Assembly (NCBI RefSeq): GCF_030811115.1
Contig: NZ_JAUSQK010000001.1
Span: 1,302,001 to 1,366,000, forward strand
DNA length: 64,000 nt
Direction: 5' to 3'
Source: Olsenella profusa DSM 13989
GTDB lineage: Bacteria; Actinomycetota; Coriobacteriia; Coriobacteriales; Atopobiaceae
Position 1 is the first letter of the stretch, and every line of letters starts with the position of its first letter. The position numbers and the translations under genes were made by a program. Under the pieces are notes generated by a model, which searched no databases, had not been told where the DNA came from, and worked only from the letters and a program-made list of their open reading frames with translations. Positions 1 to 64,000 of this stretch are shown in pieces.

Positions 1-47
1 TGACGCGTGGCACATTGCGTGTGCACTTTGTGCGGCGACCCCACATA

Positions 48-90
48 TGGGCTTCCCATTATGTTGCAAATGCGACGTATGGGAGGCCCA
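48..90. repeat. Nested hairpin element upstream of hcp
   Basis: Outer arms TGGGCTTCCCAT (48-59) and ATGGGAGGCCCA (79-90) pair at 11 of 12 positions. Inside them is a second hairpin, GTTGCA-AA-TGCGAC, with one G-T wobble. The outer-arm plus inner GCA/TGC-hairpin design recurs at 16792-16876 and 34992-35097. It ends 65 bases before the hcp start, so it could act in the hcp leader or terminate an upstream gene outside the window. Confidence 0.55.
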
Positions 91-155
91 CGCGCTGGCA
101 TGATGGGCAGACCATACGGCGCAAGGGGATGTCGCGCCAGGAGAGGAGCATGATC

Positions 156-1748
156 ATGGACCAGAAGATGTTCTGCTACCAGTGTGAGCAGACCGCGCGG
201 GGCGTTGCCTGCACGGGGAACGCCGGCGTCTGCGGCAAGCCCTTTGACGTGGCACTCGACCAGGACGAGCTGACGGGCGCCCTCGTTGGCCTGGCGCGCA
301 CCTGCCTTGCCGCAGGCACGCGGAGTTCCCACGCGGACGAGCTCGTGATACGCGGGCTCTTCACCTGCATCACCAACGTCAACTTCTCGCGCGAGGCCGT
401 GCGCGCCCTCACCGACGAGCTCCGTGCCGAGAAGGAACGCCTCGCCGCCCGGGCGGGCATCGACCCCGTCGAGGACCTGCTCCTTGGCCAGGTGTGGGCC
501 GATGACGAGAACACGCGCTCACTCAAGTCGCTCGTCCTCTTTGGCCTGCGGGGCGCGGCGGCCTACGCCTACCACGCCCGCATGCTGGGCAGCGTGAGCG
601 ACGAGGCGCAGCAGACCTTCGTGCGGGCCCTTGCGGCGCTCGCCACCGAGAGCGACGGTGCCGCCCTGCTCGACCTCGCCCTCGAGGTGGGCAAGCTCTC
701 CCACGACGTGATGGGCCTGCTCGATGCCGCCAACACCGGGGCCTATGGCAACCCCGAGCCCACGGAGGTCTCGCTCAAGGTCGAGAGGGGCCCCTTCGTC
801 GTCATCTCCGGCCACGACCTGCGCGACCTCAAGCTCCTGCTCGAGCAGACCGAGGGCACGGGCGTGAGCGTCTACACCCATGGCGAGATGCTCCCTGCCA
901 ACGCCTACCCCGGGCTCAAGAGGTACCCTCAGCTCAAGGGCAACTTCGGCACCGCCTGGCAGAACCAGCAGAGGGAGTTTGCCAACGTTCCGGCGGCGTT
1001 CCTCTTCACCACCAACTGCCTCATGCCGCCCCGTCCCTCCTATGCGGACCGCGTCTTCACCACCGAGGTCGTCTCGTACCCCGAGCTGGTGCACGTCCCC
1101 CAGGCAGCCGACGGCACCAAGGACTTCACGCCGGTCATCGAGAAGGCCAGGGAGCTGGGTGGCTACGACCACGACGTACAGCTGACGGGCATCAATGGTG
1201 GCACCACCGTCACCACCGGCTTTGCGCATGGCACGGTGCTTTCCATCGCCGACAAGGTCATCGATGCCGTGAGGGCAGGCAAGATCAGGCACTTCTTCCT
1301 CGTGGGGGGCTGTGACGGCGCCAAGCCCGGTCGTACCTACTACACCGAGCTCGTGAAGCGGATTCCCGATGACTGCGTCGTGCTCACGCTCGCCTGTGGC
1401 AAGTACCGCTTCAACGACCTCGACCTGGGCGATATCGATGGCATCCCCCGCCTGCTCGACGTGGGTCAATGCAACGATGCCTATAGCGCCGTGGAGATCG
1501 CCCTCGCCCTGGCCAAGGCCTTTGACTGCAGCGTCAACGAGCTGCCGCTCTCGATCGTGCTCTCATGGTACGAGCAGAAGGCCGTGGCCGACCTGCTGGC
1601 CCTGCTGTACCTGGGCATCACGGACATCAAGCTGGGTCCCACGCTGCCTGCGTTCGTGAGTCCGGGCGTGCTTGGCACCCTGGTGGAGAAGTTCGGCCTG
1701 GCTCCCATTGCCACGCCGGAGGAGGACCTCGCCCAGATGCTCGCGTAG
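156..1748 (+). CDS. hcp: Hybrid cluster protein (hydroxylamine reductase)
   Basis: This is a cytoplasmic iron-sulfur protein of about 530 residues, thought to reduce hydroxylamine and/or nitric oxide under nitrosative stress in anaerobes. The N-terminal Cys set (C-x2-C-x8-C-x6-C within CYQCEQT...GVCGK) binds the first cubane cluster. The hybrid-cluster ligands are visible in order: the His of SGHDLRD, the Glu of HGEMLP, Cys of TTNCLMPP, VGGCDGAKPG, LACGKYRF and VGQCNDAYS, then Glu and Lys of WYEQK. The ATG at 156 sits 7 bases after GGAGAGGAG. The ATG at 150 is too close to that ribosome site, and upstream codons do not look coding. No Hcr-type reductase is adjacent, so its electron donor is unknown. 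Confidence 0.95.
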   Translation: MDQKMFCYQCEQTARGVACTGNAGVCGKPFDVALDQDELTGALVGLARTCLAAGTRSSHADELVIRGLFTCITNVNFSREAVRALTDELRAEKERLAARAGIDPVEDLLLGQVWADDENTRSLKSLVLFGLRGAAAYAYHARMLGSVSDEAQQTFVRALAALATESDGAALLDLALEVGKLSHDVMGLLDAANTGAYGNPEPTEVSLKVERGPFVVISGHDLRDLKLLLEQTEGTGVSVYTHGEMLPANAYPGLKRYPQLKGNFGTAWQNQQREFANVPAAFLFTTNCLMPPRPSYADRVFTTEVVSYPELVHVPQAADGTKDFTPVIEKARELGGYDHDVQLTGINGGTTVTTGFAHGTVLSIADKVIDAVRAGKIRHFFLVGGCDGAKPGRTYYTELVKRIPDDCVVLTLACGKYRFNDLDLGDIDGIPRLLDVGQCNDAYSAVEIALALAKAFDCSVNELPLSIVLSWYEQKAVADLLALLYLGITDIKLGPTLPAFVSPGVLGTLVEKFGLAPIATPEEDLAQMLA

Positions 1749-1784
1749 CAATCGGGTCGAGTAGGCAGACAGGGACAGGCGCCC

Positions 1785-1825
1785 GGGAGGCGGCCCATTG
1801 CGCTCGCGAGGATGGGGCGCCTCCC
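1785..1825. terminator. Hairpin between convergent hcp and speE-like genes
   Basis: Arms GGGAGGCGGCCCAT (1785-1798) and ATGGGGCGCCTCCC (1812-1825) match at 13 of 14 positions around a 13-base loop. The position between convergent genes fits a bidirectional terminator, although no T-run follows. Confidence 0.45.
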
Positions 1826-1877
1826 TCAAATGCGCGCACGCTGCCGTGTCACGAGGCGCGGGGCAGGTGGAGGAGCA

Positions 1878-2696
1878 TCACCGGCGGCAGGCGCCCTCCG
1901 GCACCCAGGCGGCGTCCGTTGCCACGATGACGTTGTTGTCCTCACAGGTGGGGCTATCGGGACTGCAGGGAATCACCCATACGTGGGCAAAGGCGGTCTC
2001 CAGGTTGTGCATGACCTCGTGCAGCGTGCGCGCGTGTGCACCCTCAAGGGCCCCGATGACATTGGCAAGATAGGCGCCAGATGGGTCGAGGAGCCTGTGT
2101 ATGAGCGCCGCGGCATCCGGCGTCGCGAGCGTACGCAGTGGCTCCTCTGCCGCGAACACGTCGTTGAGGATGAGGTCCCAGCGTGCGGCTGGATTGTCGG
2201 GCGCGCCCAGCTCGAGCACGTCATGCGCATCAGCCACCAGCGTGCGCAGCCGTCCTTGCGCATCGCGACCACCGCACGCCTCGTCGAGCCGGTCGAGCAG
2301 GAAGTACCGGTGGGCCACCTCCACGATGGCGGGATCTGCCTCTACGACATCCACCTGCACATCGGGCAGCAGCATGAGCAGGTGCTTGGGATAGGCATAG
2401 CCGCCACCCCCCAGCATGAGGACGCGCCGGGGGCACAGGTGCCCAAGCGCCACGTCATAGAGCTGGTGGTAGGGGAAGGCGAGGTCTGCCCACCCCTCGT
2501 CCAGGTACGTCGCGCTCTGCCAGCTGCCATCGACCTCCAGGATGCGCACGGGCCGACCCGCCTGGGTGGTGTCCACCACACGAACCCTGCCAAAGAGGGT
2601 CCTAGGCAGGCGCAGGATGGTGCGCTGCGGCCTCAGCGATCGTCGGAGCGTCGCGAGGTAGCCCTCCACTGCCGTTCTCATGCCAAAGACGTTCAC
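1878..2696 (-). CDS. Spermidine-synthase-like protein (Rossmann methyltransferase fold)
   Basis: A 272-residue protein with the spermidine synthase/methyltransferase core: the nucleotide-binding loop VLMLGGGGYAYPKHLL, an acidic strand end VDVVEADPAIVEVA, and LILNDVFAAEEP where aminopropyltransferases carry their catalytic Asp region. The family includes many proteins that do not make spermidine, and no speD or speA-like gene is nearby, so I do not assign a reaction. I chose the GTG at 2696 because GGAGGGAGG lies 7 bases upstream. The longer reading from 2822 would run through the divergent gene at 2782. It is monocistronic and convergent with hcp. Confidence 0.7.
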   Translation of the reverse strand: MNVFGMRTAVEGYLATLRRSLRPQRTILRLPRTLFGRVRVVDTTQAGRPVRILEVDGSWQSATYLDEGWADLAFPYHQLYDVALGHLCPRRVLMLGGGGYAYPKHLLMLLPDVQVDVVEADPAIVEVAHRYFLLDRLDEACGGRDAQGRLRTLVADAHDVLELGAPDNPAARWDLILNDVFAAEEPLRTLATPDAAALIHRLLDPSGAYLANVIGALEGAHARTLHEVMHNLETAFAHVWVIPCSPDSPTCEDNNVIVATDAAWVPEGACRR

Positions 2697-2781
2697 GCTC
2701 CAGCCTCCCTCCGACAAACCGATGACGGGACTCCCGTACAATGGGATACCACCGGGAAGGCGTATGAGGGGAGTCGTACCC

Positions 2782-3087
2782 ATGGCTGGCGGTCTGCATT
2801 GCTGCGACTGTGTGTTTGCCACACTGTCAAAAAACGAGGAATCGGGCGCATACCAGTGCGCGTGCGGTAAGGGCTACACCCTTGCCAACCCCCATGTACA
2901 CACCGACCCCGAGCGCTTCTTTGACGAGGATCCCCGCAAGCTCGTTCCCATGGTCGACCCCTTTGGGAAGGAGTTCCTGCGCACCGAGAACGTCTGCAAG
3001 TCGTTCCGGCCTCGTGCGGCGGCCATACACGGCCCCAAGGGCCGACGGGCCAACTGGAACTTCTGGGGCAGGCACAAGCGCATGTAG
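2782..3087 (+). CDS. Small Cys-containing protein of unknown function
   Basis: A 101-residue soluble protein that I do not recognise. The N-terminus has clustered Cys (residues 6-9, CCDC, then CAC about 20 residues later) followed by GKGYTLANPHVHTDPERFF, so a metal-binding knuckle is possible. The C-terminus is basic. The ATG at 2782 follows GAGGGGAG by 8 bases. An in-frame ATG at 2764 is possible but has a cramped ribosome site. It diverges from the spermidine-synthase-like gene, sharing an upstream region of about 85 bases, and is convergent with mscL. Confidence 0.6.
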   Translation: MAGGLHCCDCVFATLSKNEESGAYQCACGKGYTLANPHVHTDPERFFDEDPRKLVPMVDPFGKEFLRTENVCKSFRPRAAAIHGPKGRRANWNFWGRHKRM

Positions 3088-3099
3088 CGCGCGGGGCCG

Positions 3100-3543
3100 T
3101 TAGCGTGCCGTGGCACCACCGGGGATCTCGCCTGCGCAGTGCGGGCAGCGGGTGGCGCCGACCTTGACCTCCTCCAGGCAGTGGGGGCAGAGGGGAGCTG
3201 CGGCCTCCTCTTCCTCCTGCCGCTTGTGCGTGAGCCTGGCGGTGGCCTTCTGCAGCCTGTTGATGGCCTTGACCATCATGAACACGATGAGAGCCACGAT
3301 CAGGAAGTTGATGATCGCGGAGATGAAGTTGGAGAAGCCGATGGTGTTGTTGCCCACGGTGATGTCCATGCCCGTGGCATCGGTGCCACCACCGGAGAGG
3401 ATGGCGATGAGCGGTTGGATGATGTCGCTGGTGAGTGAGGTGACGATGGCCGTGAACGCGCCGCCGATGATGATACCGACGGCCATGTCCATGACGTTGC
3501 CCCGCATGATGAACTCTTTGAACTCGCTCATGAACCTCTTCAT
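3100..3543 (-). CDS. mscL: Large-conductance mechanosensitive channel with zinc-ribbon-like tail
   Basis: MscL opens under membrane tension to release osmolytes during hypo-osmotic shock. The 147-residue product has the N-terminal amphipathic helix (MSEFKEFIMRGNVMDMAVGIIIG), TM1, a Gly-rich periplasmic loop and TM2 (FISAIINFLIVALIVFMMV). After the usual cytoplasmic helix it carries an acidic linker and CPHC-x10-CPHC, a zinc-ribbon-like knuckle not found in the E. coli channel. The start at 3543 follows AGGGGGGAACAG. The gene stands alone, 12 bases from the convergent gene at 2782-3087. Confidence 0.93.
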   Translation of the reverse strand: MKRFMSEFKEFIMRGNVMDMAVGIIIGGAFTAIVTSLTSDIIQPLIAILSGGGTDATGMDITVGNNTIGFSNFISAIINFLIVALIVFMMVKAINRLQKATARLTHKRQEEEEAAAPLCPHCLEEVKVGATRCPHCAGEIPGGATAR

Positions 3544-3621
3544 CTGTTCCCCCCTGGTCGTGGTGCAATCGTTTGGCATGATCCTGAGCCGCAACTAGAG
3601 GGCATGGTAACAAAAGTCTTG

Positions 3622-4086
3622 CTAGCGGTGGCGTGGGGTCGTGAGCTCGTCAGTGTCCAGGCAGATGGTCACGGGCCCGTCGTTGACGAGCGAGACTTCC
3701 ATGTGCGCCCCAAAGGTGCCGCGACCCACCTGCGCCACATCCGCCTCGGCAAGGCTGCAGAAGCGCTCGTAGAGCCTGCTGGCCACCGCGGGTTCGGCGG
3801 CACCGGCAAAGCTGGGCCGCCGACCGCGTCGGCAGTCCGCATAGAGCGTGAACTGGCTCACCACCAGCACCTCGCCCGACACGTCGAGGAGCGAGCGGTT
3901 CATCCGTCCCGTCTCGTCGGCAAACACCCGCAGGTGGGAGACCTTATCCCAGAGGAGCTGCGCCGTCCTGTCGCTGTCATGGGGCGCCACGCCCAGCAGG
4001 ATGAGGTAGCCGCTGCCGCAGCGGCCCACCTCCGTGCCATCCACAGAGACGGATGCGCGCCGCACGCGCTGGAGAACCGCTCGCAC
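3622..4086 (-). CDS. dtd: D-aminoacyl-tRNA deacylase
   Basis: Hydrolyses D-amino acids, and glycine mischarged on tRNA-Ala, from tRNA as a proofreading step. The 154-residue protein shows both family signatures: SQFTLYADCRRGRRPSF in the middle and the Gly-cisPro motif in NDGPVTICLDTDE near the C-terminus. The GTG at 4086 has AGGG 5 bases upstream and starts only 7 bases after the stop of the M32 carboxypeptidase gene, so the two are probably co-transcribed. The longer upstream reading has Ser/Pro/Arg-rich composition typical of an out-of-frame shadow. Confidence 0.93.
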   Translation of the reverse strand: MRAVLQRVRRASVSVDGTEVGRCGSGYLILLGVAPHDSDRTAQLLWDKVSHLRVFADETGRMNRSLLDVSGEVLVVSQFTLYADCRRGRRPSFAGAAEPAVASRLYERFCSLAEADVAQVGRGTFGAHMEVSLVNDGPVTICLDTDELTTPRHR

Positions 4087-4093
4087 GATGACC

Positions 4094-5737
4094 CTACAGC
4101 CCGTAGAGGGCCGAGAACTTCTCGGTGAGGTAGGCGGTGTAGTAGCGCGCCGAGAAGGGCTCGCCACAGGCCGCCTCGATGAGCTCGCCCGCGTCCCTGG
4201 AGCGCCCGAAGCGCCATATGTGCTGCCTGAGCCAGGCGTGGATGGGGGAGAGATCGCCGCTCGCGAGCACGCCATCCCAGTCCATGCCCTCCGCGATCAT
4301 CCGATGGCGCAGCTGTGCGCCGATGGCACCACCCAGGGCATACGTGGGGAAGTAGCCAAAGAGGCCATCGGCCCAGTGCGTGTCCTGCAGGGCGCCCTGG
4401 GCGTCGCTCGGCACCTTGACGCCCAGGTACTCCCGGTACTTGGCGCTCCACAGCGCGGGGACGTCCCTGGCCGCACACTCGCCCGCAAAGAGCATCTGCT
4501 CGATCTCATAGCGGACGAGGATGTGCAGGGGATAGGTGAGCTCGTCCGCCTCGGTGCGGACGGGCGTGCCCTCGGCTCGGTTGACGGCCAGGTAGAACTG
4601 GTTGGGCGTCACACGGCCCAACTGCCCCTTGAAGTGGCTGGCCATCACGGCGAGCAGCGGCCCGGCAAAGGCGCGCGAGCGGCCCACGTAGTTCTCGAAG
4701 AAGCGGGACTGTCCCTCGTGCATGCCCGATGACGTGCCACCCTTGAGGGACGTGTAGTTGTAGGCGGACTCCACGCCCGTCTCGTAGAGGGCATGGCCCC
4801 CCTCGTGCAGCATGGTGAACACGTTGGAGCACACGTCATCCTCGCGCACGTGACAGGCGATGAAGCCGTAGTTGGTGGTGAGGGCATCGCTGTAGGGGTG
4901 TTCGGTGGTGGCCAGGAGCATCTTGTTGCCGTCGAGCCCCTCGAGCCTCATGAGGTCGTAGGCGAGTTCCATCTGGCGGCGCTCGTCGAACTTGCCTTCG
5001 ACGACGGTGCGCGGCGGCTGCCAGCCCTTCTGCCGGATGGCGGAGAGCAGGGGCACCACTGCCTGCTTGACCTCGGCAAAGAAGGCGTCGTAGAAGCCAC
5101 GGTCGGTGCCATGCTCGAAGTCGTCCAGCCATACGTCGTACGGGACGGAATCGGGTCTGCGAAGCCTGGCGATGGTGGTGGCCTGCGCCACCAGGCGGTC
5201 GAGGTAGGGTTCGAAGGACGCCCAGTCGTCATCCGCCTTGGCCTTGCGCCACACGGCGTCCGCCTCGTTGGTGAGGCGTGCGAAGCCACCCTGTACGTCG
5301 GCGGGGACGCCCACGAGGCGCGCCCGGTCGCGCTGGATGATGCGTGCCTGTGCCTCCTGCGTCTCGGTGAGGATGTGCCCCATCTTGGAGAGGCGCTCCA
5401 GGAGCTCGCCAGTCTCCTTGGAGCAGAGCAGGGCCTGGTCCTCCTCCTCGAGGATGGACAGCGCCTCGCCGCGGTCCGCCGTGGCGTCCGCGGGATCGAG
5501 CGAGGGGCCATAGCACGAGATGCCCGTGCTCGCATAGCGATGCGCGTAGCGGTGGCGCTCGAGGTTGTCGAGGGCGTCTATGTCCGCCTTGGGGTTGCCG
5601 ATGGCGGCCGGGCTCGTTTTGGGCGGCATGCCGTCCGAGGGCGCCGCATGCGCGGCCTGATGGGTGTTGGGTGCGGTGACGCTCTCGTCTGCCATGGGGT
5701 TCCCCGTTTCTCTTGCGTTTGACGGTGTTGTGGACAT
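4094..5737 (-). CDS. Carboxypeptidase Taq (M32) family metallopeptidase
   Basis: A zinc-dependent carboxypeptidase that removes C-terminal residues from peptides in the cytoplasm. The 547-residue product carries the zinc motif HEGGH in FTMLHEGGHALYETG, a later conserved HEGQSRFFENYVG segment that supplies the third ligand, and the M32 segments GTPVRTEADELTYPLHILVRYEIEQ and DTHWADGLFGYFPTYALG. The first 45 residues are low-complexity. An ATG at 5695, with GGGGA 5 bases upstream, is an alternative start giving 533 residues. It is the first gene of a unit with dtd. Confidence 0.92.
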   Translation of the reverse strand: MSTTPSNARETGNPMADESVTAPNTHQAAHAAPSDGMPPKTSPAAIGNPKADIDALDNLERHRYAHRYASTGISCYGPSLDPADATADRGEALSILEEEDQALLCSKETGELLERLSKMGHILTETQEAQARIIQRDRARLVGVPADVQGGFARLTNEADAVWRKAKADDDWASFEPYLDRLVAQATTIARLRRPDSVPYDVWLDDFEHGTDRGFYDAFFAEVKQAVVPLLSAIRQKGWQPPRTVVEGKFDERRQMELAYDLMRLEGLDGNKMLLATTEHPYSDALTTNYGFIACHVREDDVCSNVFTMLHEGGHALYETGVESAYNYTSLKGGTSSGMHEGQSRFFENYVGRSRAFAGPLLAVMASHFKGQLGRVTPNQFYLAVNRAEGTPVRTEADELTYPLHILVRYEIEQMLFAGECAARDVPALWSAKYREYLGVKVPSDAQGALQDTHWADGLFGYFPTYALGGAIGAQLRHRMIAEGMDWDGVLASGDLSPIHAWLRQHIWRFGRSRDAGELIEAACGEPFSARYYTAYLTEKFSALYGL

Positions 5738-5879
5738 ACGCCCCTAGTCTAGTCCGCACGCCAACCAAATGGAGCGGCTATCGACCTGTGAGGCCCATTT
5801 GCGTTCCCGAGCGCGATACTGAAAGGGTCTGTGAGCATGAGTGCCCGATGGTATCGGGCGGGGAGAACGGAGGCCAATC

Positions 5880-6842
5880 ATGGCGGAGGAAACCAGGTGC
5901 GTGCTAGGCATCGATGTGGGCGGCACATCCATCAAGGCGGGGCTGCTCTCCCTTGATGGCGAGGTCATTGGCAGGACCAGGATCCCCACGGGCGAGCTGA
6001 CGAGCACGGCGGCATTTGGGGAGGTCACGGAGGGACTGGACCAGCTCGTCGTGTCGGCGGGCCACACGGGGTCCGATGTGGTCGCCATAGGGCTTGACGT
6101 GCCTGGCCCCGTGGACGATACGGGCAAGGTGGGCTTCTTCCCCAACGTCGCGCTTGATTCCGAGGGCATGCGCAACGCCCTGCAGGAGGCCTTTCCCGGC
6201 TCGCAGCTCGCCTTTGTGAACGACGCCAACGCCGCCGCCCTCGGCGAGCTCTGGAAGGGCACGGCCAAGGGCATCAGCAGCTTTGTGATGATCACGCTCG
6301 GCACGGGCGTGGGTGGCGGCGTGGTCATCGGCGGCAGGCTCGTGAGTGGTGCGTTCGGTGCCGGCGGCGAGATAGGCCACATCACCGTCCAGCCCGAGGG
6401 CGAGCAGCGCACCTGCGGCTGCGGCCGCCATGGGTGCCTGGAGCAGTATGCCTCCGCCAAGGGGCTGGTATGGCTCTACCGCCGCGAGTGCAAGCGATCT
6501 GATGCCGTGCCCGCTCACATCGTGCACGAGACCGACACCATCTCTGTCTTCCGTGCCCTGCAGGAGGGTGACGAGTGCGCAGACATCGCGGTGGACGTCA
6601 TGTGTGACCGTCTGGGCTTTGCTCTGGCACAGATATCCGCGACCATCGATCCGGCCGCCTATCTCGTCGGCGGTGGCGTGGCGGGGGCATTCGACCTCTT
6701 TTCCACGCGCCTGGCGGCGGCGTATCGCTCGCACTGCCTGTCCACCTCGGCGGACGCGCGCATCCTGCCATGCAGCCTGGGCAACGATGCCGGCATGTAT
6801 GGCGCCGCCTATGCAGGGCTGACGCAAGCGGGGCTGCTGTAG
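5880..6842 (+). CDS. glk: ROK family glucokinase
   Basis: Phosphorylates glucose, or a related hexose, with ATP in the cytoplasm. The 320-residue protein begins with the ATP-binding motif GIDVGGTSIKAGLL, has the catalytic Asp in FVNDANAAALGE, and contains the ROK zinc motif CGCGRHGCLEQYAS. It has no N-terminal winged helix, so it is a kinase rather than a NagC/XylR repressor. The ATG at 5880 follows CGGAGG. A short hairpin, GCCCGA-TGGTA-TCGGGC, overlaps the leader at 5843-5859. Free glucose from the GH4 alpha-glucosidase at 13.5 kb is one plausible substrate source. Exact sugar specificity cannot be read from the sequence. Confidence 0.87.
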   Translation: MAEETRCVLGIDVGGTSIKAGLLSLDGEVIGRTRIPTGELTSTAAFGEVTEGLDQLVVSAGHTGSDVVAIGLDVPGPVDDTGKVGFFPNVALDSEGMRNALQEAFPGSQLAFVNDANAAALGELWKGTAKGISSFVMITLGTGVGGGVVIGGRLVSGAFGAGGEIGHITVQPEGEQRTCGCGRHGCLEQYASAKGLVWLYRRECKRSDAVPAHIVHETDTISVFRALQEGDECADIAVDVMCDRLGFALAQISATIDPAAYLVGGGVAGAFDLFSTRLAAAYRSHCLSTSADARILPCSLGNDAGMYGAAYAGLTQAGLL

Positions 6843-6949
6843 GTCCATGCCCCGCATTTGGTGGTATTCTTGACTCACGTTACTGATGCGGCGTCCAGGG
6901 ATGCAGCAGGCAGTCCCGAGCCACCGAACGGATCATGGAGGAGAAGTCG

Positions 6950-7402
6950 ATGAGTGATTTTGTCAAGGCAAGCAACGTCTTTCTGGATAACCCCGCCACC
7001 ACCGTTGATGAGGCACTCGATTTCATCTCGGGCAAGGCTGTGGAGTTGGGCCTTGCCAACGACAAGCAGGCCGTTCTCGAGGCCTTCAAGGCCCGTGAGG
7101 GCGAGGGTACCACGGGCATGATGGGGAGCTTCGCCATTCCGCATGCCAAGAGTGCCGCCATCACCGATGCCGCCGTCATCGTGGTTAAGTTTGCGGGTGA
7201 CGTCGCATGGGAGTCCATGGACAAGAAGCCCATCCGCGTTGCCATCGCCCTGCTCATCCCCGATGCGGAGGCTGGCACCACGCACCTGCAGATACTCTCC
7301 AAGGTCGCCATCATGCTGATGGACGAGGAGTTCCGCTCCCAGACCCTGGAGGATGGCGACCCCGCCTCCATCGCCCGGCGCATCAACGCCCGTCTCGACT
7401 AG
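6950..7402 (+). CDS. PTS EIIA domain protein, fructose/nitrogen type
   Basis: A 150-residue single-domain EIIA of the fructose/mannitol/Ntr family that relays phosphate from HPr to an EIIB domain. The phosphorylated His is His65 in GSFAIPHAKSAA. The start at 6950 follows GGAGGAG by 6 bases. No EIIB or EIIC of the matching family is adjacent, and the window's own EIICB (11817-13412) belongs to the glucose/alpha-glucoside superfamily. This EIIA is therefore an orphan that must serve a distant transporter or act as a regulator. Fructose use is supported by fruK at 31576. Confidence 0.85.
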   Translation: MSDFVKASNVFLDNPATTVDEALDFISGKAVELGLANDKQAVLEAFKAREGEGTTGMMGSFAIPHAKSAAITDAAVIVVKFAGDVAWESMDKKPIRVAIALLIPDAEAGTTHLQILSKVAIMLMDEEFRSQTLEDGDPASIARRINARLD

Positions 7403-7451
7403 CGCCTTCTCAGGCCCTCCGGGGAGTCCCCGTGCGGACAGCTCCTTAGGC

Positions 7452-7534
7452 TGTGCGAGGTTTTTAGCGATCCTTGTCTCGCGTGCGGATTCCAGTCCGC
7501 ACGCGAGACGTTTTTATCGAGAAAACCTCGCACA
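7452..7534. repeat. Double nested palindrome downstream of PTS EIIA
   Basis: Outer arms TGTGCGAGGTTTT (7452-7464) and AAAACCTCGCACA (7522-7534) are a perfect 13-bp inverted repeat. Nested within is a perfect 14-bp hairpin, GTCTCGCGTGCGGA (7476-7489) and TCCGCACGCGAGAC (7496-7509), with a 6-base loop followed by GTTTTTA. The inner hairpin plus T-run is a good intrinsic terminator for the upstream gene. The perfect outer arms are not needed for termination. Confidence 0.7.
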
Positions 7535-7624
7535 ACCACAACCGGGATGGAGGCGATCCGGGGGAGGGAAGGGCGAGGGGAGTGGGACATGCCGAGCGGC
7601 ATGAGCTGACCGTGCCGCCCGCAG

Positions 7625-7656
7625 CCTGTCCCTCCAGGTGGCCCTGGAGGGACAGG
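7625..7656. repeat. 14-bp perfect hairpin without T-run
   Basis: CCTGTCCCTCCAGG (7625-7638) and CCTGGAGGGACAGG (7643-7656) form a perfect stem with a 4-base loop. No T-run follows on either strand. Function unknown. Confidence 0.55.
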
Positions 7657-7895
7657 CGAGCCTGCCAAAGCGGACGATCTGTCGCGGACAGCCCTCGCTT
7701 TTGGCTAGGCGACGACATCGCCGGTAAGACCGGGCATGTCCCCATGCCATGAGCCGGTGGCGAAGCGTGTGGGGAAGCCTGCCAGGAGCGCATCCTGCCG
7801 ACCCGTGGGGTGGGCGTGAAGCCTGCGCCAAGGACATCGGCACTTGTGGACGACTTCCCGCGTTCCCGTGTCGGCGTGTAATCTGACGGGACGAG

Positions 7896-8414
7896 CTACA
7901 TCGCCAGGGCGGTCTGGGCGGTGTAGGTACGCGTCTGGTATTCGCGGTCTAGGTTGTAGAGTCCCATGGGGTCGGAGCCGAAGAGGTTCATGTTGGTGAC
8001 CATCTCGGTGGCGTTGGCCTCCTCCTCGCCCTGCTCCTCGACGAACCAATCGAGCATCTTCATGGTGCGCAGATCGCTGACCTTCTGGGCTACGGCGTAG
8101 CACTCGTTGATGCTCTTGGTGATGTACTGCTCGTGCTCGAGGGCGGCCGTGAGGGGCGCGAGGTCGTCCGCAAAGGTGAGGTCGGGCTGGGCGATGGCCT
8201 CCATCTTGGGGAGGACGTCGTTGTCCAGCAGGTAACGGCGCAGGATCTTTGCATGGTCGACCTCCTCCTTCGACTGGATCACGTACCAGTTGGCGAAGCC
8301 CTTGAGGCCACGGTCGTCGTAGTAGTCGGCAAAGGTCATGTAGAGGTAGGCGGAGTAGAGCTCCTTGTTGATCTGTGCGTTGAGAATCTGAGAGACGCTG
8401 TTGTCGAGTGCCAT
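7896..8414 (-). CDS. ftn: Bacterial non-heme ferritin
   Basis: Forms the 24-mer iron-storage shell and oxidises ferrous iron at a di-iron centre. The 172-residue four-helix protein has the expected ligands: Glu in NKELYSAYLYM, the Glu/His set in SKEEVDHAKILRRYL, Glu in ALEHEQYI, and Glu/Gln in DWFVEEQGEEE. There is no Met pair of the bacterioferritin heme type. The start at 8414 has AAGGAAG upstream. It stands alone. A region of about 150 bases without clear Fur-box symmetry separates it from the ABC operon. Confidence 0.95.
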   Translation of the reverse strand: MALDNSVSQILNAQINKELYSAYLYMTFADYYDDRGLKGFANWYVIQSKEEVDHAKILRRYLLDNDVLPKMEAIAQPDLTFADDLAPLTAALEHEQYITKSINECYAVAQKVSDLRTMKMLDWFVEEQGEEEANATEMVTNMNLFGSDPMGLYNLDREYQTRTYTAQTALAM

Positions 8415-8571
8415 GATGGCTTCCTTTCGCTTGTCGGCGATACCGGTGGGCTATGTCGTGCCGCTACCCTCATCTATACCCGTCCATGGTGTGCTATGCA
8501 CGGAGGAGTGGCATAGTGCTCGCGTAAAAAGTCCGCACGAGGGCCTGGATGGTTCGCTGCCCTGCTCGCAC

Positions 8572-9243
8572 CTACAGCTCGCGCGTCTCGTAGAGGCGCA
8601 CGGAGAGGAGGGCGCTCAGCGCGTAGAGTGCAAGCATGGACAAGAAGAGCACGAGCGGGCCAGATGAGGTGACGAAGGTGGAGAGGCTTCCGGCCAGTTC
8701 GCTGCCGAACTGGGCGATGACGAGGGTGGGCACGACGAAGAAGAGCATCAGGAGGACCCTGCTGCCCTTCGTGATGCCAAAGCGCGCGAAGCAGGGCATG
8801 GCAAAGGAGGCGCTCACGAGCAGAAGCGAACCGAGCAGCAGGGCCATGCGCGCGAGCGCCTCCAGCGAGGGGTCCTCCTGGGAGAGCAGGGAGGCGATGT
8901 GCGGGGGCATGCCCTGCCAAAGGGTGGCGAGCGCAGAGACCACGAGCACCAGCAGGACGTTCGCGCCCACGATCACCGCCAGCACGCTCGCGTAGCGCCC
9001 GAGCATCACATCGCGGCGCGTGAGGGGCAGGGTCAGGCGAAACGAGGCCCAGCCACCGTTCTCGTCCATGCCAAAGGCGTTGAAGAGGTACATGAAGCTG
9101 AACATGTAGCCTCCCGCGATGGGGCCGCCGAGCAGGTCTCGGGTGGCCAGGGTGACGATGAGCAGTACCAGCAGGACGGAGCCTGCGAGCTGGCGGAGGG
9201 TCTGTCTCATCGTGACGAGGTCGCAGAGGAGCATGGTCTTCAT
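8572..9243 (-). CDS. ABC-2 type transporter permease, YtrA-operon type
   Basis: A 223-residue integral membrane protein with about six hydrophobic segments, from LAGSVLLVLLIVTLA near the N-terminus to LFLSMLALYALSALLSV at the C-terminus. The early motif TLPLTRRDVMLGRY is typical of ABC-2 permeases paired with a GntR/YtrA regulator and an ABC ATPase. Its start overlaps the ATPase stop by 4 bases, so it is the last gene of gntR-ATPase-permease. Such systems respond to cell-envelope stress or peptide antibiotics in other Gram-positives. The substrate here is unknown. Confidence 0.82.
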   Translation of the reverse strand: MKTMLLCDLVTMRQTLRQLAGSVLLVLLIVTLATRDLLGGPIAGGYMFSFMYLFNAFGMDENGGWASFRLTLPLTRRDVMLGRYASVLAVIVGANVLLVLVVSALATLWQGMPPHIASLLSQEDPSLEALARMALLLGSLLLVSASFAMPCFARFGITKGSRVLLMLFFVVPTLVIAQFGSELAGSLSTFVTSSGPLVLFLSMLALYALSALLSVRLYETREL

Positions 9244-10112
9244 GCGAGGTCCCCCTTCAGCGTGATGGTCATGTACGACTCGATATCGGCGGCATCGACG
9301 GCGATGTCCGGGTGCTCGCGGGCGAACGCGCGGCGGTCCGGCACGAGCAGGTCGCAGGAGTACTCGTGGCGCAGGTAGCGCATGCCGGGCTCGAGGAGGT
9401 GCTCGGCCTCTTCGGAGCGCAGGTGCGCGATGCCCGCCTCGTCGCAGATCGCATCGCGCGTGAGGGCAAAGGCGATGCGGCCCTCGTCCAGGCAGACGAT
9501 GCGGTCGGCGATGTGCTCGAGGTCGGTGGTGATGTGCGTGGCGAGCAGGATGCCACGTCCCTCGCGCTCGGCCATGAAGCCGCGCAGGACGTCGAGCACG
9601 TCCTCGCGGGCGAGGGGGTCGAGCCCGGCCGTGGCCTCGTCAAGGACGAGCAGGTCGGGGCGGTGCGCGAGTGCGAAGGCGAGCTGCAGGCGCATGCCTA
9701 TGCCGCGCGAGAGGTCGCGCACGACCTTCTTGCCGTCGAGGGCGACGTCGTGCACGAGGCCATCGAAGAGCTGGTAGTCCCACATGTCCCCATATGACAG
9801 GGAGCCCAGGGTCGCCACATCCCGCACCCTGAGGGTCTGCGGGAACGCGATCGTGTCGAAGACCGTGCCGACATGCCGCTTGACGGCGGCGAGCCGGGGG
9901 TTCGTGACGCTCGCCCCCTCGCCGAGCAGCTCTGCGGCGCCGCCGTCGTAGGGGATGAGGCCGAGGAGGCTCTTGATGAGGGTCGTCTTGCCGGCCCCGT
10001 TGCGCCCGACGAGGCCCACGACCTCGCTCGGCGCGACGTCGAGCGAGACGCCGTCGAGCGTGAATCCCTCGTAGCGTTTGGTGAGGCCCTTGATGCGGAT
10101 GAGGTCTTCCAT
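9240..10112 (-). CDS. ABC transporter ATP-binding protein
   Basis: The 290-residue ATPase partner of the permease at 8572-9243. It has Walker A GRNGAGKTTLIKS, a diverged signature loop LSRGIGMRLQLAFALA in place of LSGGQ, and Walker B LLVLDEATAGLDPLA, followed by the switch His in LLATHITTDLEHI. About 70 C-terminal residues beyond the nucleotide-binding fold have no recognised motif. It begins 12 bases after the GntR gene stop and is translationally coupled to the permease. Confidence 0.92.
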   Translation of the reverse strand: MEDLIRIKGLTKRYEGFTLDGVSLDVAPSEVVGLVGRNGAGKTTLIKSLLGLIPYDGGAAELLGEGASVTNPRLAAVKRHVGTVFDTIAFPQTLRVRDVATLGSLSYGDMWDYQLFDGLVHDVALDGKKVVRDLSRGIGMRLQLAFALAHRPDLLVLDEATAGLDPLAREDVLDVLRGFMAEREGRGILLATHITTDLEHIADRIVCLDEGRIAFALTRDAICDEAGIAHLRSEEAEHLLEPGMRYLRHEYSCDLLVPDRRAFAREHPDIAVDAADIESYMTITLKGDLA

Positions 10113-10124
10113 AGTGCTCTCCCC

Positions 10125-10499
10125 TCAGTCGGACTCGGCGAGCGTGTCGAGCATCTCGTGCAGCTCGGCCGTGGCGATGCCGACGGCCTTGGCCTTGTCC
10201 AGCGCCTTGCCGAGCAGCTCCTCCACCTGCCGCATGCGCTCCTCGCGCAGCAGCTCCACGTTGCCACCGGTGACGAAGCTGCCCTTGCCCTGCACGGTGT
10301 CGATGAAGCCCTGGGCCTCGAGCTCCGCATAGGCGCGCTTGGTGGTGATGGCCGAGATGCGCAGGTCGTTGGCGAGCGAGCGGATGGAGGGGAGCGCCTC
10401 GCCCTGGTCGAGCTCGCCTGTGAGGATGGCGTCCCTCATCTGCGAGACGATCTGCTCGTAGATGGGCTTGTCGCTCGAGTTGGAGATGATGACGTCCAC
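10125..10499 (-). CDS. GntR family regulator, YtrA subfamily
   Basis: A 124-residue repressor with an N-terminal winged helix (DKPIYEQIVSQMRDAIL...LPSIRSLANDLRISAITTKRAYAELEAQGFI) and the short two-helix tail that defines YtrA proteins. It is too small for a UTRA or FCD ligand domain. I chose the GTG at 10499 because GGGGAAGGG precedes it by 5 bases. It is the first gene of the ABC operon and probably autoregulates through the palindrome at 10529-10551. Confidence 0.9.
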   Translation of the reverse strand: MDVIISNSSDKPIYEQIVSQMRDAILTGELDQGEALPSIRSLANDLRISAITTKRAYAELEAQGFIDTVQGKGSFVTGGNVELLREERMRQVEELLGKALDKAKAVGIATAELHEMLDTLAESD

Positions 10500-10528
10500 G
10501 CGAGCCCTTCCCCGCTGCTCTGTTGCCT

Positions 10529-10551
10529 TACTGTATATGTACAGTATATAC
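10529..10551. promoter_or_regulatory. Candidate operator of the YtrA-type regulator
   Basis: TACTGTA-TATG-TACAGTA (10529-10546) is a perfect 7-bp inverted repeat, overlapping GTATAT-N7-ATATAC (10533-10551). It lies 30 bases upstream of the GTG start, in an AT-rich patch that also looks like a promoter. YtrA-type regulators bind GT/AC-bounded AT palindromes. No gene is visible between here and 10820. Confidence 0.6.
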
Positions 10552-10819
10552 AATAGATACGGATGTCAAGGGATTTAGGGCTTTTACCCACCGGCTGACG
10601 TATGTCATATCGCACTGCGAAGGTGCGATTTTGGAAGGCACGATGATACGGATGCCAAGGAAGGCAGGGGAATTTTGGGGCACACATCCTCTAAGTTCCG
10701 AGTAGCGCGCAAAAGGTGATGAGCCATTCGCGCATATTCCGTTGCACTAGGGTGCTCAATAGCAGTGCTCGTGGTTCTTCGCGTCTGCTTGGGAGACGTA
10801 AGGGTGGGCAGGAGTCAGC

Positions 10820-11575
10820 TCAGTGCCTCGATGAGACGGGCGCAGTGCCATGGGGCATCATGGTTCGGGTACACGTCTCATGTATGGTGAAGAAGTCGGG
10901 CTTCTGTCGGATCTCGGAGTACTCGAACATGATGCCCTGAGAGTCGAAGAAGTGCCCGCGTATGACCCCAACTGCCTGGGGGCCATCGATGCCAAAGATC
11001 ATCTGGTCATCATCGTTGGGCGCCTCTATGGTGATGGTGCGTTTGCCCGTGGTGATTGCCACGCCCTGTGACTCGAGGTACGCATAGAGCGAGCCTTCCA
11101 CGTCGCGAGGCGTGAGGGCGGGCGCCTCGGTAGCCAGCAGATGGGAGGTCTCGATCGAGACGGGGATGCCATCTGCCGACTTCACACGGTTGATGACGAA
11201 GATAGGCGTTCCTGGACTGAAGCCGGTTGCCTGAGAGAGTCGCTCGTCAACAGTGATGCGCTCGAAGGAGCGCACGTATACAGTGCTCTCGAAACCCTGA
11301 TGCCTTGCACGCTCCGCAAATGACTCAAGGTTATCTGGCGCGCCCCTGTCGTCAGTCTGCGGTCGCCAGATGATGCGAACGCCTTTGCCCTGTATGGGTT
11401 GCACGTAGCCATTGAGTGCAAGCTCCGAGAGTGCGCGGCGTACCGTGGAGCGCGAGCATCCGTAGCGGGCGCACAGCTCACTCTCGGACAAGAGCATCGA
11501 CTGATAGCTATAGAGTCCACGCTCGATGCCGCTCTGGATGTCCCTGTATATGTTCTGAAACAGTGCCCTTGCCAA
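10820..11575 (-). CDS. GntR family repressor with UTRA domain
   Basis: A 251-residue HutC/TreR-type regulator. Residues 1-70 form the winged helix (LSESELCARYGCSRSTVRRALSELALNGYVQPIQGKGVRI). Residues about 90-240 form the UTRA sugar-binding fold, including PIFVINRVKSADGIPVSIETSHL. It diverges from the PTS EIICB and GH4 genes, with four copies of one palindromic site in between, so I infer that it represses them and senses a phosphorylated alpha-glucoside or glucose 6-phosphate. Confidence 0.9.
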   Translation of the reverse strand: MARALFQNIYRDIQSGIERGLYSYQSMLLSESELCARYGCSRSTVRRALSELALNGYVQPIQGKGVRIIWRPQTDDRGAPDNLESFAERARHQGFESTVYVRSFERITVDERLSQATGFSPGTPIFVINRVKSADGIPVSIETSHLLATEAPALTPRDVEGSLYAYLESQGVAITTGKRTITIEAPNDDDQMIFGIDGPQAVGVIRGHFFDSQGIMFEYSEIRQKPDFFTIHETCTRTMMPHGTAPVSSRH

Positions 11576-11651
11576 TGCCCATCATCTCCCACCAGGGCGC
11601 ATGTCATGTCGTTATGCCGCTCAGCCCACATATACGTCCGTTGGTACAAAT

Positions 11652-11765
11652 CTGTTCGAACAAGCTATTCCTGTCCGAACAAGTTGATTAAAAATACTAT
11701 ACAAGTTGTCCGGACAAGTGTGATGTTCCCTTAGACGCCGAGGAGATGGAGTCTGTTCGGACGAT
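11652..11765. promoter_or_regulatory. Four-copy operator array between gntR and PTS genes
   Basis: Four 13-mers fit the consensus YTGTYCGRACRAK: CTGTTCGAACAAG (11652-11664), CTGTCCGAACAAG (11671-11683), TTGTCCGGACAAG (11706-11718, with a perfect TTGTCCGGACAA core) and CTGTTCGGACGAT (11753-11765). The AT-rich stretch 11684-11705 between copies two and three contains TACTAT, a possible -10 element, so bound repressor would cover the promoter. Confidence 0.75.
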
Positions 11766-11816
11766 GACGAGGAGTCGTCTCAGGGCGAGCGACTTCACCG
11801 GCTCACGGAGAGGATC

Positions 11817-14830
<3,014 letters not shown>

Positions 14831-14858
14831 GTCGGTGCGCCATCTCAGTCTCGATGCT

Positions 14859-14894
14859 GGCCACGCCCTCATGCAAGCCGTGTGGGGCGTGGCC
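14859..14894 (+). terminator. Hairpin after the GH4 gene
   Basis: GGCCACGCCC (14859-14868) and GGGCGTGGCC (14885-14894) form a perfect 10-bp stem with a 16-base loop, 28 bases after the GH4 stop. No T-run follows. Confidence 0.45.
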
Positions 14895-14933
14895 TGCGAA
14901 TCGGGCGTACGACATGACGTGGGGGAGGGCACG

Positions 14934-15569
14934 ATGGGCAAGGGGCATAGGAAGTCACAGAGGTCACGGTCTGCGGTGATGGGCACGCGAGCGGATCCGC
15001 ATCGTGTCGAGCGCGCGTGCCGAGCGGCACGTGCGCATATGCGGGCAGATGCTCCTTGGCTCATCGCACCTCTTGACGCATCGTGCCTTTCAAAGCGCGA
15101 ACAGCTTACGAGACGAACGTTCACTGTGGTCGAGGTCGTTCTCTGCCTCGATGCCCTCGCCATCATCGTCAGCCTGTCATTCGCCACAGGTGGTCTGACG
15201 TCAGATAGCCTGAGGGATCTCTTCAATGGGAGTCCGTCGGCAGCCATCGACCTTGTTGCCGGGTGCGCCCAACCGTTTGTGGCATACCTCCTGCGAATTG
15301 CCTACAGGCACTACCGCGTGGGTGACGCAGGCTATGCCCTCGGAAACCTCATCGCCCTTGCCTGCGCGGAGCTCCTGCTGCAGAGCATGGTTGGGTTTAT
15401 TGCCCTAGTCGTACTCCTGTGGCGTACATATCACCGCTGCTCGTCGGCACTGATCCCATGGGCTTGCCATCGTCGCCTTGGCGGCGTGCTTGTTGACGTC
15501 TCGGGAGCCCTCGTCGTCCTCGTGCTGGCGGCGATCCTGTTCTATGCCCATATGCGGCTTGCCGCGTAG
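14934..15569 (+). CDS. Four-helix membrane protein of unknown function
   Basis: A 211-residue protein that I do not recognise. The first 65 residues are basic and hydrophilic. They are followed by four hydrophobic stretches: VVEVVLCLDALAIIVSLSFA, IDLVAGCAQPFVAYLLRIAY, LIALACAELLLQSMVGFIAL and LVDVSGALVVLVLAAILFYA. The start at 14934 has GGGGGAGGG 4 bases upstream. It could be co-transcribed with the alpha-glucoside operon if the hairpin at 14859 leaks. Function cannot be inferred. Confidence 0.6.
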   Translation: MGKGHRKSQRSRSAVMGTRADPHRVERACRAARAHMRADAPWLIAPLDASCLSKREQLTRRTFTVVEVVLCLDALAIIVSLSFATGGLTSDSLRDLFNGSPSAAIDLVAGCAQPFVAYLLRIAYRHYRVGDAGYALGNLIALACAELLLQSMVGFIALVVLLWRTYHRCSSALIPWACHRRLGGVLVDVSGALVVLVLAAILFYAHMRLAA

Positions 15570-15599
15570 TCGGTACCCTTGTGTCGTGCTGTCGCGCCC

Positions 15600-16778
15600 C
15601 TAGTGATGGAACAGCCTCATGCCGGTGAAGGCCATGGCCATGCCGTACCTGTCGGCCGTCTCGATGACGTTGTCGTCGCGGATGGAGCCGCCGGGTTCCA
15701 CGATGTAGGAGACGCCGCTCTTGTGGGCGCGCTCCACGTTGTCACCGAAGGGGAAGAACGCGTCTGACCCCAGCGTCACACCGGTCTGCGTGGCGATCCA
15801 GGCGGCCTTCTCCTCGCGGGTGAGCACCTCGGGGCGTACGGCGAACCACTTCTGCCATTCGCCCTCGGCCAGCACGTCGTCATGCTCGTCAGAGAGGTAG
15901 ACGTCGATGGCGTTGTCGCGGTTGGCGCGGTGGATGCCCTCCACAAACTCGAGGCCCAGCACCCTGGGATGCTGGCGCAGCCACCAGGTGTCGGCCTTGC
16001 TGCCGGCGAGGCGGGTGCAGTGCACGCGGCTCTGCTGGCCGGCGCCCACGCCGATGGCCTGGCCGTCCTTCACATAGCAGACGGAGTTGGACTGCGTGTA
16101 CTTGAGCGTGATGAGCGAGACGATCATATCGACCTGCGCGGCCTCGGGAATCTCCTTGTTTGTGGTCACGATGTTGGTGAGCAGCGCGCGATCTATCTTG
16201 AAGTCATTGTGCCCCTGCTCGAAGGTGATGCCAAAGACATCCTTCTGCTCGACGGGTGCGCATTGGTAGGTGGGGTCGATCTGCACCACGTTGTACCTGC
16301 CGCCCTTCTTGGAGCGCAGGATCTCGAGCGCCTCGTCGGTGTAGGCGGGGGCGATGACGCCATCGGAGACCTCGTGCTTGAGGTATTGGGCCGTTCTTGC
16401 GTCGCAGGTGTCGGAGAGGGCCGCCCAGTCGCCGTAGGAGCTCATGCGGTCGGCGCCGCGAGCGCGGATGTAGGCGCAGGCGATGGGGGAGAGCTCGCCC
16501 TCGTCGTCCACGAAGTAGATCTTCCTGTCCGTCTCGGAGAGGGGAAGCCCCACGGCGGCGCCGGCGGGCGAGACATGCTTGAAGCTTGCCGCGGCAGGCA
16601 TGCCCGTGGCCTCCTTGAGCTCGCGCACGAGCTGCCACGAGTTGAGGGCGTCGAGGAAGTTGATGTAGCCCGGCGTGCCGGAGAGCACGGTGACGGGGAG
16701 GTTCGAGCCGTCCCTCATAAAGATGCGGGAGGGCTTCTGGTTGGGGTTGCAGCCGTACTTGAGTTCCAGCTCGTTCAT
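15600..16778 (-). CDS. purH: Stand-alone AICAR transformylase (PurH C-terminal domain)
   Basis: Transfers a formyl group from 10-formyl-THF to AICAR, the penultimate step of IMP synthesis. The 392-residue protein matches only the transformylase half of PurH. KHVSPAGAAVGLP contains the catalytic Lys-His pair, and GVGAGQQSRVHCTRLAG and GSDAFFPFGDNVERA are also present. The N-terminal IMP cyclohydrolase domain of about 200 residues is absent; the protein begins directly with MNELELKYGCNPNQKP. The missing activity is supplied by purO immediately upstream. Stand-alone forms have been called purV. The start follows AAAGGA. Confidence 0.9.
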   Translation of the reverse strand: MNELELKYGCNPNQKPSRIFMRDGSNLPVTVLSGTPGYINFLDALNSWQLVRELKEATGMPAAASFKHVSPAGAAVGLPLSETDRKIYFVDDEGELSPIACAYIRARGADRMSSYGDWAALSDTCDARTAQYLKHEVSDGVIAPAYTDEALEILRSKKGGRYNVVQIDPTYQCAPVEQKDVFGITFEQGHNDFKIDRALLTNIVTTNKEIPEAAQVDMIVSLITLKYTQSNSVCYVKDGQAIGVGAGQQSRVHCTRLAGSKADTWWLRQHPRVLGLEFVEGIHRANRDNAIDVYLSDEHDDVLAEGEWQKWFAVRPEVLTREEKAAWIATQTGVTLGSDAFFPFGDNVERAHKSGVSYIVEPGGSIRDDNVIETADRYGMAMAFTGMRLFHH

Positions 16779-16791
16779 GGGGGATCCTTTC

Positions 16792-16876
16792 GGGGGTGCG
16801 TCACATCCTCAGTGCTCAGACATCCTCGCGCACAATGCGCGCCGCGGAACTGCGCCTGAGGATGTGTCGCACCCCC
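16792..16876. repeat. Nested hairpin element in the purO-purH gap
   Basis: Two 21-base arms (16792-16812 and 16856-16876) pair at 20 of 21 positions, from GGGGGTGCG to CATCCTCAG. Inside is CGCGCA-CAA-TGCGCG (16827-16841), a perfect 6-bp hairpin. ACATCCTC also occurs twice on the left side. It fills most of the 135-base gap between purO and the transformylase gene and ends just upstream of the latter's ribosome site, so it should shape the polycistronic mRNA. Confidence 0.75.
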
Positions 16877-16913
16877 GCATGAGGTAAAGATGAGAAAGAA
16901 CCTATGCCATCGC

Positions 16914-17591
16914 CTAGTCCCCCAGGTTCTTGTTGAAGAGGGTGACATGGCCGCCCACATTGACATATAGGGAGACCTTGTTGTCCGCATCGAGCGCGCT
17001 CCAGACGTCATGGGGGTCCTCGGGCAGAGTGACCTCGATGGGCTCGCCTGCAAAGCTGGGCAAGGGGCTGCCATCCCCCTGATAGGTGCTGATGAGATAG
17101 CCCGTTCCCGCATCTGCGTCCTCGTAGGCAAAGAACTCGCGCAGACAGCGGTTGGAGGCGCCGTCGCTCATGTCGTTGCCTGCCTGGCGCTTGAGGATGG
17201 AGAGTGCGAACGAGCCCTCCCTGTGCAGGACGGCGGAGATGCGCGGGGTGAAGTTGGGGCTGTCAGGCTCGTACGTGCGGGCCATGCAGCCAGCATGGAA
17301 GCTGCCCTTCTCCACGATGGTGTCGGTCTGGTCGCCATTGGTGACCACGAGGCTGTCCCCCATGGTGCGCACGGGATGGTAGATGACGAGTGTGGGATCC
17401 TCGAGCCTGTTGGGGTCATGCGCCTCGGTCTTGATGCCGTCCTCGGTGAGGGTGAAGACGCGGTTGCGACTGTTTATGCTGCGACCCATGATCCAGTAGC
17501 ATGCGACGCGCTCACCTGTCGCACTCGTACCCACCACGATGCCGCGCCCGGGATAGGGATTGCCCCTCAGAAGCTCACATAGGTCGTGCAT
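16914..17591 (-). CDS. purO: IMP cyclohydrolase, PurO type
   Basis: Closes the purine ring, converting FAICAR to IMP, in place of the PurH N-terminal domain. The 225-residue protein has the PurO family layout: an N-terminal NPYPGRGIVVGTSATGERVACYWIMGRS segment with SRNRVF, then HPVRTMGDSLVVTNGDQTD, and a C-terminal ISTYQGDGSPLPSFAGEP segment. This fold was first described in archaea and is unrelated to bacterial PurH cyclohydrolase. The start at 17591 follows AGGAAGG. It forms an operon with the AICAR transformylase. Confidence 0.85.
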   Translation of the reverse strand: MHDLCELLRGNPYPGRGIVVGTSATGERVACYWIMGRSINSRNRVFTLTEDGIKTEAHDPNRLEDPTLVIYHPVRTMGDSLVVTNGDQTDTIVEKGSFHAGCMARTYEPDSPNFTPRISAVLHREGSFALSILKRQAGNDMSDGASNRCLREFFAYEDADAGTGYLISTYQGDGSPLPSFAGEPIEVTLPEDPHDVWSALDADNKVSLYVNVGGHVTLFNKNLGD

Positions 17592-17676
17592 GATCGTCCT
17601 TCCTGGTGGTCGTATGCCCAAGGAAACAGGTAGGCCCCTCCCTTGCGGAGAGACGTGCCCAGACGGTCGGCGCTCC

Positions 17677-17733
17677 GTTGCGTGCCACCCCACCGTGGTG
17701 CCCCACGAAGCCCCATCAGTCACGGCACGCAAC
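17677..17733. repeat. Inverted repeat upstream of purO
   Basis: GTTGCGTGCC (17677-17686) and GGCACGCAAC (17724-17733) are a perfect 10-bp inverted repeat, with a small CACC-GT-GGTG hairpin inside. Thirteen bases further on is ATCACGTGAT (17746-17755), a perfect 10-bp palindrome. Both lie in the roughly 295-base divergent region between purO and the broken reductase gene and could be regulatory. Confidence 0.45.
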
Positions 17734-17886
17734 CTGATATGACTATATCACGTGATGGTGGCCTTGCCACCCTGCGGGCGCCGTGGGAAACGAGATGCAC
17801 ATCAGAGTTCTCCCGCGTCTCGACGCATGCGGCACAGGAGAGCGGGGACGAGGGAGATGTCAGCGTCTACGGAAGAGGGATGTGCC

Positions 17887-18299
17887 ATGGCAGAGCTCAA
17901 GGATGTCTACGACTTTCTCAAGCAATCAAGCAGGCAGGCACGTATCATCTGGCTACCGTCGCGGGTGACCAGCTGCATGTGTGCCCCTTTGGGACGATTG
18001 ACCTGTTCGAGGGCGGGCTCTACCTTCACATGGGCAAGGGGAAGGATGTGTTCCAGCAGATTGTGGCCAATCCCACGGTTGAGATCGAGGCGCGCCAGGG
18101 AGCCGATTGGCTCCGCGTGAGCGGTGGGCTCACGGTGGATGGTCGCGTGGAGGCAAAGAGGCACATGCTGGACGCCTATCCCAACCTGTGCGGCATGTAT
18201 GACGAGCACGATCCCAACGCGGCAGTGCTCTGCTTCAGGCATGGTACGACCCCGCTTGCCTCACTGGTGCGCATCCCCGGCTGGTCCGTGGCATGGTAG
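17887..18299 (+). pseudogene. Pyridoxamine-phosphate-oxidase-like flavoprotein, frameshifted by an 8-nt duplication
   Basis: The start at 17887, after GGAAGAGGG, opens with MAELKDVYDFLKQ and then runs out of frame. The rest of the protein is intact in another frame: KQAGTYHLATVAGDQLHVCPFGTIDL... to the stop at 18299. The break is at a tandem near-repeat, TCAAGCAA (17918-17925) and TCAAGCAG (17926-17933). Deleting 8 bases restores FLKQAGTYHLAT. The reconstructed protein of about 134 residues is a small FMN-binding split-barrel protein. Either the gene is inactive or the tandem repeat allows switching by slippage. Confidence 0.8.
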
Positions 18300-18463
18300 C
18301 TCGCGTGCGGGTTTGCGTGTCCATAGCCTCTGAGAGCATCTCTCGGCCAATCGTAGGTGAGACATCATAAAGTTTTCCATCTGATGAAACATCGATTCCT
18401 GGTGCGCGCGAATGCTCGCCTTGTGGCATGGTAGATGCTGATACAAAAAATTGTGCATAAATA

Positions 18464-18478
18464 GTGAATAGCATTCGA
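18464..18478. promoter_or_regulatory. Candidate ARG box in AT-rich region before argC
   Basis: The motif GTGAATAGCATTCGA contains GAAT-AGC-ATTC, the half-sites of ArgR operators (TGAAT/ATTCA), but with a 3-base rather than 4-base centre. It lies about 55 bases upstream of argC in a markedly AT-rich stretch (18360-18500) that must hold the arg promoter. Confidence 0.4.
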
Positions 18479-18533
18479 TATATAAGAAAATTGTTCCTCA
18501 AACATGAGTTTTCTGCAAGGGGAGATGTCCGGC

Positions 18534-19616
18534 ATGAGTGAGGAAGTCGTCAACATTTGCGTCGTGGGGGCCACGGGCTATGCGGGCGTGGAGGTGGCTC
18601 GCCTGGTGCTCGACCATCCCACGCTGCGGCTGGCCATGGTGACGGATCGCAAGATCGCCGGTACGCCCCTTGCCGAGGCGTATCCGTCCCTGAGGGGCAT
18701 CACGGATCTTGCGTTCTCTCTGCCTGAGCCTGATGCCATCGCGAAGACGGCAGACGTCGCCTTCCTGGCTGTGCCCCATACGGCGTCCCTCTCCCTCACG
18801 CCTCAGCTTCTGGCGCGTGGCGTGACGGTCATCGACCTCTCCGCTGACTATCGCCTCAAGGATGCGGCTACCTATGAGGCCTGGTACGGCGTGCCCCACA
18901 CAAGCCCCTCCCTGCTGGCGGAGGCGGTCTACGGCCTGCCCGAGCTCAATCGGGACAAGCTCACGGACCTTGCCCGGACACGTGCCGCCGGCAGGCCCGT
19001 CCTGGTGGCGGCTCCCGGTTGCTATCCCACGGCGACTGCGCTGGCGGCCGCCCCGGCACTTGCGGCGGGACTCACGACCACCTCGCTCGTGATCTCCGAT
19101 TGCATCTCGGGGGTCTCGGGTGCTGGGCGCGCCCCCTCGGAGCGCACGCACTACTGCCATGCCGCCGAGTCCGTCGAGGCGTATGGCGTGGGCAGGCACC
19201 GTCATACGCCGGAGATCGAGCAGACACTCACGGGCGTGGCGGGCCGTCCGATGGATGTGGTCTTCACGCCGCACCTGGCGCCGCTCACGAGGGGACTGCT
19301 CTCCACGGTGTACCTGGAGGCCGCTTCCGGTGTGACCACTGCGCAGGTTCAGCAGGCCTATGGGGATGCCTATGCCCATGAGGCCCTGGTGACCACCCTG
19401 CCTTCCGGCCAGATGCCACGGACGGGCTCGGTCGCCGGATCCGCCCGCGCCCAGGTGGGCGTGGCACTCGACCAGCGACGACGGGGCATGATCGTTGCGT
19501 CCTGTGCCATCGACAACCTGGGTAAGGGCGCGGCGAGTCAGGCCGTGCAGTGCGCCAACGTCGTACTGGGCCTCCCCGAGACCTGTGGTCTCGACTTTGC
19601 CGCCCCCGTACTCTAG
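18534..19616 (+). CDS. argC: N-acetyl-gamma-glutamyl-phosphate reductase
   Basis: The third step of arginine synthesis: NADPH-dependent reduction of N-acetylglutamyl phosphate. The 360-residue protein has the nucleotide loop VVGATGYAGVEVARL at the N-terminus, the catalytic Cys in VAAPGCYPTATAL, and HRHTPEIEQTL with the second active-site His. The ATG at 18534 has GGGGAG 9 bases upstream. The earlier in-frame ATGs at 18504 and 18525 lack usable ribosome sites. First gene of argCJBD. Confidence 0.96.
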   Translation: MSEEVVNICVVGATGYAGVEVARLVLDHPTLRLAMVTDRKIAGTPLAEAYPSLRGITDLAFSLPEPDAIAKTADVAFLAVPHTASLSLTPQLLARGVTVIDLSADYRLKDAATYEAWYGVPHTSPSLLAEAVYGLPELNRDKLTDLARTRAAGRPVLVAAPGCYPTATALAAAPALAAGLTTTSLVISDCISGVSGAGRAPSERTHYCHAAESVEAYGVGRHRHTPEIEQTLTGVAGRPMDVVFTPHLAPLTRGLLSTVYLEAASGVTTAQVQQAYGDAYAHEALVTTLPSGQMPRTGSVAGSARAQVGVALDQRRRGMIVASCAIDNLGKGAASQAVQCANVVLGLPETCGLDFAAPVL

Positions 19617-19634
19617 CACCCCAAGGAGGTAGCT

Positions 19635-20924
19635 GTGACTTCCTACCAGCCTTTGGATATTCCCGCACATGGCCACGCGGAGTCCGCCTATGGATTCGCG
19701 CCCTGCGATGGTGGCGTGTGTGCCGCCGCGGGCATCAGGGCAGCGGGGTTCTCCGCGGGGTTCCGCCGCAATCCCAACCGCCGCGACCTTGCCCTGGTCG
19801 TTGCTGACGAGACCTGCGTATGTGCCGGAACCTTCACCAAGAACCGCTTCTGTGCCGCTCCCGTGCAGGTGTCGCGCGAGCGTGCCGCTGCCGGCCGTGC
19901 GCGTGCGGTGGTGCTCAACTCCGGCAATGCCAATGCCGCCACGGGGGATGAGGGGCTCGAGGTGGCCCGTACGTCCGCGCGCCTCGTGGCAGAGGCCGTG
20001 GGCTGTTCCGAGGAGGAGGTGCTCGTTGCCTCCACGGGCGTCATCGGCGTGCCCCTGGGCTTGGACAACTTCAGGACGGGCGTTCCTGCCTGCGTAGCAC
20101 AGCTCGATCGCTCCGCCGCGGCGGCCCACCATGCCGCTCGGGCGGTCATGACCACCGACACCCACTCCAAGCAGGCGGCCGTCGTGGGGCAGCTTCCTGG
20201 CAGGGATGGAACGCCTGGCACAACCATCCATGTGGGAGGTTTCTGCAAGGGCTCCGGCATGATACAGCCCAACATGGCAACCATGCTGGCCGTTCTCTCC
20301 ACCGATGTCTCGCTCACGGCAGCGGCCGCGCATGCCGCCCTGCTCTCGTCGGTCAAGCGCACCTTCAACAAGGTGACGGTGGACTCCGACACCTCCACCA
20401 ACGACACCTGCGTCCTGCTGGCCACAGGCAGGGCCGCCGTCGACCCCATCGACGAGGCGTCTCCCGCCTTCCCGGTGGTCGCCGCTGCCGTGCGGGCGGT
20501 GTGCGAGTCGCTGGCCCGCCAGATTGCGGCTGACGGGGAGGGCTCCACCAAGCTCGTGACCGTGGACGTGCTGGGCGCCGCCACGGACGAGGATGCCGAT
20601 GTCGTGGCGCGCTCCATCGCCAATTCGCCCCTCGTGAAGACGGCCGTCTTTGGTCACGATGCCAACTGGGGCAGGGTCGCCATGGCGGCCGGCAAGTGCG
20701 GGGTCGCGTTCGACCAGCGCAGGGTGGACATCGACTTTTTGGGCGTGCCCGTGTGCCGCGGCGGGCTCACGGTACCCATGGACGAGGAGGACATGCTCCG
20801 CCGCTTCGAGGCCCCCGAGGTCTCCATCGCCATCGACCTGGGCATGGGCACGTGCCACACGCGCATCTGGACCTGCGACCTCACGCACGACTACGTGACC
20901 ATCAATGGGGACTATCGCACCTAA
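19635..20924 (+). CDS. argJ: Ornithine acetyltransferase / N-acetylglutamate synthase
   Basis: Moves the acetyl group from N-acetylornithine to glutamate, closing the acetyl cycle, and may also use acetyl-CoA. The 429-residue precursor should self-cleave before the nucleophilic Thr in AVMTTDTHSK into alpha and beta chains. Other signatures are VVLNSGNANAATG, VLVASTGVIGVPL, KGSGMIQPNMATM and FGHDANWGRV. The GTG start at 19635 follows AAGGAGGT. Having argJ is consistent with no argE-like deacetylase in the cluster. Confidence 0.96.
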   Translation: MTSYQPLDIPAHGHAESAYGFAPCDGGVCAAAGIRAAGFSAGFRRNPNRRDLALVVADETCVCAGTFTKNRFCAAPVQVSRERAAAGRARAVVLNSGNANAATGDEGLEVARTSARLVAEAVGCSEEEVLVASTGVIGVPLGLDNFRTGVPACVAQLDRSAAAAHHAARAVMTTDTHSKQAAVVGQLPGRDGTPGTTIHVGGFCKGSGMIQPNMATMLAVLSTDVSLTAAAAHAALLSSVKRTFNKVTVDSDTSTNDTCVLLATGRAAVDPIDEASPAFPVVAAAVRAVCESLARQIAADGEGSTKLVTVDVLGAATDEDADVVARSIANSPLVKTAVFGHDANWGRVAMAAGKCGVAFDQRRVDIDFLGVPVCRGGLTVPMDEEDMLRRFEAPEVSIAIDLGMGTCHTRIWTCDLTHDYVTINGDYRT

Positions 20925-20969
20925 TGTCCCGGCGCGGGGATGGTGCAACTCCAACGGGAGGGACAGGCT

Positions 20970-21869
20970 ATGGCGATACGCAGGGGACAGCCCTCACGGG
21001 CGTCACAGGAGCAGGCGGAGGTGCTCATCGAGGCGCTGCCTTGGATCAATGCGTGGTCGGGCAGCACCTTTGTGGTGAAGTACGGTGGCTCGGCCATGGA
21101 GAGGCCCGAGCTGCGGGCCAAGGTCATCGAGGACGTGCTCATGCTCAAGCTCATGGGGGTGCGCGTGGTGCTCGTGCACGGTGGCGGCAAGGCCATCTCT
21201 GCACTGAGCGACCAACTCGATCTCAGCGTGCAGTTCAAGGACGGGCTGCGCGTGACCGATGACGCCACCATGGACGTGGTGCAGATGGTGCTCGTGGGCA
21301 AGGTGAACGCCCAGCTCGTGGGTGCCATCAACAGCTATGGCAACTACGCCCTGGGCATCACGGGTGCCGATGGCCGCACGCTGATGGCCGCCCAGCAGGA
21401 CCCCAGCCTGGGCCGGGTGGGCAAGGTGACCGAGGTCAACGTCGACCTCATCGACAAGATCCTGGAGGATGGCTACATCCCCGTACTGGCGGGCGTGGGC
21501 TTTGGCAAGGATGGTGGCTCCTACAACGTGAACGCCGACCTCGCAGCGAGTAGGGTCGCCGCTGCCCTCAAGGCCGACAAGCTCTTCTTCCTCACCGACG
21601 TCGATGGCCTCTACGCCGACTTCGACGACAGGGACAGCCTCATCGCAGGCATGAGCGTCGCCGAGGCGCGCAAACTCGTGGATGCGGGTACGCTCACGCA
21701 TGGCATGATCCCCAAGATCGAGAGCGCCATCGACGCCATCGATGCGGGGGTGGGGCAGGTCACCATCCTCAATGGGACCGTGCCCCACTCGATGATCATC
21801 GAGACCTTCACCGATGCCGGCATCGGCACCGAGATCTCCGAACACTACGAGGCACCCGAGGAGGACTAG
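20970..21869 (+). CDS. argB: Acetylglutamate kinase
   Basis: Phosphorylates N-acetylglutamate, the second step of the pathway. The 299-residue product has VVKYGGSAME, VVLVHGGGKAIS and the C-terminal GTEISEH typical of the amino acid kinase fold in ArgB. About 25 residues precede the core, resembling the N-terminal helix of arginine-inhibited hexameric forms, so feedback inhibition by arginine is plausible. The ATG at 20970 follows GGGAGGG by 7 bases. The earlier ATG at 20940 is poorly placed. Confidence 0.96.
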   Translation: MAIRRGQPSRASQEQAEVLIEALPWINAWSGSTFVVKYGGSAMERPELRAKVIEDVLMLKLMGVRVVLVHGGGKAISALSDQLDLSVQFKDGLRVTDDATMDVVQMVLVGKVNAQLVGAINSYGNYALGITGADGRTLMAAQQDPSLGRVGKVTEVNVDLIDKILEDGYIPVLAGVGFGKDGGSYNVNADLAASRVAAALKADKLFFLTDVDGLYADFDDRDSLIAGMSVAEARKLVDAGTLTHGMIPKIESAIDAIDAGVGQVTILNGTVPHSMIIETFTDAGIGTEISEHYEAPEED

Positions 21870-21871
21870 CC

Positions 21872-23128
21872 ATGTACGAGTTTGACAGGCACGCCGAGTT
21901 CATCGGTCAGGACGACACCTATCTCATGCATACGTACGGACGCCTGCCCGTGGAGTTCGTCTCGGGCAGGGGTGCCGTGCTCACGGACAGCGAGGGTCGA
22001 GAGTACCTGGACTTCCTGGGGGGCATCGGCTCGGTGAGCCTGGGTCACTGCCATCCCGCGCTGGTCGCGGCCGTGCAGGAGCAGGCGGGCAGGCTCTGGC
22101 AGGTGGGCAACTACTACTACGTGGAGAATCGCAACGAGCTCGCGCGTGACCTCTCGGATATCCTGAGTGCCACGACAGATGAGGCGGGGCACATCACGGG
22201 ATCCACGGGGGAGACGTGGAAGACCTTCTTCGCCAACTCCGGGGCCGAGGCCAACGAGGGTGCCATCAAGCTGGCACGCAGGTGGGGTGAGCGCACGCTG
22301 GGCGGTGCCACGGGCATCATCACGGCCAAGAAGAGCTTCCATGGCCGCACGCTGGCCACGCTCTCGGCAACCGGTCAGGAGGCCTTCCATCAGAGCTTCT
22401 TGCCCCTGCCTGCCGGCTTCGAGGCGGTGCCGCTCAACGATCTGGCGGCGCTTGAGGAGGCCGTCGCACACCCCTCCGACCAGTGCGGCCCCGTGTGCGC
22501 GGTCATGCTCGAGTGCGTGCAGGGCGAGGGGGGCGTGTGGCCGGTGACCAAGGAGTACCTGCAGGGCGTCTCCCGGCTGTGCCACGAGAGGGGCCTCGTG
22601 CTCGTGGTGGACGAGGTGCAGGCGGGCATCTTCCGCTGCGGTGCGCCCTTTGCCTATCAGCTCTTTGACGTCGTGCCCGATATCGTGAGCATGGCCAAGG
22701 GCATTGGCGGTGGCTTCCCCATGGGGGCCTTCGCCGCGCGCGACGAGGTGGCCGCCCTGTTTGGGCCGGGCGACCACGGCTCCACCTTTGGCGGCAACGC
22801 CCTGGCGTCCGTCGTGGGGCGCGCGGTCATCGAGACCCTCGTGGGCGAGCATGTGGGCGGGCATGTGATTGCCACCGGTGCACATCTTACCCAGGCCTTG
22901 GCAACCCTGCCTCACGTGAGCGAGGTGCGTGGCCGCGGCCTCATGCGGGCAGCCCAGTTTGACGCGCCCATCGCCACCGAGCTGGTGGAACAGGGCCTCT
23001 CTGCCGGTCTGGTGCTCAACCACATCGGTGACTCCATCCTGCGCTTCCTGCCGCCACTGGTGGTGACCGACGAGCAGGTGGATGCCATGGCCAGCCGCCT
23101 GCGCGGGCTCATCGAGGGGTTGGCCTAG
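21872..23128 (+). CDS. argD: Acetylornithine aminotransferase
   Basis: A PLP enzyme that converts N-acetylglutamate semialdehyde to N-acetylornithine; in many bacteria it also serves lysine synthesis. The 418-residue class III aminotransferase has FFANSGAEANEGAIKLAR for phosphate binding, LVVDEVQAGIFR with the PLP-pyridine Asp, and the Schiff-base Lys in VSMAKGIGGGFPMGA. It starts two bases after argB. argF and argR are not in the window after it. Confidence 0.95.
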   Translation: MYEFDRHAEFIGQDDTYLMHTYGRLPVEFVSGRGAVLTDSEGREYLDFLGGIGSVSLGHCHPALVAAVQEQAGRLWQVGNYYYVENRNELARDLSDILSATTDEAGHITGSTGETWKTFFANSGAEANEGAIKLARRWGERTLGGATGIITAKKSFHGRTLATLSATGQEAFHQSFLPLPAGFEAVPLNDLAALEEAVAHPSDQCGPVCAVMLECVQGEGGVWPVTKEYLQGVSRLCHERGLVLVVDEVQAGIFRCGAPFAYQLFDVVPDIVSMAKGIGGGFPMGAFAARDEVAALFGPGDHGSTFGGNALASVVGRAVIETLVGEHVGGHVIATGAHLTQALATLPHVSEVRGRGLMRAAQFDAPIATELVEQGLSAGLVLNHIGDSILRFLPPLVVTDEQVDAMASRLRGLIEGLA

Positions 23129-23382
23129 GTTCATGCGCCCCTTGCCGGGATGGGGCCGCGTGCCTGCATGGCCGCGATCCCCTTTGCATAGATGAACCAC
23201 CTGTATGAATGGCGGTACATGGCGAGTGCGTTCAAAGTGTACATTTCTGTCATCTTGCGTGATGTTTGCCCAGGATCGCAATTCTGGAAGTTACGCATGC
23301 GTACAGTTTGGGGGCTACCCGTCAGGTGCGGAGAGCATAGACTCACCCGGAGTATCAGGTGCCAGACATTCGGAGGACCTCC

Positions 23383-24525
23383 ATGCCCCACAAGCGACTC
23401 GTCAAGGTCATCCTGCTCACCGGTTACCTCGGTGCGGGCAAGACCACGCTGCTCAACCATATCCTCGCCAACGACGAGGGCATCCATGCCGCCGTCATCG
23501 TCAACGACATCGGCGAGGTCAACGTGGACGCCACCCTCATCGCCGATGGAGGCCTGTCCGAGACGGACGACCTCATCCCCATGACCAACGGCTGCATCTG
23601 CTGCACGCTGTCAAGCGACCTCACCGACCAGCTGCAGTCCATCGCCGACTCCGGTACGTTCGACTACATCATCATCGAGGCATCGGGCATCTGCGAGCCC
23701 ATCCCCATCGCCTATACCATCAGCGCCTTCTGCGACCAGGAGCGGGCGGGTGGCCAGGCGCCGCTTGCGCTCGACAACATCGTGGCGGTGGTGGACTGCA
23801 AGCGCATGTACGACGAGTTCAATGGTGGCCATGCGCTCTTGGGCGACGACATCGACGAGGACGACATCGAGAACCTGCTCATCCAGCAGATCGAGTTCTG
23901 CTCCACGCTCATCCTCAACAAGTGCGACCTCGTGAGCCCCAACCAGATCGCCGAGCTCAAGGCCCTCATCCGCAGCCTGCAGAGGGATGCCGTCATCGTG
24001 GAGGCCGAGCGCGGGGAGATCCCGATGGGCGAGCTGCTCGACACGGGACGCTTCGACTTCGACAGGGCATACAATTCGGCGGCGTGGATGGATGCCATGG
24101 AGCATCCCGAGGAGCATGATGACCCCGAGGTGCTGGAGTACGACATCACCACATTCGTGTACGAGCGCCGCCACCCCTTTGACGTCGACGCCTTCGCCGC
24201 CTACGTCAAGACCTGGCCCGACAGCGTCATTCGCGCCAAGGGCATGCTGTGGGCCAACCAGGATCTGGACATGTGCTACGTGTTCGAGACGGCTGGGCGC
24301 CAGGCAAACATGCAGGCGAATGGCCTCTTCGTGGCCTCGGCTCCCGAGGACGAGATGCGGCGGATCGTCGAGGCCAACCCCGAGGTGCTCAAGGACTGGG
24401 ATCCCGTGCTGGGCGACCGCATGACCAAGCTATGCTTCATTGGCAGGCACATGGATCGCGCGGCGTTGGAGCGAGGCCTGGACGAGTGCCTGGTGGCGTG
24501 GGATCCGGGGCGTGCCCGCGCCTAG
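23383..24525 (+). CDS. COG0523 (CobW/ZNG1 family) GTPase metallochaperone
   Basis: A cytoplasmic GTPase that inserts a metal, often zinc, into client proteins. The 380-residue protein has Walker A LTGYLGAGKTTLLNH, the family metal motif GCICC (CxCC), IIEASGICEP, the guanine specificity motif LNKCDL, and a C-terminal CobW_C domain (TTFVYERRHPFDVDAFAAYV... MTKLCFIGRHMD). The usual His-rich loop is replaced by an acidic HPEEHDD stretch. The ATG at 23383 follows GGAGG. It stands alone; no Zur-like site was clear in the 254 bases upstream. Confidence 0.88.
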   Translation: MPHKRLVKVILLTGYLGAGKTTLLNHILANDEGIHAAVIVNDIGEVNVDATLIADGGLSETDDLIPMTNGCICCTLSSDLTDQLQSIADSGTFDYIIIEASGICEPIPIAYTISAFCDQERAGGQAPLALDNIVAVVDCKRMYDEFNGGHALLGDDIDEDDIENLLIQQIEFCSTLILNKCDLVSPNQIAELKALIRSLQRDAVIVEAERGEIPMGELLDTGRFDFDRAYNSAAWMDAMEHPEEHDDPEVLEYDITTFVYERRHPFDVDAFAAYVKTWPDSVIRAKGMLWANQDLDMCYVFETAGRQANMQANGLFVASAPEDEMRRIVEANPEVLKDWDPVLGDRMTKLCFIGRHMDRAALERGLDECLVAWDPGRARA

Positions 24526-24528
24526 CGT

Positions 24529-24540
24529 GAGGGATCCCTC
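24529..24540. other. 12-bp perfect palindrome
   Basis: GAGGGATCCCTC lies four bases after the metallochaperone stop. It is followed by TGGTATACACT (about 24559-24569), which resembles an extended -10 element for the deformylase-like gene. Confidence 0.35.
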
Positions 24541-24636
24541 GGCCGGGGCGTGCCGACTTGGTATACACTGCCTGAAGTCGTGTCGGAGGGCGCGGGAGGG
24601 ACTCTCGGCGTCCGCACTCATGAATGGAAGCCGTCT

Positions 24637-25056
24637 GTGATCAGGGAACTCTGCAAGGACGAGAAGGTGCTCTCCATCCGCTGCGAGAGGGCAATGCCGG
24701 AGGATGCGCCCATTGCGCAGGATCTCATTGACACCATCGAGTCCATCGAGGACGGTGCCTGTCTGGCGGCCAACCAGATTGGTGTCACCAAGCAGGTTGT
24801 GGCCTACCTGGACGAGGATAAGGGGCCTCACGTGCTCTACAACCCCCGCGTGGTGATGGGCCTGGGCGCCCAGCGCGTGGAGGAGGGCTGCCTCACGCGT
24901 GACGGGACCTCCAAGGTCACGCGCTACGCCAAGGTGAAGGTGACCTTCGATGACCTTGTGGATGGTGCCTTCAAGCGGCGCACCTACGACTTCGAGGGCT
25001 GGACGGCGCAGATGGTCCAGCATATGGTCGACCACTGCCAGGGCAAGCTGGTGTAG
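24637..25056 (+). CDS. Peptide-deformylase-like protein lacking the catalytic Glu
   Basis: A 139-residue protein of the peptide deformylase family, short Clostridium-like type. Motif 1 is GACLAANQIG (for GxGLAAxQ) and motif 2 is EEGCLTRDG with the metal Cys. Motif 3 reads QHMVDHCQGKL where active enzymes have QHExDHxxGxL. Both metal-binding His are kept, but the general-base Glu is Met. The GTG at 24637 follows GGAAG; the longer reading from 24550 has no family match in its first 29 residues. It may be inactive or have a changed role. A canonical deformylase must exist elsewhere if formyl-Met is removed. Confidence 0.8.
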   Translation: MIRELCKDEKVLSIRCERAMPEDAPIAQDLIDTIESIEDGACLAANQIGVTKQVVAYLDEDKGPHVLYNPRVVMGLGAQRVEEGCLTRDGTSKVTRYAKVKVTFDDLVDGAFKRRTYDFEGWTAQMVQHMVDHCQGKLV

Positions 25057-25155
25057 CGAGGCGCCCGCGGCGCCAACGGCGGGGAGCCCGGCACGAGCGC
25101 GCGGACAAGGAATAGAATCAGGGCAGCCACTGCTGGCGCGATGAAGGAGGACCCT

Positions 25156-26517
25156 ATGCTTGTCAAGGACTACACCCTGCATGGTGAGGGAGCCAACCGC
25201 GACTTTGACCTGGTGGTGTATGGCTCCAAGGGTCAGCCGGTGATCGCCTTCCCCGAGGCCGATGCCTCATGCGTGTGCTGGGAGAACAACGGCATGGTCG
25301 CGGCGCTCGCCGACCTCATCGAGGCCGGCACCATCCAGCTCTTCTGCGTCGACTCCCTCGATGACGAGAGCTGGCATGCGACGGGGGCGCTCGACGAGTA
25401 TCGCCGTCAGAACCTTGCCGATTGGTTCGACTTCATAGAGCACGAGCTGCTTGCCTTCGTGGGCACGACGTCCACCTCTCGTAGGAGGCCCCTGCTCGTG
25501 GGGGCGGGCATGGGTGCCATGAACGTTACGGTCGCCCTGCTGCGCAAGCCCGCCGCCTACGCGGGGCTGCTTGCCCTTTCCGGGACCTATGACGTCCGCG
25601 CCCTGGTGGGCGACTGGGCGGTGCCTGAGTGGCTTGCCTTCTCGCCGGTGGACCTTGTCGCCAACCTCGATCCCGCATCCGATGTCGTCAAGGCGCTCAA
25701 GGACGGCCAGCTTGCCTTCGTAAGTGGCCAGGAAGGCAGCGAGATGGGGGCGTGGAGCCAGAGCCTCCTTGAGGAGCGCATGGCTGCGCTTGGCATAGAC
25801 GCCACCTTCGAGCTGTGGGGCTACGACGTGAGTCACGACTGGTGCTGGTGGCAGGAGATGTGCCGCCAGCTCCTGCCGTGCCTGCTCAAGCGCAATGGCC
25901 TCGAGCAGCGCAGGCTCACGGCGCGGGTCTCCCGCGCCGAGGTCGAGGCCCAGCACGCCGAGGAGGTGCTGGCCGCGCGCGAGGCGGAGCTTGCGGTCGT
26001 CGAGGCTTCCCTCAGCCAGACCAAGGGCGAGGTAAAGGTCACCGCTGCCCGTCAGGAGGCGGAGGAGCACGTGGTGCTCGAGCACGAAAGGGAGCTCAAG
26101 CGCCTTGCCGACCTCGCCACCGAGGCGTGGGCCGAGCGCGATCGCATCGCCCAGCTCCTCGCCCATGCCAACGATGCGGGCAACGAGGCACAGGCCAAGG
26201 CTGATGCTGCCGCCGAGGCGCTCTCCGAGGCCGAGTGGATTGCCGGCGAGGCCAAGGGGGCCGCCGAACGTGCCGCGACCGAACATGCTGCCGCGAAGGA
26301 ACGGGTGAGGGAGGCTCGCACGGCGGCCCAGGCCGCCAAGAAGGCCAAGGCCGCTGCCGACAAGGCCTTGGTGGACGTGCAGGCGGAGCTCAAGGCCAAA
26401 AAGGAGGCACACACGGCGGCCAAGCCAAAGGCTCGCAAGGCGTCCGCCAAGGCCACGAAGAAGCCCACGGCGAAGAAGATGGCTGCCAAGCGGTCTGCCG
26501 ATGCGTCCGCCACGTAG
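25156..26517 (+). CDS. Esterase-fold protein fused to coiled coil and Lys/Ala tail
   Basis: A 453-residue fusion. Residues 1-250 resemble the esterase D-type alpha/beta hydrolase family, with FCVDSLDDESW, LLVGAGMGAMN and the catalytic-His region YDVSHDWCWW. The nucleophile Ser of G-x-S-x-G is Gly118 (GAGMG), so the domain is probably not a hydrolase. Residues about 258-420 are highly charged Ala/Glu/Lys sequence predicted as coiled coil. The last 35 residues are a histone-H1-like Lys/Ala tail (KASAKATKKPTAKKMAAK) that could bind nucleic acid or polyanion. The start follows GGAGG at 5-base spacing. The biological role is unknown. Confidence 0.75.
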   Translation: MLVKDYTLHGEGANRDFDLVVYGSKGQPVIAFPEADASCVCWENNGMVAALADLIEAGTIQLFCVDSLDDESWHATGALDEYRRQNLADWFDFIEHELLAFVGTTSTSRRRPLLVGAGMGAMNVTVALLRKPAAYAGLLALSGTYDVRALVGDWAVPEWLAFSPVDLVANLDPASDVVKALKDGQLAFVSGQEGSEMGAWSQSLLEERMAALGIDATFELWGYDVSHDWCWWQEMCRQLLPCLLKRNGLEQRRLTARVSRAEVEAQHAEEVLAAREAELAVVEASLSQTKGEVKVTAARQEAEEHVVLEHERELKRLADLATEAWAERDRIAQLLAHANDAGNEAQAKADAAAEALSEAEWIAGEAKGAAERAATEHAAAKERVREARTAAQAAKKAKAAADKALVDVQAELKAKKEAHTAAKPKARKASAKATKKPTAKKMAAKRSADASAT

Positions 26518-26546
26518 GGCCACATCACCGGAAAGGGGCAGTTGGG

Positions 26547-26578
26547 GTGCCCCGCACGCACTGGTGCGTGCGGGGCAC
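26547..26578. terminator. 14-bp hairpin between convergent genes
   Basis: GTGCCCCGCACGCA (26547-26560) and TGCGTGCGGGGCAC (26565-26578) form a perfect stem with a 4-base loop, between the coiled-coil gene and the convergent SIS gene. It probably terminates both, though without a long T-run. Confidence 0.65.
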
Positions 26579-26598
26579 AGGCCATTCGGATGCCGTGC

Positions 26599-27213
26599 CT
26601 ATGCCTCCACGTCGTAGCGCACGGCATACTGCGTGAAGATGCGATCGAAGAAGTAGGTGACGCCAAACGTGGCGTAGATGCGGTGGAGCGGCCCGCCCTC
26701 AATGGCGTGCTGTCCCAGTTGAAAGACCTCGTCAAAGGTCCGTCTCGTCCCCTCGTCCTCGCTGGCCGTGACCACCACCTTGTGGGCGCCGCTGCGTGCG
26801 ATGACGTCGTGCTGGCGCTGGGCGAAGGCATTGGACGTGGTGACCACGACCAGAAGGTCGCCCGCACCGAGCGCCCTGATGCCATTGATGTCCGGGGAGT
26901 TCTCGCTCACCATGCGAACGAATCGGCTCTCGGCGTGCATGGCCTGCTGGAACTCCCTCAGGGAGAGCGTGGATGCCTCGGTGGCAAAGAGCACCACGTG
27001 GGATGCATCGTGCAGCATGCTCACGAGCCGCGCCACCTGGTCGGTGAGGAGCACCCTGTCGATCTGCGTGTAGATGGCATCGAGGTCCGCATGGAGGTTG
27101 CGGTGCTGACTGCGCTCGGCGCGCACATAGGCAAGGTAGTGCGCACGGAGTTCCTGCTGCTCCTCCTTGCTCAGGACGCGGTTCTGGGTGATGGAAAAGC
27201 CGATCTCGCTCAT
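26599..27213 (-). CDS. SIS-domain protein related to RpiR/MurR regulators
   Basis: A 204-residue protein whose residues about 55-190 form an SIS sugar-phosphate isomerase fold, with HVVLFATEASTLSLREFQQAM, GIRALGAGDLLVVVTTSNAFAQ and HKVVVTASEDEGT. The sequence resembles the C-terminal half of RpiR/MurR regulators. The N-terminal stretch of about 50 residues is too short for, and does not look like, the usual 75-residue HTH_6 domain. It may bind a sugar phosphate without binding DNA. The start at 27213 follows AAGGAGG. Divergent from proA. Confidence 0.72.
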   Translation of the reverse strand: MSEIGFSITQNRVLSKEEQQELRAHYLAYVRAERSQHRNLHADLDAIYTQIDRVLLTDQVARLVSMLHDASHVVLFATEASTLSLREFQQAMHAESRFVRMVSENSPDINGIRALGAGDLLVVVTTSNAFAQRQHDVIARSGAHKVVVTASEDEGTRRTFDEVFQLGQHAIEGGPLHRIYATFGVTYFFDRIFTQYAVRYDVEA

Positions 27214-27329
27214 GGAGGCCTCCTTGTGCGGTGCCGTGTTGCACCTTGTCGCCGATCCCATTGTAGGAGTTGTGCACCTGTCGCAGCGAGGCTATCCTGA
27301 GGAAGAGTCGCACGTGAGAAAGGTATGGT

Positions 27330-28619
27330 ATGGCCACGCAACCCATCCGTGACGTCGCCGCCCGCATGAGGCTCGAGAGTCCCGCCATGGCGGCCTCTCC
27401 CGTCGAGACGCGCAATGCCGCGCTTGTCCGCATCAAGCAGGCGCTCCTGGCCTCCCAGGACGACGTCTTTGCCGCCAATGCCCATGACCTCGAGCGTGCC
27501 CGGCGGGGCGCCGTCGCCCCCGCCGTCATCAAACGCCTGCGCTTCGGTGAGCACAAGCTGGCGGACGTGGTCGCTGGGCTTGACAGCCTGAGGGGGCTGC
27601 CCGATCCGCTCGGGCGCACGCTGCTCTTCCGTGAGCTGGACGAGGGTCTCACGCTCACGCGCGTGAGCTGTCCCATCGGCGTGATCGGCGTCATGTTCGA
27701 GGCGCGGCCCGACGCGCTCGTGCAGATTGCCTCGCTCTGCATCAAGAGCGGCAACGTGGCCATCCTCAAGGGCGGATCCGAGACGGCCGAGACCAACCGT
27801 GTGATCTTCGGCCTCGTGCATGCGGCGGCGGTCGGGGCGGGCCTCCCCACAAGCTGTCTCTTCCAGGCCGAGGCCCACAGCGAGATCGACGAGCTGCTCG
27901 CTTGCTATGGCCTCGTTGACCTGCTCATCCCACGCGGCTCCAACGCCTTCGTGCGCCACATCATGGACAACACCAAGATTCCCGTGATGGGGCACGCCGA
28001 TGGCATCTGCCACATCTACGTGGATGAGGCAGCGGACGTGAAGCGTGCCGTGCCCCTGTGCGTGGACGCCAAGTGCCAATACACCGCGGCCTGCAACGCG
28101 GTGGAGACCCTCCTCGTGCATGCCGACGCCGCCGAGCGCTTCCTGCCCGCCCTCGCCGCAGCCTACGATGCGGCGGGCGTGGAGATGCGCGGCGACGAGC
28201 GCACGCGAGCCCTCATCCCCTGCGCGCCCGCCACGAGCGAGGACTGGGACAGCGAGTACCTGGCGCCCATCATCTCCATCAAGGTGGTGGACTCGCTGGA
28301 CGAGGCCATCGCCCACATCAACCGTCATGGCTCCCATCACACGGACGCCATCCTCACCGAGGACGCGGTGGCGGCCGGGCGCTTCATGGATCTGGTGGAC
28401 TCCGCCGGCGTGTACCAGAACGCCTCCACGCGCTTTGCCGACGGCTTCCGCTACGGCTTTGGCGCCGAGGTGGGCATCTCCACGAGCAAGCTGCATGCGC
28501 GTGGTCCCGTGGGGCTGGATGGTCTCGTGACCTACAAGTACAGGCTGCGCGGCCATGGCCAAGTCGTGGGCGACTATGCCGAGGGCAGACGTCAGTTCCA
28601 CTTCAGGGACCTGGCGTAG
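27330..28619 (+). CDS. proA: Gamma-glutamyl phosphate reductase
   Basis: The second step of proline synthesis: NADPH reduction of glutamyl 5-phosphate to the semialdehyde. The 429-residue protein has the aldehyde dehydrogenase fold with CPIGVIGVMFEARPDALVQI, ILKGGSETAETN, the catalytic Cys in DAKCQYTAACNAVETLLVH and FGAEVGISTSKLHARGP near the end. The start follows GAAAGG. proB is not adjacent. Confidence 0.96.
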   Translation: MATQPIRDVAARMRLESPAMAASPVETRNAALVRIKQALLASQDDVFAANAHDLERARRGAVAPAVIKRLRFGEHKLADVVAGLDSLRGLPDPLGRTLLFRELDEGLTLTRVSCPIGVIGVMFEARPDALVQIASLCIKSGNVAILKGGSETAETNRVIFGLVHAAAVGAGLPTSCLFQAEAHSEIDELLACYGLVDLLIPRGSNAFVRHIMDNTKIPVMGHADGICHIYVDEAADVKRAVPLCVDAKCQYTAACNAVETLLVHADAAERFLPALAAAYDAAGVEMRGDERTRALIPCAPATSEDWDSEYLAPIISIKVVDSLDEAIAHINRHGSHHTDAILTEDAVAAGRFMDLVDSAGVYQNASTRFADGFRYGFGAEVGISTSKLHARGPVGLDGLVTYKYRLRGHGQVVGDYAEGRRQFHFRDLA

Positions 28620-28644
28620 GGACGCCGCGGCCCCACGTGCGGGA

Positions 28645-29538
28645 CTATCGGGTCAGGCGCTCGCGCACCTCCTCGAGGAGCCTGCGGTAGTCGGAGAGGC
28701 GTGCCTGCGGGAACGCCCGCAGCACGCGCCGTTCCTGGTCGCTCAGCATCCCGGCGAACGTCCTGGCGAGCTCGTCAAGCGAGGGCAGGCTGGGCCATCT
28801 GGCCGCCTCGCGCAGGCTGGGGAGCGGGGAGAGCTGCCGTGTGGTGGCGTGCACCCGGGCGGCGGCGCCCTCCACATAGGCGCGGATGCGTCCCCTGATC
28901 AGCTCGTCCATGTCCGGCGTGGTGAGCGCGGGCAGGCCCTCGCGCAGGCTCGCCAGTCTTAGCAGGCTCTCCTCGCGCAGGTAGTCCATCTTCTGGCGCA
29001 GCCCCGCCATGCCCGTCACGGTGATGGCGGCATCCGTGGCAAAGAGGGCCAGGCTTGCCGCGCCCACCAGCTTGAGCAGGGGATGCGGCAGGCCCTCGAG
29101 GGCGTCCAGCAGGTATGGGTTGACCAGCACCACGGCCACGCAGCAGGCACCGAACTCGGCGAAGCCGCCGATCCAGACGCGCCCGTTGATGTTGAGGGGC
29201 TTGTCGGAGTAGTCCCACCAGCGCGCATGGTAGGCGCGCTCCATGGCCCAGGACGTCACGTACTCCAGCCCGCAGCTCGCGAGGCCACCAGCACAGAACA
29301 CCATTCCCAACCTGTCCAGCCCGGAGAGCCCGAGGGCCGCGATCATGGCCCCACAGCCGTAGATGGGGATGTAGGGCCCGTTGAGGAAGCCACGATTGAT
29401 GGGGCGACCGACGTGGAGGGAGCAGTAGGTGCTCTCGATGACCCAGCCGCACATGCTGTAGGCAAGGAAGAGCAGCCAGAGGAGGTCAGGCTGCGTCAGA
29501 GGGCTACCGTCCGGCACGGCGTGCGTCCCCTCTCCCAC
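28645..29538 (-). CDS. Putative ABC transporter permease, CmpB-like (PF06541 type)
   Basis: A 297-residue membrane protein. The first 170 residues hold about five hydrophobic segments and the family motif SMCGWVIESTYCS...RGFLNGPYIPIYGCGA, followed by EYVTSWAMERAYHARWWDYSDKPLNINGRV. This matches the 'putative ABC transporter type IV' family common in Firmicutes and Coriobacteria, whose function is unproven. The C-terminal 120 residues are soluble and Arg/Leu-rich. Its start overlaps the HD-domain gene by 35 bases, so the pair is co-transcribed. Confidence 0.78.
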   Translation of the reverse strand: MGEGTHAVPDGSPLTQPDLLWLLFLAYSMCGWVIESTYCSLHVGRPINRGFLNGPYIPIYGCGAMIAALGLSGLDRLGMVFCAGGLASCGLEYVTSWAMERAYHARWWDYSDKPLNINGRVWIGGFAEFGACCVAVVLVNPYLLDALEGLPHPLLKLVGAASLALFATDAAITVTGMAGLRQKMDYLREESLLRLASLREGLPALTTPDMDELIRGRIRAYVEGAAARVHATTRQLSPLPSLREAARWPSLPSLDELARTFAGMLSDQERRVLRAFPQARLSDYRRLLEEVRERLTR

Positions 29539-30028
29539 GAAGGCGCCGCACGAGGCCCCGCGCCGTCTCGCGGGTGGCGACGTACTTGTCCGCCATGCAG
29601 AGCAGCCAGGCCTCGCGACAGGTGGGTGGCACCGGCGTGAGCGGGAACATGTGGCGCAGGATCATGTTCCCCTCGATGGCCGTGAGGGCAAAGTCGCGTC
29701 GCGCGTTCTCATAGGCGGTGCGAGGATGCCTGAAGCCATGCAGGCGGTGCGCGGGGTCGCTCTCATGCCAGTCGTAGAGGAAGTAGTCGTGCAGGAGCGC
29801 CCCACGCAGGAGGTCGCGCTCGTGTACGGGGACGCGCAGGCGGCATGCCAGGGAGATGCAAGCGTGCGTGACGGCGACGGAATGCCTGAAGACCGAGGTG
29901 GTGCCATGCTGCATGCAGCGGCGCTCGATGGCGATGCCCTCGGAGGCGAGGATGTCCATGCAGTGGCGCTCCATCAGGCCTTGGATGGAGCGACCAGCTG
30001 CAAGGGGCGTCCTGTGGGGAATTGGCAT
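29504..30028 (-). CDS. HD-domain phosphohydrolase
   Basis: A 174-residue metal-dependent phosphohydrolase of the HD superfamily. The first His is in FRHSVAVTHACI, the HD pair in LLRGALLHDYFLYDWH, and further His in RLHGFRHPRTAYENA. The substrate is unknown. The start at 30028 has AGGAGG 8 bases upstream. It lies 28 bases after icd on the same strand, giving a likely icd-HD-membrane protein transcript. Confidence 0.8.
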   Translation of the reverse strand: MPIPHRTPLAAGRSIQGLMERHCMDILASEGIAIERRCMQHGTTSVFRHSVAVTHACISLACRLRVPVHERDLLRGALLHDYFLYDWHESDPAHRLHGFRHPRTAYENARRDFALTAIEGNMILRHMFPLTPVPPTCREAWLLCMADKYVATRETARGLVRRLRGRGDARRAGR

Positions 30029-30056
30029 GGGCGTGGGCCTCCTGTGGCCCTGCGGG

Positions 30057-31265
30057 CTAGGCCCTCAGGCGCTCCGCGATGGCCAGGATGAACTCCTCGG
30101 TGCCCAGCGTCTGGGGGCGGGGGAGCGTGGTGATGCGCGCGAGGTCGCCCGTCATCCGTCCGGCCTCGATCGTGGCGATCGTGGCGGCCTCGAGACGGTC
30201 GGCAAAGTCCACGAGCTCGGGCGTCCCGTCCAGCTCGCCGCGCTTGCGGAGTGCCCCCGACCAGGCGAAGATCGTGGCGACGGAGTTGGTGGAGGTTGGC
30301 TCGCCCTTGAGGTGGCGGTAGTAGTGGCGCTGCACCGTGCCGTGGGCCGCCTCGTACTCGTAGTAGCCATGGGGCGAGACCAGCACCGACGTCATCATGG
30401 CGAGGCTGCCGAAGGCGGAGGAGAGCATGTCGCTCATCACATCGCCATCGTAGTTCTTGCAGGCCCAGATGAAGCCGCCCTCGCTGCGCATGACGCGGGC
30501 CACGGCGTCGTCGATGAGGGTGTAGAAGTACTCGATGCCCGCCTGCTCGAAGCGTGCCTGGTAGTCCGTTGCATAGACGTCCGCAAAGATGTCCTTGAAG
30601 CGGTGGTCGTAGGTCTTGGAGATGGTGTCCTTGGTGGCAAACCAGAGGTCCTGCCCGGTGGAGAGGGCGTACTCGAAGCAGCTGCGCGCGAAGCTCTCGA
30701 TGGAGGCATCGAGGTTGTGCATGCCCTGGATGACGCCGGGCCCCTCGAAGCGGTGGATGAGCTCGCGGGCCTCGCTGCCGTCCTCGGCCGTGAACACGAG
30801 CTCGGCCGTGCCGGCTCTGGGTATGCGCATCTCGCTGTTGCGATACACGTCGCCGTAGGCGTGGCGCGCGATGGTGATGGGCCGCCTCCAGCTGCGTACC
30901 TGTGGCTCGATGCCCCTGACCTGGATGGGTGCGCGGAACACGGTGCCGTCGAGCAGGGCGCGGATGGTGCCGTTGGGGCTCTTCCACATCCTCTTGAGGC
31001 CGTACTCGCTCACGCGCGCGGCATTGGGCGTGATGGTGGCGCACTTCACGGCCACGCCCAGGCGTCGCGTCGCCTTGGCGGAGTCGATGGTCACCTGGTC
31101 ATCCGTCTCGTCGCGATGCTTGAGGCCCAGATCGAAGTACTCGGTCCTGAGATCGACGAAGGGGCAGATGAGGTCGTCCTTTATCATCTGCCAGATGATG
31201 CGGGTCATCTCGTCGCCGTCCATCTCGACGAGCGCGGTCTTCATCTGGACTTTGGGTTCTGCCAT
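30057..31265 (-). CDS. icd: NADP-dependent isocitrate dehydrogenase, eukaryotic-like type
   Basis: Oxidatively decarboxylates isocitrate to 2-oxoglutarate, supplying NADPH and the carbon skeleton for the glutamate-derived proline and arginine routes also in this window. The 402-residue protein belongs to the type II (mitochondrial-like) subfamily, with [45 protein letters not shown], and [23 protein letters not shown] near the coenzyme site. It is shorter and distinct from the E. coli Icd type. Confidence 0.95.
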
Positions 31266-31575
31266 GCATGCCTCCCTGATGATACGTGTACCCCCATGGT
31301 ACTTGAGGAACCCGCCTCCGCCTCATGTGGATACGCCTTGGCAACGAAGGGGGCATCGGCGTCTCAAGCGCCGATGTATGCATAGTGGGGGTCGGCTCTA
31401 CGAAAGGCGCTCGCCTACAGGGTGCGTTTCCGTCACATTCGACGAGGCAATCCTGGGCAGATGTCGGCGCGCGGAACGCAGGCGTACACCTTGGATCGCC
31501 CACCAACGCATGGCTATGCATGCACGCATTGCTAGAATGGGAGACAGGGTAATCCTCGCGAGGAAGGCAGCTCCC
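31266..31575. other. 310-nt divergent region between icd and fruK
   Basis: No gene seen. It contains one short hairpin, CATCGGCG (31354-31361) with CGCCGATG (31369-31376), and TAGAAT at about 31532, a possible -10 element for fruK. Confidence 0.5.
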
Positions 31576-32505
31576 ATGATTTACACGGTTACGCTCAACC
31601 CGGCACTCGACAAGACGGCAACGGTCGAGAACCTCCGTCTCGACTTCGTCAATCGCATCAGCGAGCTGCGCGTCGATCCAGGTGGCAAGGGCATCAACGT
31701 CTCCAAGGTCGTCAAGGAGCTGGGTGGCACCTCGGTTGCCTATGCGCTCCTGGCAGGCAACACGGGTGCGACCATCAAGAACATGCTTGACGAGCTTGGC
31801 GTCAGCTGCGAGGTGCTCGAGGTCCCGGGAGAGACGCGTACCAACCTCAAGATCAAGGATCCCATCAACAAGACGAACACGGATATCAACGAGCCCGGTC
31901 CGGAGGTGACGGACGAGCAGCTGAACGGCATGCTTGAGCGGCTCGCCGCCAAGGTTGGCACGGGCGACATCGTGGTGCTCTCGGGCTCGCTGCCGCGCGG
32001 TGCCGCCACGGGCACCTACAGGACGTGGGTCACGGCCCTCAAGGCCGCAGGTGCCAGGGTCTACCTGGATGCCGATGGCGACAAGCTCGCGGCAGGCATC
32101 GAGGCCAAGCCCGACCTCATCAAGCCCAACGAGATCGAGCTCGGTGCCATGTTCGGCCGCACGCTCGATGCGGACGGGGAGGTCGCGTCCGCCGCCCGCG
32201 AGCTCATCGACGGGGGGCTTGATCGCGTGATGGTCTCCATGGGCGGTGCCGGGGCCCTCTATGTGACCAAGGACGTGACGGTGAAGGCCAGTCCCGTGAA
32301 GGTGAGGGTGGGCTCCACCGTCGGTGCGGGCGACTCCGTGGTGGCGGCGCTTGCCTATGCGGAGGATACGGGCTTGGGCCTGGAGGAGACCATGAGGCTC
32401 GCCATGGCCACGGGCGCCGCCAACGTGATGCAGTCCGGGACGCAGGCCGCCCCGCGCGACCTGATCGACTCCCTCGTGGACAAGGTGCAGGTCACGCAGC
32501 TGTAG
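31576..32505 (+). CDS. fruK: 1-phosphofructokinase (PfkB family)
   Basis: Phosphorylates fructose 1-phosphate to fructose 1,6-bisphosphate after PTS uptake of fructose. Tagatose 6-phosphate kinase is a close relative and cannot be fully excluded. The 309-residue protein has MIYTVTLNPALDKT, the PfkB signature GGKGINVSKVVKELGG, and the catalytic loop VGAGDSVVAALAYA. The start follows AGGAAGG by 8 bases. No fruA or fruR is beside it, unlike the usual fru operon. The orphan EIIA at 6950 may belong to the same system. Confidence 0.88.
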   Translation: MIYTVTLNPALDKTATVENLRLDFVNRISELRVDPGGKGINVSKVVKELGGTSVAYALLAGNTGATIKNMLDELGVSCEVLEVPGETRTNLKIKDPINKTNTDINEPGPEVTDEQLNGMLERLAAKVGTGDIVVLSGSLPRGAATGTYRTWVTALKAAGARVYLDADGDKLAAGIEAKPDLIKPNEIELGAMFGRTLDADGEVASAARELIDGGLDRVMVSMGGAGALYVTKDVTVKASPVKVRVGSTVGAGDSVVAALAYAEDTGLGLEETMRLAMATGAANVMQSGTQAAPRDLIDSLVDKVQVTQL

Positions 32506-32901
32506 GTGCCTGAGAGTCCCCACCTGCGGGAGGGGTGGGAATCGATGCCCTGACGGGGCGCCTGCGCCTGGCGCGCGCCGACAAGCCAGGCGGGTCGCCC
32601 GGGAGCGACCACAGCCTCGGTGGCGGCCAGCGCGGCAAGCCCTCCGAGGCAGGAGGCCCATGGGCCAATGACTGCGTGACGCACGAGCCCTCATCCAAGG
32701 TTTCGAGAGAGGGCTCGTTCCTGCGGAGCACCTCCCGCCGGAAGTCCTGGGGAAGGTCCTGCTGCAGGTGCCCTGCCGCCCCAGGAGGGGTCTCGGACGC
32801 ACATACGACCTTCGTCACGGCACCTGCCCTGCCGCCCCGAGCTCCTAGGAGAGCAGCCGATAGAAGTACAGGCGGTCTTCTGGTGTGATATGCGGCACGG
32901 G
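32506..32901. other. 396-nt region between fruK and hydrolase, no gene seen
   Basis: A 9-bp stem, CGAGCCCTC (32684-32692) and GAGGGCTCG (32709-32717), could end fruK transcription. TGCCCTGCCGCCCC occurs twice as a direct repeat (32769-32782 and 32825-32838). No reading frame has a family match or ribosome site. Confidence 0.5.
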
Positions 32902-33921
32902 CTATCGGGTCTCCTGCACGCCGGCGTGGATGATGCTGGCAATCTGCCGGACGGCATTCCGTGCCTCCGGGATGAGGGCAAGCGGCCACTCGTGCGAGAG
33001 GCCCTCTCCCGTGACGAGGCGGTGTGTCACGCCGGCCTTCTCCAGCAGCTGGTCCCATGTGGCGCAGTCGGGGTAGAGGATCTCGCGCGCGCCCACAAAG
33101 GTGGTCACGTTGCGCAGGACGGAGACGTCACCGTTGATGGGGCTCAGGCGTGGCGAGGAGATGTCGTCCCCGTCGGCCCAGAGGTCCCCTGCCTGTGCCA
33201 GTCCCCAGGGGGCCAGCGATGGGTCGCGGTCAAAGTAGTCGCTGATTGCGTCGTTGCGCAGGGAGAGGTCAAGCTCCGGCGAGATCAACACGAGCTGGCC
33301 AGGCTGGGGCAGCTGGTAGTGCTTGAGCGCCTCCGCGATGCCCGCGGCAAGCCCGCCGCCCGACGAGCTGCCCACCAGGGAGAGATCGTCCGCCCCGTAG
33401 CGGTTGACCATACCCTCGTACAAGTCTATGAGCAGCGAGTACGCCTCATCGTAGTCGTGCGCTGGCGCCAGGGGATAGATGGGCACGCACACCTCCGCGC
33501 CGCTGAGGCGGCAGAGCCTATCGGCAAAGAGCCAATCGATGGGGCGCATCTGGGTGAGATAGTCACCGCCATGCAGGAAGAGCACGGCCCGCGTGTTCTT
33601 GCCGGTGGTTCCCAGGTGGTACGTCCTCATGCCATCGCGCGTCTCCTCGAAGACGAGCGACTTGATGGGCAGCCACGAGGGGATGGCATATTCCTGCTCG
33701 TTCCGGACGCGGTTACGCGCGACGTAGTCCTCGAAGCGCTCCAGGTCGTCACCGAGGAGGTTCTTGCGGGAGCCCGTGGCCCGCCGACCGACCTCCCACA
33801 GGCTCGCGACGCCGGTGCGGTGCCATCTGAGACGCGAGAGCGCCTCGAACCCCACTACCGTACCCGTGGCGATGACCGCAGCGGCTGCGGCTTTGATGAG
33901 AGACCTTGTCGACCTGTCCAT
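32902..33921 (-). CDS. Membrane-anchored alpha/beta hydrolase (HSL/esterase type)
   Basis: A 339-residue hydrolase with one N-terminal hydrophobic segment (AAAAAVIATGTVVGFEAL) that should anchor it to the membrane. The oxyanion motif is LFLHGGDYLTQ, the nucleophile elbow LVGSSSGGGLAAG, and the His is in GLSHEWPL near the C-terminus. All point to the hormone-sensitive lipase/acetyl hydrolase group. The natural ester is unknown. The start at 33921 follows GGAGG. Downstream of trmB on the same strand. Confidence 0.85.
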   Translation of the reverse strand: MDRSTRSLIKAAAAAVIATGTVVGFEALSRLRWHRTGVASLWEVGRRATGSRKNLLGDDLERFEDYVARNRVRNEQEYAIPSWLPIKSLVFEETRDGMRTYHLGTTGKNTRAVLFLHGGDYLTQMRPIDWLFADRLCRLSGAEVCVPIYPLAPAHDYDEAYSLLIDLYEGMVNRYGADDLSLVGSSSGGGLAAGIAEALKHYQLPQPGQLVLISPELDLSLRNDAISDYFDRDPSLAPWGLAQAGDLWADGDDISSPRLSPINGDVSVLRNVTTFVGAREILYPDCATWDQLLEKAGVTHRLVTGEGLSHEWPLALIPEARNAVRQIASIIHAGVQETR

Positions 33922-33998
33922 GGTGCCTCCATTCCCGTGACGCGGTCGCGTCGCACGTATTCCCTCCAGTCTACTCTGAGTGGGGCACGCCAACCTCC

Positions 33999-34910
33999 TC
34001 AACCACCCTGCGGTGGCAGATGGATGTCATGTCGCAGGTCCCTGGCGGGGCGAGCGTCCGCGTGGGGCTGTCCGTGCGTCGCGGCCCTGAGGCGCTGGTT
34101 GCGTAGGTTGGTGACGGTGCCCCGCATGCCGTGGGGCACGTAGGTGGCGGCCATGGCATCGAGGTCTGCGGGCAGGTAGTCGACGAGGCTCATCGATCCC
34201 CTCTGCCCCACGCAGGCTGGGATGGGAGTGGTCTGGGGTGTGGCCTCCACGGCATAGACCGTGGCGCCCTGGGCGGAGAGGCGTCTTTCGTACCAGCTCA
34301 TGACATCGTCCGACCGCTCGGCGCGCGCGTCCTCGCTCTGCCAGAGCACGTCGTAGCCGGCCAGATCGAGTTGGTCGAGCGAGAAGCGCCAGAGCGGATA
34401 GCTGTCCGTCTTCAAGAGCAGGCGCGCGTCGGGTGCCAGGAGCCTGCGGTATTCCAGCAGGCGGTCCGCATGCGTGAGGCGCAGGTGAGCCTCCTTGCGC
34501 CTAGGGAAGGGCGTCGGGAAGTTGAGGTAGATGCCGTCGAGCTCACCGGGGGCAAAGGCGTCTGAGAGACGGTCCGCCGAGCGCGGTACGAGCACCATGT
34601 TGTGAAGGTGCCGTCTGACGGCCTTCTCCGCTGCGTAGGCCATGCAGACGGGCTCGAAGTCCACGCCCACGAAGAGGGTCGTGGGGTCGCGCTCGGCCAT
34701 GTCCGCCGTGAAGCCACCCTTGCCACAGCCCAGGTCAAGCCACAGCCCTTGGTAGGCGTGCGGCCCGTCTTGGCCCTCCCTGAGGGGATGGCAGGCCTCG
34801 CGCCAGCGCCCGGCGTAGCTCTGGGGCCGCACCTCGATGGCATCCGCATACCGCTCGAGGCGCTCCTCGAGCACGAAGTGCTTGGGAAGTCTGGTGCGGA
34901 TTGCATGCAT
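33999..34910 (-). CDS. trmB: tRNA (guanine-N7)-methyltransferase
   Basis: Methylates G46 in the variable loop of tRNA using SAM. The 303-residue protein has the SAM loop WLDLGCGKGGFTADMAERDP, the acidic strand end FVGVDFEPV, and the family motif LNFPTPFPRRKEAHLRLTH. It extends about 80 residues past the usual end of the family with no recognised domain. The start at 34910 follows TAGGAGG by 4 bases. The long hairpin at 34992-35097 sits 80 bases upstream and would lie in its leader. Confidence 0.92.
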   Translation of the reverse strand: MHAIRTRLPKHFVLEERLERYADAIEVRPQSYAGRWREACHPLREGQDGPHAYQGLWLDLGCGKGGFTADMAERDPTTLFVGVDFEPVCMAYAAEKAVRRHLHNMVLVPRSADRLSDAFAPGELDGIYLNFPTPFPRRKEAHLRLTHADRLLEYRRLLAPDARLLLKTDSYPLWRFSLDQLDLAGYDVLWQSEDARAERSDDVMSWYERRLSAQGATVYAVEATPQTTPIPACVGQRGSMSLVDYLPADLDAMAATYVPHGMRGTVTNLRNQRLRAATHGQPHADARPARDLRHDIHLPPQGG

Positions 34911-34991
34911 GTGGCCTCCTATCTTCCATTTGTTGCATTTGGGAGCTGAGTATCGAATGCCTCCAGGTGCAATGCAGATCGTGTCGAGAAA

Positions 34992-35097
34992 GTAGGTGCC
35001 CCTAGGTAGGGAAACGGCCACTGCCTCTCGTCGCATCCATTGTCTCGCAACTGCGAACTCTAAGGCGGCGGCCGTTTCCCTACCTAGGGGCACCTAC
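34992..35097. repeat. Long nested hairpin element, 28-bp perfect arms
   Basis: The arms 34992-35019 and 35070-35097 are a perfect 28-bp inverted repeat (left arm begins GTAGGTGCCCC, ends GAAACGGCC) around a 50-base centre. Inside is TCGCA-AC-TGCGA, a perfect 5-bp hairpin. The architecture matches the elements at 48-90 and 16792-16876. It separates trmB from the mtn locus. No gene is associated. Confidence 0.85.
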
Positions 35098-35166
35098 ACC
35101 AGAGACTCCGACGTGATCCCCACTCCTTGGCAAAGGCAATGGGAATATGGGATCAAACCAATGTAA

Positions 35167-35552
35167 GTACAGTTTAAAATTGTCATCACGCCAACTGGCG
35201 TCGATCGCGAGTGGCTGTCACCCAGCGACTTGGTCGTGATCGACCTTGGCGGCCACGTCGTTGAGAACCTCTCGTGACTCAGGCCTACGAGCGAGGCAAC
35301 GATGCACAGGACATGTTCGAGGCATATCTCAAGGCCCCATACGTGGAAGAGGTGGCACATCTCTATTACAATGCGCTGAGTATTTCGGATGGTACGGAGA
35401 TGCATGACCCTTCTCAGGAGGAGCTGGATGCGTGGAGATATCCTTCGGAGGCTATCACAGAGGGGATAGCACATGACGAGGGCAAACTCGGATACAGGGC
35501 AAGGGAAGTGGAAAGGGCGAGGCAGGATGTCACGTTTTACCAAGTATTTTGA
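35167..35552 (+). pseudogene. Remnant of a class II (fuculose-phosphate-type) aldolase
   Basis: Two fragments of one aldolase in different frames. Fragment 1 (35167-35277) reads KIVITPTGVDREWLSPSDLV followed by VIDLGGHVVENLS, matching the MLITPTG...L...VFID strand of FucA-like aldolases. Fragment 2 (35274-35552) reads APYVEEVAHLYYNALSISDG followed by TEMHDPSQEELD, matching the C-terminal helix. About 40 N-terminal residues and about 100 central residues, including the zinc-binding His and catalytic Glu, are gone. It runs into the start of mtnK. In intact loci such an aldolase would act after mtnK and mtnA. Confidence 0.7.
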
Positions 35553-36750
35553 GATGAGTCCAGATGATGTTGTGGAGTATGCGCTTGAGAAGACACCAGA
35601 GATAGGGTGGGATCGCGCATCCATCAAGGCGGTCGTGCCTCCTGAGCATGGAAACCTGAATTACGTCTTTCGCGTGACGGATGGCGTCGGTCACTCGCTC
35701 TACATTAAGCAGGCTGGGATGGAGACGCGCATCTCGAAGGACATGAAGCCCTCGACTGATAGAAACCGCATCGAATCTGAGATCCTTGAGGTGGAGGGCA
35801 AGCTGGCACCTGGCATGGTTCCACACGTATATTTCTATGACACCATCATGTGCGCCTGTGGGCTCGAGGATTGCAGTGACTTCGAAGTCATGAGGGATGC
35901 GATGCTCAGGCATGAGACGTTTCCACACTTTGCGGAGGCCATCTCGACGTTTATGGTCGACACGCTTCTGCTGAGTAGTGATGTCGTCATGAATCATCAG
36001 GAGAAGAAACGCCTCGTACAGAGGTTCGTCTCTCCAGACTTGTGTGACATTACCGAGAAGCTCGTGCTGATGGAACCATATGGTGACCATGAGGGACGTA
36101 ACAACGTTTTTCCTCCCAACAGGCAGTTCGTTGAGGAACAGCTTTATGCGGATCAGAGGTTGCATCTGGAGGTCGCAAAACTCAAGTTCAAGTTTATGAC
36201 AGACGCCCAAGCCCTTCTGCACGGTGACTTGCATACAGGATCAATCTTCATCGCACCAGACGCTATGAAGGTGTTCGATTCGGAATTTGGTACCTATGCA
36301 CCGATGGGATATGACACGGGCAATGTCGTCGCAAACCTCATTTTTGCCTATGACAATGGACTGGCGACAGAGGATGAGCCATTCTGCACATGGGTACTCG
36401 ATACCATCGAACAGATGGTCGACAAATTCGTCACAAAGTTCAACAAGAGGTTCGACGAACGTGTGACCGAGCCGATGGCCCAGGTACCTGGCTTCAAGGA
36501 ATGGTACCTCGAAAGCATACTTGATGATACGGCTGGTTATGCGGGCACAGAACTCCACCGCCGGACCGTGGGCCTTGCCAATGTTGCTGACGTTACAAGC
36601 ATCAAGGATGAAAAGAGACGCCTATTGGCGGAACGCATCAATATCCTTGCCGGAAAGGACTACATACTGCATCAACGTGCATTTCGCTCGGGCAAGGACT
36701 TCGTCGGTGCGGTCAGGCGCGCCGAGGACGCTGCCATGAGGACCCTGTAA
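35527..36750 (+). CDS. mtnK: 5-methylthioribose kinase
   Basis: Phosphorylates 5-methylthioribose, and 5-deoxyribose in some organisms, at C1 in salvage of SAM by-products. The 407-residue protein has the protein-kinase-like fold: GNLNYVFRV, the catalytic loop ALLHGDLHTGSIFI and the metal-binding VFDSEFGTYAP. The ATG at 35527 lies in the tail of the aldolase remnant. It lies 31 bases upstream of mtnA. No MTA nucleosidase gene (mtnN/pfs) is nearby. Confidence 0.92.
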   Translation: MSRFTKYFEMSPDDVVEYALEKTPEIGWDRASIKAVVPPEHGNLNYVFRVTDGVGHSLYIKQAGMETRISKDMKPSTDRNRIESEILEVEGKLAPGMVPHVYFYDTIMCACGLEDCSDFEVMRDAMLRHETFPHFAEAISTFMVDTLLLSSDVVMNHQEKKRLVQRFVSPDLCDITEKLVLMEPYGDHEGRNNVFPPNRQFVEEQLYADQRLHLEVAKLKFKFMTDAQALLHGDLHTGSIFIAPDAMKVFDSEFGTYAPMGYDTGNVVANLIFAYDNGLATEDEPFCTWVLDTIEQMVDKFVTKFNKRFDERVTEPMAQVPGFKEWYLESILDDTAGYAGTELHRRTVGLANVADVTSIKDEKRRLLAERINILAGKDYILHQRAFRSGKDFVGAVRRAEDAAMRTL

Positions 36751-36781
36751 CAGCCAGTGGGAACGCAAGAGGAGCTTAGTC

Positions 36782-37882
36782 ATGAACGTTGAGGAATTCT
36801 TTAACAAGGTCGTTACCGTTCGCATGAGCCCTGATGAGAGCGCACTCGACATCATAGACCAGACGCTTCTTCCCGGCACCATCAAGCGCATTGAGATATC
36901 AAGCAGGGTGGAGATCTGGGACGCCATCAAGCGGCTGCGCGTGCGCGGTGCACCTGCAATTGGTGTTGCGGCTGCATATGGCATCGCGCTTCTGGCGTCT
37001 CGTATCGAGTCGAACGGCCTTGATGACTTCTATGCCAAGTTTACAGAGGAAAAAGACTATCTTGCCTCCTCTCGTCCTACGGCAGTGAATCTGTTCTGGG
37101 CGCTCGATCGCATGGACCGTGTCGTCAAGAACCATGCGGATGATTCTCCTGATGACATCAAAGAGGCGCTCTTTGCCGAGGCTGACGCCATTCGAGAAGA
37201 GGATGTGCAGATAAGCCGTGCGATTGGCGAGATTGGCTTTGGGCTGCTCAGGGATCTCAAGAGGAACGGTCAAGCGGTTGGGATTCTGACGCACTGCAAT
37301 GCCGGTACGCTTGCCACTGCAAAGTATGGTACGGCCACCGCACCTATGTACCTGGCTCTCGAACACGGGTGGGCTGGAACGGACATGCATGTGTACTGCG
37401 ATGAGACGAGGCCGCTGTTGCAAGGTGCACGCCTGACATCCTTTGAGCTTTACCATGCGGGAATCACTACTACGCTGCAGTGTGACAACATGGCCTCCAT
37501 CCTCATGAGATCCGGCAAGATCGACGTCATCTTCGTTGGGTGCGATCGTGTGGCAAGGAATGGTGACACGGCAAACAAAATTGGAACATCCGGGGTAGCG
37601 ATTCTTGCCCACCATTACGGGATTCCATTCTATGTCTGTGCGCCAAGCTCGACCATTGACATGGACACACCAACAGGAGAGCAGATTCCCATCGAGATGC
37701 GCAATCCCGACGAAGTGACGGAGATGTGGTATCGAGAGCGTATGGCCCCTGAGGGCGTTGACGTCTTCAATCCGGCTTTTGACGTGACGGATCACGGCCT
37801 CATCACGGGCGTCATTACGGAAAAGGGTCTGTGCCACACCCCTTATGACGAGGCTTTCCTCGACCTTGGCATGGGTCTATAG
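36782..37882 (+). CDS. mtnA: Methylthioribose-1-phosphate isomerase
   Basis: Converts the kinase product to 5-methylthioribulose 1-phosphate. The 366-residue protein belongs to the eIF2B-related isomerase family, with RVRGAPAIGVAAAYGIALL, the active-site Cys in THCNAGTLATAKYGTA, and the Asp in VGCDRVARNGDTANKIGTS. The start follows GAGGAG by 7 bases. Downstream salvage enzymes (mtnB, mtnC, mtnD or an aldolase) are not present in working form here. Confidence 0.95.
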   Translation: MNVEEFFNKVVTVRMSPDESALDIIDQTLLPGTIKRIEISSRVEIWDAIKRLRVRGAPAIGVAAAYGIALLASRIESNGLDDFYAKFTEEKDYLASSRPTAVNLFWALDRMDRVVKNHADDSPDDIKEALFAEADAIREEDVQISRAIGEIGFGLLRDLKRNGQAVGILTHCNAGTLATAKYGTATAPMYLALEHGWAGTDMHVYCDETRPLLQGARLTSFELYHAGITTTLQCDNMASILMRSGKIDVIFVGCDRVARNGDTANKIGTSGVAILAHHYGIPFYVCAPSSTIDMDTPTGEQIPIEMRNPDEVTEMWYRERMAPEGVDVFNPAFDVTDHGLITGVITEKGLCHTPYDEAFLDLGMGL

Positions 37883-37904
37883 GGGGTCACCTACCTGAGG
37901 TGCA

Positions 37905-37930
37905 CGAGGCGGAGGCACGGATCCGCCTCG
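37905..37930 (+). terminator. Hairpin after mtnA
   Basis: CGAGGCGGA (37905-37913) and TCCGCCTCG (37922-37930) form a perfect 9-bp stem with an 8-base loop, 22 bases after the mtnA stop. It is followed only by TTG. Confidence 0.5.
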
Positions 37931-38018
37931 TTGCCCCGGCTGATTCGTTCCCCTCGCCTCCGTCCCTGCATGCCGTACGATGACCAGTGACCGTCACACG
38001 CCATTGGAAGGATAGCCC

Positions 38019-38621
38019 ATGGATCGCCAGCAGTCGCACTTCTCGGCGATACTCTCACGCCTCAGGTACATCGATCGCTGGGCGCTCATGCGCAACGCGC
38101 GCACGGAGAACCTCAGCGAGCACTCGCTGGAGGTGGCCATGATCGCGCACCTGCTGTGTGTGATCGGCAACGTGCGCCATGCCCGGAGGCTCGACGCCAA
38201 CCGTGCCGCGCTTGTGGGCATGTACCATGATGTGGCGGAGATCATCACCGGCGACATGCCCACGCCGGTCAAGTATGCCAACGGGCATATCCGTGATGCC
38301 TACAGGGACGTGGAGGCAGCGGCCGAGGAGCGCCTCCTGGACACGCTGCCTGCCGACCTACGGCCCACCTTCGTGGAGACGCTCGCGACGGGGGAGGGCG
38401 AGGCGGACCAGTACCTCGCACGCCTGGTGAAGGCGGCCGACAAGCTCTCCGCGCTCATCAAGTGCCTCGAGGAGCGTGCGGCAGGCAACACCGAGTTTGC
38501 GACGGCAGAGGCCGCCACCCGCGCCAAGCTCGACGAGATGGCGGCGGAGCTTCCCGAGGTGGCCGACTTCATGGAGGAGTTCCTGCCATCGTATGGCAGC
38601 ACGCTCGATCAGCTGCTGTGA
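38019..38621 (+). CDS. YfbR-like 5'-deoxynucleotidase (HD domain)
   Basis: A 200-residue HD-domain protein of the YfbR family, which dephosphorylates deoxyribonucleoside 5'-monophosphates. The N-terminus has RYIDRWALMRNARTENLSEHSLEVAMIAHLL with the first His, followed by GMYHDVAEIITGDMPTPVKY, the HD pair and family signature, and a later AADKLSALIKCLEE with the last metal Asp. The start follows GGAAGG. A link to the adjacent methylthioribose/deoxyribose salvage genes is possible but only by position. Confidence 0.9.
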   Translation: MDRQQSHFSAILSRLRYIDRWALMRNARTENLSEHSLEVAMIAHLLCVIGNVRHARRLDANRAALVGMYHDVAEIITGDMPTPVKYANGHIRDAYRDVEAAAEERLLDTLPADLRPTFVETLATGEGEADQYLARLVKAADKLSALIKCLEERAAGNTEFATAEAATRAKLDEMAAELPEVADFMEEFLPSYGSTLDQLL

Positions 38622-38655
38622 CGGTCGTTCGGGTCTGCGGGACGACGCAGGCCGT

Positions 38656-38687
38656 ACCCACCGCCCCGTGGCGCCCAGGCGGTGGGT
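38656..38687. terminator. Bidirectional hairpin between yfbR-like and pyrophosphatase genes
   Basis: ACCCACCGCC (38656-38665) and GGCGGTGGGT (38678-38687) are a perfect 10-bp inverted repeat between two convergent genes. Confidence 0.6.
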
Positions 38688-38701
38688 CGGGGGATCTGTG
38701 G

Positions 38702-40363
38702 CTACTCCTTCTGGTAGTCCTGCAGCGTCGCCATGAGTGCGGGGATGACCTGCTTCTTGCGGCTCACGACGCCCGGTAGCATGGCGACGCCATCGACGGG
38801 TTCCACGTCGAACGCCTGTCTGACGATGCGCTCGGCGTTGGTGCCAAAGTAGAGCATCTCGCTCGAGGCGTGCTTGACATCGGTGAACAGGTAGAACACC
38901 ATCGGCAGCTCATCGGCGGCGGCACCCTCCTCGAGGTAGGGACCCACGAGCGCCTCGGCGGCCTTGCGGCTCCGCTCGGTCATGAAGCTGCCCTGGCCCA
39001 CGCCAAAGCGTGCGGAGCCGCGGGAGAACACCTTGAAGTCCTGGTGGAAGACCTCCTCGGCGGTGCGGCCGTCGAGCGCGGCCCCGGCATCGAACATGTC
39101 ATCGGCGTAGGCGTCGATGTCCTCGCCACAGATCCGGGCCAGCTCGCGGGCCGCATGCTCGTCGCGCGGGGTGCAGGTGGGGGAGCGGAACGCCAGCGTG
39201 TCGGACAGGATGGCGCTCATCATGAGGCCCGCGATGTCGTGCGGAATCTCCACGCCCTGCTCGTGGTACATGCTGAAGAGGATCGTGCAGGTGCATCCCA
39301 CGGGTTCGTTGCGGAAGAGGGCGGGTGACTCCGTCTCTATCGTGCCGATGCGGTGGTGGTCGATGATCTCCATGATGACGGCCTGCTCCAGGCCATCGAC
39401 CGCCTGCGAGCGCTCGTTGTGGTCCACGAGGATGACGTGCTTCTTGTTGACGCTGAGCAGGTTGGGCGTGGAGACCAGGCCGCTGTAGTGACCGTCCTCG
39501 TCAATTACGGGGAAGAAGCGGTGGCGCGACTGCGTGATGGTCCTGCGTGCCTCGTCCACGGTGGTGTTGACGGAGAAGCGCAGGACGTCCGCCGCATCGA
39601 GCATCCTGGCGCGCACGGGGACGGACATGCTGATGAGACGCGCGGCAGAGAAGGTGTCGTAGGGTGTGACGATGACGGTGCAGCCCCTGTCCCTGGCGGC
39701 GTCGAGCACCACGTTGGAGATGCGCGCGTCATTGCAGACCACGAGGCAGCTCGCGCCGGACTCGACGGCAAAGCGTTGCGTCTCGTAGCGGTTGGTCACC
39801 AGGACGGTATCGCCCTCCTGGATGTTGCCCTCCATCATCTCGGGCGTCGTGCCCACGACGACCTTGCCGACGGCGACCTTGTCCACGAGGTCCCCCAGGA
39901 GCAGCTCGCCCTTGAGCGTGGAGACGATGTTGGAGTAGAGCGTGTGCGCCTCGGAGAGGGCCGTCTTGTCGAAGACGTCCATGTTGGCGTTGGCGATGTC
40001 CTTCACGGCGATGAGGCCCTTGAGGTCACCCGTGGGATCGGTGATGCAGAGCGTGTCGGTCTTGCTCTCACCCATGAGATTCCAGGCGGAGAACAGGCTC
40101 ATCTCGGGATCGATGCCCCGCATGTCCTGGATCTGGATGTCCTTGATCTGCGGACGCACCGACGTGATGAGGGCGGGCTCCTTAAAGCCGAAGTGCTTGA
40201 GCACGAAGGAGGTCTCGCGGTTGATGGTGCCGGCGCGTCGTGGCTCGTATTCGGTGTCGTCCGTCTGGCCCTTGAGGTAGGCCAGCGAGATGGCCGAGCA
40301 GATGCTGTCGGTGTCGGGATGCAGGTGGCCGATGACGTTGACCTTGCGAATGGATTCGGACAC
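38702..40363 (-). CDS. ppaC: Manganese-dependent family II pyrophosphatase with CBS and DRTGG domains
   Basis: Hydrolyses pyrophosphate; the regulatory insert lets adenine nucleotides tune activity. The 553-residue protein has the DHH metal motifs VIGHLHPDTDSICSA at the N-terminus, VDHNERSQ and MEIIDHHRIG. A CBS domain, a DRTGG-like segment and a second CBS domain (SRHRFFPVIDEDGHYSGLVST) are inserted at residues about 70-310, then the DHHA2 domain follows. This is the CBS-PPase layout known from Clostridium and Eggerthella. The GTG start at 40363 has AAGGAGG 5 bases upstream. Confidence 0.93.
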   Translation of the reverse strand: MSESIRKVNVIGHLHPDTDSICSAISLAYLKGQTDDTEYEPRRAGTINRETSFVLKHFGFKEPALITSVRPQIKDIQIQDMRGIDPEMSLFSAWNLMGESKTDTLCITDPTGDLKGLIAVKDIANANMDVFDKTALSEAHTLYSNIVSTLKGELLLGDLVDKVAVGKVVVGTTPEMMEGNIQEGDTVLVTNRYETQRFAVESGASCLVVCNDARISNVVLDAARDRGCTVIVTPYDTFSAARLISMSVPVRARMLDAADVLRFSVNTTVDEARRTITQSRHRFFPVIDEDGHYSGLVSTPNLLSVNKKHVILVDHNERSQAVDGLEQAVIMEIIDHHRIGTIETESPALFRNEPVGCTCTILFSMYHEQGVEIPHDIAGLMMSAILSDTLAFRSPTCTPRDEHAARELARICGEDIDAYADDMFDAGAALDGRTAEEVFHQDFKVFSRGSARFGVGQGSFMTERSRKAAEALVGPYLEEGAAADELPMVFYLFTDVKHASSEMLYFGTNAERIVRQAFDVEPVDGVAMLPGVVSRKKQVIPALMATLQDYQKE

Positions 40364-40479
40364 GGTGTCCTCCTTTGTGCAGTGCCTCGGTTTCGGATGC
40401 TACCATCGCCGTCGATTGTACACGTCTGCGGTGCAGCCATGATGGTCGGGCTGGTAGAAGGGGTAAGACGTTCCGTCGG

Positions 40480-40510
40480 GGCCTGGTGCCGGACGCCAGT
40501 GCCCCAGGCC
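40480..40510 (-). terminator. Hairpin downstream of the MATE gene
   Basis: GGCCTGG (40480-40486) and CCAGGCC (40504-40510) form a 7-bp stem 34 bases beyond the MATE stop on the minus strand. Confidence 0.35.
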
Positions 40511-40544
40511 GACGACGGGGGATGCGTCCCATGGCGTCTTGGGG

Positions 40545-41927
40545 CTATACGCGGGTGGGCCTGAGGCCCCGTTCCTCTTGGCGCAGCTCGCGCAGCACCT
40601 GCCAGGCAAGCGGCAGGGCGATGAGGCCCGTGATGACGTCGGTGACGGGCTGTGCCAGCTGCACGCCCAGAAGTCCCCAAAGGTGGGGGAGCACGAGCAC
40701 GACCGGCCCCAGCACGAGGCCCAGCCGACAGGCGCCCAGGATGGTGGCGCGCCACATGCGTCCCGTGGTCTGCAGCAGGAAGTTGGTGATCATGGCCACG
40801 CCGGTGATGGCCATGGTGAAGCTCTCCACGCGCAGGCTCAGCGTGGCTATCTGGATCGCCTCGGCGTCGGGGGTGAAGGCGGAGACCAGCTGGGGTGCGA
40901 ACGTGCAGGTGAGAATGCCCACCATCAGCACCGATACCACGGCGGCCCCAACGGAGAAGAAGTAGCCCCTGCGGATGCGCGAGAACTTGCGCGCGCCGTA
41001 GTTGTAGCCCACCACGGGCTGATAGCCCTGACCGATGCCGATCTGGATGTAGTTGCCAAAGGCACAGATGCGCTGCACGATGGCCAGGCCGGCGATGGCG
41101 GGGTCGCCAAAGGGACGGGCGGCATCGTTGAGCAGCGTGGTGGCGATGCCCAGCATCACCTGGCGCACGAACGAGGGGACGCCGCCATTGTTTATCTCGC
41201 GCAGCATGGCGGCGCTGGGTGGCTGCAGCCATGCGGGCGAGAGGGTGGTGATGCCCGTGCGCTGGAGCTGTATGACCAGGATGACGAAGCTGATGGCCTG
41301 GCAGATGATGGTGGAGAGGGCGCTGCCGGCGATGCCCATGCCCAGGACGTAGATGAAGAGCGGTTCCAGGCCGATGTTGAGGATGGCACCCGTCATGATG
41401 GCGACCATGGCGTAGAACGCCTCGCCTTCGAAGCGCATGAGCGTGTTGAGCATGAGCGCTCCGCACATGAAGGGGGCACCCAGCAGCGTGAGGCCGATGA
41501 ACGTGCGCGCGTAGGGCAGGATGGTCTCCGTGGAGCCGGCAAGCCGACAGAGCGGGTCGATGAACACGTTGCCGACGATGGCGATGAGCACGCCCATCAT
41601 GAGGGTGTAGGCCAGGCCATTCGTCGCGAGGCGGCAGGCGTGCTCCGTCTCCTGCTTGCCGAGGCCACGCGAGGCGGCGTTGCCTATGCCCTGTCCAAAG
41701 TAGAAGCCCACGGCCTGGATGGCGGTCATGGCGACGAACGAGATGCCGATGGCACCCGATGCCTCAACGCCCAGGCTTCCCACGAAGAAGGTGTCCGAGA
41801 GGTTGTAGATGCTGGTGACCAGGTTGGAGAGGATGGACGGTGCCGCAAGGGTGAGGATGAGCCGCCGCACGGGCGACTCCGTCATCTGCCGGAACTTCTC
41901 CTCTTGGGAGCCCTCTTCTGACTTCAT
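40545..41927 (-). CDS. MATE family multidrug/organic cation exporter
   Basis: A cation-coupled antiporter of 460 residues with about twelve membrane segments in two homologous halves. The first half starts RRLILTLAAPSILSNLVTSIYNLSDTFFVG, and the second has FVRQVMLGIATTLLNDAA and the MATE-like GIGQGYQPVVGYNYGARKF. The ATG at 41927 follows AGGGA; upstream in-frame codons lack a ribosome site. Substrate unknown. It diverges from the ABC importer genes. Confidence 0.9.
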   Translation of the reverse strand: MKSEEGSQEEKFRQMTESPVRRLILTLAAPSILSNLVTSIYNLSDTFFVGSLGVEASGAIGISFVAMTAIQAVGFYFGQGIGNAASRGLGKQETEHACRLATNGLAYTLMMGVLIAIVGNVFIDPLCRLAGSTETILPYARTFIGLTLLGAPFMCGALMLNTLMRFEGEAFYAMVAIMTGAILNIGLEPLFIYVLGMGIAGSALSTIICQAISFVILVIQLQRTGITTLSPAWLQPPSAAMLREINNGGVPSFVRQVMLGIATTLLNDAARPFGDPAIAGLAIVQRICAFGNYIQIGIGQGYQPVVGYNYGARKFSRIRRGYFFSVGAAVVSVLMVGILTCTFAPQLVSAFTPDAEAIQIATLSLRVESFTMAITGVAMITNFLLQTTGRMWRATILGACRLGLVLGPVVLVLPHLWGLLGVQLAQPVTDVITGLIALPLAWQVLRELRQEERGLRPTRV

Positions 41928-42312
41928 GGTATCCCTATGTCGCATTCCTATGCCTCGTATCGGTTCTCTTGATAGTGTCACAAACGATGCCGGCTCGCAC
42001 ACGTTGGCTTTCCGACATGGTTGAGCATGGGGGCATGCCACAATGAAGGCGGCAGGTACGGGGTCTGAGGGAGAGTGGCACATGAGCGGGGGGCTATCTT
42101 TGCCTGCCATGGCACGACGGATGGGGCGGCATACCATCGCGACCTGGTGTCCGTGGCATAGGCACTGGCGTCAGCGTGCTAGCGGCCGCTGCGCTCGGTA
42201 GTGACGATGGCCGATGCCCGGGAGTTTCCACGACGGGCGCCGACTCCTACTGGCCTACACTGGCCTCGGGGACGCGGAGGTACCATGCGATGGCACCAGG
42301 GGGGGGAGGCCC
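41928..42312. other. 385-nt divergent region, no gene or riboswitch seen
   Basis: It lies between the MATE exporter and the ABC importer. I looked for a cobalamin riboswitch or a Fur-like AT palindrome and saw neither. It contains AGCGGCCGCT (a short palindrome near 42180) with no evident role. Confidence 0.4.
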
Positions 42313-43209
42313 ATGCTGGACAGACGAGCCTTCGTTGCGGCGGCGCTGTGCGCTGCGGGTGGCCTTGTGGGCTGCTCGGGCGCGGGCGGCGCACAGGGGC
42401 AGGATGGTGCCCCTGAGCAGGGCAGTGCCACGGAGCCGCAGAACGTGGTGGCACTCATGCGCTCGCTTGCGGACATGTGGCTGCTTGCGGGCGGCACGCT
42501 CGTGGGTGTGACCGAGGATGCCACGGACCTCGACGGCGTGGGCTCTGCGACCACGGTGGGAACCGATGCCAAGCCCAGCCTCGAGGCCATCGTGGGCCTC
42601 GATCCCGGCCTCGTGCTGCTCTCGGGGGAGATACCCGCGCAGGTGGAGCTCAGGGACTCCCTGGACGGACAGGGCGTCACCACCCAGGCGGTCACGATCG
42701 AGTCCTTTGGGGACTATGCTAGCGTCATGGCGCAGCTCTGTGCCATGACGGGGCGCGGCGACCTCTACGACCAGAACGTCACCACCGTACAGGCGGACAT
42801 CGATGAGGTCAGGAACCAGGCGGGCAAGCTCCCTCAGGCGAGCTACCTGGCATTGCGTACCTCCGCTGCCAAGAGCAAGGTGCTCAAGGACGACCACTTC
42901 GCCTGCGAGATCCTCGATGACCTCGCCCTGGCCAACGTCGCCGAGGGCACCTCGAGCCTGGACGACCTCTCGCTCGAGGCCATCGCGGCGGCTGACCCAG
43001 ACAACGTGTTCGTCATCTATCAGGGCAGGGAGGACGAGGCGGCATCCGCCTTCGAGGAGGGCTTCTCCAGCCAGCCCATGTGGCAGGATCTCTCGGCGAC
43101 CAAGACAGGTCATGTGTACGTGCTGCCCAAGGACCTCTTCCAGTACAAGCCCAACGCTCGCTGGGCCGAGGCCTATCGCTACATCCTCGATCTCAGGGAG
43201 CAGGGGTAG
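42313..43209 (+). CDS. ABC importer substrate-binding lipoprotein (siderophore/heme/B12 type)
   Basis: A 298-residue cell-surface binding protein. A signal peptide with lipobox LVGC puts the lipid-anchored Cys at residue 21. The mature part has the BtuF/FhuD class III layout: SLADMWLLAGGTLVGVTEDA, a DLDGVG...GTDAKPSLEAIVGLDPGLVLLSG lobe, a long helix, and DPDNVFVIYQG...AWAEAYRYILD-like end. The start at 42313 follows GGGGGGAGG. First gene of the binding protein-permease-ATPase operon. Iron-siderophore, heme or cobalamin are all possible. Confidence 0.87.
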   Translation: MLDRRAFVAAALCAAGGLVGCSGAGGAQGQDGAPEQGSATEPQNVVALMRSLADMWLLAGGTLVGVTEDATDLDGVGSATTVGTDAKPSLEAIVGLDPGLVLLSGEIPAQVELRDSLDGQGVTTQAVTIESFGDYASVMAQLCAMTGRGDLYDQNVTTVQADIDEVRNQAGKLPQASYLALRTSAAKSKVLKDDHFACEILDDLALANVAEGTSSLDDLSLEAIAAADPDNVFVIYQGREDEAASAFEEGFSSQPMWQDLSATKTGHVYVLPKDLFQYKPNARWAEAYRYILDLREQG

Positions 43210-43214
43210 TGTCG

Positions 43215-44228
43215 ATGTCCTCCCCACGTGGCGTGCGCCAGCGCCCAGCCGCGGCCTCGGCGCTCGGCGCGCTCGTGCTCGCCTGCGCGCTCGTCGCCTC
43301 TGCGGTGGTGGGCACCGACGCCCTGGGCACCGGTGACGCCCTGGGGGCGCTGCTGCGTCCGGACGTCGCGTCGCGTGTGGCCGTGACCATCGTGTGGCAG
43401 CTGCGCCTGCCCCGTGCGCTGGGCGGCGTCGTGTGTGGCGCCGCCCTCGCCGTGTCGGGCCTCCTGCTGCAGGCGGTGCTCGACAACCGGCTCGCGGCGC
43501 CAAGCGTGATGGGCATCAATGCCGGTGCCGGCCTCGCCGTGCTCGTCTGCGGGCTCGCGCTTCCGTTCGTGCCCCTGGCGCGGCAGCTGTCCGCCTTGGC
43601 GGGGGCCCTCGTCGCAACGCTTGCCGTCATGCTCGTGGCGCGCCGGGCGGGGGTCTCGCGCACCACGCTGGTGCTTGCCGGCGTCGCCGTGGCCTCGCTC
43701 TTCTCTGCCGGGTCCGACGCGCTGGTGACCGCCCGTCCCGACCTGGTGGCCGACAGGGTCGCCTTCCAGCTGGGTGGATTGGCGGGCGTCTCCTGGCAGC
43801 AGCTTCAGGTGGCCGCGGCCATCACGCTGGTGGGAATCGTGGCGGCCTATGCCCTGGGTCCAGGGGTCGACCTGCTTGCCCTGGGCGACCAGACCGCATT
43901 TGGCCTGGGACTCGACGCACGTCTCCATCGCGCGTGCGCCGTGGTGATTGCGGCGGCGCTTGCCTCGGCCGCCGTCTCGGTGGCAGGTCTCGTGGGCTTC
44001 GTGGGGCTCATCGTCCCCAACCTCGTGCGCATGGTGGCGCGGGGCGGCTTTCGTGAGGAGGCCGTGGCCTGCGCCATCTGGGGCGCGTGCCTGCTCGTGG
44101 GCTGCGACCTGGTCGGTCGGCTCGTGCTCTATCCCTACGAGCTGCCGGTGGGGCTGGTGCTCTCGCTGCTGGGTGCGCCCTTCTTCCTGGCGATGCTCAT
44201 GCGGGGGCGAGGGGGGATGCGCCGATGA
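43215..44228 (+). CDS. FecCD-family ABC permease
   Basis: The 337-residue permease of the importer, with about ten membrane helices. FecCD signatures are WQLRLPRALGGVVCGAALAVSGLLLQAVLDNRLAAPSVMGINAGAG and VAGLVGFVGLIVPNLVRMV, then the ATPase-contact region. The ATG at 43215 is 8 bases after AGGGG. A GTG at 43209, overlapping the lipoprotein stop, is an alternative. The only permease here, so it should work as a homodimer. Confidence 0.92.
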   Translation: MSSPRGVRQRPAAASALGALVLACALVASAVVGTDALGTGDALGALLRPDVASRVAVTIVWQLRLPRALGGVVCGAALAVSGLLLQAVLDNRLAAPSVMGINAGAGLAVLVCGLALPFVPLARQLSALAGALVATLAVMLVARRAGVSRTTLVLAGVAVASLFSAGSDALVTARPDLVADRVAFQLGGLAGVSWQQLQVAAAITLVGIVAAYALGPGVDLLALGDQTAFGLGLDARLHRACAVVIAAALASAAVSVAGLVGFVGLIVPNLVRMVARGGFREEAVACAIWGACLLVGCDLVGRLVLYPYELPVGLVLSLLGAPFFLAMLMRGRGGMRR

Positions 44229-44995
44229 TCGAGCTCTCCCATGTCACCTGCGGCTATGGTGGCAGAGCGGTCGTGAGCGTGGATGACCTGTGCTTTGGGG
44301 ACGGTGAGCTCACCTGTGTGGTGGGGACCAACGGCAGCGGCAAGTCTACGCTGCTCAAGGCCATCGCCGGCGCACTGCCGCACGAGGGCTCGATATGTGT
44401 GGACGGTCTGGACGTGAGGGGCCTCTCGCACCGTGAGCGCGCGCATCATCTGGGCTTCCTGCCGCAGCGCCTCGCCGTGCCCGCGATGAGCGTCCGCACG
44501 CTTGTGGGGCATGGGCGCTTCTCGCGTATGGGCGTCTCCAAGGTGCTCGGCGAGGGGGATCGTGCCGTCGTACGTGAGGCCCTCGAGCTCTGCGAGCTGG
44601 AGGGTCTTGAGGAGCGGCAGCTGGAGAGCCTCTCGGGAGGGGAGCTGCAGCGGGCCTACCTGGCCATGGCCATTGCACAGGAGCCGGGAGCGCTGCTGCT
44701 GGACGAGCCGTGCGCCAGCATGGACGTACGGCATCGCCGGTGGGCAACCGACATGCTCTCCCGTCTTGCGCACGAGCGGGGCATGGCGGTGGTGGAGTGC
44801 ACGCACGACCTCGTGGAGTGCTTCTCCACGGCGGATGACGTGGTACTCATCGATGGGGGGTGGGTACGCGCGGCAGGGACGCCAGCGGAGCTGGCCCGGA
44901 TGCCCCGGCCCCTGTATGAGTCGTTTGGCGTCAGCGTTAGAAAAACGACAGACAATGATGCCGTCTTCCCGTACGTTCTCGTGGACGAGTCATAG
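44225..44995 (+). CDS. FecE-type ABC importer ATPase
   Basis: The 256-residue ATPase of the importer. Walker A is VVGTNGSGKSTLLKAI, the Q-loop LGFLPQRL, the signature LESLSGGELQRAYLAMAIAQ, Walker B LLLDEPCASMDVRH and the switch His VECTHDLVE. The start overlaps the permease stop by 4 bases (ATGA), so the two are translationally coupled. Confidence 0.94.
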   Translation: MIELSHVTCGYGGRAVVSVDDLCFGDGELTCVVGTNGSGKSTLLKAIAGALPHEGSICVDGLDVRGLSHRERAHHLGFLPQRLAVPAMSVRTLVGHGRFSRMGVSKVLGEGDRAVVREALELCELEGLEERQLESLSGGELQRAYLAMAIAQEPGALLLDEPCASMDVRHRRWATDMLSRLAHERGMAVVECTHDLVECFSTADDVVLIDGGWVRAAGTPAELARMPRPLYESFGVSVRKTTDNDAVFPYVLVDES

Positions 44996-45010
44996 GCCGC
45001 TTACGGCATG

Positions 45011-45040
45011 CCGGCCGTGACGTGAGGGCGTCACGGCCGG
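45011..45040 (+). terminator. 12-bp hairpin between importer operon and asrA
   Basis: CCGGCCGTGACG (45011-45022) and CGTCACGGCCGG (45029-45040) form a perfect stem with a 6-base loop. It ends just before the asrA ribosome site GGAGGGGGAG, so it may terminate the importer operon or control asrA translation. Confidence 0.55.
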
Positions 45041-45052
45041 GGAGGGGGAGAC

Positions 45053-46099
45053 ATGGGCTACGTGCTGAGCGCCGCGGGCTTCTCGCGCGCCATGGGACGT
45101 CTGGGAGAGGATCGCCTGATCTATGCGCCCCAGCTCAAAAGGGGCGAGGGTCGCTTTGCCGACGTGGATGTCGTGCGCTACGACTTCACGGCCGACGTCA
45201 GTGCCATGGAGCTGGAGAGACGCTCTGACTACCCCTTCAAGGAGGTGCTCGCGCCACTCTCTCAGACGCTGTTCTTCTTTACGGAGGATGACGTCAAGGT
45301 GGCGGACGCGGACGAGCGCGAGGTCGTGGTGGTGCTGAGGGCCTGTGACCTCAATGCCGTGCGCCGCCTGGACGCCCTGTACCTCGAGAATGGCCGTCCC
45401 GACCCCTTCTACCAGCGCCTGCGCTCTAGGATGCGCTTTGCCCTCCTAGGCTGCGACCACAGCCAGGAGGACTGCTTCTGCGTGAGCATGGGCACGAACG
45501 TGGCCACGGGGTACGACCTCTCGTTTGACCGCCCCGCCGATGGCAGTGGGTATCGCGTGGACGTGAAGGCGGACGACCTGCGCCCCTACTTTGTCGCCGA
45601 GGCCACGGGCGAGGAGGACGTGACGCCCGCCCATGTGGCGTCAAACGACGTCTCCGTGCGCGTGCCCGAGGCCGTTCCCAACGCCATCTACGGGCACGAT
45701 ATGTGGAACGAGTACACCGAACGCTGCATCACCTGCGGTCGCTGCAACCTGGTGTGCCCGACCTGCACCTGCTTCACCATGCAGGATGCCTACTACACGG
45801 ACAACGGCCGCGTGGGCGAGCGTCGGCGCGTCATGGCCAGCTGCATGATCGATGGCTACACCGACGTCGCCGGTGGTGGCTCGTACCGCAAGGCCGCTGG
45901 CGATCGCATGCGCTTCAAGGTGCTGCACAAGGTGTACGACTTCCGTCGGCGTTTCGGCTTTGACATGTGTGTGGGCTGTGGCCGCTGCGACACGGTGTGT
46001 CCGGAGTACATCTCGTTCTCGGGCTGCATCAACAAGCTCGCGGATGCCGTCGACGGGCTTGCCCGGGACGCCTCCCAGGGGGTGGCCACCAATGCCTAG
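45053..46099 (+). CDS. asrA: Anaerobic sulfite reductase subunit A
   Basis: The iron-sulfur electron-transfer subunit of the AsrABC dissimilatory-type sulfite reductase. The 348-residue protein ends with two [4Fe-4S] motifs, CITCGRCNLVCPTC and CVGCGRCDTVCPEY, with further Cys in the middle (GCDHSQEDCFC). The N-terminal half is typical of the AsrA/heterodisulfide-type ferredoxin family. The start follows GGGGAGGGGGAG. It overlaps asrB by 8 bases. Confidence 0.95.
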   Translation: MGYVLSAAGFSRAMGRLGEDRLIYAPQLKRGEGRFADVDVVRYDFTADVSAMELERRSDYPFKEVLAPLSQTLFFFTEDDVKVADADEREVVVVLRACDLNAVRRLDALYLENGRPDPFYQRLRSRMRFALLGCDHSQEDCFCVSMGTNVATGYDLSFDRPADGSGYRVDVKADDLRPYFVAEATGEEDVTPAHVASNDVSVRVPEAVPNAIYGHDMWNEYTERCITCGRCNLVCPTCTCFTMQDAYYTDNGRVGERRRVMASCMIDGYTDVAGGGSYRKAAGDRMRFKVLHKVYDFRRRFGFDMCVGCGRCDTVCPEYISFSGCINKLADAVDGLARDASQGVATNA

Positions 46100-46922
46100 C
46101 AGTGCCACAGCTGCCGTCACGCTCGATGCGGCGACCAATCCCTACGTTCCCTTCCCATCCACGATCCTCGAGGTCATCCGCCATACCAAGAGGGAGTACA
46201 CCTTCCGCATGGCCTTCGCGGGCGACGTGCGGCCCGGACAGTTCTTCGAGGTCTCCCTCCCCAAGTTCGGCGAGGCACCCATCAGCGTGTCGGGCATCGT
46301 ACCGGGCGTGTCGGTGGATCTCACCATCCGCCGCGTGGGCGTGGTCACCAATGAGGTGTTCGAGCATTACGAGGGTCAGATCCTCCTGCTGCGCGGCCCC
46401 TATGGCAACGGCTTCGACACCTCGCTCTTTGAGCGAGGTGAGGTCGTGGTGGTGGCCGGCGGCACGGGCGTGAGCCCGGTGCGCGGCGTCGTCGACTTCC
46501 TCTCACGGTGCGCCGACGCCGTGGACAAGCACGTGATCGTGGGCTTCCGCAGCCCTGACGACCTGCTCTTCCGTGATGACCTCACACGGTGGGACAAGGC
46601 GCTCGACCTCACGCTCACCGTGGACGCGGCTCCCGAGGGCTATGGGGGCAACATCGGCCTGGTGACCAAGTACATCCCCGACCTGCCACTGCGGGACCCT
46701 GCGACGGCGCAGGCCGTCGTCGTGGGACCACCCCCCATGATGCGCTTCACCATCAGGGGGCTGCTCGGGCGCGGCCTTGCGGAGGGAAACGTCTGGGTCT
46801 CCCAGGAGCGCCGCATGTGCTGCGGCCTTGGCAAGTGCGGCCACTGCCGCATCGGTGACACGTACGTGTGCCTGGACGGCCCGGTGTTCAACTACACCGA
46901 GTCCAAGGACCTGTTGGACTAG
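46092..46922 (+). CDS. asrB: Anaerobic sulfite reductase subunit B
   Basis: The flavin and NADH-binding subunit that feeds electrons to the Asr complex. The 276-residue protein has an FAD-binding barrel (FRMAFAGDVRPGQFFEVS and GEAPISVSG), the NAD-binding loop VVVAGGTGVSPVRGVVDF, and the C-terminal [2Fe-2S] Cys set CCGLGKCGHCRIGDTYVC of the PyrK/dihydroorotate dehydrogenase electron-transfer family. The start lies within the end of asrA. Confidence 0.95.
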   Translation: MPSSATAAVTLDAATNPYVPFPSTILEVIRHTKREYTFRMAFAGDVRPGQFFEVSLPKFGEAPISVSGIVPGVSVDLTIRRVGVVTNEVFEHYEGQILLLRGPYGNGFDTSLFERGEVVVVAGGTGVSPVRGVVDFLSRCADAVDKHVIVGFRSPDDLLFRDDLTRWDKALDLTLTVDAAPEGYGGNIGLVTKYIPDLPLRDPATAQAVVVGPPPMMRFTIRGLLGRGLAEGNVWVSQERRMCCGLGKCGHCRIGDTYVCLDGPVFNYTESKDLLD

Positions 46923-46935
46923 GGGGCAGCTCGTT

Positions 46936-47925
46936 ATGACCATGGACGTCAACGTCAAGAGGCTCAAGAGGAACGCCTTCCGCCAGTCCAAGGTGCGCGG
47001 CGAGACGGCCAGTCGCGTGCGTGTGCCGGGTGGTCTCGTGAGTGCCAGGAGCATGGCGCGCATCGTGGGGATCGCGGAGGAGTTTGGCAACGGCGAGATC
47101 TTCCTCACCAACCGCCAGGGCGTGGAGATCCCCGGCATCAGGCTGGAGGACATGTCCCAGGTGAATGCACGGCTCAAGGCCATCATCGAGGACACGCGCA
47201 TCAACCAGGAGGACACCGACCACGGCTATCTGGCGAGCGGCACGCGCAACGTCGTGGCGTGTCCCGGCAAGCGCCTGTGCCCCTTTGGCTGCTATGACAC
47301 CACGGCCTTTGCCCGGCGCATGGATCAGGCGATCTTCCCCAACAACCGCCACGTGAAGGTGGCCTTCACGGGCTGTTCCAATGACTGCGCGCACGTGGCG
47401 CTCAATGACTTTGGCATCATCGGCATGACGGAGCCGCAGTACGATCCCACCCGCTGCATCGGCTGCGGCCAGTGCGTGGACTGGTGCCGGCGTCGTTCCG
47501 TGAGCGCGCTCAAGCTGGTGGGTGGCAAGGTCGTGCGCAGCGAGGATCGCTGCATCGGCTGCGGCGTGTGCGTGGTGTACTGCCCCACGCGCGCCTGGAC
47601 CCGTTCCCGGGAGCACTACTTCCGCGTCAAGATCCTCGGGCGCACGGGCAAGCAGAACCCACGCCTGGCCGAGGACTGGCTGCGCTGGGCGGACGAGGAC
47701 TCCATCGTCAGGATCGTGCAGAACACGTATGCCTTCATCGAGGAGCACATCGACCCCCATGCCCCGGAGGGCAAGGAGCACATCGGCTACATCGTGGATC
47801 GCGTGGGCTTCGACGAGTTCGTGAGGTACGCGCTTGACGGCGTGGAGCTGGGCGAGAAGTGCCAGCGTGCGAGCCATGTGTACTGGGGTGGCAAGCGCTA
47901 TGATCGAGACAACGACCTGAGGTAG
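46936..47925 (+). CDS. asrC: Anaerobic sulfite reductase subunit C
   Basis: The siroheme catalytic subunit, reducing sulfite to sulfide. In the 329-residue protein, the siroheme/[4Fe-4S] ligands are the Cys of ACPGKRLCPFGC and TGCSNDCAHVA. Two extra ferredoxin clusters follow as CIGCGQCVDWC and CIGCGVCVVYC. The N-terminal GIRLEDMSQVNARLKAII half is the sulfite reductase ferredoxin-like domain. It starts 13 bases after asrB. With no sulfate-activation genes present, it fits use of exogenous or host-derived sulfite. Confidence 0.95.
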   Translation: MTMDVNVKRLKRNAFRQSKVRGETASRVRVPGGLVSARSMARIVGIAEEFGNGEIFLTNRQGVEIPGIRLEDMSQVNARLKAIIEDTRINQEDTDHGYLASGTRNVVACPGKRLCPFGCYDTTAFARRMDQAIFPNNRHVKVAFTGCSNDCAHVALNDFGIIGMTEPQYDPTRCIGCGQCVDWCRRRSVSALKLVGGKVVRSEDRCIGCGVCVVYCPTRAWTRSREHYFRVKILGRTGKQNPRLAEDWLRWADEDSIVRIVQNTYAFIEEHIDPHAPEGKEHIGYIVDRVGFDEFVRYALDGVELGEKCQRASHVYWGGKRYDRDNDLR

Positions 47926-48414
47926 GGCGCCCGGAATACGAGCGGTTCGACTACGGGGAGCACGTGCGGCAAACGGCGTCTGAGACATAGTGCCAGGTGA
48001 CGCGTTCGTGAACCGGTGCCTGCATGAGGTTACTCTCGATTCCCAATGCCCCTGTCATCTTATGGCACGATTGTTGGTGCGTGCCGTGAGTGGTTCATTA
48101 CGCACGGTGGATGGAGCATTGAGGTGCTCCACGCGACACATGACGACGAGTGACGCTGCGTTTCGTGTCCTGTTGGGGCGCTATATGCCCAGGCCATCAC
48201 GGTTACGAACTAGATACTAACTAACTCTCATATCACTAGATATAGAGGACGTAACTACTTTTTACAATTTTGTAATGAAGATAACATGTGCCTAGGTCAG
48301 ACGCGCAGCATGAGGTTGTGTAGGGTGACATGACGTGGGTACGTGCAAGCGACAGGCGGAACACATCCCCATCGACGTCAGAGCACGCGCGTCGCAAGGA
48401 GAGAGGATGGGTTT
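47926..48414. other. 489-nt AT-rich control region before the catabolic operon
   Basis: No gene seen. The half nearest the operon is unusually AT-rich for this genome. It contains ACTAGATA twice as a direct repeat (48209-48216 and 48235-48242) and TTACAATTTTGTAA (48262-48275), an inverted repeat with TTACA/TGTAA arms. These are good candidates for operator and promoter elements of the operon starting at 48415. Confidence 0.55.
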
Positions 48415-49932
48415 ATGCCAGTCGATCGCAAGAAGTACTGCGTCTACGGAGCGTGGCGCGAGTCAAAGACGAACGAGTACACCCCCGTCACCAACGCGAG
48501 CACCGGTGAAGTCATGGCCGAGGTGCCACGCTGCACCACTGAGGAGGTCGAGGAGGCAATCGCCTCTGCACAGGAGGCCTTTCCCACATGGGCGGAACTC
48601 TCGCTCTCCAGACGTGTGCAGTACATGTTCAAGTGGCGTGACGTCCTTATCGATCACCTCGATGAGCTGACATTGCTGTGCGCCAAGGAACACGGCAAGA
48701 ACCTCAACGAGAGCCGTGGTGATATCCTCAAGGCCATCGAACCCACTGAGCTTGCGTGCTCGCTGCCGCTGGCCATCCAAGGGCGCTGCGCGATGCAGGT
48801 CTCCACGAACTTCGATTGCGAGACCATACGCCAGCCGCTCGGGGTCGTTGCCGGTATCGTACCGTTCAACTTCCCGGCCATGATTCCGTGGGGCTGGATG
48901 GTGCCGCTTGCTATCGCCTGCGGAAATACGGTCGTGCTCAAGGCCGCAACGCCTACCCCGCTCACCGCCATGAGGATCCTCGAGCTCTTCTATGCGGAGG
49001 GGGGCTTCCCCAAGGGCGTCGTCAACCTCGTCACCTGTACGCATCACGAATCCGAGGTACTGCTCACCGATCCACGCGTCAAAGCCGTTACCTTCGTGGG
49101 CACCACGGGCGTGGGCAAGCAGGTCTACGCCACCGCGGCAGCTCATGGCAAGCGCGTGCAGGCACAGTGTGAGGCCAAGAACCACGCTCTCGTCCTGGAG
49201 GACTGCGATCTTGATGCTACGACTAATGCAGTCATCAATTCCGCCTTTGGTTGTGCCGGCGAGAGGTGCATGGCGTTGCCCGTCTGCTGCGTCCAAGAGT
49301 CCATCGCCGATGAGTTTGTGGCAGTTCTCAAGAAGAAGGCCGAGGCGATGGTTGTTGGTTGTGCCTACGACCCCAAGACCAAGCTGGGCCCAGTCACGGA
49401 CAAGAAGTATCGCAGACGCATCAGCGAATGGATCCAGAAGGGCGTTGACGAGGGCGCCGAGCTCGTACTTGATGGTCGTGGTTACAAGGTGGCGGGCCTT
49501 GAGGGCGGCTTCTACCTCGGTCCCACCATCTTTGATCACGTCGAGCCTGGCATGGAGATTGGTGAGCGCGAGATCTTTGGGCCTGTCGTGTGCATCAAGC
49601 GCGTCAGGAGCTATGACGAAGGCATCAGCATCATGAATGCCAACCCCTTTGCCAACGGCTCCTCGATCTTCACGCGCAGCGGCTACTTCGCGCGCCGCTT
49701 CAAGATGGAGACCGATGGCGGCATGGTGGGCATCAATGTCGGTATCCCCGTGCCGACGGCCTACTACCCATTCAGTGGCAACAAGGAGTCGTTCCTTGGT
49801 GATAGCCATGTGCTTGGTCTGGATGGCTACCACTTCTACACGCGTGCCAAGACGGTCACCACCCACTGGTTCGACCAGAGCAGCGCCTCGCGGACACTGG
49901 ACAGCTGGGAGGGCACTGTCGAGCGCGAGTAG
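48415..49932 (+). CDS. mmsA: CoA-acylating (methyl)malonate-semialdehyde dehydrogenase family
   Basis: A 505-residue aldehyde dehydrogenase closest to MmsA/IolA, which oxidise malonate or methylmalonate semialdehyde to acetyl- or propionyl-CoA with NAD. Visible motifs are GVVAGIVPFNFPAMIPWGWMVPLAIACGN, AVTFVGTTGVGKQVYATAAAHGKRVQ, AKNHALVLEDCDLD, the catalytic Cys in FGCAGERCMALPV, and EIFGPVV. The Cys-Met pair is typical of the CoA-acylating group. First gene of a five-gene operon, so it likely handles the semialdehyde made by the downstream aldolase. Confidence 0.85.
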   Translation: MPVDRKKYCVYGAWRESKTNEYTPVTNASTGEVMAEVPRCTTEEVEEAIASAQEAFPTWAELSLSRRVQYMFKWRDVLIDHLDELTLLCAKEHGKNLNESRGDILKAIEPTELACSLPLAIQGRCAMQVSTNFDCETIRQPLGVVAGIVPFNFPAMIPWGWMVPLAIACGNTVVLKAATPTPLTAMRILELFYAEGGFPKGVVNLVTCTHHESEVLLTDPRVKAVTFVGTTGVGKQVYATAAAHGKRVQAQCEAKNHALVLEDCDLDATTNAVINSAFGCAGERCMALPVCCVQESIADEFVAVLKKKAEAMVVGCAYDPKTKLGPVTDKKYRRRISEWIQKGVDEGAELVLDGRGYKVAGLEGGFYLGPTIFDHVEPGMEIGEREIFGPVVCIKRVRSYDEGISIMNANPFANGSSIFTRSGYFARRFKMETDGGMVGINVGIPVPTAYYPFSGNKESFLGDSHVLGLDGYHFYTRAKTVTTHWFDQSSASRTLDSWEGTVERE

Positions 49933-50004
49933 GGGTCGAGCTGGGAGTTCCATACCAAGAGATGCATAGGGGTAGCAAGTCGTTTGATGAGAGGCAGAGA
50001 CACC

Positions 50005-50709
50005 ATGGAGACTGTGGAGCAGTTTGCCAAGCATTTTGACACGGCTTTTCTAAGTCCAGCGCTTACGGAGGATGAGGTCCGCAGACAGGCGAAGATCGCA
50101 CTCGATTATCATGTGGCGACCTTCTATACAAACCCCATCTGGACGCCCGTAGTGGCCGAGATTCTGGGTGGTACCGACGTTCATATCGGTGCGGCCTGCT
50201 CCTTCCCTCATGGCACCACGACACTTGAGATGAAGAAGGCCGAGATGGAGGAGGCTGTGGCTTCCGGTGCCACTTCCGTCGACCTCGTTGCCAACGTAGC
50301 GGCCATCAAGGAGGGTCGGTGGGATTACGTCAAGAGCGAGCTCGAGGCACTGCGTACGACCGCAGGTGACAACTGGGCCAAATACATCATCGAGACCTGC
50401 TTCCTCAATGATGCGCAGCTGGCCAAGACCGTTCGGCTGTGCAGTGAGGCGGGTATCGACTTTGCCAAGAGTGGCACGAACGTCCAAGGCAAGTCACAGG
50501 ACCATAAGATTCGCGTGATGCTTGACAACGTCTCTGGGAGCACCAAGGTCAAGTGCTCGGCCCTTCCGGACAGCTTCATGATGTCCGCGATTCTCTGGAT
50601 GATTCACGAGGGCGTCCAGCTGTTCGGGACCATGTATGCAACGGAGCGCATCGAAGAGTACCGCGACTATCTTGCGTGGTCCAAGCGCAATGGCATCAAG
50701 GAGTGGTAG
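50005..50709 (+). CDS. DeoC-like Schiff-base aldolase
   Basis: A 234-residue aldolase of the deoxyribose-phosphate aldolase superfamily. CSFPHGTTTLEMKKAEMEEAVASGATSVDLVANVAAIKEGRWDYV is the family core. The Schiff-base Lys is in IDFAKSGTNVQG and the second active-site Lys in STKVKCSALPD. These segments differ from standard DeoC (KTSTG and the phosphate-binding GG loop), so the substrate is probably not deoxyribose 5-phosphate. It lies between the semialdehyde dehydrogenase and cupin genes. Confidence 0.8.
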   Translation: METVEQFAKHFDTAFLSPALTEDEVRRQAKIALDYHVATFYTNPIWTPVVAEILGGTDVHIGAACSFPHGTTTLEMKKAEMEEAVASGATSVDLVANVAAIKEGRWDYVKSELEALRTTAGDNWAKYIIETCFLNDAQLAKTVRLCSEAGIDFAKSGTNVQGKSQDHKIRVMLDNVSGSTKVKCSALPDSFMMSAILWMIHEGVQLFGTMYATERIEEYRDYLAWSKRNGIKEW

Positions 50710-50849
50710 CTCGGCCTCGCCAAGGTTGAGGTGAGCGCAGGGGGTTCCGACGGCGCCTGTCCATAGCGTCAAAACACCAATCTGATGTGCGTGACCAAGA
50801 GGAGGTCAGAGGGACCTCTAGGGTGGTTGTGCGAGAAAGGAGTCATGTC

Positions 50850-51203
50850 ATGATCAAGAGGACGTTGGAGGAGCTGACCACCTATGAGGCTCCGGGACAC
50901 TTTGGGTGCTGTGCCATGCGTGTCCATGGCAAGGACGAGACCGGTGCCACGAAGTTCTGGATTGGCCGCTCCACCTTTCTACCTGGTGGCGGAGCCGAGT
51001 ACCAGTACGAGGACAATCCGCTTGAGAAGGTCTACTACGTGCTCGAGGGTGAGATTACCGTCATTGACAAGCAAGGCAAGGTTTACGCGATGCACAAGGA
51101 CGAGGCCATCTGCTTTCCACCCAATGAGGGTCGCAAGCTTGAGAACCGGTCGAATCGTCCAGCCATCATGCTGGTGATCATCAACTATCCCGATGCTCAG
51201 TAG
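50850..51203 (+). CDS. Cupin-fold protein with altered metal site
   Basis: A 117-residue single-domain cupin. The first motif reads PGGGAEYQYEDNPLEKVYYVLEGEITV, where metal cupins have HxH; Tyr-Gln-Tyr replaces both His, while the Glu position is kept. The second motif is ICFPPNEGRKLENRSNRPAIMLVIINYP. A sugar isomerase or binding role is possible. The start follows AAGGAG. Third gene of the catabolic operon. Confidence 0.78.
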   Translation: MIKRTLEELTTYEAPGHFGCCAMRVHGKDETGATKFWIGRSTFLPGGGAEYQYEDNPLEKVYYVLEGEITVIDKQGKVYAMHKDEAICFPPNEGRKLENRSNRPAIMLVIINYPDAQ

Positions 51204-51233
51204 TCTTACACGTCCAGGAGGGAGGAGCATAAG

Positions 51234-52043
51234 ATGTCCGATACCAAGAAGATCGATGTGAGCCGCGACTTCGTTGACGGCCTCTTTGACATCAAGGGCA
51301 AAGTTGCGATTGTGACGGGTGCCACGGGGGCGCTCGGTGGAGCCATTGCCGTCGCATATGGCATGAAGGACGCCAAGGTGGTGCTTACCGCGCGTAACGA
51401 GGAACGACTTGCCGCGGTCGAGCAACAGGTGAAGTATGAGGGAGGAGACTGCATCGTCGTTCCCGCCGATCCTTCTGATCCCGTGGCGTTCGCCAAGGTG
51501 ATCGCTGCTGCCAAGAAGGCATACGGGGGGATTGACATCCTTGCCGTGGCGCACGGTTACAACCATCCGCAGAACATCCTCGAACAGAGTGTCGAGGACT
51601 GGTCCTACATCATGGATGCCGACCTCAAGAGCGTCTACATCGTCTGCAAGCAGGTCGCTGAGGAGATGGCAAAGGCTGGCAAGGGTGGAAAGATAGTCGT
51701 TGTCTCTTCCGCGCGCTCCAAGATGGGCATGGCGGGGTATACCGGATACTGCGCATCGAAGGGCGCAGCCGACCTGATGGTCCAGTCAATGGCCTGCGAC
51801 CTCTCGTCCAAGTATGGCATCAACGTCAACTCCATCAACCCGACGGTCTTCCGCTCTGACCTTACCGAGTGGATGTTCGACCCTGAGTCAGCCGTGTACA
51901 AGAACTTTCTCAAGCGCCTGCCGATCGGTCGTCTCGGTGAGCCCTACGACTTCGTGGGCATGGCCATCTTCCTCGCCTCACCCGCATCGGACTTCCTCAC
52001 GGGCGGGAATTATGACGCCACTGGTGGCTATTGGGCCTGCTAG
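51234..52043 (+). CDS. Short-chain dehydrogenase/reductase
   Basis: A 269-residue classical SDR, similar in type to gluconate 5-dehydrogenase. The NAD(P) loop is [15 protein letters not shown], the catalytic Ser is in [12 protein letters not shown], and the YxxxK pair is in [12 protein letters not shown]. The end [15 protein letters not shown] matches the family C-terminus. It probably oxidises a sugar or polyol hydroxyl. The start follows GGAGGGAGGAG. Fourth gene of the operon. Confidence 0.88.
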
Positions 52044-52132
52044 CCAGTGATTCTGAGGGATGGTGCGCATCTTGCACCCGCCTGTCTTTGTTCACAGGGG
52101 ATACGATTCCCCACAAGACCAAGGAGCTTCCT

Positions 52133-53146
52133 ATGGGCAAGAAGGTATTCATTGAGCTGTCGCATCCGTTCAGTGCCGAGATTCCGCGTTGGCCCTACTT
52201 TGACAAGCCCGTCATCGACAACCAGCACACGATGGCCAAGGGCGGTGTCCTTACCCAGTCCATCACGTGCACCATGCACACGGGTACCCACTGTGATGCA
52301 CCCCGGCATGTCATGGAGTACGAGTTCGATGGAAAACGCGCTCGCTACATCGATGAGATGCCAATCGATGCCTATACGGGGGAGGCTGTCTGCCTACCCA
52401 TCGACATCGAGCCATGGGGTCTCATAACAGGCGAGCATCTCGATGCCGCATGCAAGAGGATCGGCATGGATCCCAAGGACCTTGAGGGTATGGTGGTCTG
52501 CCTCAACACGGGCATGCACCGACTCTTTGATGATTCCAAGGCCTATTACCACTATTCCATTGGCACGGGCATCGAGGCGGGCAAGTGGTTCGTGGCACAC
52601 AAGGTAAAGTGCGTTGCCATGGACTCGCAGGCTCTCGACCACCCGCTGCACACCGCCATGGGCAACAACGGGATGACGCGCATGAACCTGCTGGGTGCCA
52701 CGGGCAAGCCGATCACCGAGGAATACAAGGAACTCTTCGGTGAGGAAGCCTATGCGGAGTTTGACAAGTTCGAGTATATCCGTATCCATGGACAGGCTGC
52801 CTATGACGAGAAGTTTGGTGACCTTGAGCATATAGGCTGCTGGGGCACATGGGAGCCTTGCCATAAGGAGATGCTCGGGCATGGCATCGTAGGTGTTGAG
52901 AACTTGGGTGGTGACCTGGATAAGGTGAATGGCAAGCGCTTCCGCTTCTATTGCTTCCCGCTACGTTGGCACCTGGGTGACGGCTCCATGGCCCGCTGCG
53001 TCGCCGAGATCGACGAAGATGACTTGGTCCCCAATGTTCCCGACCGCACATACAAGTATGGTGGCACAGGCTATGGTGATGCCGAGGGGCATGGTGCAAG
53101 CTGTCTCGAGTACATGCAGCGGCTCTTTGAGCGCAGCAAGAAGTAA
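52133..53146 (+). CDS. Cyclase family metal-dependent hydrolase
   Basis: A 337-residue protein of the cyclase/kynurenine formamidase superfamily, whose members hydrolyse amides or lactones. The metal motif HTGTHCDAPRH (HxGTHxDxPxH) follows IELSHPFSAEIPRWPYF, and AMDSQALDHPLHTAMGNNGMTR and GIVGVENLGGDLD are also conserved. It is longer than typical formamidases (about 210-260 residues), with an extended C-terminal half. The start follows AAGGAG. Last gene of the operon; a lactone-opening role would fit the SDR beside it. Confidence 0.85.
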   Translation: MGKKVFIELSHPFSAEIPRWPYFDKPVIDNQHTMAKGGVLTQSITCTMHTGTHCDAPRHVMEYEFDGKRARYIDEMPIDAYTGEAVCLPIDIEPWGLITGEHLDAACKRIGMDPKDLEGMVVCLNTGMHRLFDDSKAYYHYSIGTGIEAGKWFVAHKVKCVAMDSQALDHPLHTAMGNNGMTRMNLLGATGKPITEEYKELFGEEAYAEFDKFEYIRIHGQAAYDEKFGDLEHIGCWGTWEPCHKEMLGHGIVGVENLGGDLDKVNGKRFRFYCFPLRWHLGDGSMARCVAEIDEDDLVPNVPDRTYKYGGTGYGDAEGHGASCLEYMQRLFERSKK

Positions 53147-53203
53147 GAGGATGCCGCGTGTCGCAGGTTCGTGCTGGGCAGCTTGCCCGTGAACGCGACT
53201 CTG

Positions 53204-53235
53204 GGGGTTCGGCCATGTGCCTGTGACCGAACCCC
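53204..53235 (+). terminator. Hairpin ending the catabolic operon
   Basis: GGGGTTCGG (53204-53212) and CCGAACCCC (53227-53235) form a perfect 9-bp stem with a 14-base loop, about 60 bases after the cyclase stop. Confidence 0.55.
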
Positions 53236-53280
53236 ATTGGTATCTCCAGGTTTTCGCCAGTCCGTGGTAGACATATAAAT

Positions 53281-53290
53281 TATACGTATA
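53281..53290. promoter_or_regulatory. Palindrome before the HxlR gene
   Basis: TATACGTATA, a perfect 10-bp palindrome in an AT-rich patch, lies 26 bases upstream of the hxlR start and is a candidate autoregulatory operator. Confidence 0.4.
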
Positions 53291-53316
53291 GCTCTCAACT
53301 GGAGGAGTGCGGGGCT

Positions 53317-53781
53317 ATGGGAGCGGTGAGGATTGGTAAGAGTCATAAAAACAGTACGAATCCCTATCAATATGCTCTGTTGTTCATGGGTGGAAAGTGG
53401 AAGATGACACTCATCCACGAGCTGGGATTCGAAGGGTCGCTGCGCTACAACAGCACTTGCAAGGCATTGGGTATTTCGAAGAAGATGTTCTCGAGCGTCA
53501 TGGCTGACCTCATCAAGCTTGGCATAGCGCGGCGCTGCGTCGACGCCTCCCATACGCCACCTCGTGTGACCTATGGGCTGACTGCCACAGGTCGCTCACT
53601 CCTGCCCGTGTTGGATGACATCTATGTCTGGAGTGTCAGGACGATGGCGAAACGCGGCGTGGCCCTCGACCCCGACGCTCTCGTCGTGCATAACGACGCG
53701 CGCTATGTTAACAGGCTTTCGGACATTATCGATTCGGATGCCTATCGGCGGCCGTCTATACGAGGTGACCATCATGTGTGA
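53317..53781 (+). CDS. HxlR family winged-helix regulator
   Basis: A 154-residue DNA-binding protein of the HxlR type. The fold is seen as FMGGKWKMTLIHELGFEGSLRYNSTCKALGISKKMFSSVMADLIKLGIARR followed by the wing PPRVTYGLTATGRSLLPVLDDIYVW. It extends about 40 residues past the usual end. The start follows GGAGGAG. Position suggests control of the upstream catabolic operon or of the downstream membrane and flavoprotein genes. It overlaps the next gene by 8 bases. Confidence 0.85.
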   Translation: MGAVRIGKSHKNSTNPYQYALLFMGGKWKMTLIHELGFEGSLRYNSTCKALGISKKMFSSVMADLIKLGIARRCVDASHTPPRVTYGLTATGRSLLPVLDDIYVWSVRTMAKRGVALDPDALVVHNDARYVNRLSDIIDSDAYRRPSIRGDHHV

Positions 53782-54208
53782 TTGGAACCGGTCTGTCATC
53801 ATATCCGATGTCATCCTGGCCATCGTGATCAATACGTCTGCAACGCTGTGTGCCGGTGATCCCATCAGCCTCTCCACCTGGTATCCCATGACCTGTGCAG
53901 CACTGGGCACGAACATCGTGCTTCAATTGGCACTCCCCGTGCATGGGTGGGCACAGGCACTCTCCGGATGGGCACGACAACGGCCATGGTATCCCCTAGT
54001 TGAGGTATTCTTCGAGAACCTCATCTTTGTGACCTGCATATCGATGACAATGGCTCTGATTCAGATGGACGCTCGTGGGGGTGACTTTCTGTCTCTCTGG
54101 CTGGCAACGTATTTCGTACTCGTCCTCATTGGATATGGCACATCACTGGTACTCTGGAGAGCGTTCTCTGGGAACCACGCGATGGAGGGCATGGAAGGGC
54201 GGTCGTGA
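53774..54208 (+). CDS. Small four-helix membrane protein, unknown function
   Basis: A 144-residue protein with four hydrophobic segments: IISDVILAIVINTSATLCA, MTCAALGTNIVLQLALPV, VFFENLIFVTCISMTMALI and LATYFVLVLIGYGTSLVLW. It is translationally coupled to the HxlR gene (8-base overlap, ribosome site GAGGTGA). It resembles small DUF2798-type proteins in size and layout, but I cannot confirm the family. Confidence 0.65.
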   Translation: MCDWNRSVIISDVILAIVINTSATLCAGDPISLSTWYPMTCAALGTNIVLQLALPVHGWAQALSGWARQRPWYPLVEVFFENLIFVTCISMTMALIQMDARGGDFLSLWLATYFVLVLIGYGTSLVLWRAFSGNHAMEGMEGRS

Positions 54209-54268
54209 TATATCATACGGACGATCTGACTGAGACTCGGACGAGTGATGCACCGATGGGGAGGTCCC

Positions 54269-54757
54269 ATGTTCCGTCCCATGCGTAGATTCAGGCAGGA
54301 GCTTCCTCGCGAGGAGTGCGACGAGGTGCTCCTGGATGGCATGCGTGGCGTCATGGCCTTTCTGGGTGATGACGACTATCCCTATGCCGTGCCACTCGAC
54401 TACCTGTACAAGCCTTCCGAGCGGCGCATCTACTTCCATGGCGCCCGCGGGGGCCACAAGGTGGACGCCCTGCGCGCCCACGAGAAGGCCAGCTTCTGCG
54501 TCATGAGCGAGGGCACGGCGACGAAAGGCAGGTTCGGACTCGACATGAGGAGCGTCATCTGCTTCGGTCGCCTGCATGAGGTGGAACCGGGCGCAGCCAC
54601 CATCGAAGCCGTGCGCGAGCTGGGCCTGCGCTATGTCCGGAGGGTCTATCCCAATGTGGCCGCCGTCGACGAGGAGCTGCGCCAGGCAGGCGGGCGAGTG
54701 CTCTGCTATTACCTTGACATCGAGCACATGACGGGCAAGCTCGTCAACGAGTCGTAG
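54269..54757 (+). CDS. NimA-like flavin nucleotide-binding protein
   Basis: A 162-residue split-barrel flavoprotein of the pyridoxamine-phosphate-oxidase/NimA family. Markers are MRRFRQELPREECDEVL, GDDDYPYAVPLDYLY, RIYFHGARGGHKVDALRAHEKASFCV and GLRYVRRVYP. Family members reduce nitroimidazoles or related xenobiotics with FMN, but many have no known substrate. The start at 54269 follows GGGGAGG. Possibly co-transcribed with the two genes upstream. Confidence 0.83.
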   Translation: MFRPMRRFRQELPREECDEVLLDGMRGVMAFLGDDDYPYAVPLDYLYKPSERRIYFHGARGGHKVDALRAHEKASFCVMSEGTATKGRFGLDMRSVICFGRLHEVEPGAATIEAVRELGLRYVRRVYPNVAAVDEELRQAGGRVLCYYLDIEHMTGKLVNES

Positions 54758-54934
54758 GGCGTTCGTGCGCATAGACCTGGAATGAAGTCTCGTACGCTGA
54801 CGGCCTTGAGGCATACCGGTGGGCTGCCCTTCCGCACGGCACCTGTTTTGGGCTGCATGCTGCCGTACTGGTACCATAGGTGGTCGTAGGTGCGAACAAG
54901 TGCCTCATGCACAGGCCTCGAGAGAAAGGGCGTT

Positions 54935-55603
54935 ATGGGAAGCATGAAGAAGTACGTTGCCGAGTTCATTGGAACGTGTGTCCTGGTGACCTTTGGCTGC
55001 GGTACCGCCGCCGCACTTGGCTGCAATGGTGCGGAGCCCAATGGCGCCTATCTTGCGACGGCACTGGCATTCGGCCTGTCCGTCGTGGCCATGGCCTACT
55101 CCATTGGTAACGTCTCGGGCTGCCACGTCAACCCTGCCGTCTCGCTGGGCGTGTGGATGCGTGGCAACATGGACACGGCGAAGTTCGTCGGTTACCTGGT
55201 CTCGCAGTTCCTTGGTGGCCTTCTCGGTGCCGCCTTCGTGGGCCTCTTTGCCGGGTTTGGCAGCAGCATGGGCACCAATGCCCTCTACCAGGGTAACGTT
55301 GGCCTTTCGCTGCTCATCGAGATCATTTTGACCTTTGTGTTCGTGCTCGTGGTGCTTGGCGTCACCGACAAGGTGGAAAACGGGGCGGTCGCCGGTCTCG
55401 TGATAGGCCTGTCGCTGACCTTCGTGCACATCCTGGGCATCCACTTTACGGGTACGTCCGTTAACCCCGCCCGCAGTCTTGGCCCCGCGCTCCTCAAGGG
55501 CGGCGAGGCACTCGGGTGCGCCTGGGTCTTCATTGTGGCTCCGCTCATTGGCGGTGCGTTGGCGGCCGCGGTGTACAACTACCTGGCTCCCAAGAATCAC
55601 TAG
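54935..55603 (+). CDS. MIP family aquaporin
   Basis: A 222-residue channel with six helices and the two NPA half-helices, CHVNPAVSLG and TSVNPARSLGPAL. The residue after the second NPA box and the C-terminal WVFIVAPLIGGALAAAVYN match AqpZ-type water channels better than GlpF, and it is shorter than GlpF. The ATG at 54935 is 4 bases after AAAGGG; an ATG at 54944 is a possible alternative. It is followed by a strong terminator. Confidence 0.88.
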   Translation: MGSMKKYVAEFIGTCVLVTFGCGTAAALGCNGAEPNGAYLATALAFGLSVVAMAYSIGNVSGCHVNPAVSLGVWMRGNMDTAKFVGYLVSQFLGGLLGAAFVGLFAGFGSSMGTNALYQGNVGLSLLIEIILTFVFVLVVLGVTDKVENGAVAGLVIGLSLTFVHILGIHFTGTSVNPARSLGPALLKGGEALGCAWVFIVAPLIGGALAAAVYNYLAPKNH

Positions 55604-55654
55604 GTCTCCCGTTCTCAGAGTCCGATGGTGTCCTGAGGGGCATCCGGTCGCACA

Positions 55655-55686
55655 GCCGCCCCAAGCTTGGCGTTGGGGCGGCTTTT
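55655..55686 (+). terminator. Intrinsic terminator after aquaporin
   Basis: GCCGCCCCAA (55655-55664) and TTGGGGCGGC (55673-55682) form a perfect 10-bp stem followed directly by TTTTGTT. Confidence 0.88.
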
Positions 55687-55750
55687 GTTGACGAGCCCTG
55701 TCACCGGGCCGAGGCATGTGTCAGTTTTTTGGTGGTATGGGGCGACGCAC

Positions 55751-55807
55751 TGTACATCTGATGACAGCACAAGCGCACTTTCGCGCTCATACCGCCATCA
55801 GATGTAC
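55751..55807. repeat. Hairpin element left of the nuclease-like gene
   Basis: GTACATCTGATG (55752-55763) and CATCAGATGTAC (55796-55807) are perfect 12-bp arms. Read on the minus strand, the centre carries GCGAAAGTGCGC, a 12-mer also present in the element at 57135-57200. The outermost 16 bases, TGTACATCTGATGACA (55751-55766), are the exact reverse complement of the outer end of the right-hand element. Confidence 0.75.
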
Positions 55808-56023
55808 GATTCATAAGATGGTTGGCCACGGGAACCTCAGATTCTCCATCTGCCACTGCAGGGGCGCATAGCTGACCCCACTATGTGAGCTTGTGCGTTT
55901 GAGCAGATAAACAGCTGTGTCTGTGTCCACGTTCTGCCCATATTGATAGATTTCTGCCAGTTTGCTGCACGTAAGGCATAGAAAATCCGTCCACCAGGGC
56001 CCAAGGACTCCCATCATGGGGGC

Positions 56024-57103
56024 ATGGATATCTGGATTGGCGGACATAGCGCGGTCGAACTGCTGCGCATGGCGCGAAGCGGCCGGTGGCCGCGCCTGCA
56101 CGAGTCCAACAGTCGTATCGTTGGGCACTCCTCTGCAGGCGTTGGCAAGACATGGCGGGAGGCGGTGAGCGAGCTCGGGCAATACCTGGACGTCTTCCCA
56201 TCGCATCCATTGATGGTGCGCGTTGCGGACGGGGCGCATAGGATACGGAGCTCGGTGGTTGATTGCAAGGTGAATGCCTCCGTGCTTCCCAGCGGGTCGT
56301 TCCTGATAGCCGAGCTTGACGCCTTTGGCACGTCCGTCCATATCGACGCCCCGGAGCACCAGCTGCTCTCCCTTGCCCGTCACCTGAGCCCCCTTGTCTC
56401 CATGGGGCGCATGGATCGTCCGGTTGCCCTGGCCGTGCTGGCGGAGTTTGGCATGGAGCTCTGCGGAACCTATGCCCGCAATCCCAGGAATCCCTACGGC
56501 GAGGACTGCCACTACGGGACGAATCCCGTCACAGATCCGAATCGGCTGAGTCTATGGCTGAATGGGGTCTCCCATGTTAAGGGCGCACGACTTGCCAAGG
56601 CGTCCGTGCGTCACATCCGCGCCAGCTCCGCCTCGCCCGTGGAGTCGACCCACGCCATCCTGCTGGGGTTTCCGGTGCGTTGGGGTGGAATTGCCCTTGG
56701 AGACTTCCAGCTGAATGCCCAGCTGGTGATGAGCCGTAAGGACATGAGCATGCTCGGGCGGACATCGTTTCGTCCGGACCTGTACTTTCCGAGGTATCGG
56801 CTTGCCATAGAGCACTATGGGGCGGAGTGGCACGGTGGGATTGATCGCATGGCGGAGGACGCCACGAGGACCCAATGCTATGCCGCCCTAGGCATCAGGG
56901 TGTATCCAACCACTGCGCGCGACTGCGGAACCGCTGTGGCATACGAATCGTTTCTCAGGAAGCTGGCGGAGGGGTTGGGGCATGACCTTGGCGAGCGTCA
57001 CCGCAGGATGATCCTTGGCCGCCTCGAGGACTTCGATGGCTCGCGCATGCGCGCCGCGATCATTGAGGAGCTGGCGCACGGTGCCAGCGTGCGTTCCTAT
57101 TGA
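56024..57103 (+). CDS. Putative PD-(D/E)XK-like endonuclease-domain protein
   Basis: A 359-residue protein of a type frequent in Coriobacteriia and usually left as hypothetical or 'endonuclease domain'. Residues 1-200 form a poorly characterised region starting HSAVELLRMARSGRW. Residues 204-315 look like a DUF559/Vsr-type nuclease core: Glu207 in SPVESTHAILLGFP, Asp252 in FRPDLYFP, Glu263 in LAIEHYGAEWHGG, and YAALGIRVYPTT. The Lys of the ExK motif is not obvious. The ribosome site (GGGGG) is weak. It stands alone between a terminator and ettA, bracketed by related hairpins. No methylase or toxin partner is adjacent. Confidence 0.65.
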   Translation: MDIWIGGHSAVELLRMARSGRWPRLHESNSRIVGHSSAGVGKTWREAVSELGQYLDVFPSHPLMVRVADGAHRIRSSVVDCKVNASVLPSGSFLIAELDAFGTSVHIDAPEHQLLSLARHLSPLVSMGRMDRPVALAVLAEFGMELCGTYARNPRNPYGEDCHYGTNPVTDPNRLSLWLNGVSHVKGARLAKASVRHIRASSASPVESTHAILLGFPVRWGGIALGDFQLNAQLVMSRKDMSMLGRTSFRPDLYFPRYRLAIEHYGAEWHGGIDRMAEDATRTQCYAALGIRVYPTTARDCGTAVAYESFLRKLAEGLGHDLGERHRRMILGRLEDFDGSRMRAAIIEELAHGASVRSY

Positions 57104-57134
57104 CGGTCGAGGGTTCCTGGGCGCGAGGGCTACA

Positions 57135-57202
57135 TGCGAAAGTGCGCATCTGATGGCATTCGTAGCCAAAATCTGGGTTCAGGATGTCATCAGATGTACA
57201 CT
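57135..57202. repeat. Hairpin element right of the nuclease-like gene
   Basis: AGTGCGCATCTGATG (57141-57155) and CATCAGATGTACACT (57188-57202) pair at 13 of 15 positions. GCGAAAGTGCGC precedes the left arm, as in the element at 55751-55807. The end TGTCATCAGATGTACA (57185-57200) is the exact reverse complement of the left element's outer end, so the gene is enclosed by 16-bp inverted termini 1450 bases apart. Confidence 0.75.
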
Positions 57203-57404
57203 CGCACGGGTATGGCTGGGCTGCCCATGACGAATACGACGCTTGCTCACGAGGGCCTTCCTGGCGCAGCCCATGCGGCATGGGTGGACGGCGTATCCTT
57301 CCTGCGGCGTGACTTGTGAAAGGCCTGCGGAAGCGCCGGGGCTCCCGTAGAATGGCGGGGACGGCACGACGGCTGCGTGGGCAGCCATACGCAGGGAACG
57401 GCAT

Positions 57405-59084
57405 ATGGCAGAGTTCATCTACCAGATGGAGAAGGTTCGCAAGGCCTTTGATGGCAAGGTCGTCCTGGATGACGTGACGATGGGATTCTTGCCGGGCGCC
57501 AAGATCGGCGTGGTGGGGCCCAACGGCATGGGCAAGTCCACCCTGCTCAAGATCATGGCAGGCAGGGAGGGCATCTCCAATGGCGAGGCCAGGCTCTCAC
57601 CCGGCTACAGCGTGGGCCTGCTCGAGCAGGAACCGCCTTTGGACGAGGCCAAGACCGTGGGGGAGGACATCCGCCTGGCCTTTGGGGACCTTCTGGCCAA
57701 GGTCGAGCGCTTCAACAGGATTGGCGAGGAGATGGCGGATCCTGACGCTGACTGCGATGCCCTCATGGCGGAGATGGGGACGCTGCAGGACGAGATTGAC
57801 GCCGCGGGTGGCTGGGACATCGACTCCCAGCTCTCGCAGGCCATGGATGCCCTGCAGTGCCCCGATCCCGACGAGGGCGTGAGCCACCTCTCAGGCGGCG
57901 AGCGCCGTCGCGTGGCCCTCTGCAGGCTGTTGCTTGAGGCACCGGACCTGCTGCTGCTGGACGAGCCCACCAACCACCTTGACGCCGAGAGCGTCCTGTG
58001 GCTGGAGCAGTTCCTCAAGAGCTACCAGGGCGCCGTCCTGGCCGTCACGCACGACCGCTACTTCCTGGACAACGTGGCCGAGTGGATCTGCGAGGTGGAC
58101 CGCGGCACGCTCTATCCCTACAGGGGGAACTACTCCACCTACCTGGAGACCAAGGCCGCGCGCATGGAGATGGAGTCCAAGCAGAACGCCAGGCGCGCCA
58201 AGCGAATGCAGGACGAGCTCGCGTGGGCGCGCAGCTCGCAGAAGGCACGTCAGGCCAAGAGCAAGGCCCGTCTGGCCGCCTACGAGCAGATGGAGGCCGA
58301 GGCCCGTCGCGCCACCAAGACGGACTTCATGGACATCCACATTCCCGTGGGCCCGCGCCTGGGTGCCAAGGTGCTCGAGGTGGAGCATCTGCACAAGGCC
58401 TTCGGCGATCGCACGCTCATCGACGACCTCTCCTTCACCCTGCCGCGCAACGGCATCGTGGGCGTCATCGGCCCCAATGGCGTGGGCAAGTCCACGCTGT
58501 TCAAGATGATCGTGGGCCGGGAGCGGCCCACATCGGGCACCCTCGAGCTGGGCGAGACGGTACGGCTCTCCTACGTGGACCAGGGACGCGAGGGCCTGGA
58601 CGCCCAGAGGAGCGTGTGGGAGGTCGTGTCGGACGGCAACGACTACATCCAGGTGGGCGATGCCGAGATCCCGAGTCGCGCCTACGTGGGCGCCTTCGGC
58701 TTCAAGGGTTCCGACCAGCAGAAGCGTGCGGGCGTGCTCTCCGGGGGCGAGCGCAACCGCCTGAACCTGGCCGTCACGTTGCGCCAGGGCGGCAACCTCC
58801 TGCTGCTTGACGAGCCCACCAACGACCTCGACACCGAGACCCTGTCCTCCCTCGAAGAGGCGCTCCTGGCGTTCCCGGGCTGTGCCGTGATCACGAGCCA
58901 CGACCGCTGGTTCATGGATCGCGTGGCCACGCACATCCTGGCCTGGGAGGGCACGGACGAGAACCCCGGCAGCTGGCACTGGTTCGAGGGCAACTTCGAG
59001 GACTACCAGAAGGATCGCGAGCGGCGCCTGGGACCCGACCTCTCTCGCCCGCACCGCCTGCACCGCAAGCTCACGCGCGACTAG
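57405..59084 (+). CDS. ettA: Energy-dependent translational throttle protein EttA (ABC-F)
   Basis: A soluble ABC-F ATPase that binds the ribosomal E site and gates the first peptide bond according to ATP/ADP ratio. The 559-residue protein has two ABC domains: GPNGMGKSTLLKI, LSGGERRRVALCRLLL, LLLDEPTNHLDAES, then GPNGVGKSTLFKM, LSGGERNRLNLAVTL, LLLDEPTNDLDTET. Between them is the linker with an Arg/Lys-rich ARMEMESKQNARRAKRMQDE helix and the EttA-type short arm. Monocistronic or with the PAP2 gene 16 bases on. Confidence 0.95.
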   Translation: MAEFIYQMEKVRKAFDGKVVLDDVTMGFLPGAKIGVVGPNGMGKSTLLKIMAGREGISNGEARLSPGYSVGLLEQEPPLDEAKTVGEDIRLAFGDLLAKVERFNRIGEEMADPDADCDALMAEMGTLQDEIDAAGGWDIDSQLSQAMDALQCPDPDEGVSHLSGGERRRVALCRLLLEAPDLLLLDEPTNHLDAESVLWLEQFLKSYQGAVLAVTHDRYFLDNVAEWICEVDRGTLYPYRGNYSTYLETKAARMEMESKQNARRAKRMQDELAWARSSQKARQAKSKARLAAYEQMEAEARRATKTDFMDIHIPVGPRLGAKVLEVEHLHKAFGDRTLIDDLSFTLPRNGIVGVIGPNGVGKSTLFKMIVGRERPTSGTLELGETVRLSYVDQGREGLDAQRSVWEVVSDGNDYIQVGDAEIPSRAYVGAFGFKGSDQQKRAGVLSGGERNRLNLAVTLRQGGNLLLLDEPTNDLDTETLSSLEEALLAFPGCAVITSHDRWFMDRVATHILAWEGTDENPGSWHWFEGNFEDYQKDRERRLGPDLSRPHRLHRKLTRD

Positions 59085-59100
59085 CCTGGCGCTGAGGGCG

Positions 59101-59652
59101 ATGAGGGCACAGGCATCACAGCCGCAGCGCCGCCTGGCATGGCTCACCACGAGTCGTGAGACGGCGCGGCAGTATGTACGATGGACGGCGGGCCTGCGCG
59201 CGCACCCTGGGGCGCGCGCGGCTCTGTTGGGGGCAAACCGCTGGCTCAAGGTACTGTGCTACGTGCTCTACCCGCTGTTGCTGGTGCTCACCTGGTTCGG
59301 CGTGGGATGTGAGACGGCAGGGGCATCCTTCTGGCACGCACTGCTGGCTCCCGTCGTGGGCTTTGTCCTGGAGACGGCCCTGCGCGCCTGGCTTGACGCA
59401 CCGCGTCCCTACGAGGTCTTGGCCATCGACCCGCTCATCCGCAAGAAGACGCGCGGCAAGTCGTTCCCCAGCAGGCATGTCTTCTCGGCCTTCGTGATCG
59501 CCACCAGCTGGCTTTCCTATAGCGTGCCGGTGGGGTGTGCGCTCCTTGCCGTCGGCGTGATGCTGGCGGTGGTGCGTGTGCTCGGTGGCGCGCACTTCCC
59601 ACGTGACGTGGTGGCGGGAGCGCTTTTGGGCATCCTGATCGGGATTATCTAG
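59101..59652 (+). CDS. PAP2-superfamily lipid phosphatase
   Basis: A 183-residue membrane phosphatase, possibly acting on undecaprenyl pyrophosphate or phosphatidylglycerol phosphate. Motif 1 is degenerate (RAWLDAPRPYE in place of KxxxxxxRP), motif 2 is SFPSRHVFSAF and motif 3 is RVLGGAHFPRDVVAG with the catalytic His and Asp. Four or five hydrophobic segments are visible. The start lies 16 bases after ettA. Confidence 0.87.
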   Translation: MRAQASQPQRRLAWLTTSRETARQYVRWTAGLRAHPGARAALLGANRWLKVLCYVLYPLLLVLTWFGVGCETAGASFWHALLAPVVGFVLETALRAWLDAPRPYEVLAIDPLIRKKTRGKSFPSRHVFSAFVIATSWLSYSVPVGCALLAVGVMLAVVRVLGGAHFPRDVVAGALLGILIGII

Positions 59653-60029
59653 CGGTCGCTCGCGGCAGGGCTATCCGAGGCCCTTCGCAGACGCCAGGAG
59701 CCCGCCCACATCGTCATTGCCCGTGGCCTAGGAGCATGAGGCGGATGACCTTCTCGCCCGAGGGCGGCGTGACAAAGGTCCCGGCACCCGCGGTCCGTCC
59801 GAACGCCTGTGCCATCGTTGGTGAGACCACAAAGAGCCGCCGGTTGGTGGGGGGTCTGGACAGGGATGGAGGCCCGGTTCCACCATGCCCTGACGGGGGC
59901 GCCGGGCATGGTCCCTCCCTGGCGTTTCGGTACTGACAAGACACATGACTTTACAGTTACCTCATCCCCTGTCATACTGTCACGCCAACCGGCGGTTGTC
60001 CCTAAGGGATCCGGGGTGGGGAGGGGCAC
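59653..60029. other. 377-nt leader region of the nad operon
   Basis: No gene seen with a family match on either strand. The 3' part holds the nad promoter and a candidate NiaR site (listed separately). Confidence 0.5.
59934..59978 (+). promoter_or_regulatory. nadA promoter with candidate NiaR operator
   Basis: TTTACA (59950-59955) and CATACT (59973-59978) are spaced 17 bases apart as -35 and -10 elements. Just upstream is TGACAAGACA (59934-59943), whose complement TGTCTTGTCA resembles NiaR half-sites. niaR is the last gene of the operon, so feedback control by niacin is expected. Confidence 0.5.
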
Positions 60030-61049
60030 ATGGGCGACTATGTCATGACGCCGTTGGAGCGGCAGAGCCTCGAGCGGGCGCTGCGACGCCTCCACGAGGA
60101 CGGTGGCCCCGTCCCGCAGGACTTCGGATCGGGGTTCGGGGCGCTCCGTGAGCGCGTGGAGCGGCTCAAGCGCGAGCGCGATGCGGTGGTGCTCGCGCAC
60201 TACTACGTGCCGGCCGAGACGCAGGCGCTGGCCGACCACGTGGGCGACTCGTTCTACCTCGCGCGCCTGGCGAAGACGCTGACGGCCGAGACCATCGTGC
60301 TCTGCGGCGTCTCGTTCATGGCCGAGAGCGTCAAGCTCCTCAACCCTGACCGCCGCGTGCTCATGCCTGTCCCCGCGGCCGATTGCCCCATGGCGCACAT
60401 GGTGCGCGAGGCCGACGTGGACAGGGTGCGCACCCAGTACGACGACCTTGCCATCGTGGCCTACGTGAACACGACGGCCCGCATCAAGCGCTGGGCGGAC
60501 GTGTGCGTGACGTCCTCGAACGCCCTCAAGGTGGTGCGTGCCCTGCCGCAGCACAACATCCTCTTCCTGCCCGACATGAACCTGGGCCGCTACGTGGCGC
60601 ACCAGCTTCCCGAGAAGAACGTCATCCTCAACCGTGGCTATTGTCCCACGCACATGCGCATCGCGCTGGCGGAGGTGGAGGCGTTGGAGCTGGCATATCC
60701 CGATGCCGAGGTGCTGGCTCACCCCGAGTGCAGCGAGGAGGTGCTTGCCGAGGCGGACTTCATCGGCTCCACCAAGCAGATCATCGAGCACATCGCGGCG
60801 AGCAGCCGGAAGGAGTTCATCGTGCTCACCGTCATGGGTGTCTCGTACGAGATAGAGCGGCAGACGCAGGGCCAACACAAGCGTGTCCACTATCCGGCGA
60901 CGCCGCCCATCTGTCCCAACATGGCCATGGTCACGCCGCAGAGCCTGCTCGCCTGCCTTGAGGACCGCTCGGGCGAGATGCAGCTTCCCGAGGACGCGGA
61001 TCGTGCCAACGCGCCCCTTGAGCGCATGCTCGAGCTGGCGGCGCTCTGA
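60030..61049 (+). CDS. nadA: Quinolinate synthase A
   Basis: Condenses iminoaspartate with dihydroxyacetone phosphate to quinolinate using an oxygen-sensitive [4Fe-4S] cluster. The 339-residue protein has AHYYVPAETQALADHVGDSFYLAR, the cluster Cys in IVLCGVSFMAESVKLL, VTSSNALKVV, LAHPECSEEVL and PPICPNMAMVT. The start at 60030 follows GGGGAGGGG. Its stop overlaps the nadB start by one base. Confidence 0.96.
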   Translation: MGDYVMTPLERQSLERALRRLHEDGGPVPQDFGSGFGALRERVERLKRERDAVVLAHYYVPAETQALADHVGDSFYLARLAKTLTAETIVLCGVSFMAESVKLLNPDRRVLMPVPAADCPMAHMVREADVDRVRTQYDDLAIVAYVNTTARIKRWADVCVTSSNALKVVRALPQHNILFLPDMNLGRYVAHQLPEKNVILNRGYCPTHMRIALAEVEALELAYPDAEVLAHPECSEEVLAEADFIGSTKQIIEHIAASSRKEFIVLTVMGVSYEIERQTQGQHKRVHYPATPPICPNMAMVTPQSLLACLEDRSGEMQLPEDADRANAPLERMLELAAL

Positions 61050-62242
61050 TGACGGGCGAGGCGCAGGACATGCGCGCGGACGTGACGATCGTGGGCTGTG
61101 GCGTCGCGGGCCTCTATGCGGCCCTCAACCTGCCGCGGGCTCTCTCGGTGGCCATGCTCTGCAAGGAGGATGTGGCCAGCTGCGACTCCATGCTGGCGCA
61201 GGGTGGCATCTGCGTGATGCGTGACTACGACGACTACGCCCCCTGGTTTGACGACACGCTGCGCGCCGGTCACGGCGAGAACCGCATCGCGAGCGTTGAC
61301 GTCATGATCTGGGAGAGCCGTGGCATCATCCGCGACCTCACATGCCTGGGCGTGTCGTTCGACCGCACGCCGACGGGCGACCTGGACTACACGCGCGAGG
61401 GCGCCCATTCGCGACCGCGCATCGTGCACCATGCGGACGTCACGGGCAGGGAGATCACCACCACGCTTCTGGCGCGCGTGCGTGAGTTGTCCAACGTGCG
61501 CATCCTCGAGGGACACCCGATGGTGGACCTCCTTGAGGGGGACGGTGCCTGCACGGGCGTCGTCTGCGAGCGGCCTGGCGGCGGGCACCTTGCCATCCGT
61601 GCCACGGACACCCTCATGGCCACGGGGGGCGTGGGCGGGCTCTATGAGCGCTCCACCAACTTCCGCAGCCTGACGGGGGATGGCTGCCGCATCTGCGCCG
61701 CGCATGGGGTCGAGCTGGAGCACATGGACTACGTGCAGCTGCATCCCACCTCGCTCTATACCACGCGACCGGGGCGCGCCTTTCTCATCAGCGAGTCGTG
61801 TCGTGGGGAGGGGGCCATCCTCCTGGATGCGAGGGGCGAGCGCTTCGTGGACGAGCTGCTGCCCCGTGACATGGTCTCCGAGGCCATTCGGGCGCAGATG
61901 TGCGAGGATGGCATGCCGTACGTGCGCCTCTCGTTCGAACGGGTGGCACCGGAGGTCATAACGGGACACTTTGCCAATATCTACCAGCGCTGTCGCGACG
62001 AGGGCTACGATATCCTGCGCGAGCCCATTCCCGTGGTTCCCGCCCAACACTACCTCATGGGCGGCATCCATGTGGACCAGGACTCCCGTACCACCCTGCC
62101 GCATCTCTATGCGGCGGGGGAGACCAGCTGCAATGGCGTGCATGGCAGGAACCGCCTTGCGAGCAACTCGCTTTTGGAAAGCCTGGTATTCTCACGGTTG
62201 GCGGCGCGGGACATCGTGCGAAGGAGGCATGCCCATGCGTGA
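61049..62242 (+). CDS. nadB: L-aspartate oxidase, short form
   Basis: Oxidises aspartate to iminoaspartate for NadA; in anaerobes fumarate probably reoxidises the FAD. The 397-residue protein has the FAD loop TIVGCGVAGLYAALNL, MLAQGGICVM, MATGGVGGLYERSTN, ELEHMDYVQLHPTSLY, and ends at HGRNRLASNSLLESLVFSRLAA. The C-terminal helical domain of about 130 residues found in E. coli NadB is missing. This truncation occurs in other anaerobes and the catalytic domains are complete. Confidence 0.95.
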   Translation: MTGEAQDMRADVTIVGCGVAGLYAALNLPRALSVAMLCKEDVASCDSMLAQGGICVMRDYDDYAPWFDDTLRAGHGENRIASVDVMIWESRGIIRDLTCLGVSFDRTPTGDLDYTREGAHSRPRIVHHADVTGREITTTLLARVRELSNVRILEGHPMVDLLEGDGACTGVVCERPGGGHLAIRATDTLMATGGVGGLYERSTNFRSLTGDGCRICAAHGVELEHMDYVQLHPTSLYTTRPGRAFLISESCRGEGAILLDARGERFVDELLPRDMVSEAIRAQMCEDGMPYVRLSFERVAPEVITGHFANIYQRCRDEGYDILREPIPVVPAQHYLMGGIHVDQDSRTTLPHLYAAGETSCNGVHGRNRLASNSLLESLVFSRLAARDIVRRRHAHA

Positions 62243-63101
62243 GACGACCCTACGGCTGCAGGCGGAGCCGCTCATCCGCTCCGCCCTGCGCGAGGACATC
62301 ACGAGCGAGGACGTCTCGACCATCTCGGTGGTGGATGGCACGGAGCGTGGCCGGGTGCATCTGCTGGCCAAGGAGGATGGCGTCATCTGCGGCCTGGACG
62401 TGTTCGAGCGCACCTTCCAGCTGCTTGACCCCACGGCCCGTCTTAAGGCCGCCGTGCGCGAGGGCGATGACGTGACCGTCGGCGAGGAGCTGGGCGTCGT
62501 GCATGGGCATGTGGAGGCCCTGCTCTCGGGCGAGCGCGTGGCGCTCAACTTCCTGCAGCGCATGAGCGGCATCGCCACGCTCACGCGCGCCATGGCCCGC
62601 GAGCTTGCGGGCACCAGGACACGTCTGGTGGACACGCGCAAGACCACGCCCAACATGCGCGTCTTCGAGAGGGAGGCCGTGCGCGTGGGCGGTGGCGCCA
62701 ACCATCGCTACAACCTCTCGGACGGCGTGATGCTCAAGGACAACCACATCGATGCGGCGGGTGGCATCTCCCAGGCCGTGGCCGCGGCGCGTGCCCGTGC
62801 GCCCTTCGTGCGCAAGGTCGAGGTGGAGGTCGAGAGCCTCGTCCAGCTTCGCGAGGCCTTGGCCGCTGGCGCGGACATCGTGATGCTTGACAACATGGAC
62901 CTTGCCACCATGCGCACGGCCGTGGGCATGGTGGATGGCAGGGCAGAGGTCGAGGTCTCGGGCAACGTGACGTTGGGGCGCCTGCACGACCTTGCCGAAC
63001 TGGGAGTCGACGTCATCTCGTGCGGGGCGCTCACGCATTCGGCACCCATACTGGACCTTTCCCTCAAGCATCTCGTCGTCACGGGGCGGCGCGCATCATG
63101 A
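62235..63101 (+). CDS. nadC: Nicotinate-nucleotide pyrophosphorylase (quinolinate phosphoribosyltransferase)
   Basis: Joins quinolinate to PRPP, releasing CO2, to give nicotinate mononucleotide. The 288-residue protein has ALNFLQRMSGIATLTR, LVDTRKTTPNMRVFEREAVRVGGGANHRYNLSDGVMLKDNHI (the family signature with the catalytic Lys and Arg), KVEVEVESL, and SGNVTLGRLHDLAELGVDVISCGALTHS. The ATG at 62235 is 7 bases after AAGGAGG and overlaps nadB by 8 bases. Confidence 0.96.
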   Translation: MRETTLRLQAEPLIRSALREDITSEDVSTISVVDGTERGRVHLLAKEDGVICGLDVFERTFQLLDPTARLKAAVREGDDVTVGEELGVVHGHVEALLSGERVALNFLQRMSGIATLTRAMARELAGTRTRLVDTRKTTPNMRVFEREAVRVGGGANHRYNLSDGVMLKDNHIDAAGGISQAVAAARARAPFVRKVEVEVESLVQLREALAAGADIVMLDNMDLATMRTAVGMVDGRAEVEVSGNVTLGRLHDLAELGVDVISCGALTHSAPILDLSLKHLVVTGRRAS

Positions 63102-63637
63102 CGGGCGAGGAGCGCAGGAGTCGGGCGCTGACGTTGCTGGAGCGGAGTGTGGCCCCCCTGACGGGGACGGAACTCGCGCGTCGCCTTGGCGTGAGTCGTC
63201 AGGTGATCGTGCAGGACATCGCCCTGCTCAAGGCGCAGGGGGCGGACGTCGTCTCGACCAGTCGCGGCTATCGTCTCATGCCGGCCACCAGTCGTCCGAT
63301 GCGGCTCCTCAAGGTGTTCCATGGGCCCGGGCGCGTGGGCGAGGAGCTGCGGCTCATCGTCGATCTGGGTGGGACGGTGGAGGACACGCTGGTGAGCCAC
63401 CGCGCCTACGGGCGCCTGAGCGCCCCTTTGGGCATCTCCAGCCGGAGTGACGTGACGCACTTCGAGCACGAGCTGGCAAGCAGCAAGTCGGGGCTGCTCA
63501 GCGAGGTCACCTCGGGCTATCACTTCCATCATGTGAGCGCCCGTGACGAGGCAACGCTCGACGCCATCGAGGAGGCCCTGGGGTCGGCGGGGTTTTTGGC
63601 CGAGCGCAGCGATTGGGAGCGTACGGAGCTGGGCTAG
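63098..63637 (+). CDS. niaR: NiaR niacin-responsive repressor
   Basis: A 179-residue repressor of NAD synthesis. The N-terminal HTH_11 winged helix is RSRALTLLERSVAPLTGTELARRLGVSRQVIVQDIALLKAQGADVVSTSRGYRL. The C-terminal 3H ligand domain has His at VSHRAYGRL, VTHFEHEL and SGYHFHHVSARDE. It overlaps nadC by 4 bases (ATGA), so it is the fourth gene of nadABC-niaR and should control its own operon. Confidence 0.93.
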   Translation: MTGEERRSRALTLLERSVAPLTGTELARRLGVSRQVIVQDIALLKAQGADVVSTSRGYRLMPATSRPMRLLKVFHGPGRVGEELRLIVDLGGTVEDTLVSHRAYGRLSAPLGISSRSDVTHFEHELASSKSGLLSEVTSGYHFHHVSARDEATLDAIEEALGSAGFLAERSDWERTELG

Positions 63638-63772
63638 GCCCCAGCGGACGGTCGCACGCTCGCAAGGATGTTTCAGGCATATCTCGTGCGTTTGGGTTTG
63701 ACGTGGCAGATGGTGTATGCGCGTACACTCTAGGGCAGGCACTACAGGGTGTCGTCACCAGTGGAGGAAAGC

Positions 63773-64000
63773 ATGGAGAAGAAGGATCTGGACTGGGGCA
63801 AGCTCAGCTTTGCCTACATGCACACGGACTACAGCTACGTGTCCGACTATAGGGACGGCGCATGGGATGCGGGCACGCTAACCACCGACCACTCCCTGCA
63901 CCTCTCCGAATGCGCGGGTATCTTCCACTACTGCCAGGAGGTCTTCGAGGGCCTCAAGGCCTACACCACCAAGGGTGGTGACATCGTCTGCTTCCGTCCC
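63773..64000 (+). CDS. ilvE: Branched-chain amino acid aminotransferase (5' part only)
   Basis: The first 76 residues of a class IV PLP aminotransferase, cut by the window end. MEKKDLDWGKLSFAYMHTDY and HYCQEVFEGLKAYTTKGGDIVCFRP match the N-terminus of the roughly 350-residue IlvE form, which makes or breaks down Leu, Ile and Val. The ATG at 63773 follows GGAGG. It lies 135 bases after niaR with TTGACG and TACACT as weak promoter candidates (20-base spacing), so it is probably separately transcribed. Confidence 0.9.
   Translation, partial: MEKKDLDWGKLSFAYMHTDYSYVSDYRDGAWDAGTLTTDHSLHLSECAGIFHYCQEVFEGLKAYTTKGGDIVCFRP

Follow-up and report, generated by a model that had tools for sequence, protein, structure and literature searches.

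The window analyzed here is a stretch of 64,000 nucleotides from Olsenella profusa DSM 13989, corresponding to bases 1302001 to 1366000 of the 2.62-Mb single-contig genome; coordinates below are those of the window unless a genome position is given. The locus contains a long palindrome flanked by trmB on one side and by an aldolase pseudogene, two methylthioribose genes, and a 5′-deoxynucleotidase gene on the other:

33999 to 34910, minus strand: trmB, a conserved neighbor; its start codon is 66 bp from the start of the palindrome, which lies upstream
34977 to 35118, no strand: whole palindrome of two 5′ IS256 ends, 142 bp, with GATC at both outer ends as in IS 5′ ends (from profile scores and alignment)
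34977 to 34991, plus strand: outer IS end on the left, GATCGTGTCGAGAAA; TGGTGTAA, the motif that comes next in intact IS ends, is lost here
34992 to 35019, plus strand: left arm, perfect over 28 bp
35020 to 35069, no strand: center of 50 nt; its minus strand resembles a degenerate IS256 leader hairpin
35045 to 35056, no strand: inner palindrome TCGCA-AC-TGCGA, from the original prediction
35070 to 35097, minus strand: right arm, perfect over 28 bp
35098 to 35118, minus strand: right outer IS end, reading inward GATCACGTCGGAGTCTCTGGT
35179 to 35453, plus strand: class II aldolase pseudogene, with residues 39 to 91 and 167 to 217 of the G084 homologue recognizable in different frames
35536 to 36750, plus strand: mtnK, S-methyl-5-thioribose kinase (TIGR01767, 353.9 bits; cutoff, 275)
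36782 to 37882, plus strand: mtnA, S-methyl-5-thioribose-1-phosphate isomerase (TIGR00512, 421.8 bits; cutoff, 279)
38019 to 38621, plus strand: 5′-deoxynucleotidase gene, which adjoins trmB in the congeners G001 and G002

A long inverted repeat between trmB and mtnK

The two arms, GTAGGTGCCCCTAGGTAGGGAAACGGCC (34992 to 35019) and GGCCGTTTCCCTACCTAGGGGCACCTAC (35070 to 35097), are exact reverse complements of 28 bp each around a center of 50 nt, which bears out the original prediction of a perfect inverted repeat at this place. When two mismatches are tolerated, the arm length rises to 35 bp. Among the short-range perfect repeats in the window, this one is by far the longest, the runner-up across the whole window being 15 bp (spacer of ≤200 nt). 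Outward of the arms, imperfect complementarity goes on (GATCGTGTCG...CGACGTGATC); because these ends pair beyond the arms, we treat positions 34977 to 35118, a quasi-palindrome of 142 bp, as the natural unit. Folded as DNA, the 142 nt are 9.9 standard deviations below dinucleotide shuffles, with none of 200 shuffles as stable; folded as RNA, the two strands give z = −11.7 and −10.4 against dinucleotide shuffles. The inverted repeat is real, and chance is excluded. A nested inner hairpin had also been proposed: the TCGCA-AC-TGCGA letters are present at 35045 to 35056, but the predicted structure of the center differs from a TCGCA/TGCGA hairpin. The sole Rfam match in the window is a ZMP/ZTP riboswitch (RF01750, 49.6 bits; 17650 to 17733, minus strand).

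Relationship of the palindrome to IS256-family ends

Within its own genome, the palindrome matched itself and one other place, at 50.92 to 50.98 kb, and a 20-mer from the arm, with up to three mismatches allowed, matched just the two arms. That second place proves to be the upstream (5′) end of an IS256-family element that is intact and whose DDE Mutator-type transposase is recognized by PF00872 (8e-97) and by the NCBIfam model transpos_IS256 (NF033543; 299 bits against a cutoff of 150). Inward from its tips, this element reads GGTAGTGTCGGAAATGTTGGTG at the 3′ end and GATCGTGTCGAGAAAGTTGGTG at the 5′ end; on its flanks is an exact 8-bp target duplication, TAGTAATT. The element (L005, ~3537 to 4980; genome, ~49.5 to 51.0 kb) interrupts a capsule-type gene which, by eye, we take to be tyrosine kinase-like. 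Exact 8-bp duplications at the same boundaries were found for 8 of the 18 family elements with both ends located, and the IS ends contain a subterminal TGTAA(A/G). A subterminal TGTAAA is known in IS256 members, and copies of ISCth4 have 8-bp duplications (PMC7780238). With a single copy in the genome even at three mismatches per 20-mer, the palindrome is ruled out as a dispersed repeat; the original prediction had raised such an element, and the count is instead one palindrome plus one intact related IS. Searches of phages and plasmids, and of viral contigs with the 20-mer arm, yielded no match.

The IS ends of relatives are asymmetric: 5′ ends (upstream of the transposase) mostly start with GATC and 3′ ends (downstream) mostly with GGTA. 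End profiles were computed for the two types (20 5′ ends and 18 3′ ends from related genomes), with the IS of O. profusa itself left out. As a control, the ends of that IS were sorted correctly: its 5′ end scored 59.9 bits with the 5′ profile versus 25.2 bits with the 3′ profile, and its 3′ end scored 20.4 versus 42.1 bits, respectively. Both arms of the palindrome scored as 5′ ends (right arm, 25.4 bits with the 5′ profile versus 4.3 bits with the 3′ profile; left arm, 19.4 versus 4.2 bits). Alignment with the 5′ end of the intact IS gave 45 of 50 identical bases for one arm and 47 of 53 for the other. Both outer ends of the 142-bp unit begin with GATC, matching the transposase-proximal end of IS256 elements, and the center has, on its minus strand, the look of a degenerate IS leader. 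The unit contains no transposase gene and is too short for one.

Since both arms are of the 5′ type, the end profiles exclude a simple internal deletion that joined a 5′ end to a 3′ end. The octamers flanking the unit differ (GCAATGCA versus CCCCACTC); accordingly, no target duplication and no insertion event are visible at the site. Judged by these alignments and profiles, the palindrome is derived from the IS256 family. It resembles that family (e.g., ISCth4; PMC7780238) in its terminal sequences and in the asymmetry of left and right ends, and its relatives do so in the subterminal TGTAA(A/G) and, where intact, in their 8-bp duplications; it differs in having no transposase, two 5′ ends instead of a 5′ and a 3′ end, and no target duplication.

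Related palindromes and the border of the mtn segment

Further palindromes made of two 5′ IS256 ends and without target duplication were found in two other genera of the family. A 178-bp form with the leader hairpin is shared by G093 and G029, two species of genus g27 (positions 1485 to 1662 of both L066 and L068), in both cases directly downstream of a gene whose product looks, by eye, like an AAA-ATPase/PD-(D/E)XK protein. The form in G105 (L121; contig C31, ~84996 to 85065) is 70 bp long and nearly perfect, GATCGTGTCGGAAAAGTTGGTGTAAGC...GCTTACACCAACTTTTCCGACACGATC, with no 8-bp target duplication. It is the sole IS-end palindrome among the five places given by a short-gap scan of the family for end palindromes. 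With the long-gap pattern, G093 and G029 are true cases, and two further matches are chance-like; no 3′/3′ palindromes were met, and this pattern, being tuned to 5′ leaders, gives no fair count of them. A match in G064 looks like chance. The profiles score both ends of the G093 copy as the 5′ type. The G093 and G029 copies have a common left flank (97%) and different right flanks. In the G093 copy, one end resembles one IS subtype and the other end another; this is more in keeping with recombination between hairpins than with the snap-back template switching considered below, and the origin of these palindromes may thus not be the same everywhere.

The congeners G001 and G002 have trmB immediately next to the divergent 5′-deoxynucleotidase gene, and in G003 the two are separated by one other gene, presumably flavodoxin-reductase-like from a reading of its sequence. 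The O. profusa interval is occupied by the palindrome, the aldolase pseudogene, mtnK, and mtnA, and its GC content is 50 to 57% (34990 to 37990) versus 64% for the window. The low GC content and the side-by-side arrangement in G001 and G002 both suggest that the mtnK-mtnA segment was probably gained horizontally. The palindrome lies at the trmB-side border of this segment; a search for an IS end at the right border found none.

The aldolase beside mtnK-mtnA is probably that of the DHAP shunt. A full-length aldolase paralogue, 55% identical to the G084 aldolase, is encoded at genome position C1:81601-82254 (L115) and might complete the pathway. The pseudogene is recognizable only from residue 39 (position 35179), ~60 bp past the palindrome, and is also without roughly residues 92 to 166, a separate internal deletion. 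When the missing N terminus was sought in 35119 to 35172, the best alignment was no better than shuffles (489 of 500 were at least as good); a hidden N terminus was rejected, the similarity being at chance level. Given a ~60-bp gap with chance similarity and a second, separate deletion, the loss of the aldolase start cannot be attributed to the palindrome in the way that had been proposed. The broader proposal, that the element marks an insertion or recombination event, fits: the ends are of the IS256 family, and they border a low-GC segment that two congeners do not have between trmB and the deoxynucleotidase gene.

Tentatively, the palindrome could be the scar of the very rearrangement by which the mtn segment arrived and the aldolase lost its start. 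Its place at the trmB border of a GC-poor segment missing from G001 and G002 speaks for such a scar, and unrelated flanks without a target duplication fit as well, as does the common left flank with differing right flanks in G093 and G029. The right border with no IS end in sight speaks against it, as do the distance to the recognizable aldolase and the second deletion within that gene. This reading is compatible with the explanation that we favor below.

Origin and maintenance of the palindrome

Strain F0195 (NZ_AWEZ01000006.1; mtnK match, 100%) carries the palindrome and its neighborhood at the same site. The window and F0195 differ by 26 substitutions over ~2.9 kb, 4 of them within the 142 bp. 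Two of these four are exactly opposite and complementary in the stem (T35003C with A35086G, changing T:A to C:G), and the other two produce a wobble (C35112T) and a broken pair (T35077G). With four changes placed at random, a complementary pair would turn up in 0.9% of sets. The F0195 state looks derived, because the IS ends closest to the palindrome carry T at the 35003/35086 site. Template switching can give rise to perfect stems, keep them perfect, and produce compensatory pairs in one event (PMC8794818), and the aligned sequences suggest that the double change in F0195 reflects a template-switch correction from arm to arm. The change fits template switching and pairing selection alike, and one event cannot decide between them. 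The original prediction had read the long, perfect arms as a sign of recent origin or of selection on both arms; of this, "recent" is doubtful, since the same site is occupied in F0195 with four substitutions and the outer ends of the arms have diverged.

We consider it likely that the palindrome is a defunct, transposase-less IS256 remnant, in which two 5′ ends are joined head to head through the leader hairpin, with a snap-back origin and upkeep of one arm by the other. Several results point this way: (i) outside its own site, the palindrome matches nothing in the genome except the intact IS256 element, at its 5′ end, and that element has an exact 8-bp duplication; (ii) both arms fit the 5′ profile and not the 3′ profile, around a center like an IS leader; and (iii) similar 5′/5′ palindromes exist in G093/G029 and G105, and F0195 shows the complementary double change. 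Such a structure would owe its origin not to normal insertion but to a snap-back at the leader hairpin, where replication switched templates, perhaps on the occasion of an aborted copy-out event, and the 28-bp stretch would have been kept perfect by quasipalindrome template switching that corrected arm against arm. Quasipalindromes corrected in this way (PMC8794818, PMC7202029) likewise have a long perfect stem and complementary double changes between strains, as if one arm had been copied onto the other; here, the starting material differs in being an IS end, and the mechanism is read from two strains. Counting against this explanation are the lack of an 8-bp target duplication, a complementary change that is single and confined to one other strain, the stem-breaking change in F0195, and the differing end subtypes in G093.

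A conventional MITE, that is, an IS256 internal deletion retaining both ends and mobilized in trans by the IS transposase, is unlikely. Like IS-derived bacterial MITEs such as MITECca01 from ISCca4 (PMC9769881), the palindrome is short and noncoding, has no transposase gene and short, IS-like inverted ends, and shares its genome with an intact related IS. It differs from them in its single copy, in the lack of a target duplication, and in having two ends of the same type, whereas a deletion would have left one 5′ and one 3′ end; the TGGTGTAA motif is also lost from its left end.

We regard it as very unlikely that the palindrome serves trmB or the mtn genes as an attenuator or structured leader RNA whose pairing is under selection. 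The very stable predicted fold, the shared site in two strains of one species with one complementary double change, and the position between two divergently oriented genes would suit such a role, but the palindrome has no Rfam match, shows neither a terminator nor a promoter pattern, and lacks a counterpart at trmB of congeners or ahead of the G084 aldolase-mtnK genes; its homology to IS ends is clear, and one change in F0195 breaks the stem. A search of 34880 to 35560 for an intrinsic terminator (G+C-rich stem, short loop, and T run) found no site, the loop of the palindrome being 50 nt. Conservation of a single copy in place with compensatory changes had been named beforehand as the mark of a leader RNA; one such change was seen, in one strain, and the IS homology, together with the finding that the G084 mtn genes have no such element, favors derivation from a transposon. 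A regulatory role is possible but unsupported, and the palindrome probably has no regulatory job now.

The IS256 remnant that we favor also invites comparison with the Mutator-superfamily foldback elements of root-knot nematodes (Tm1; PMC3169594). The two have in common a related transposase superfamily (IS256/MULE) and long foldback inverted repeats; the Tm1 elements differ in being multicopy and eukaryotic, with mostly 9-bp duplications and composite repeats. The O. profusa palindrome is a dead IS256-end palindrome of unusual same-end design that behaves like a quasipalindrome scar, a modest curiosity and no new system.

An apparently exceptional palindrome thus turns out to be an ordinary transposon scar, with the unusual twist that one and the same type of IS end supplied both halves. 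It also serves as a caution that a complementary change in a lone palindrome is no proof of RNA structure. The same-end architecture recurs in at least three genera. A more general proposal, which we regard as rather doubtful, is that, in this bacterial family, IS256 copy-out repeatedly generates 5′/5′ palindromes as a by-product: a replicating strand would enter the 5′ end, fold back at the leader hairpin, and copy out again, leaving scars that are bounded exactly by the IS tips and have no target duplication; template-switch correction would then keep these scars perfect, and they would mark the borders of rearrangements. If this were true, such palindromes would be a readable footprint of aborted transposition.
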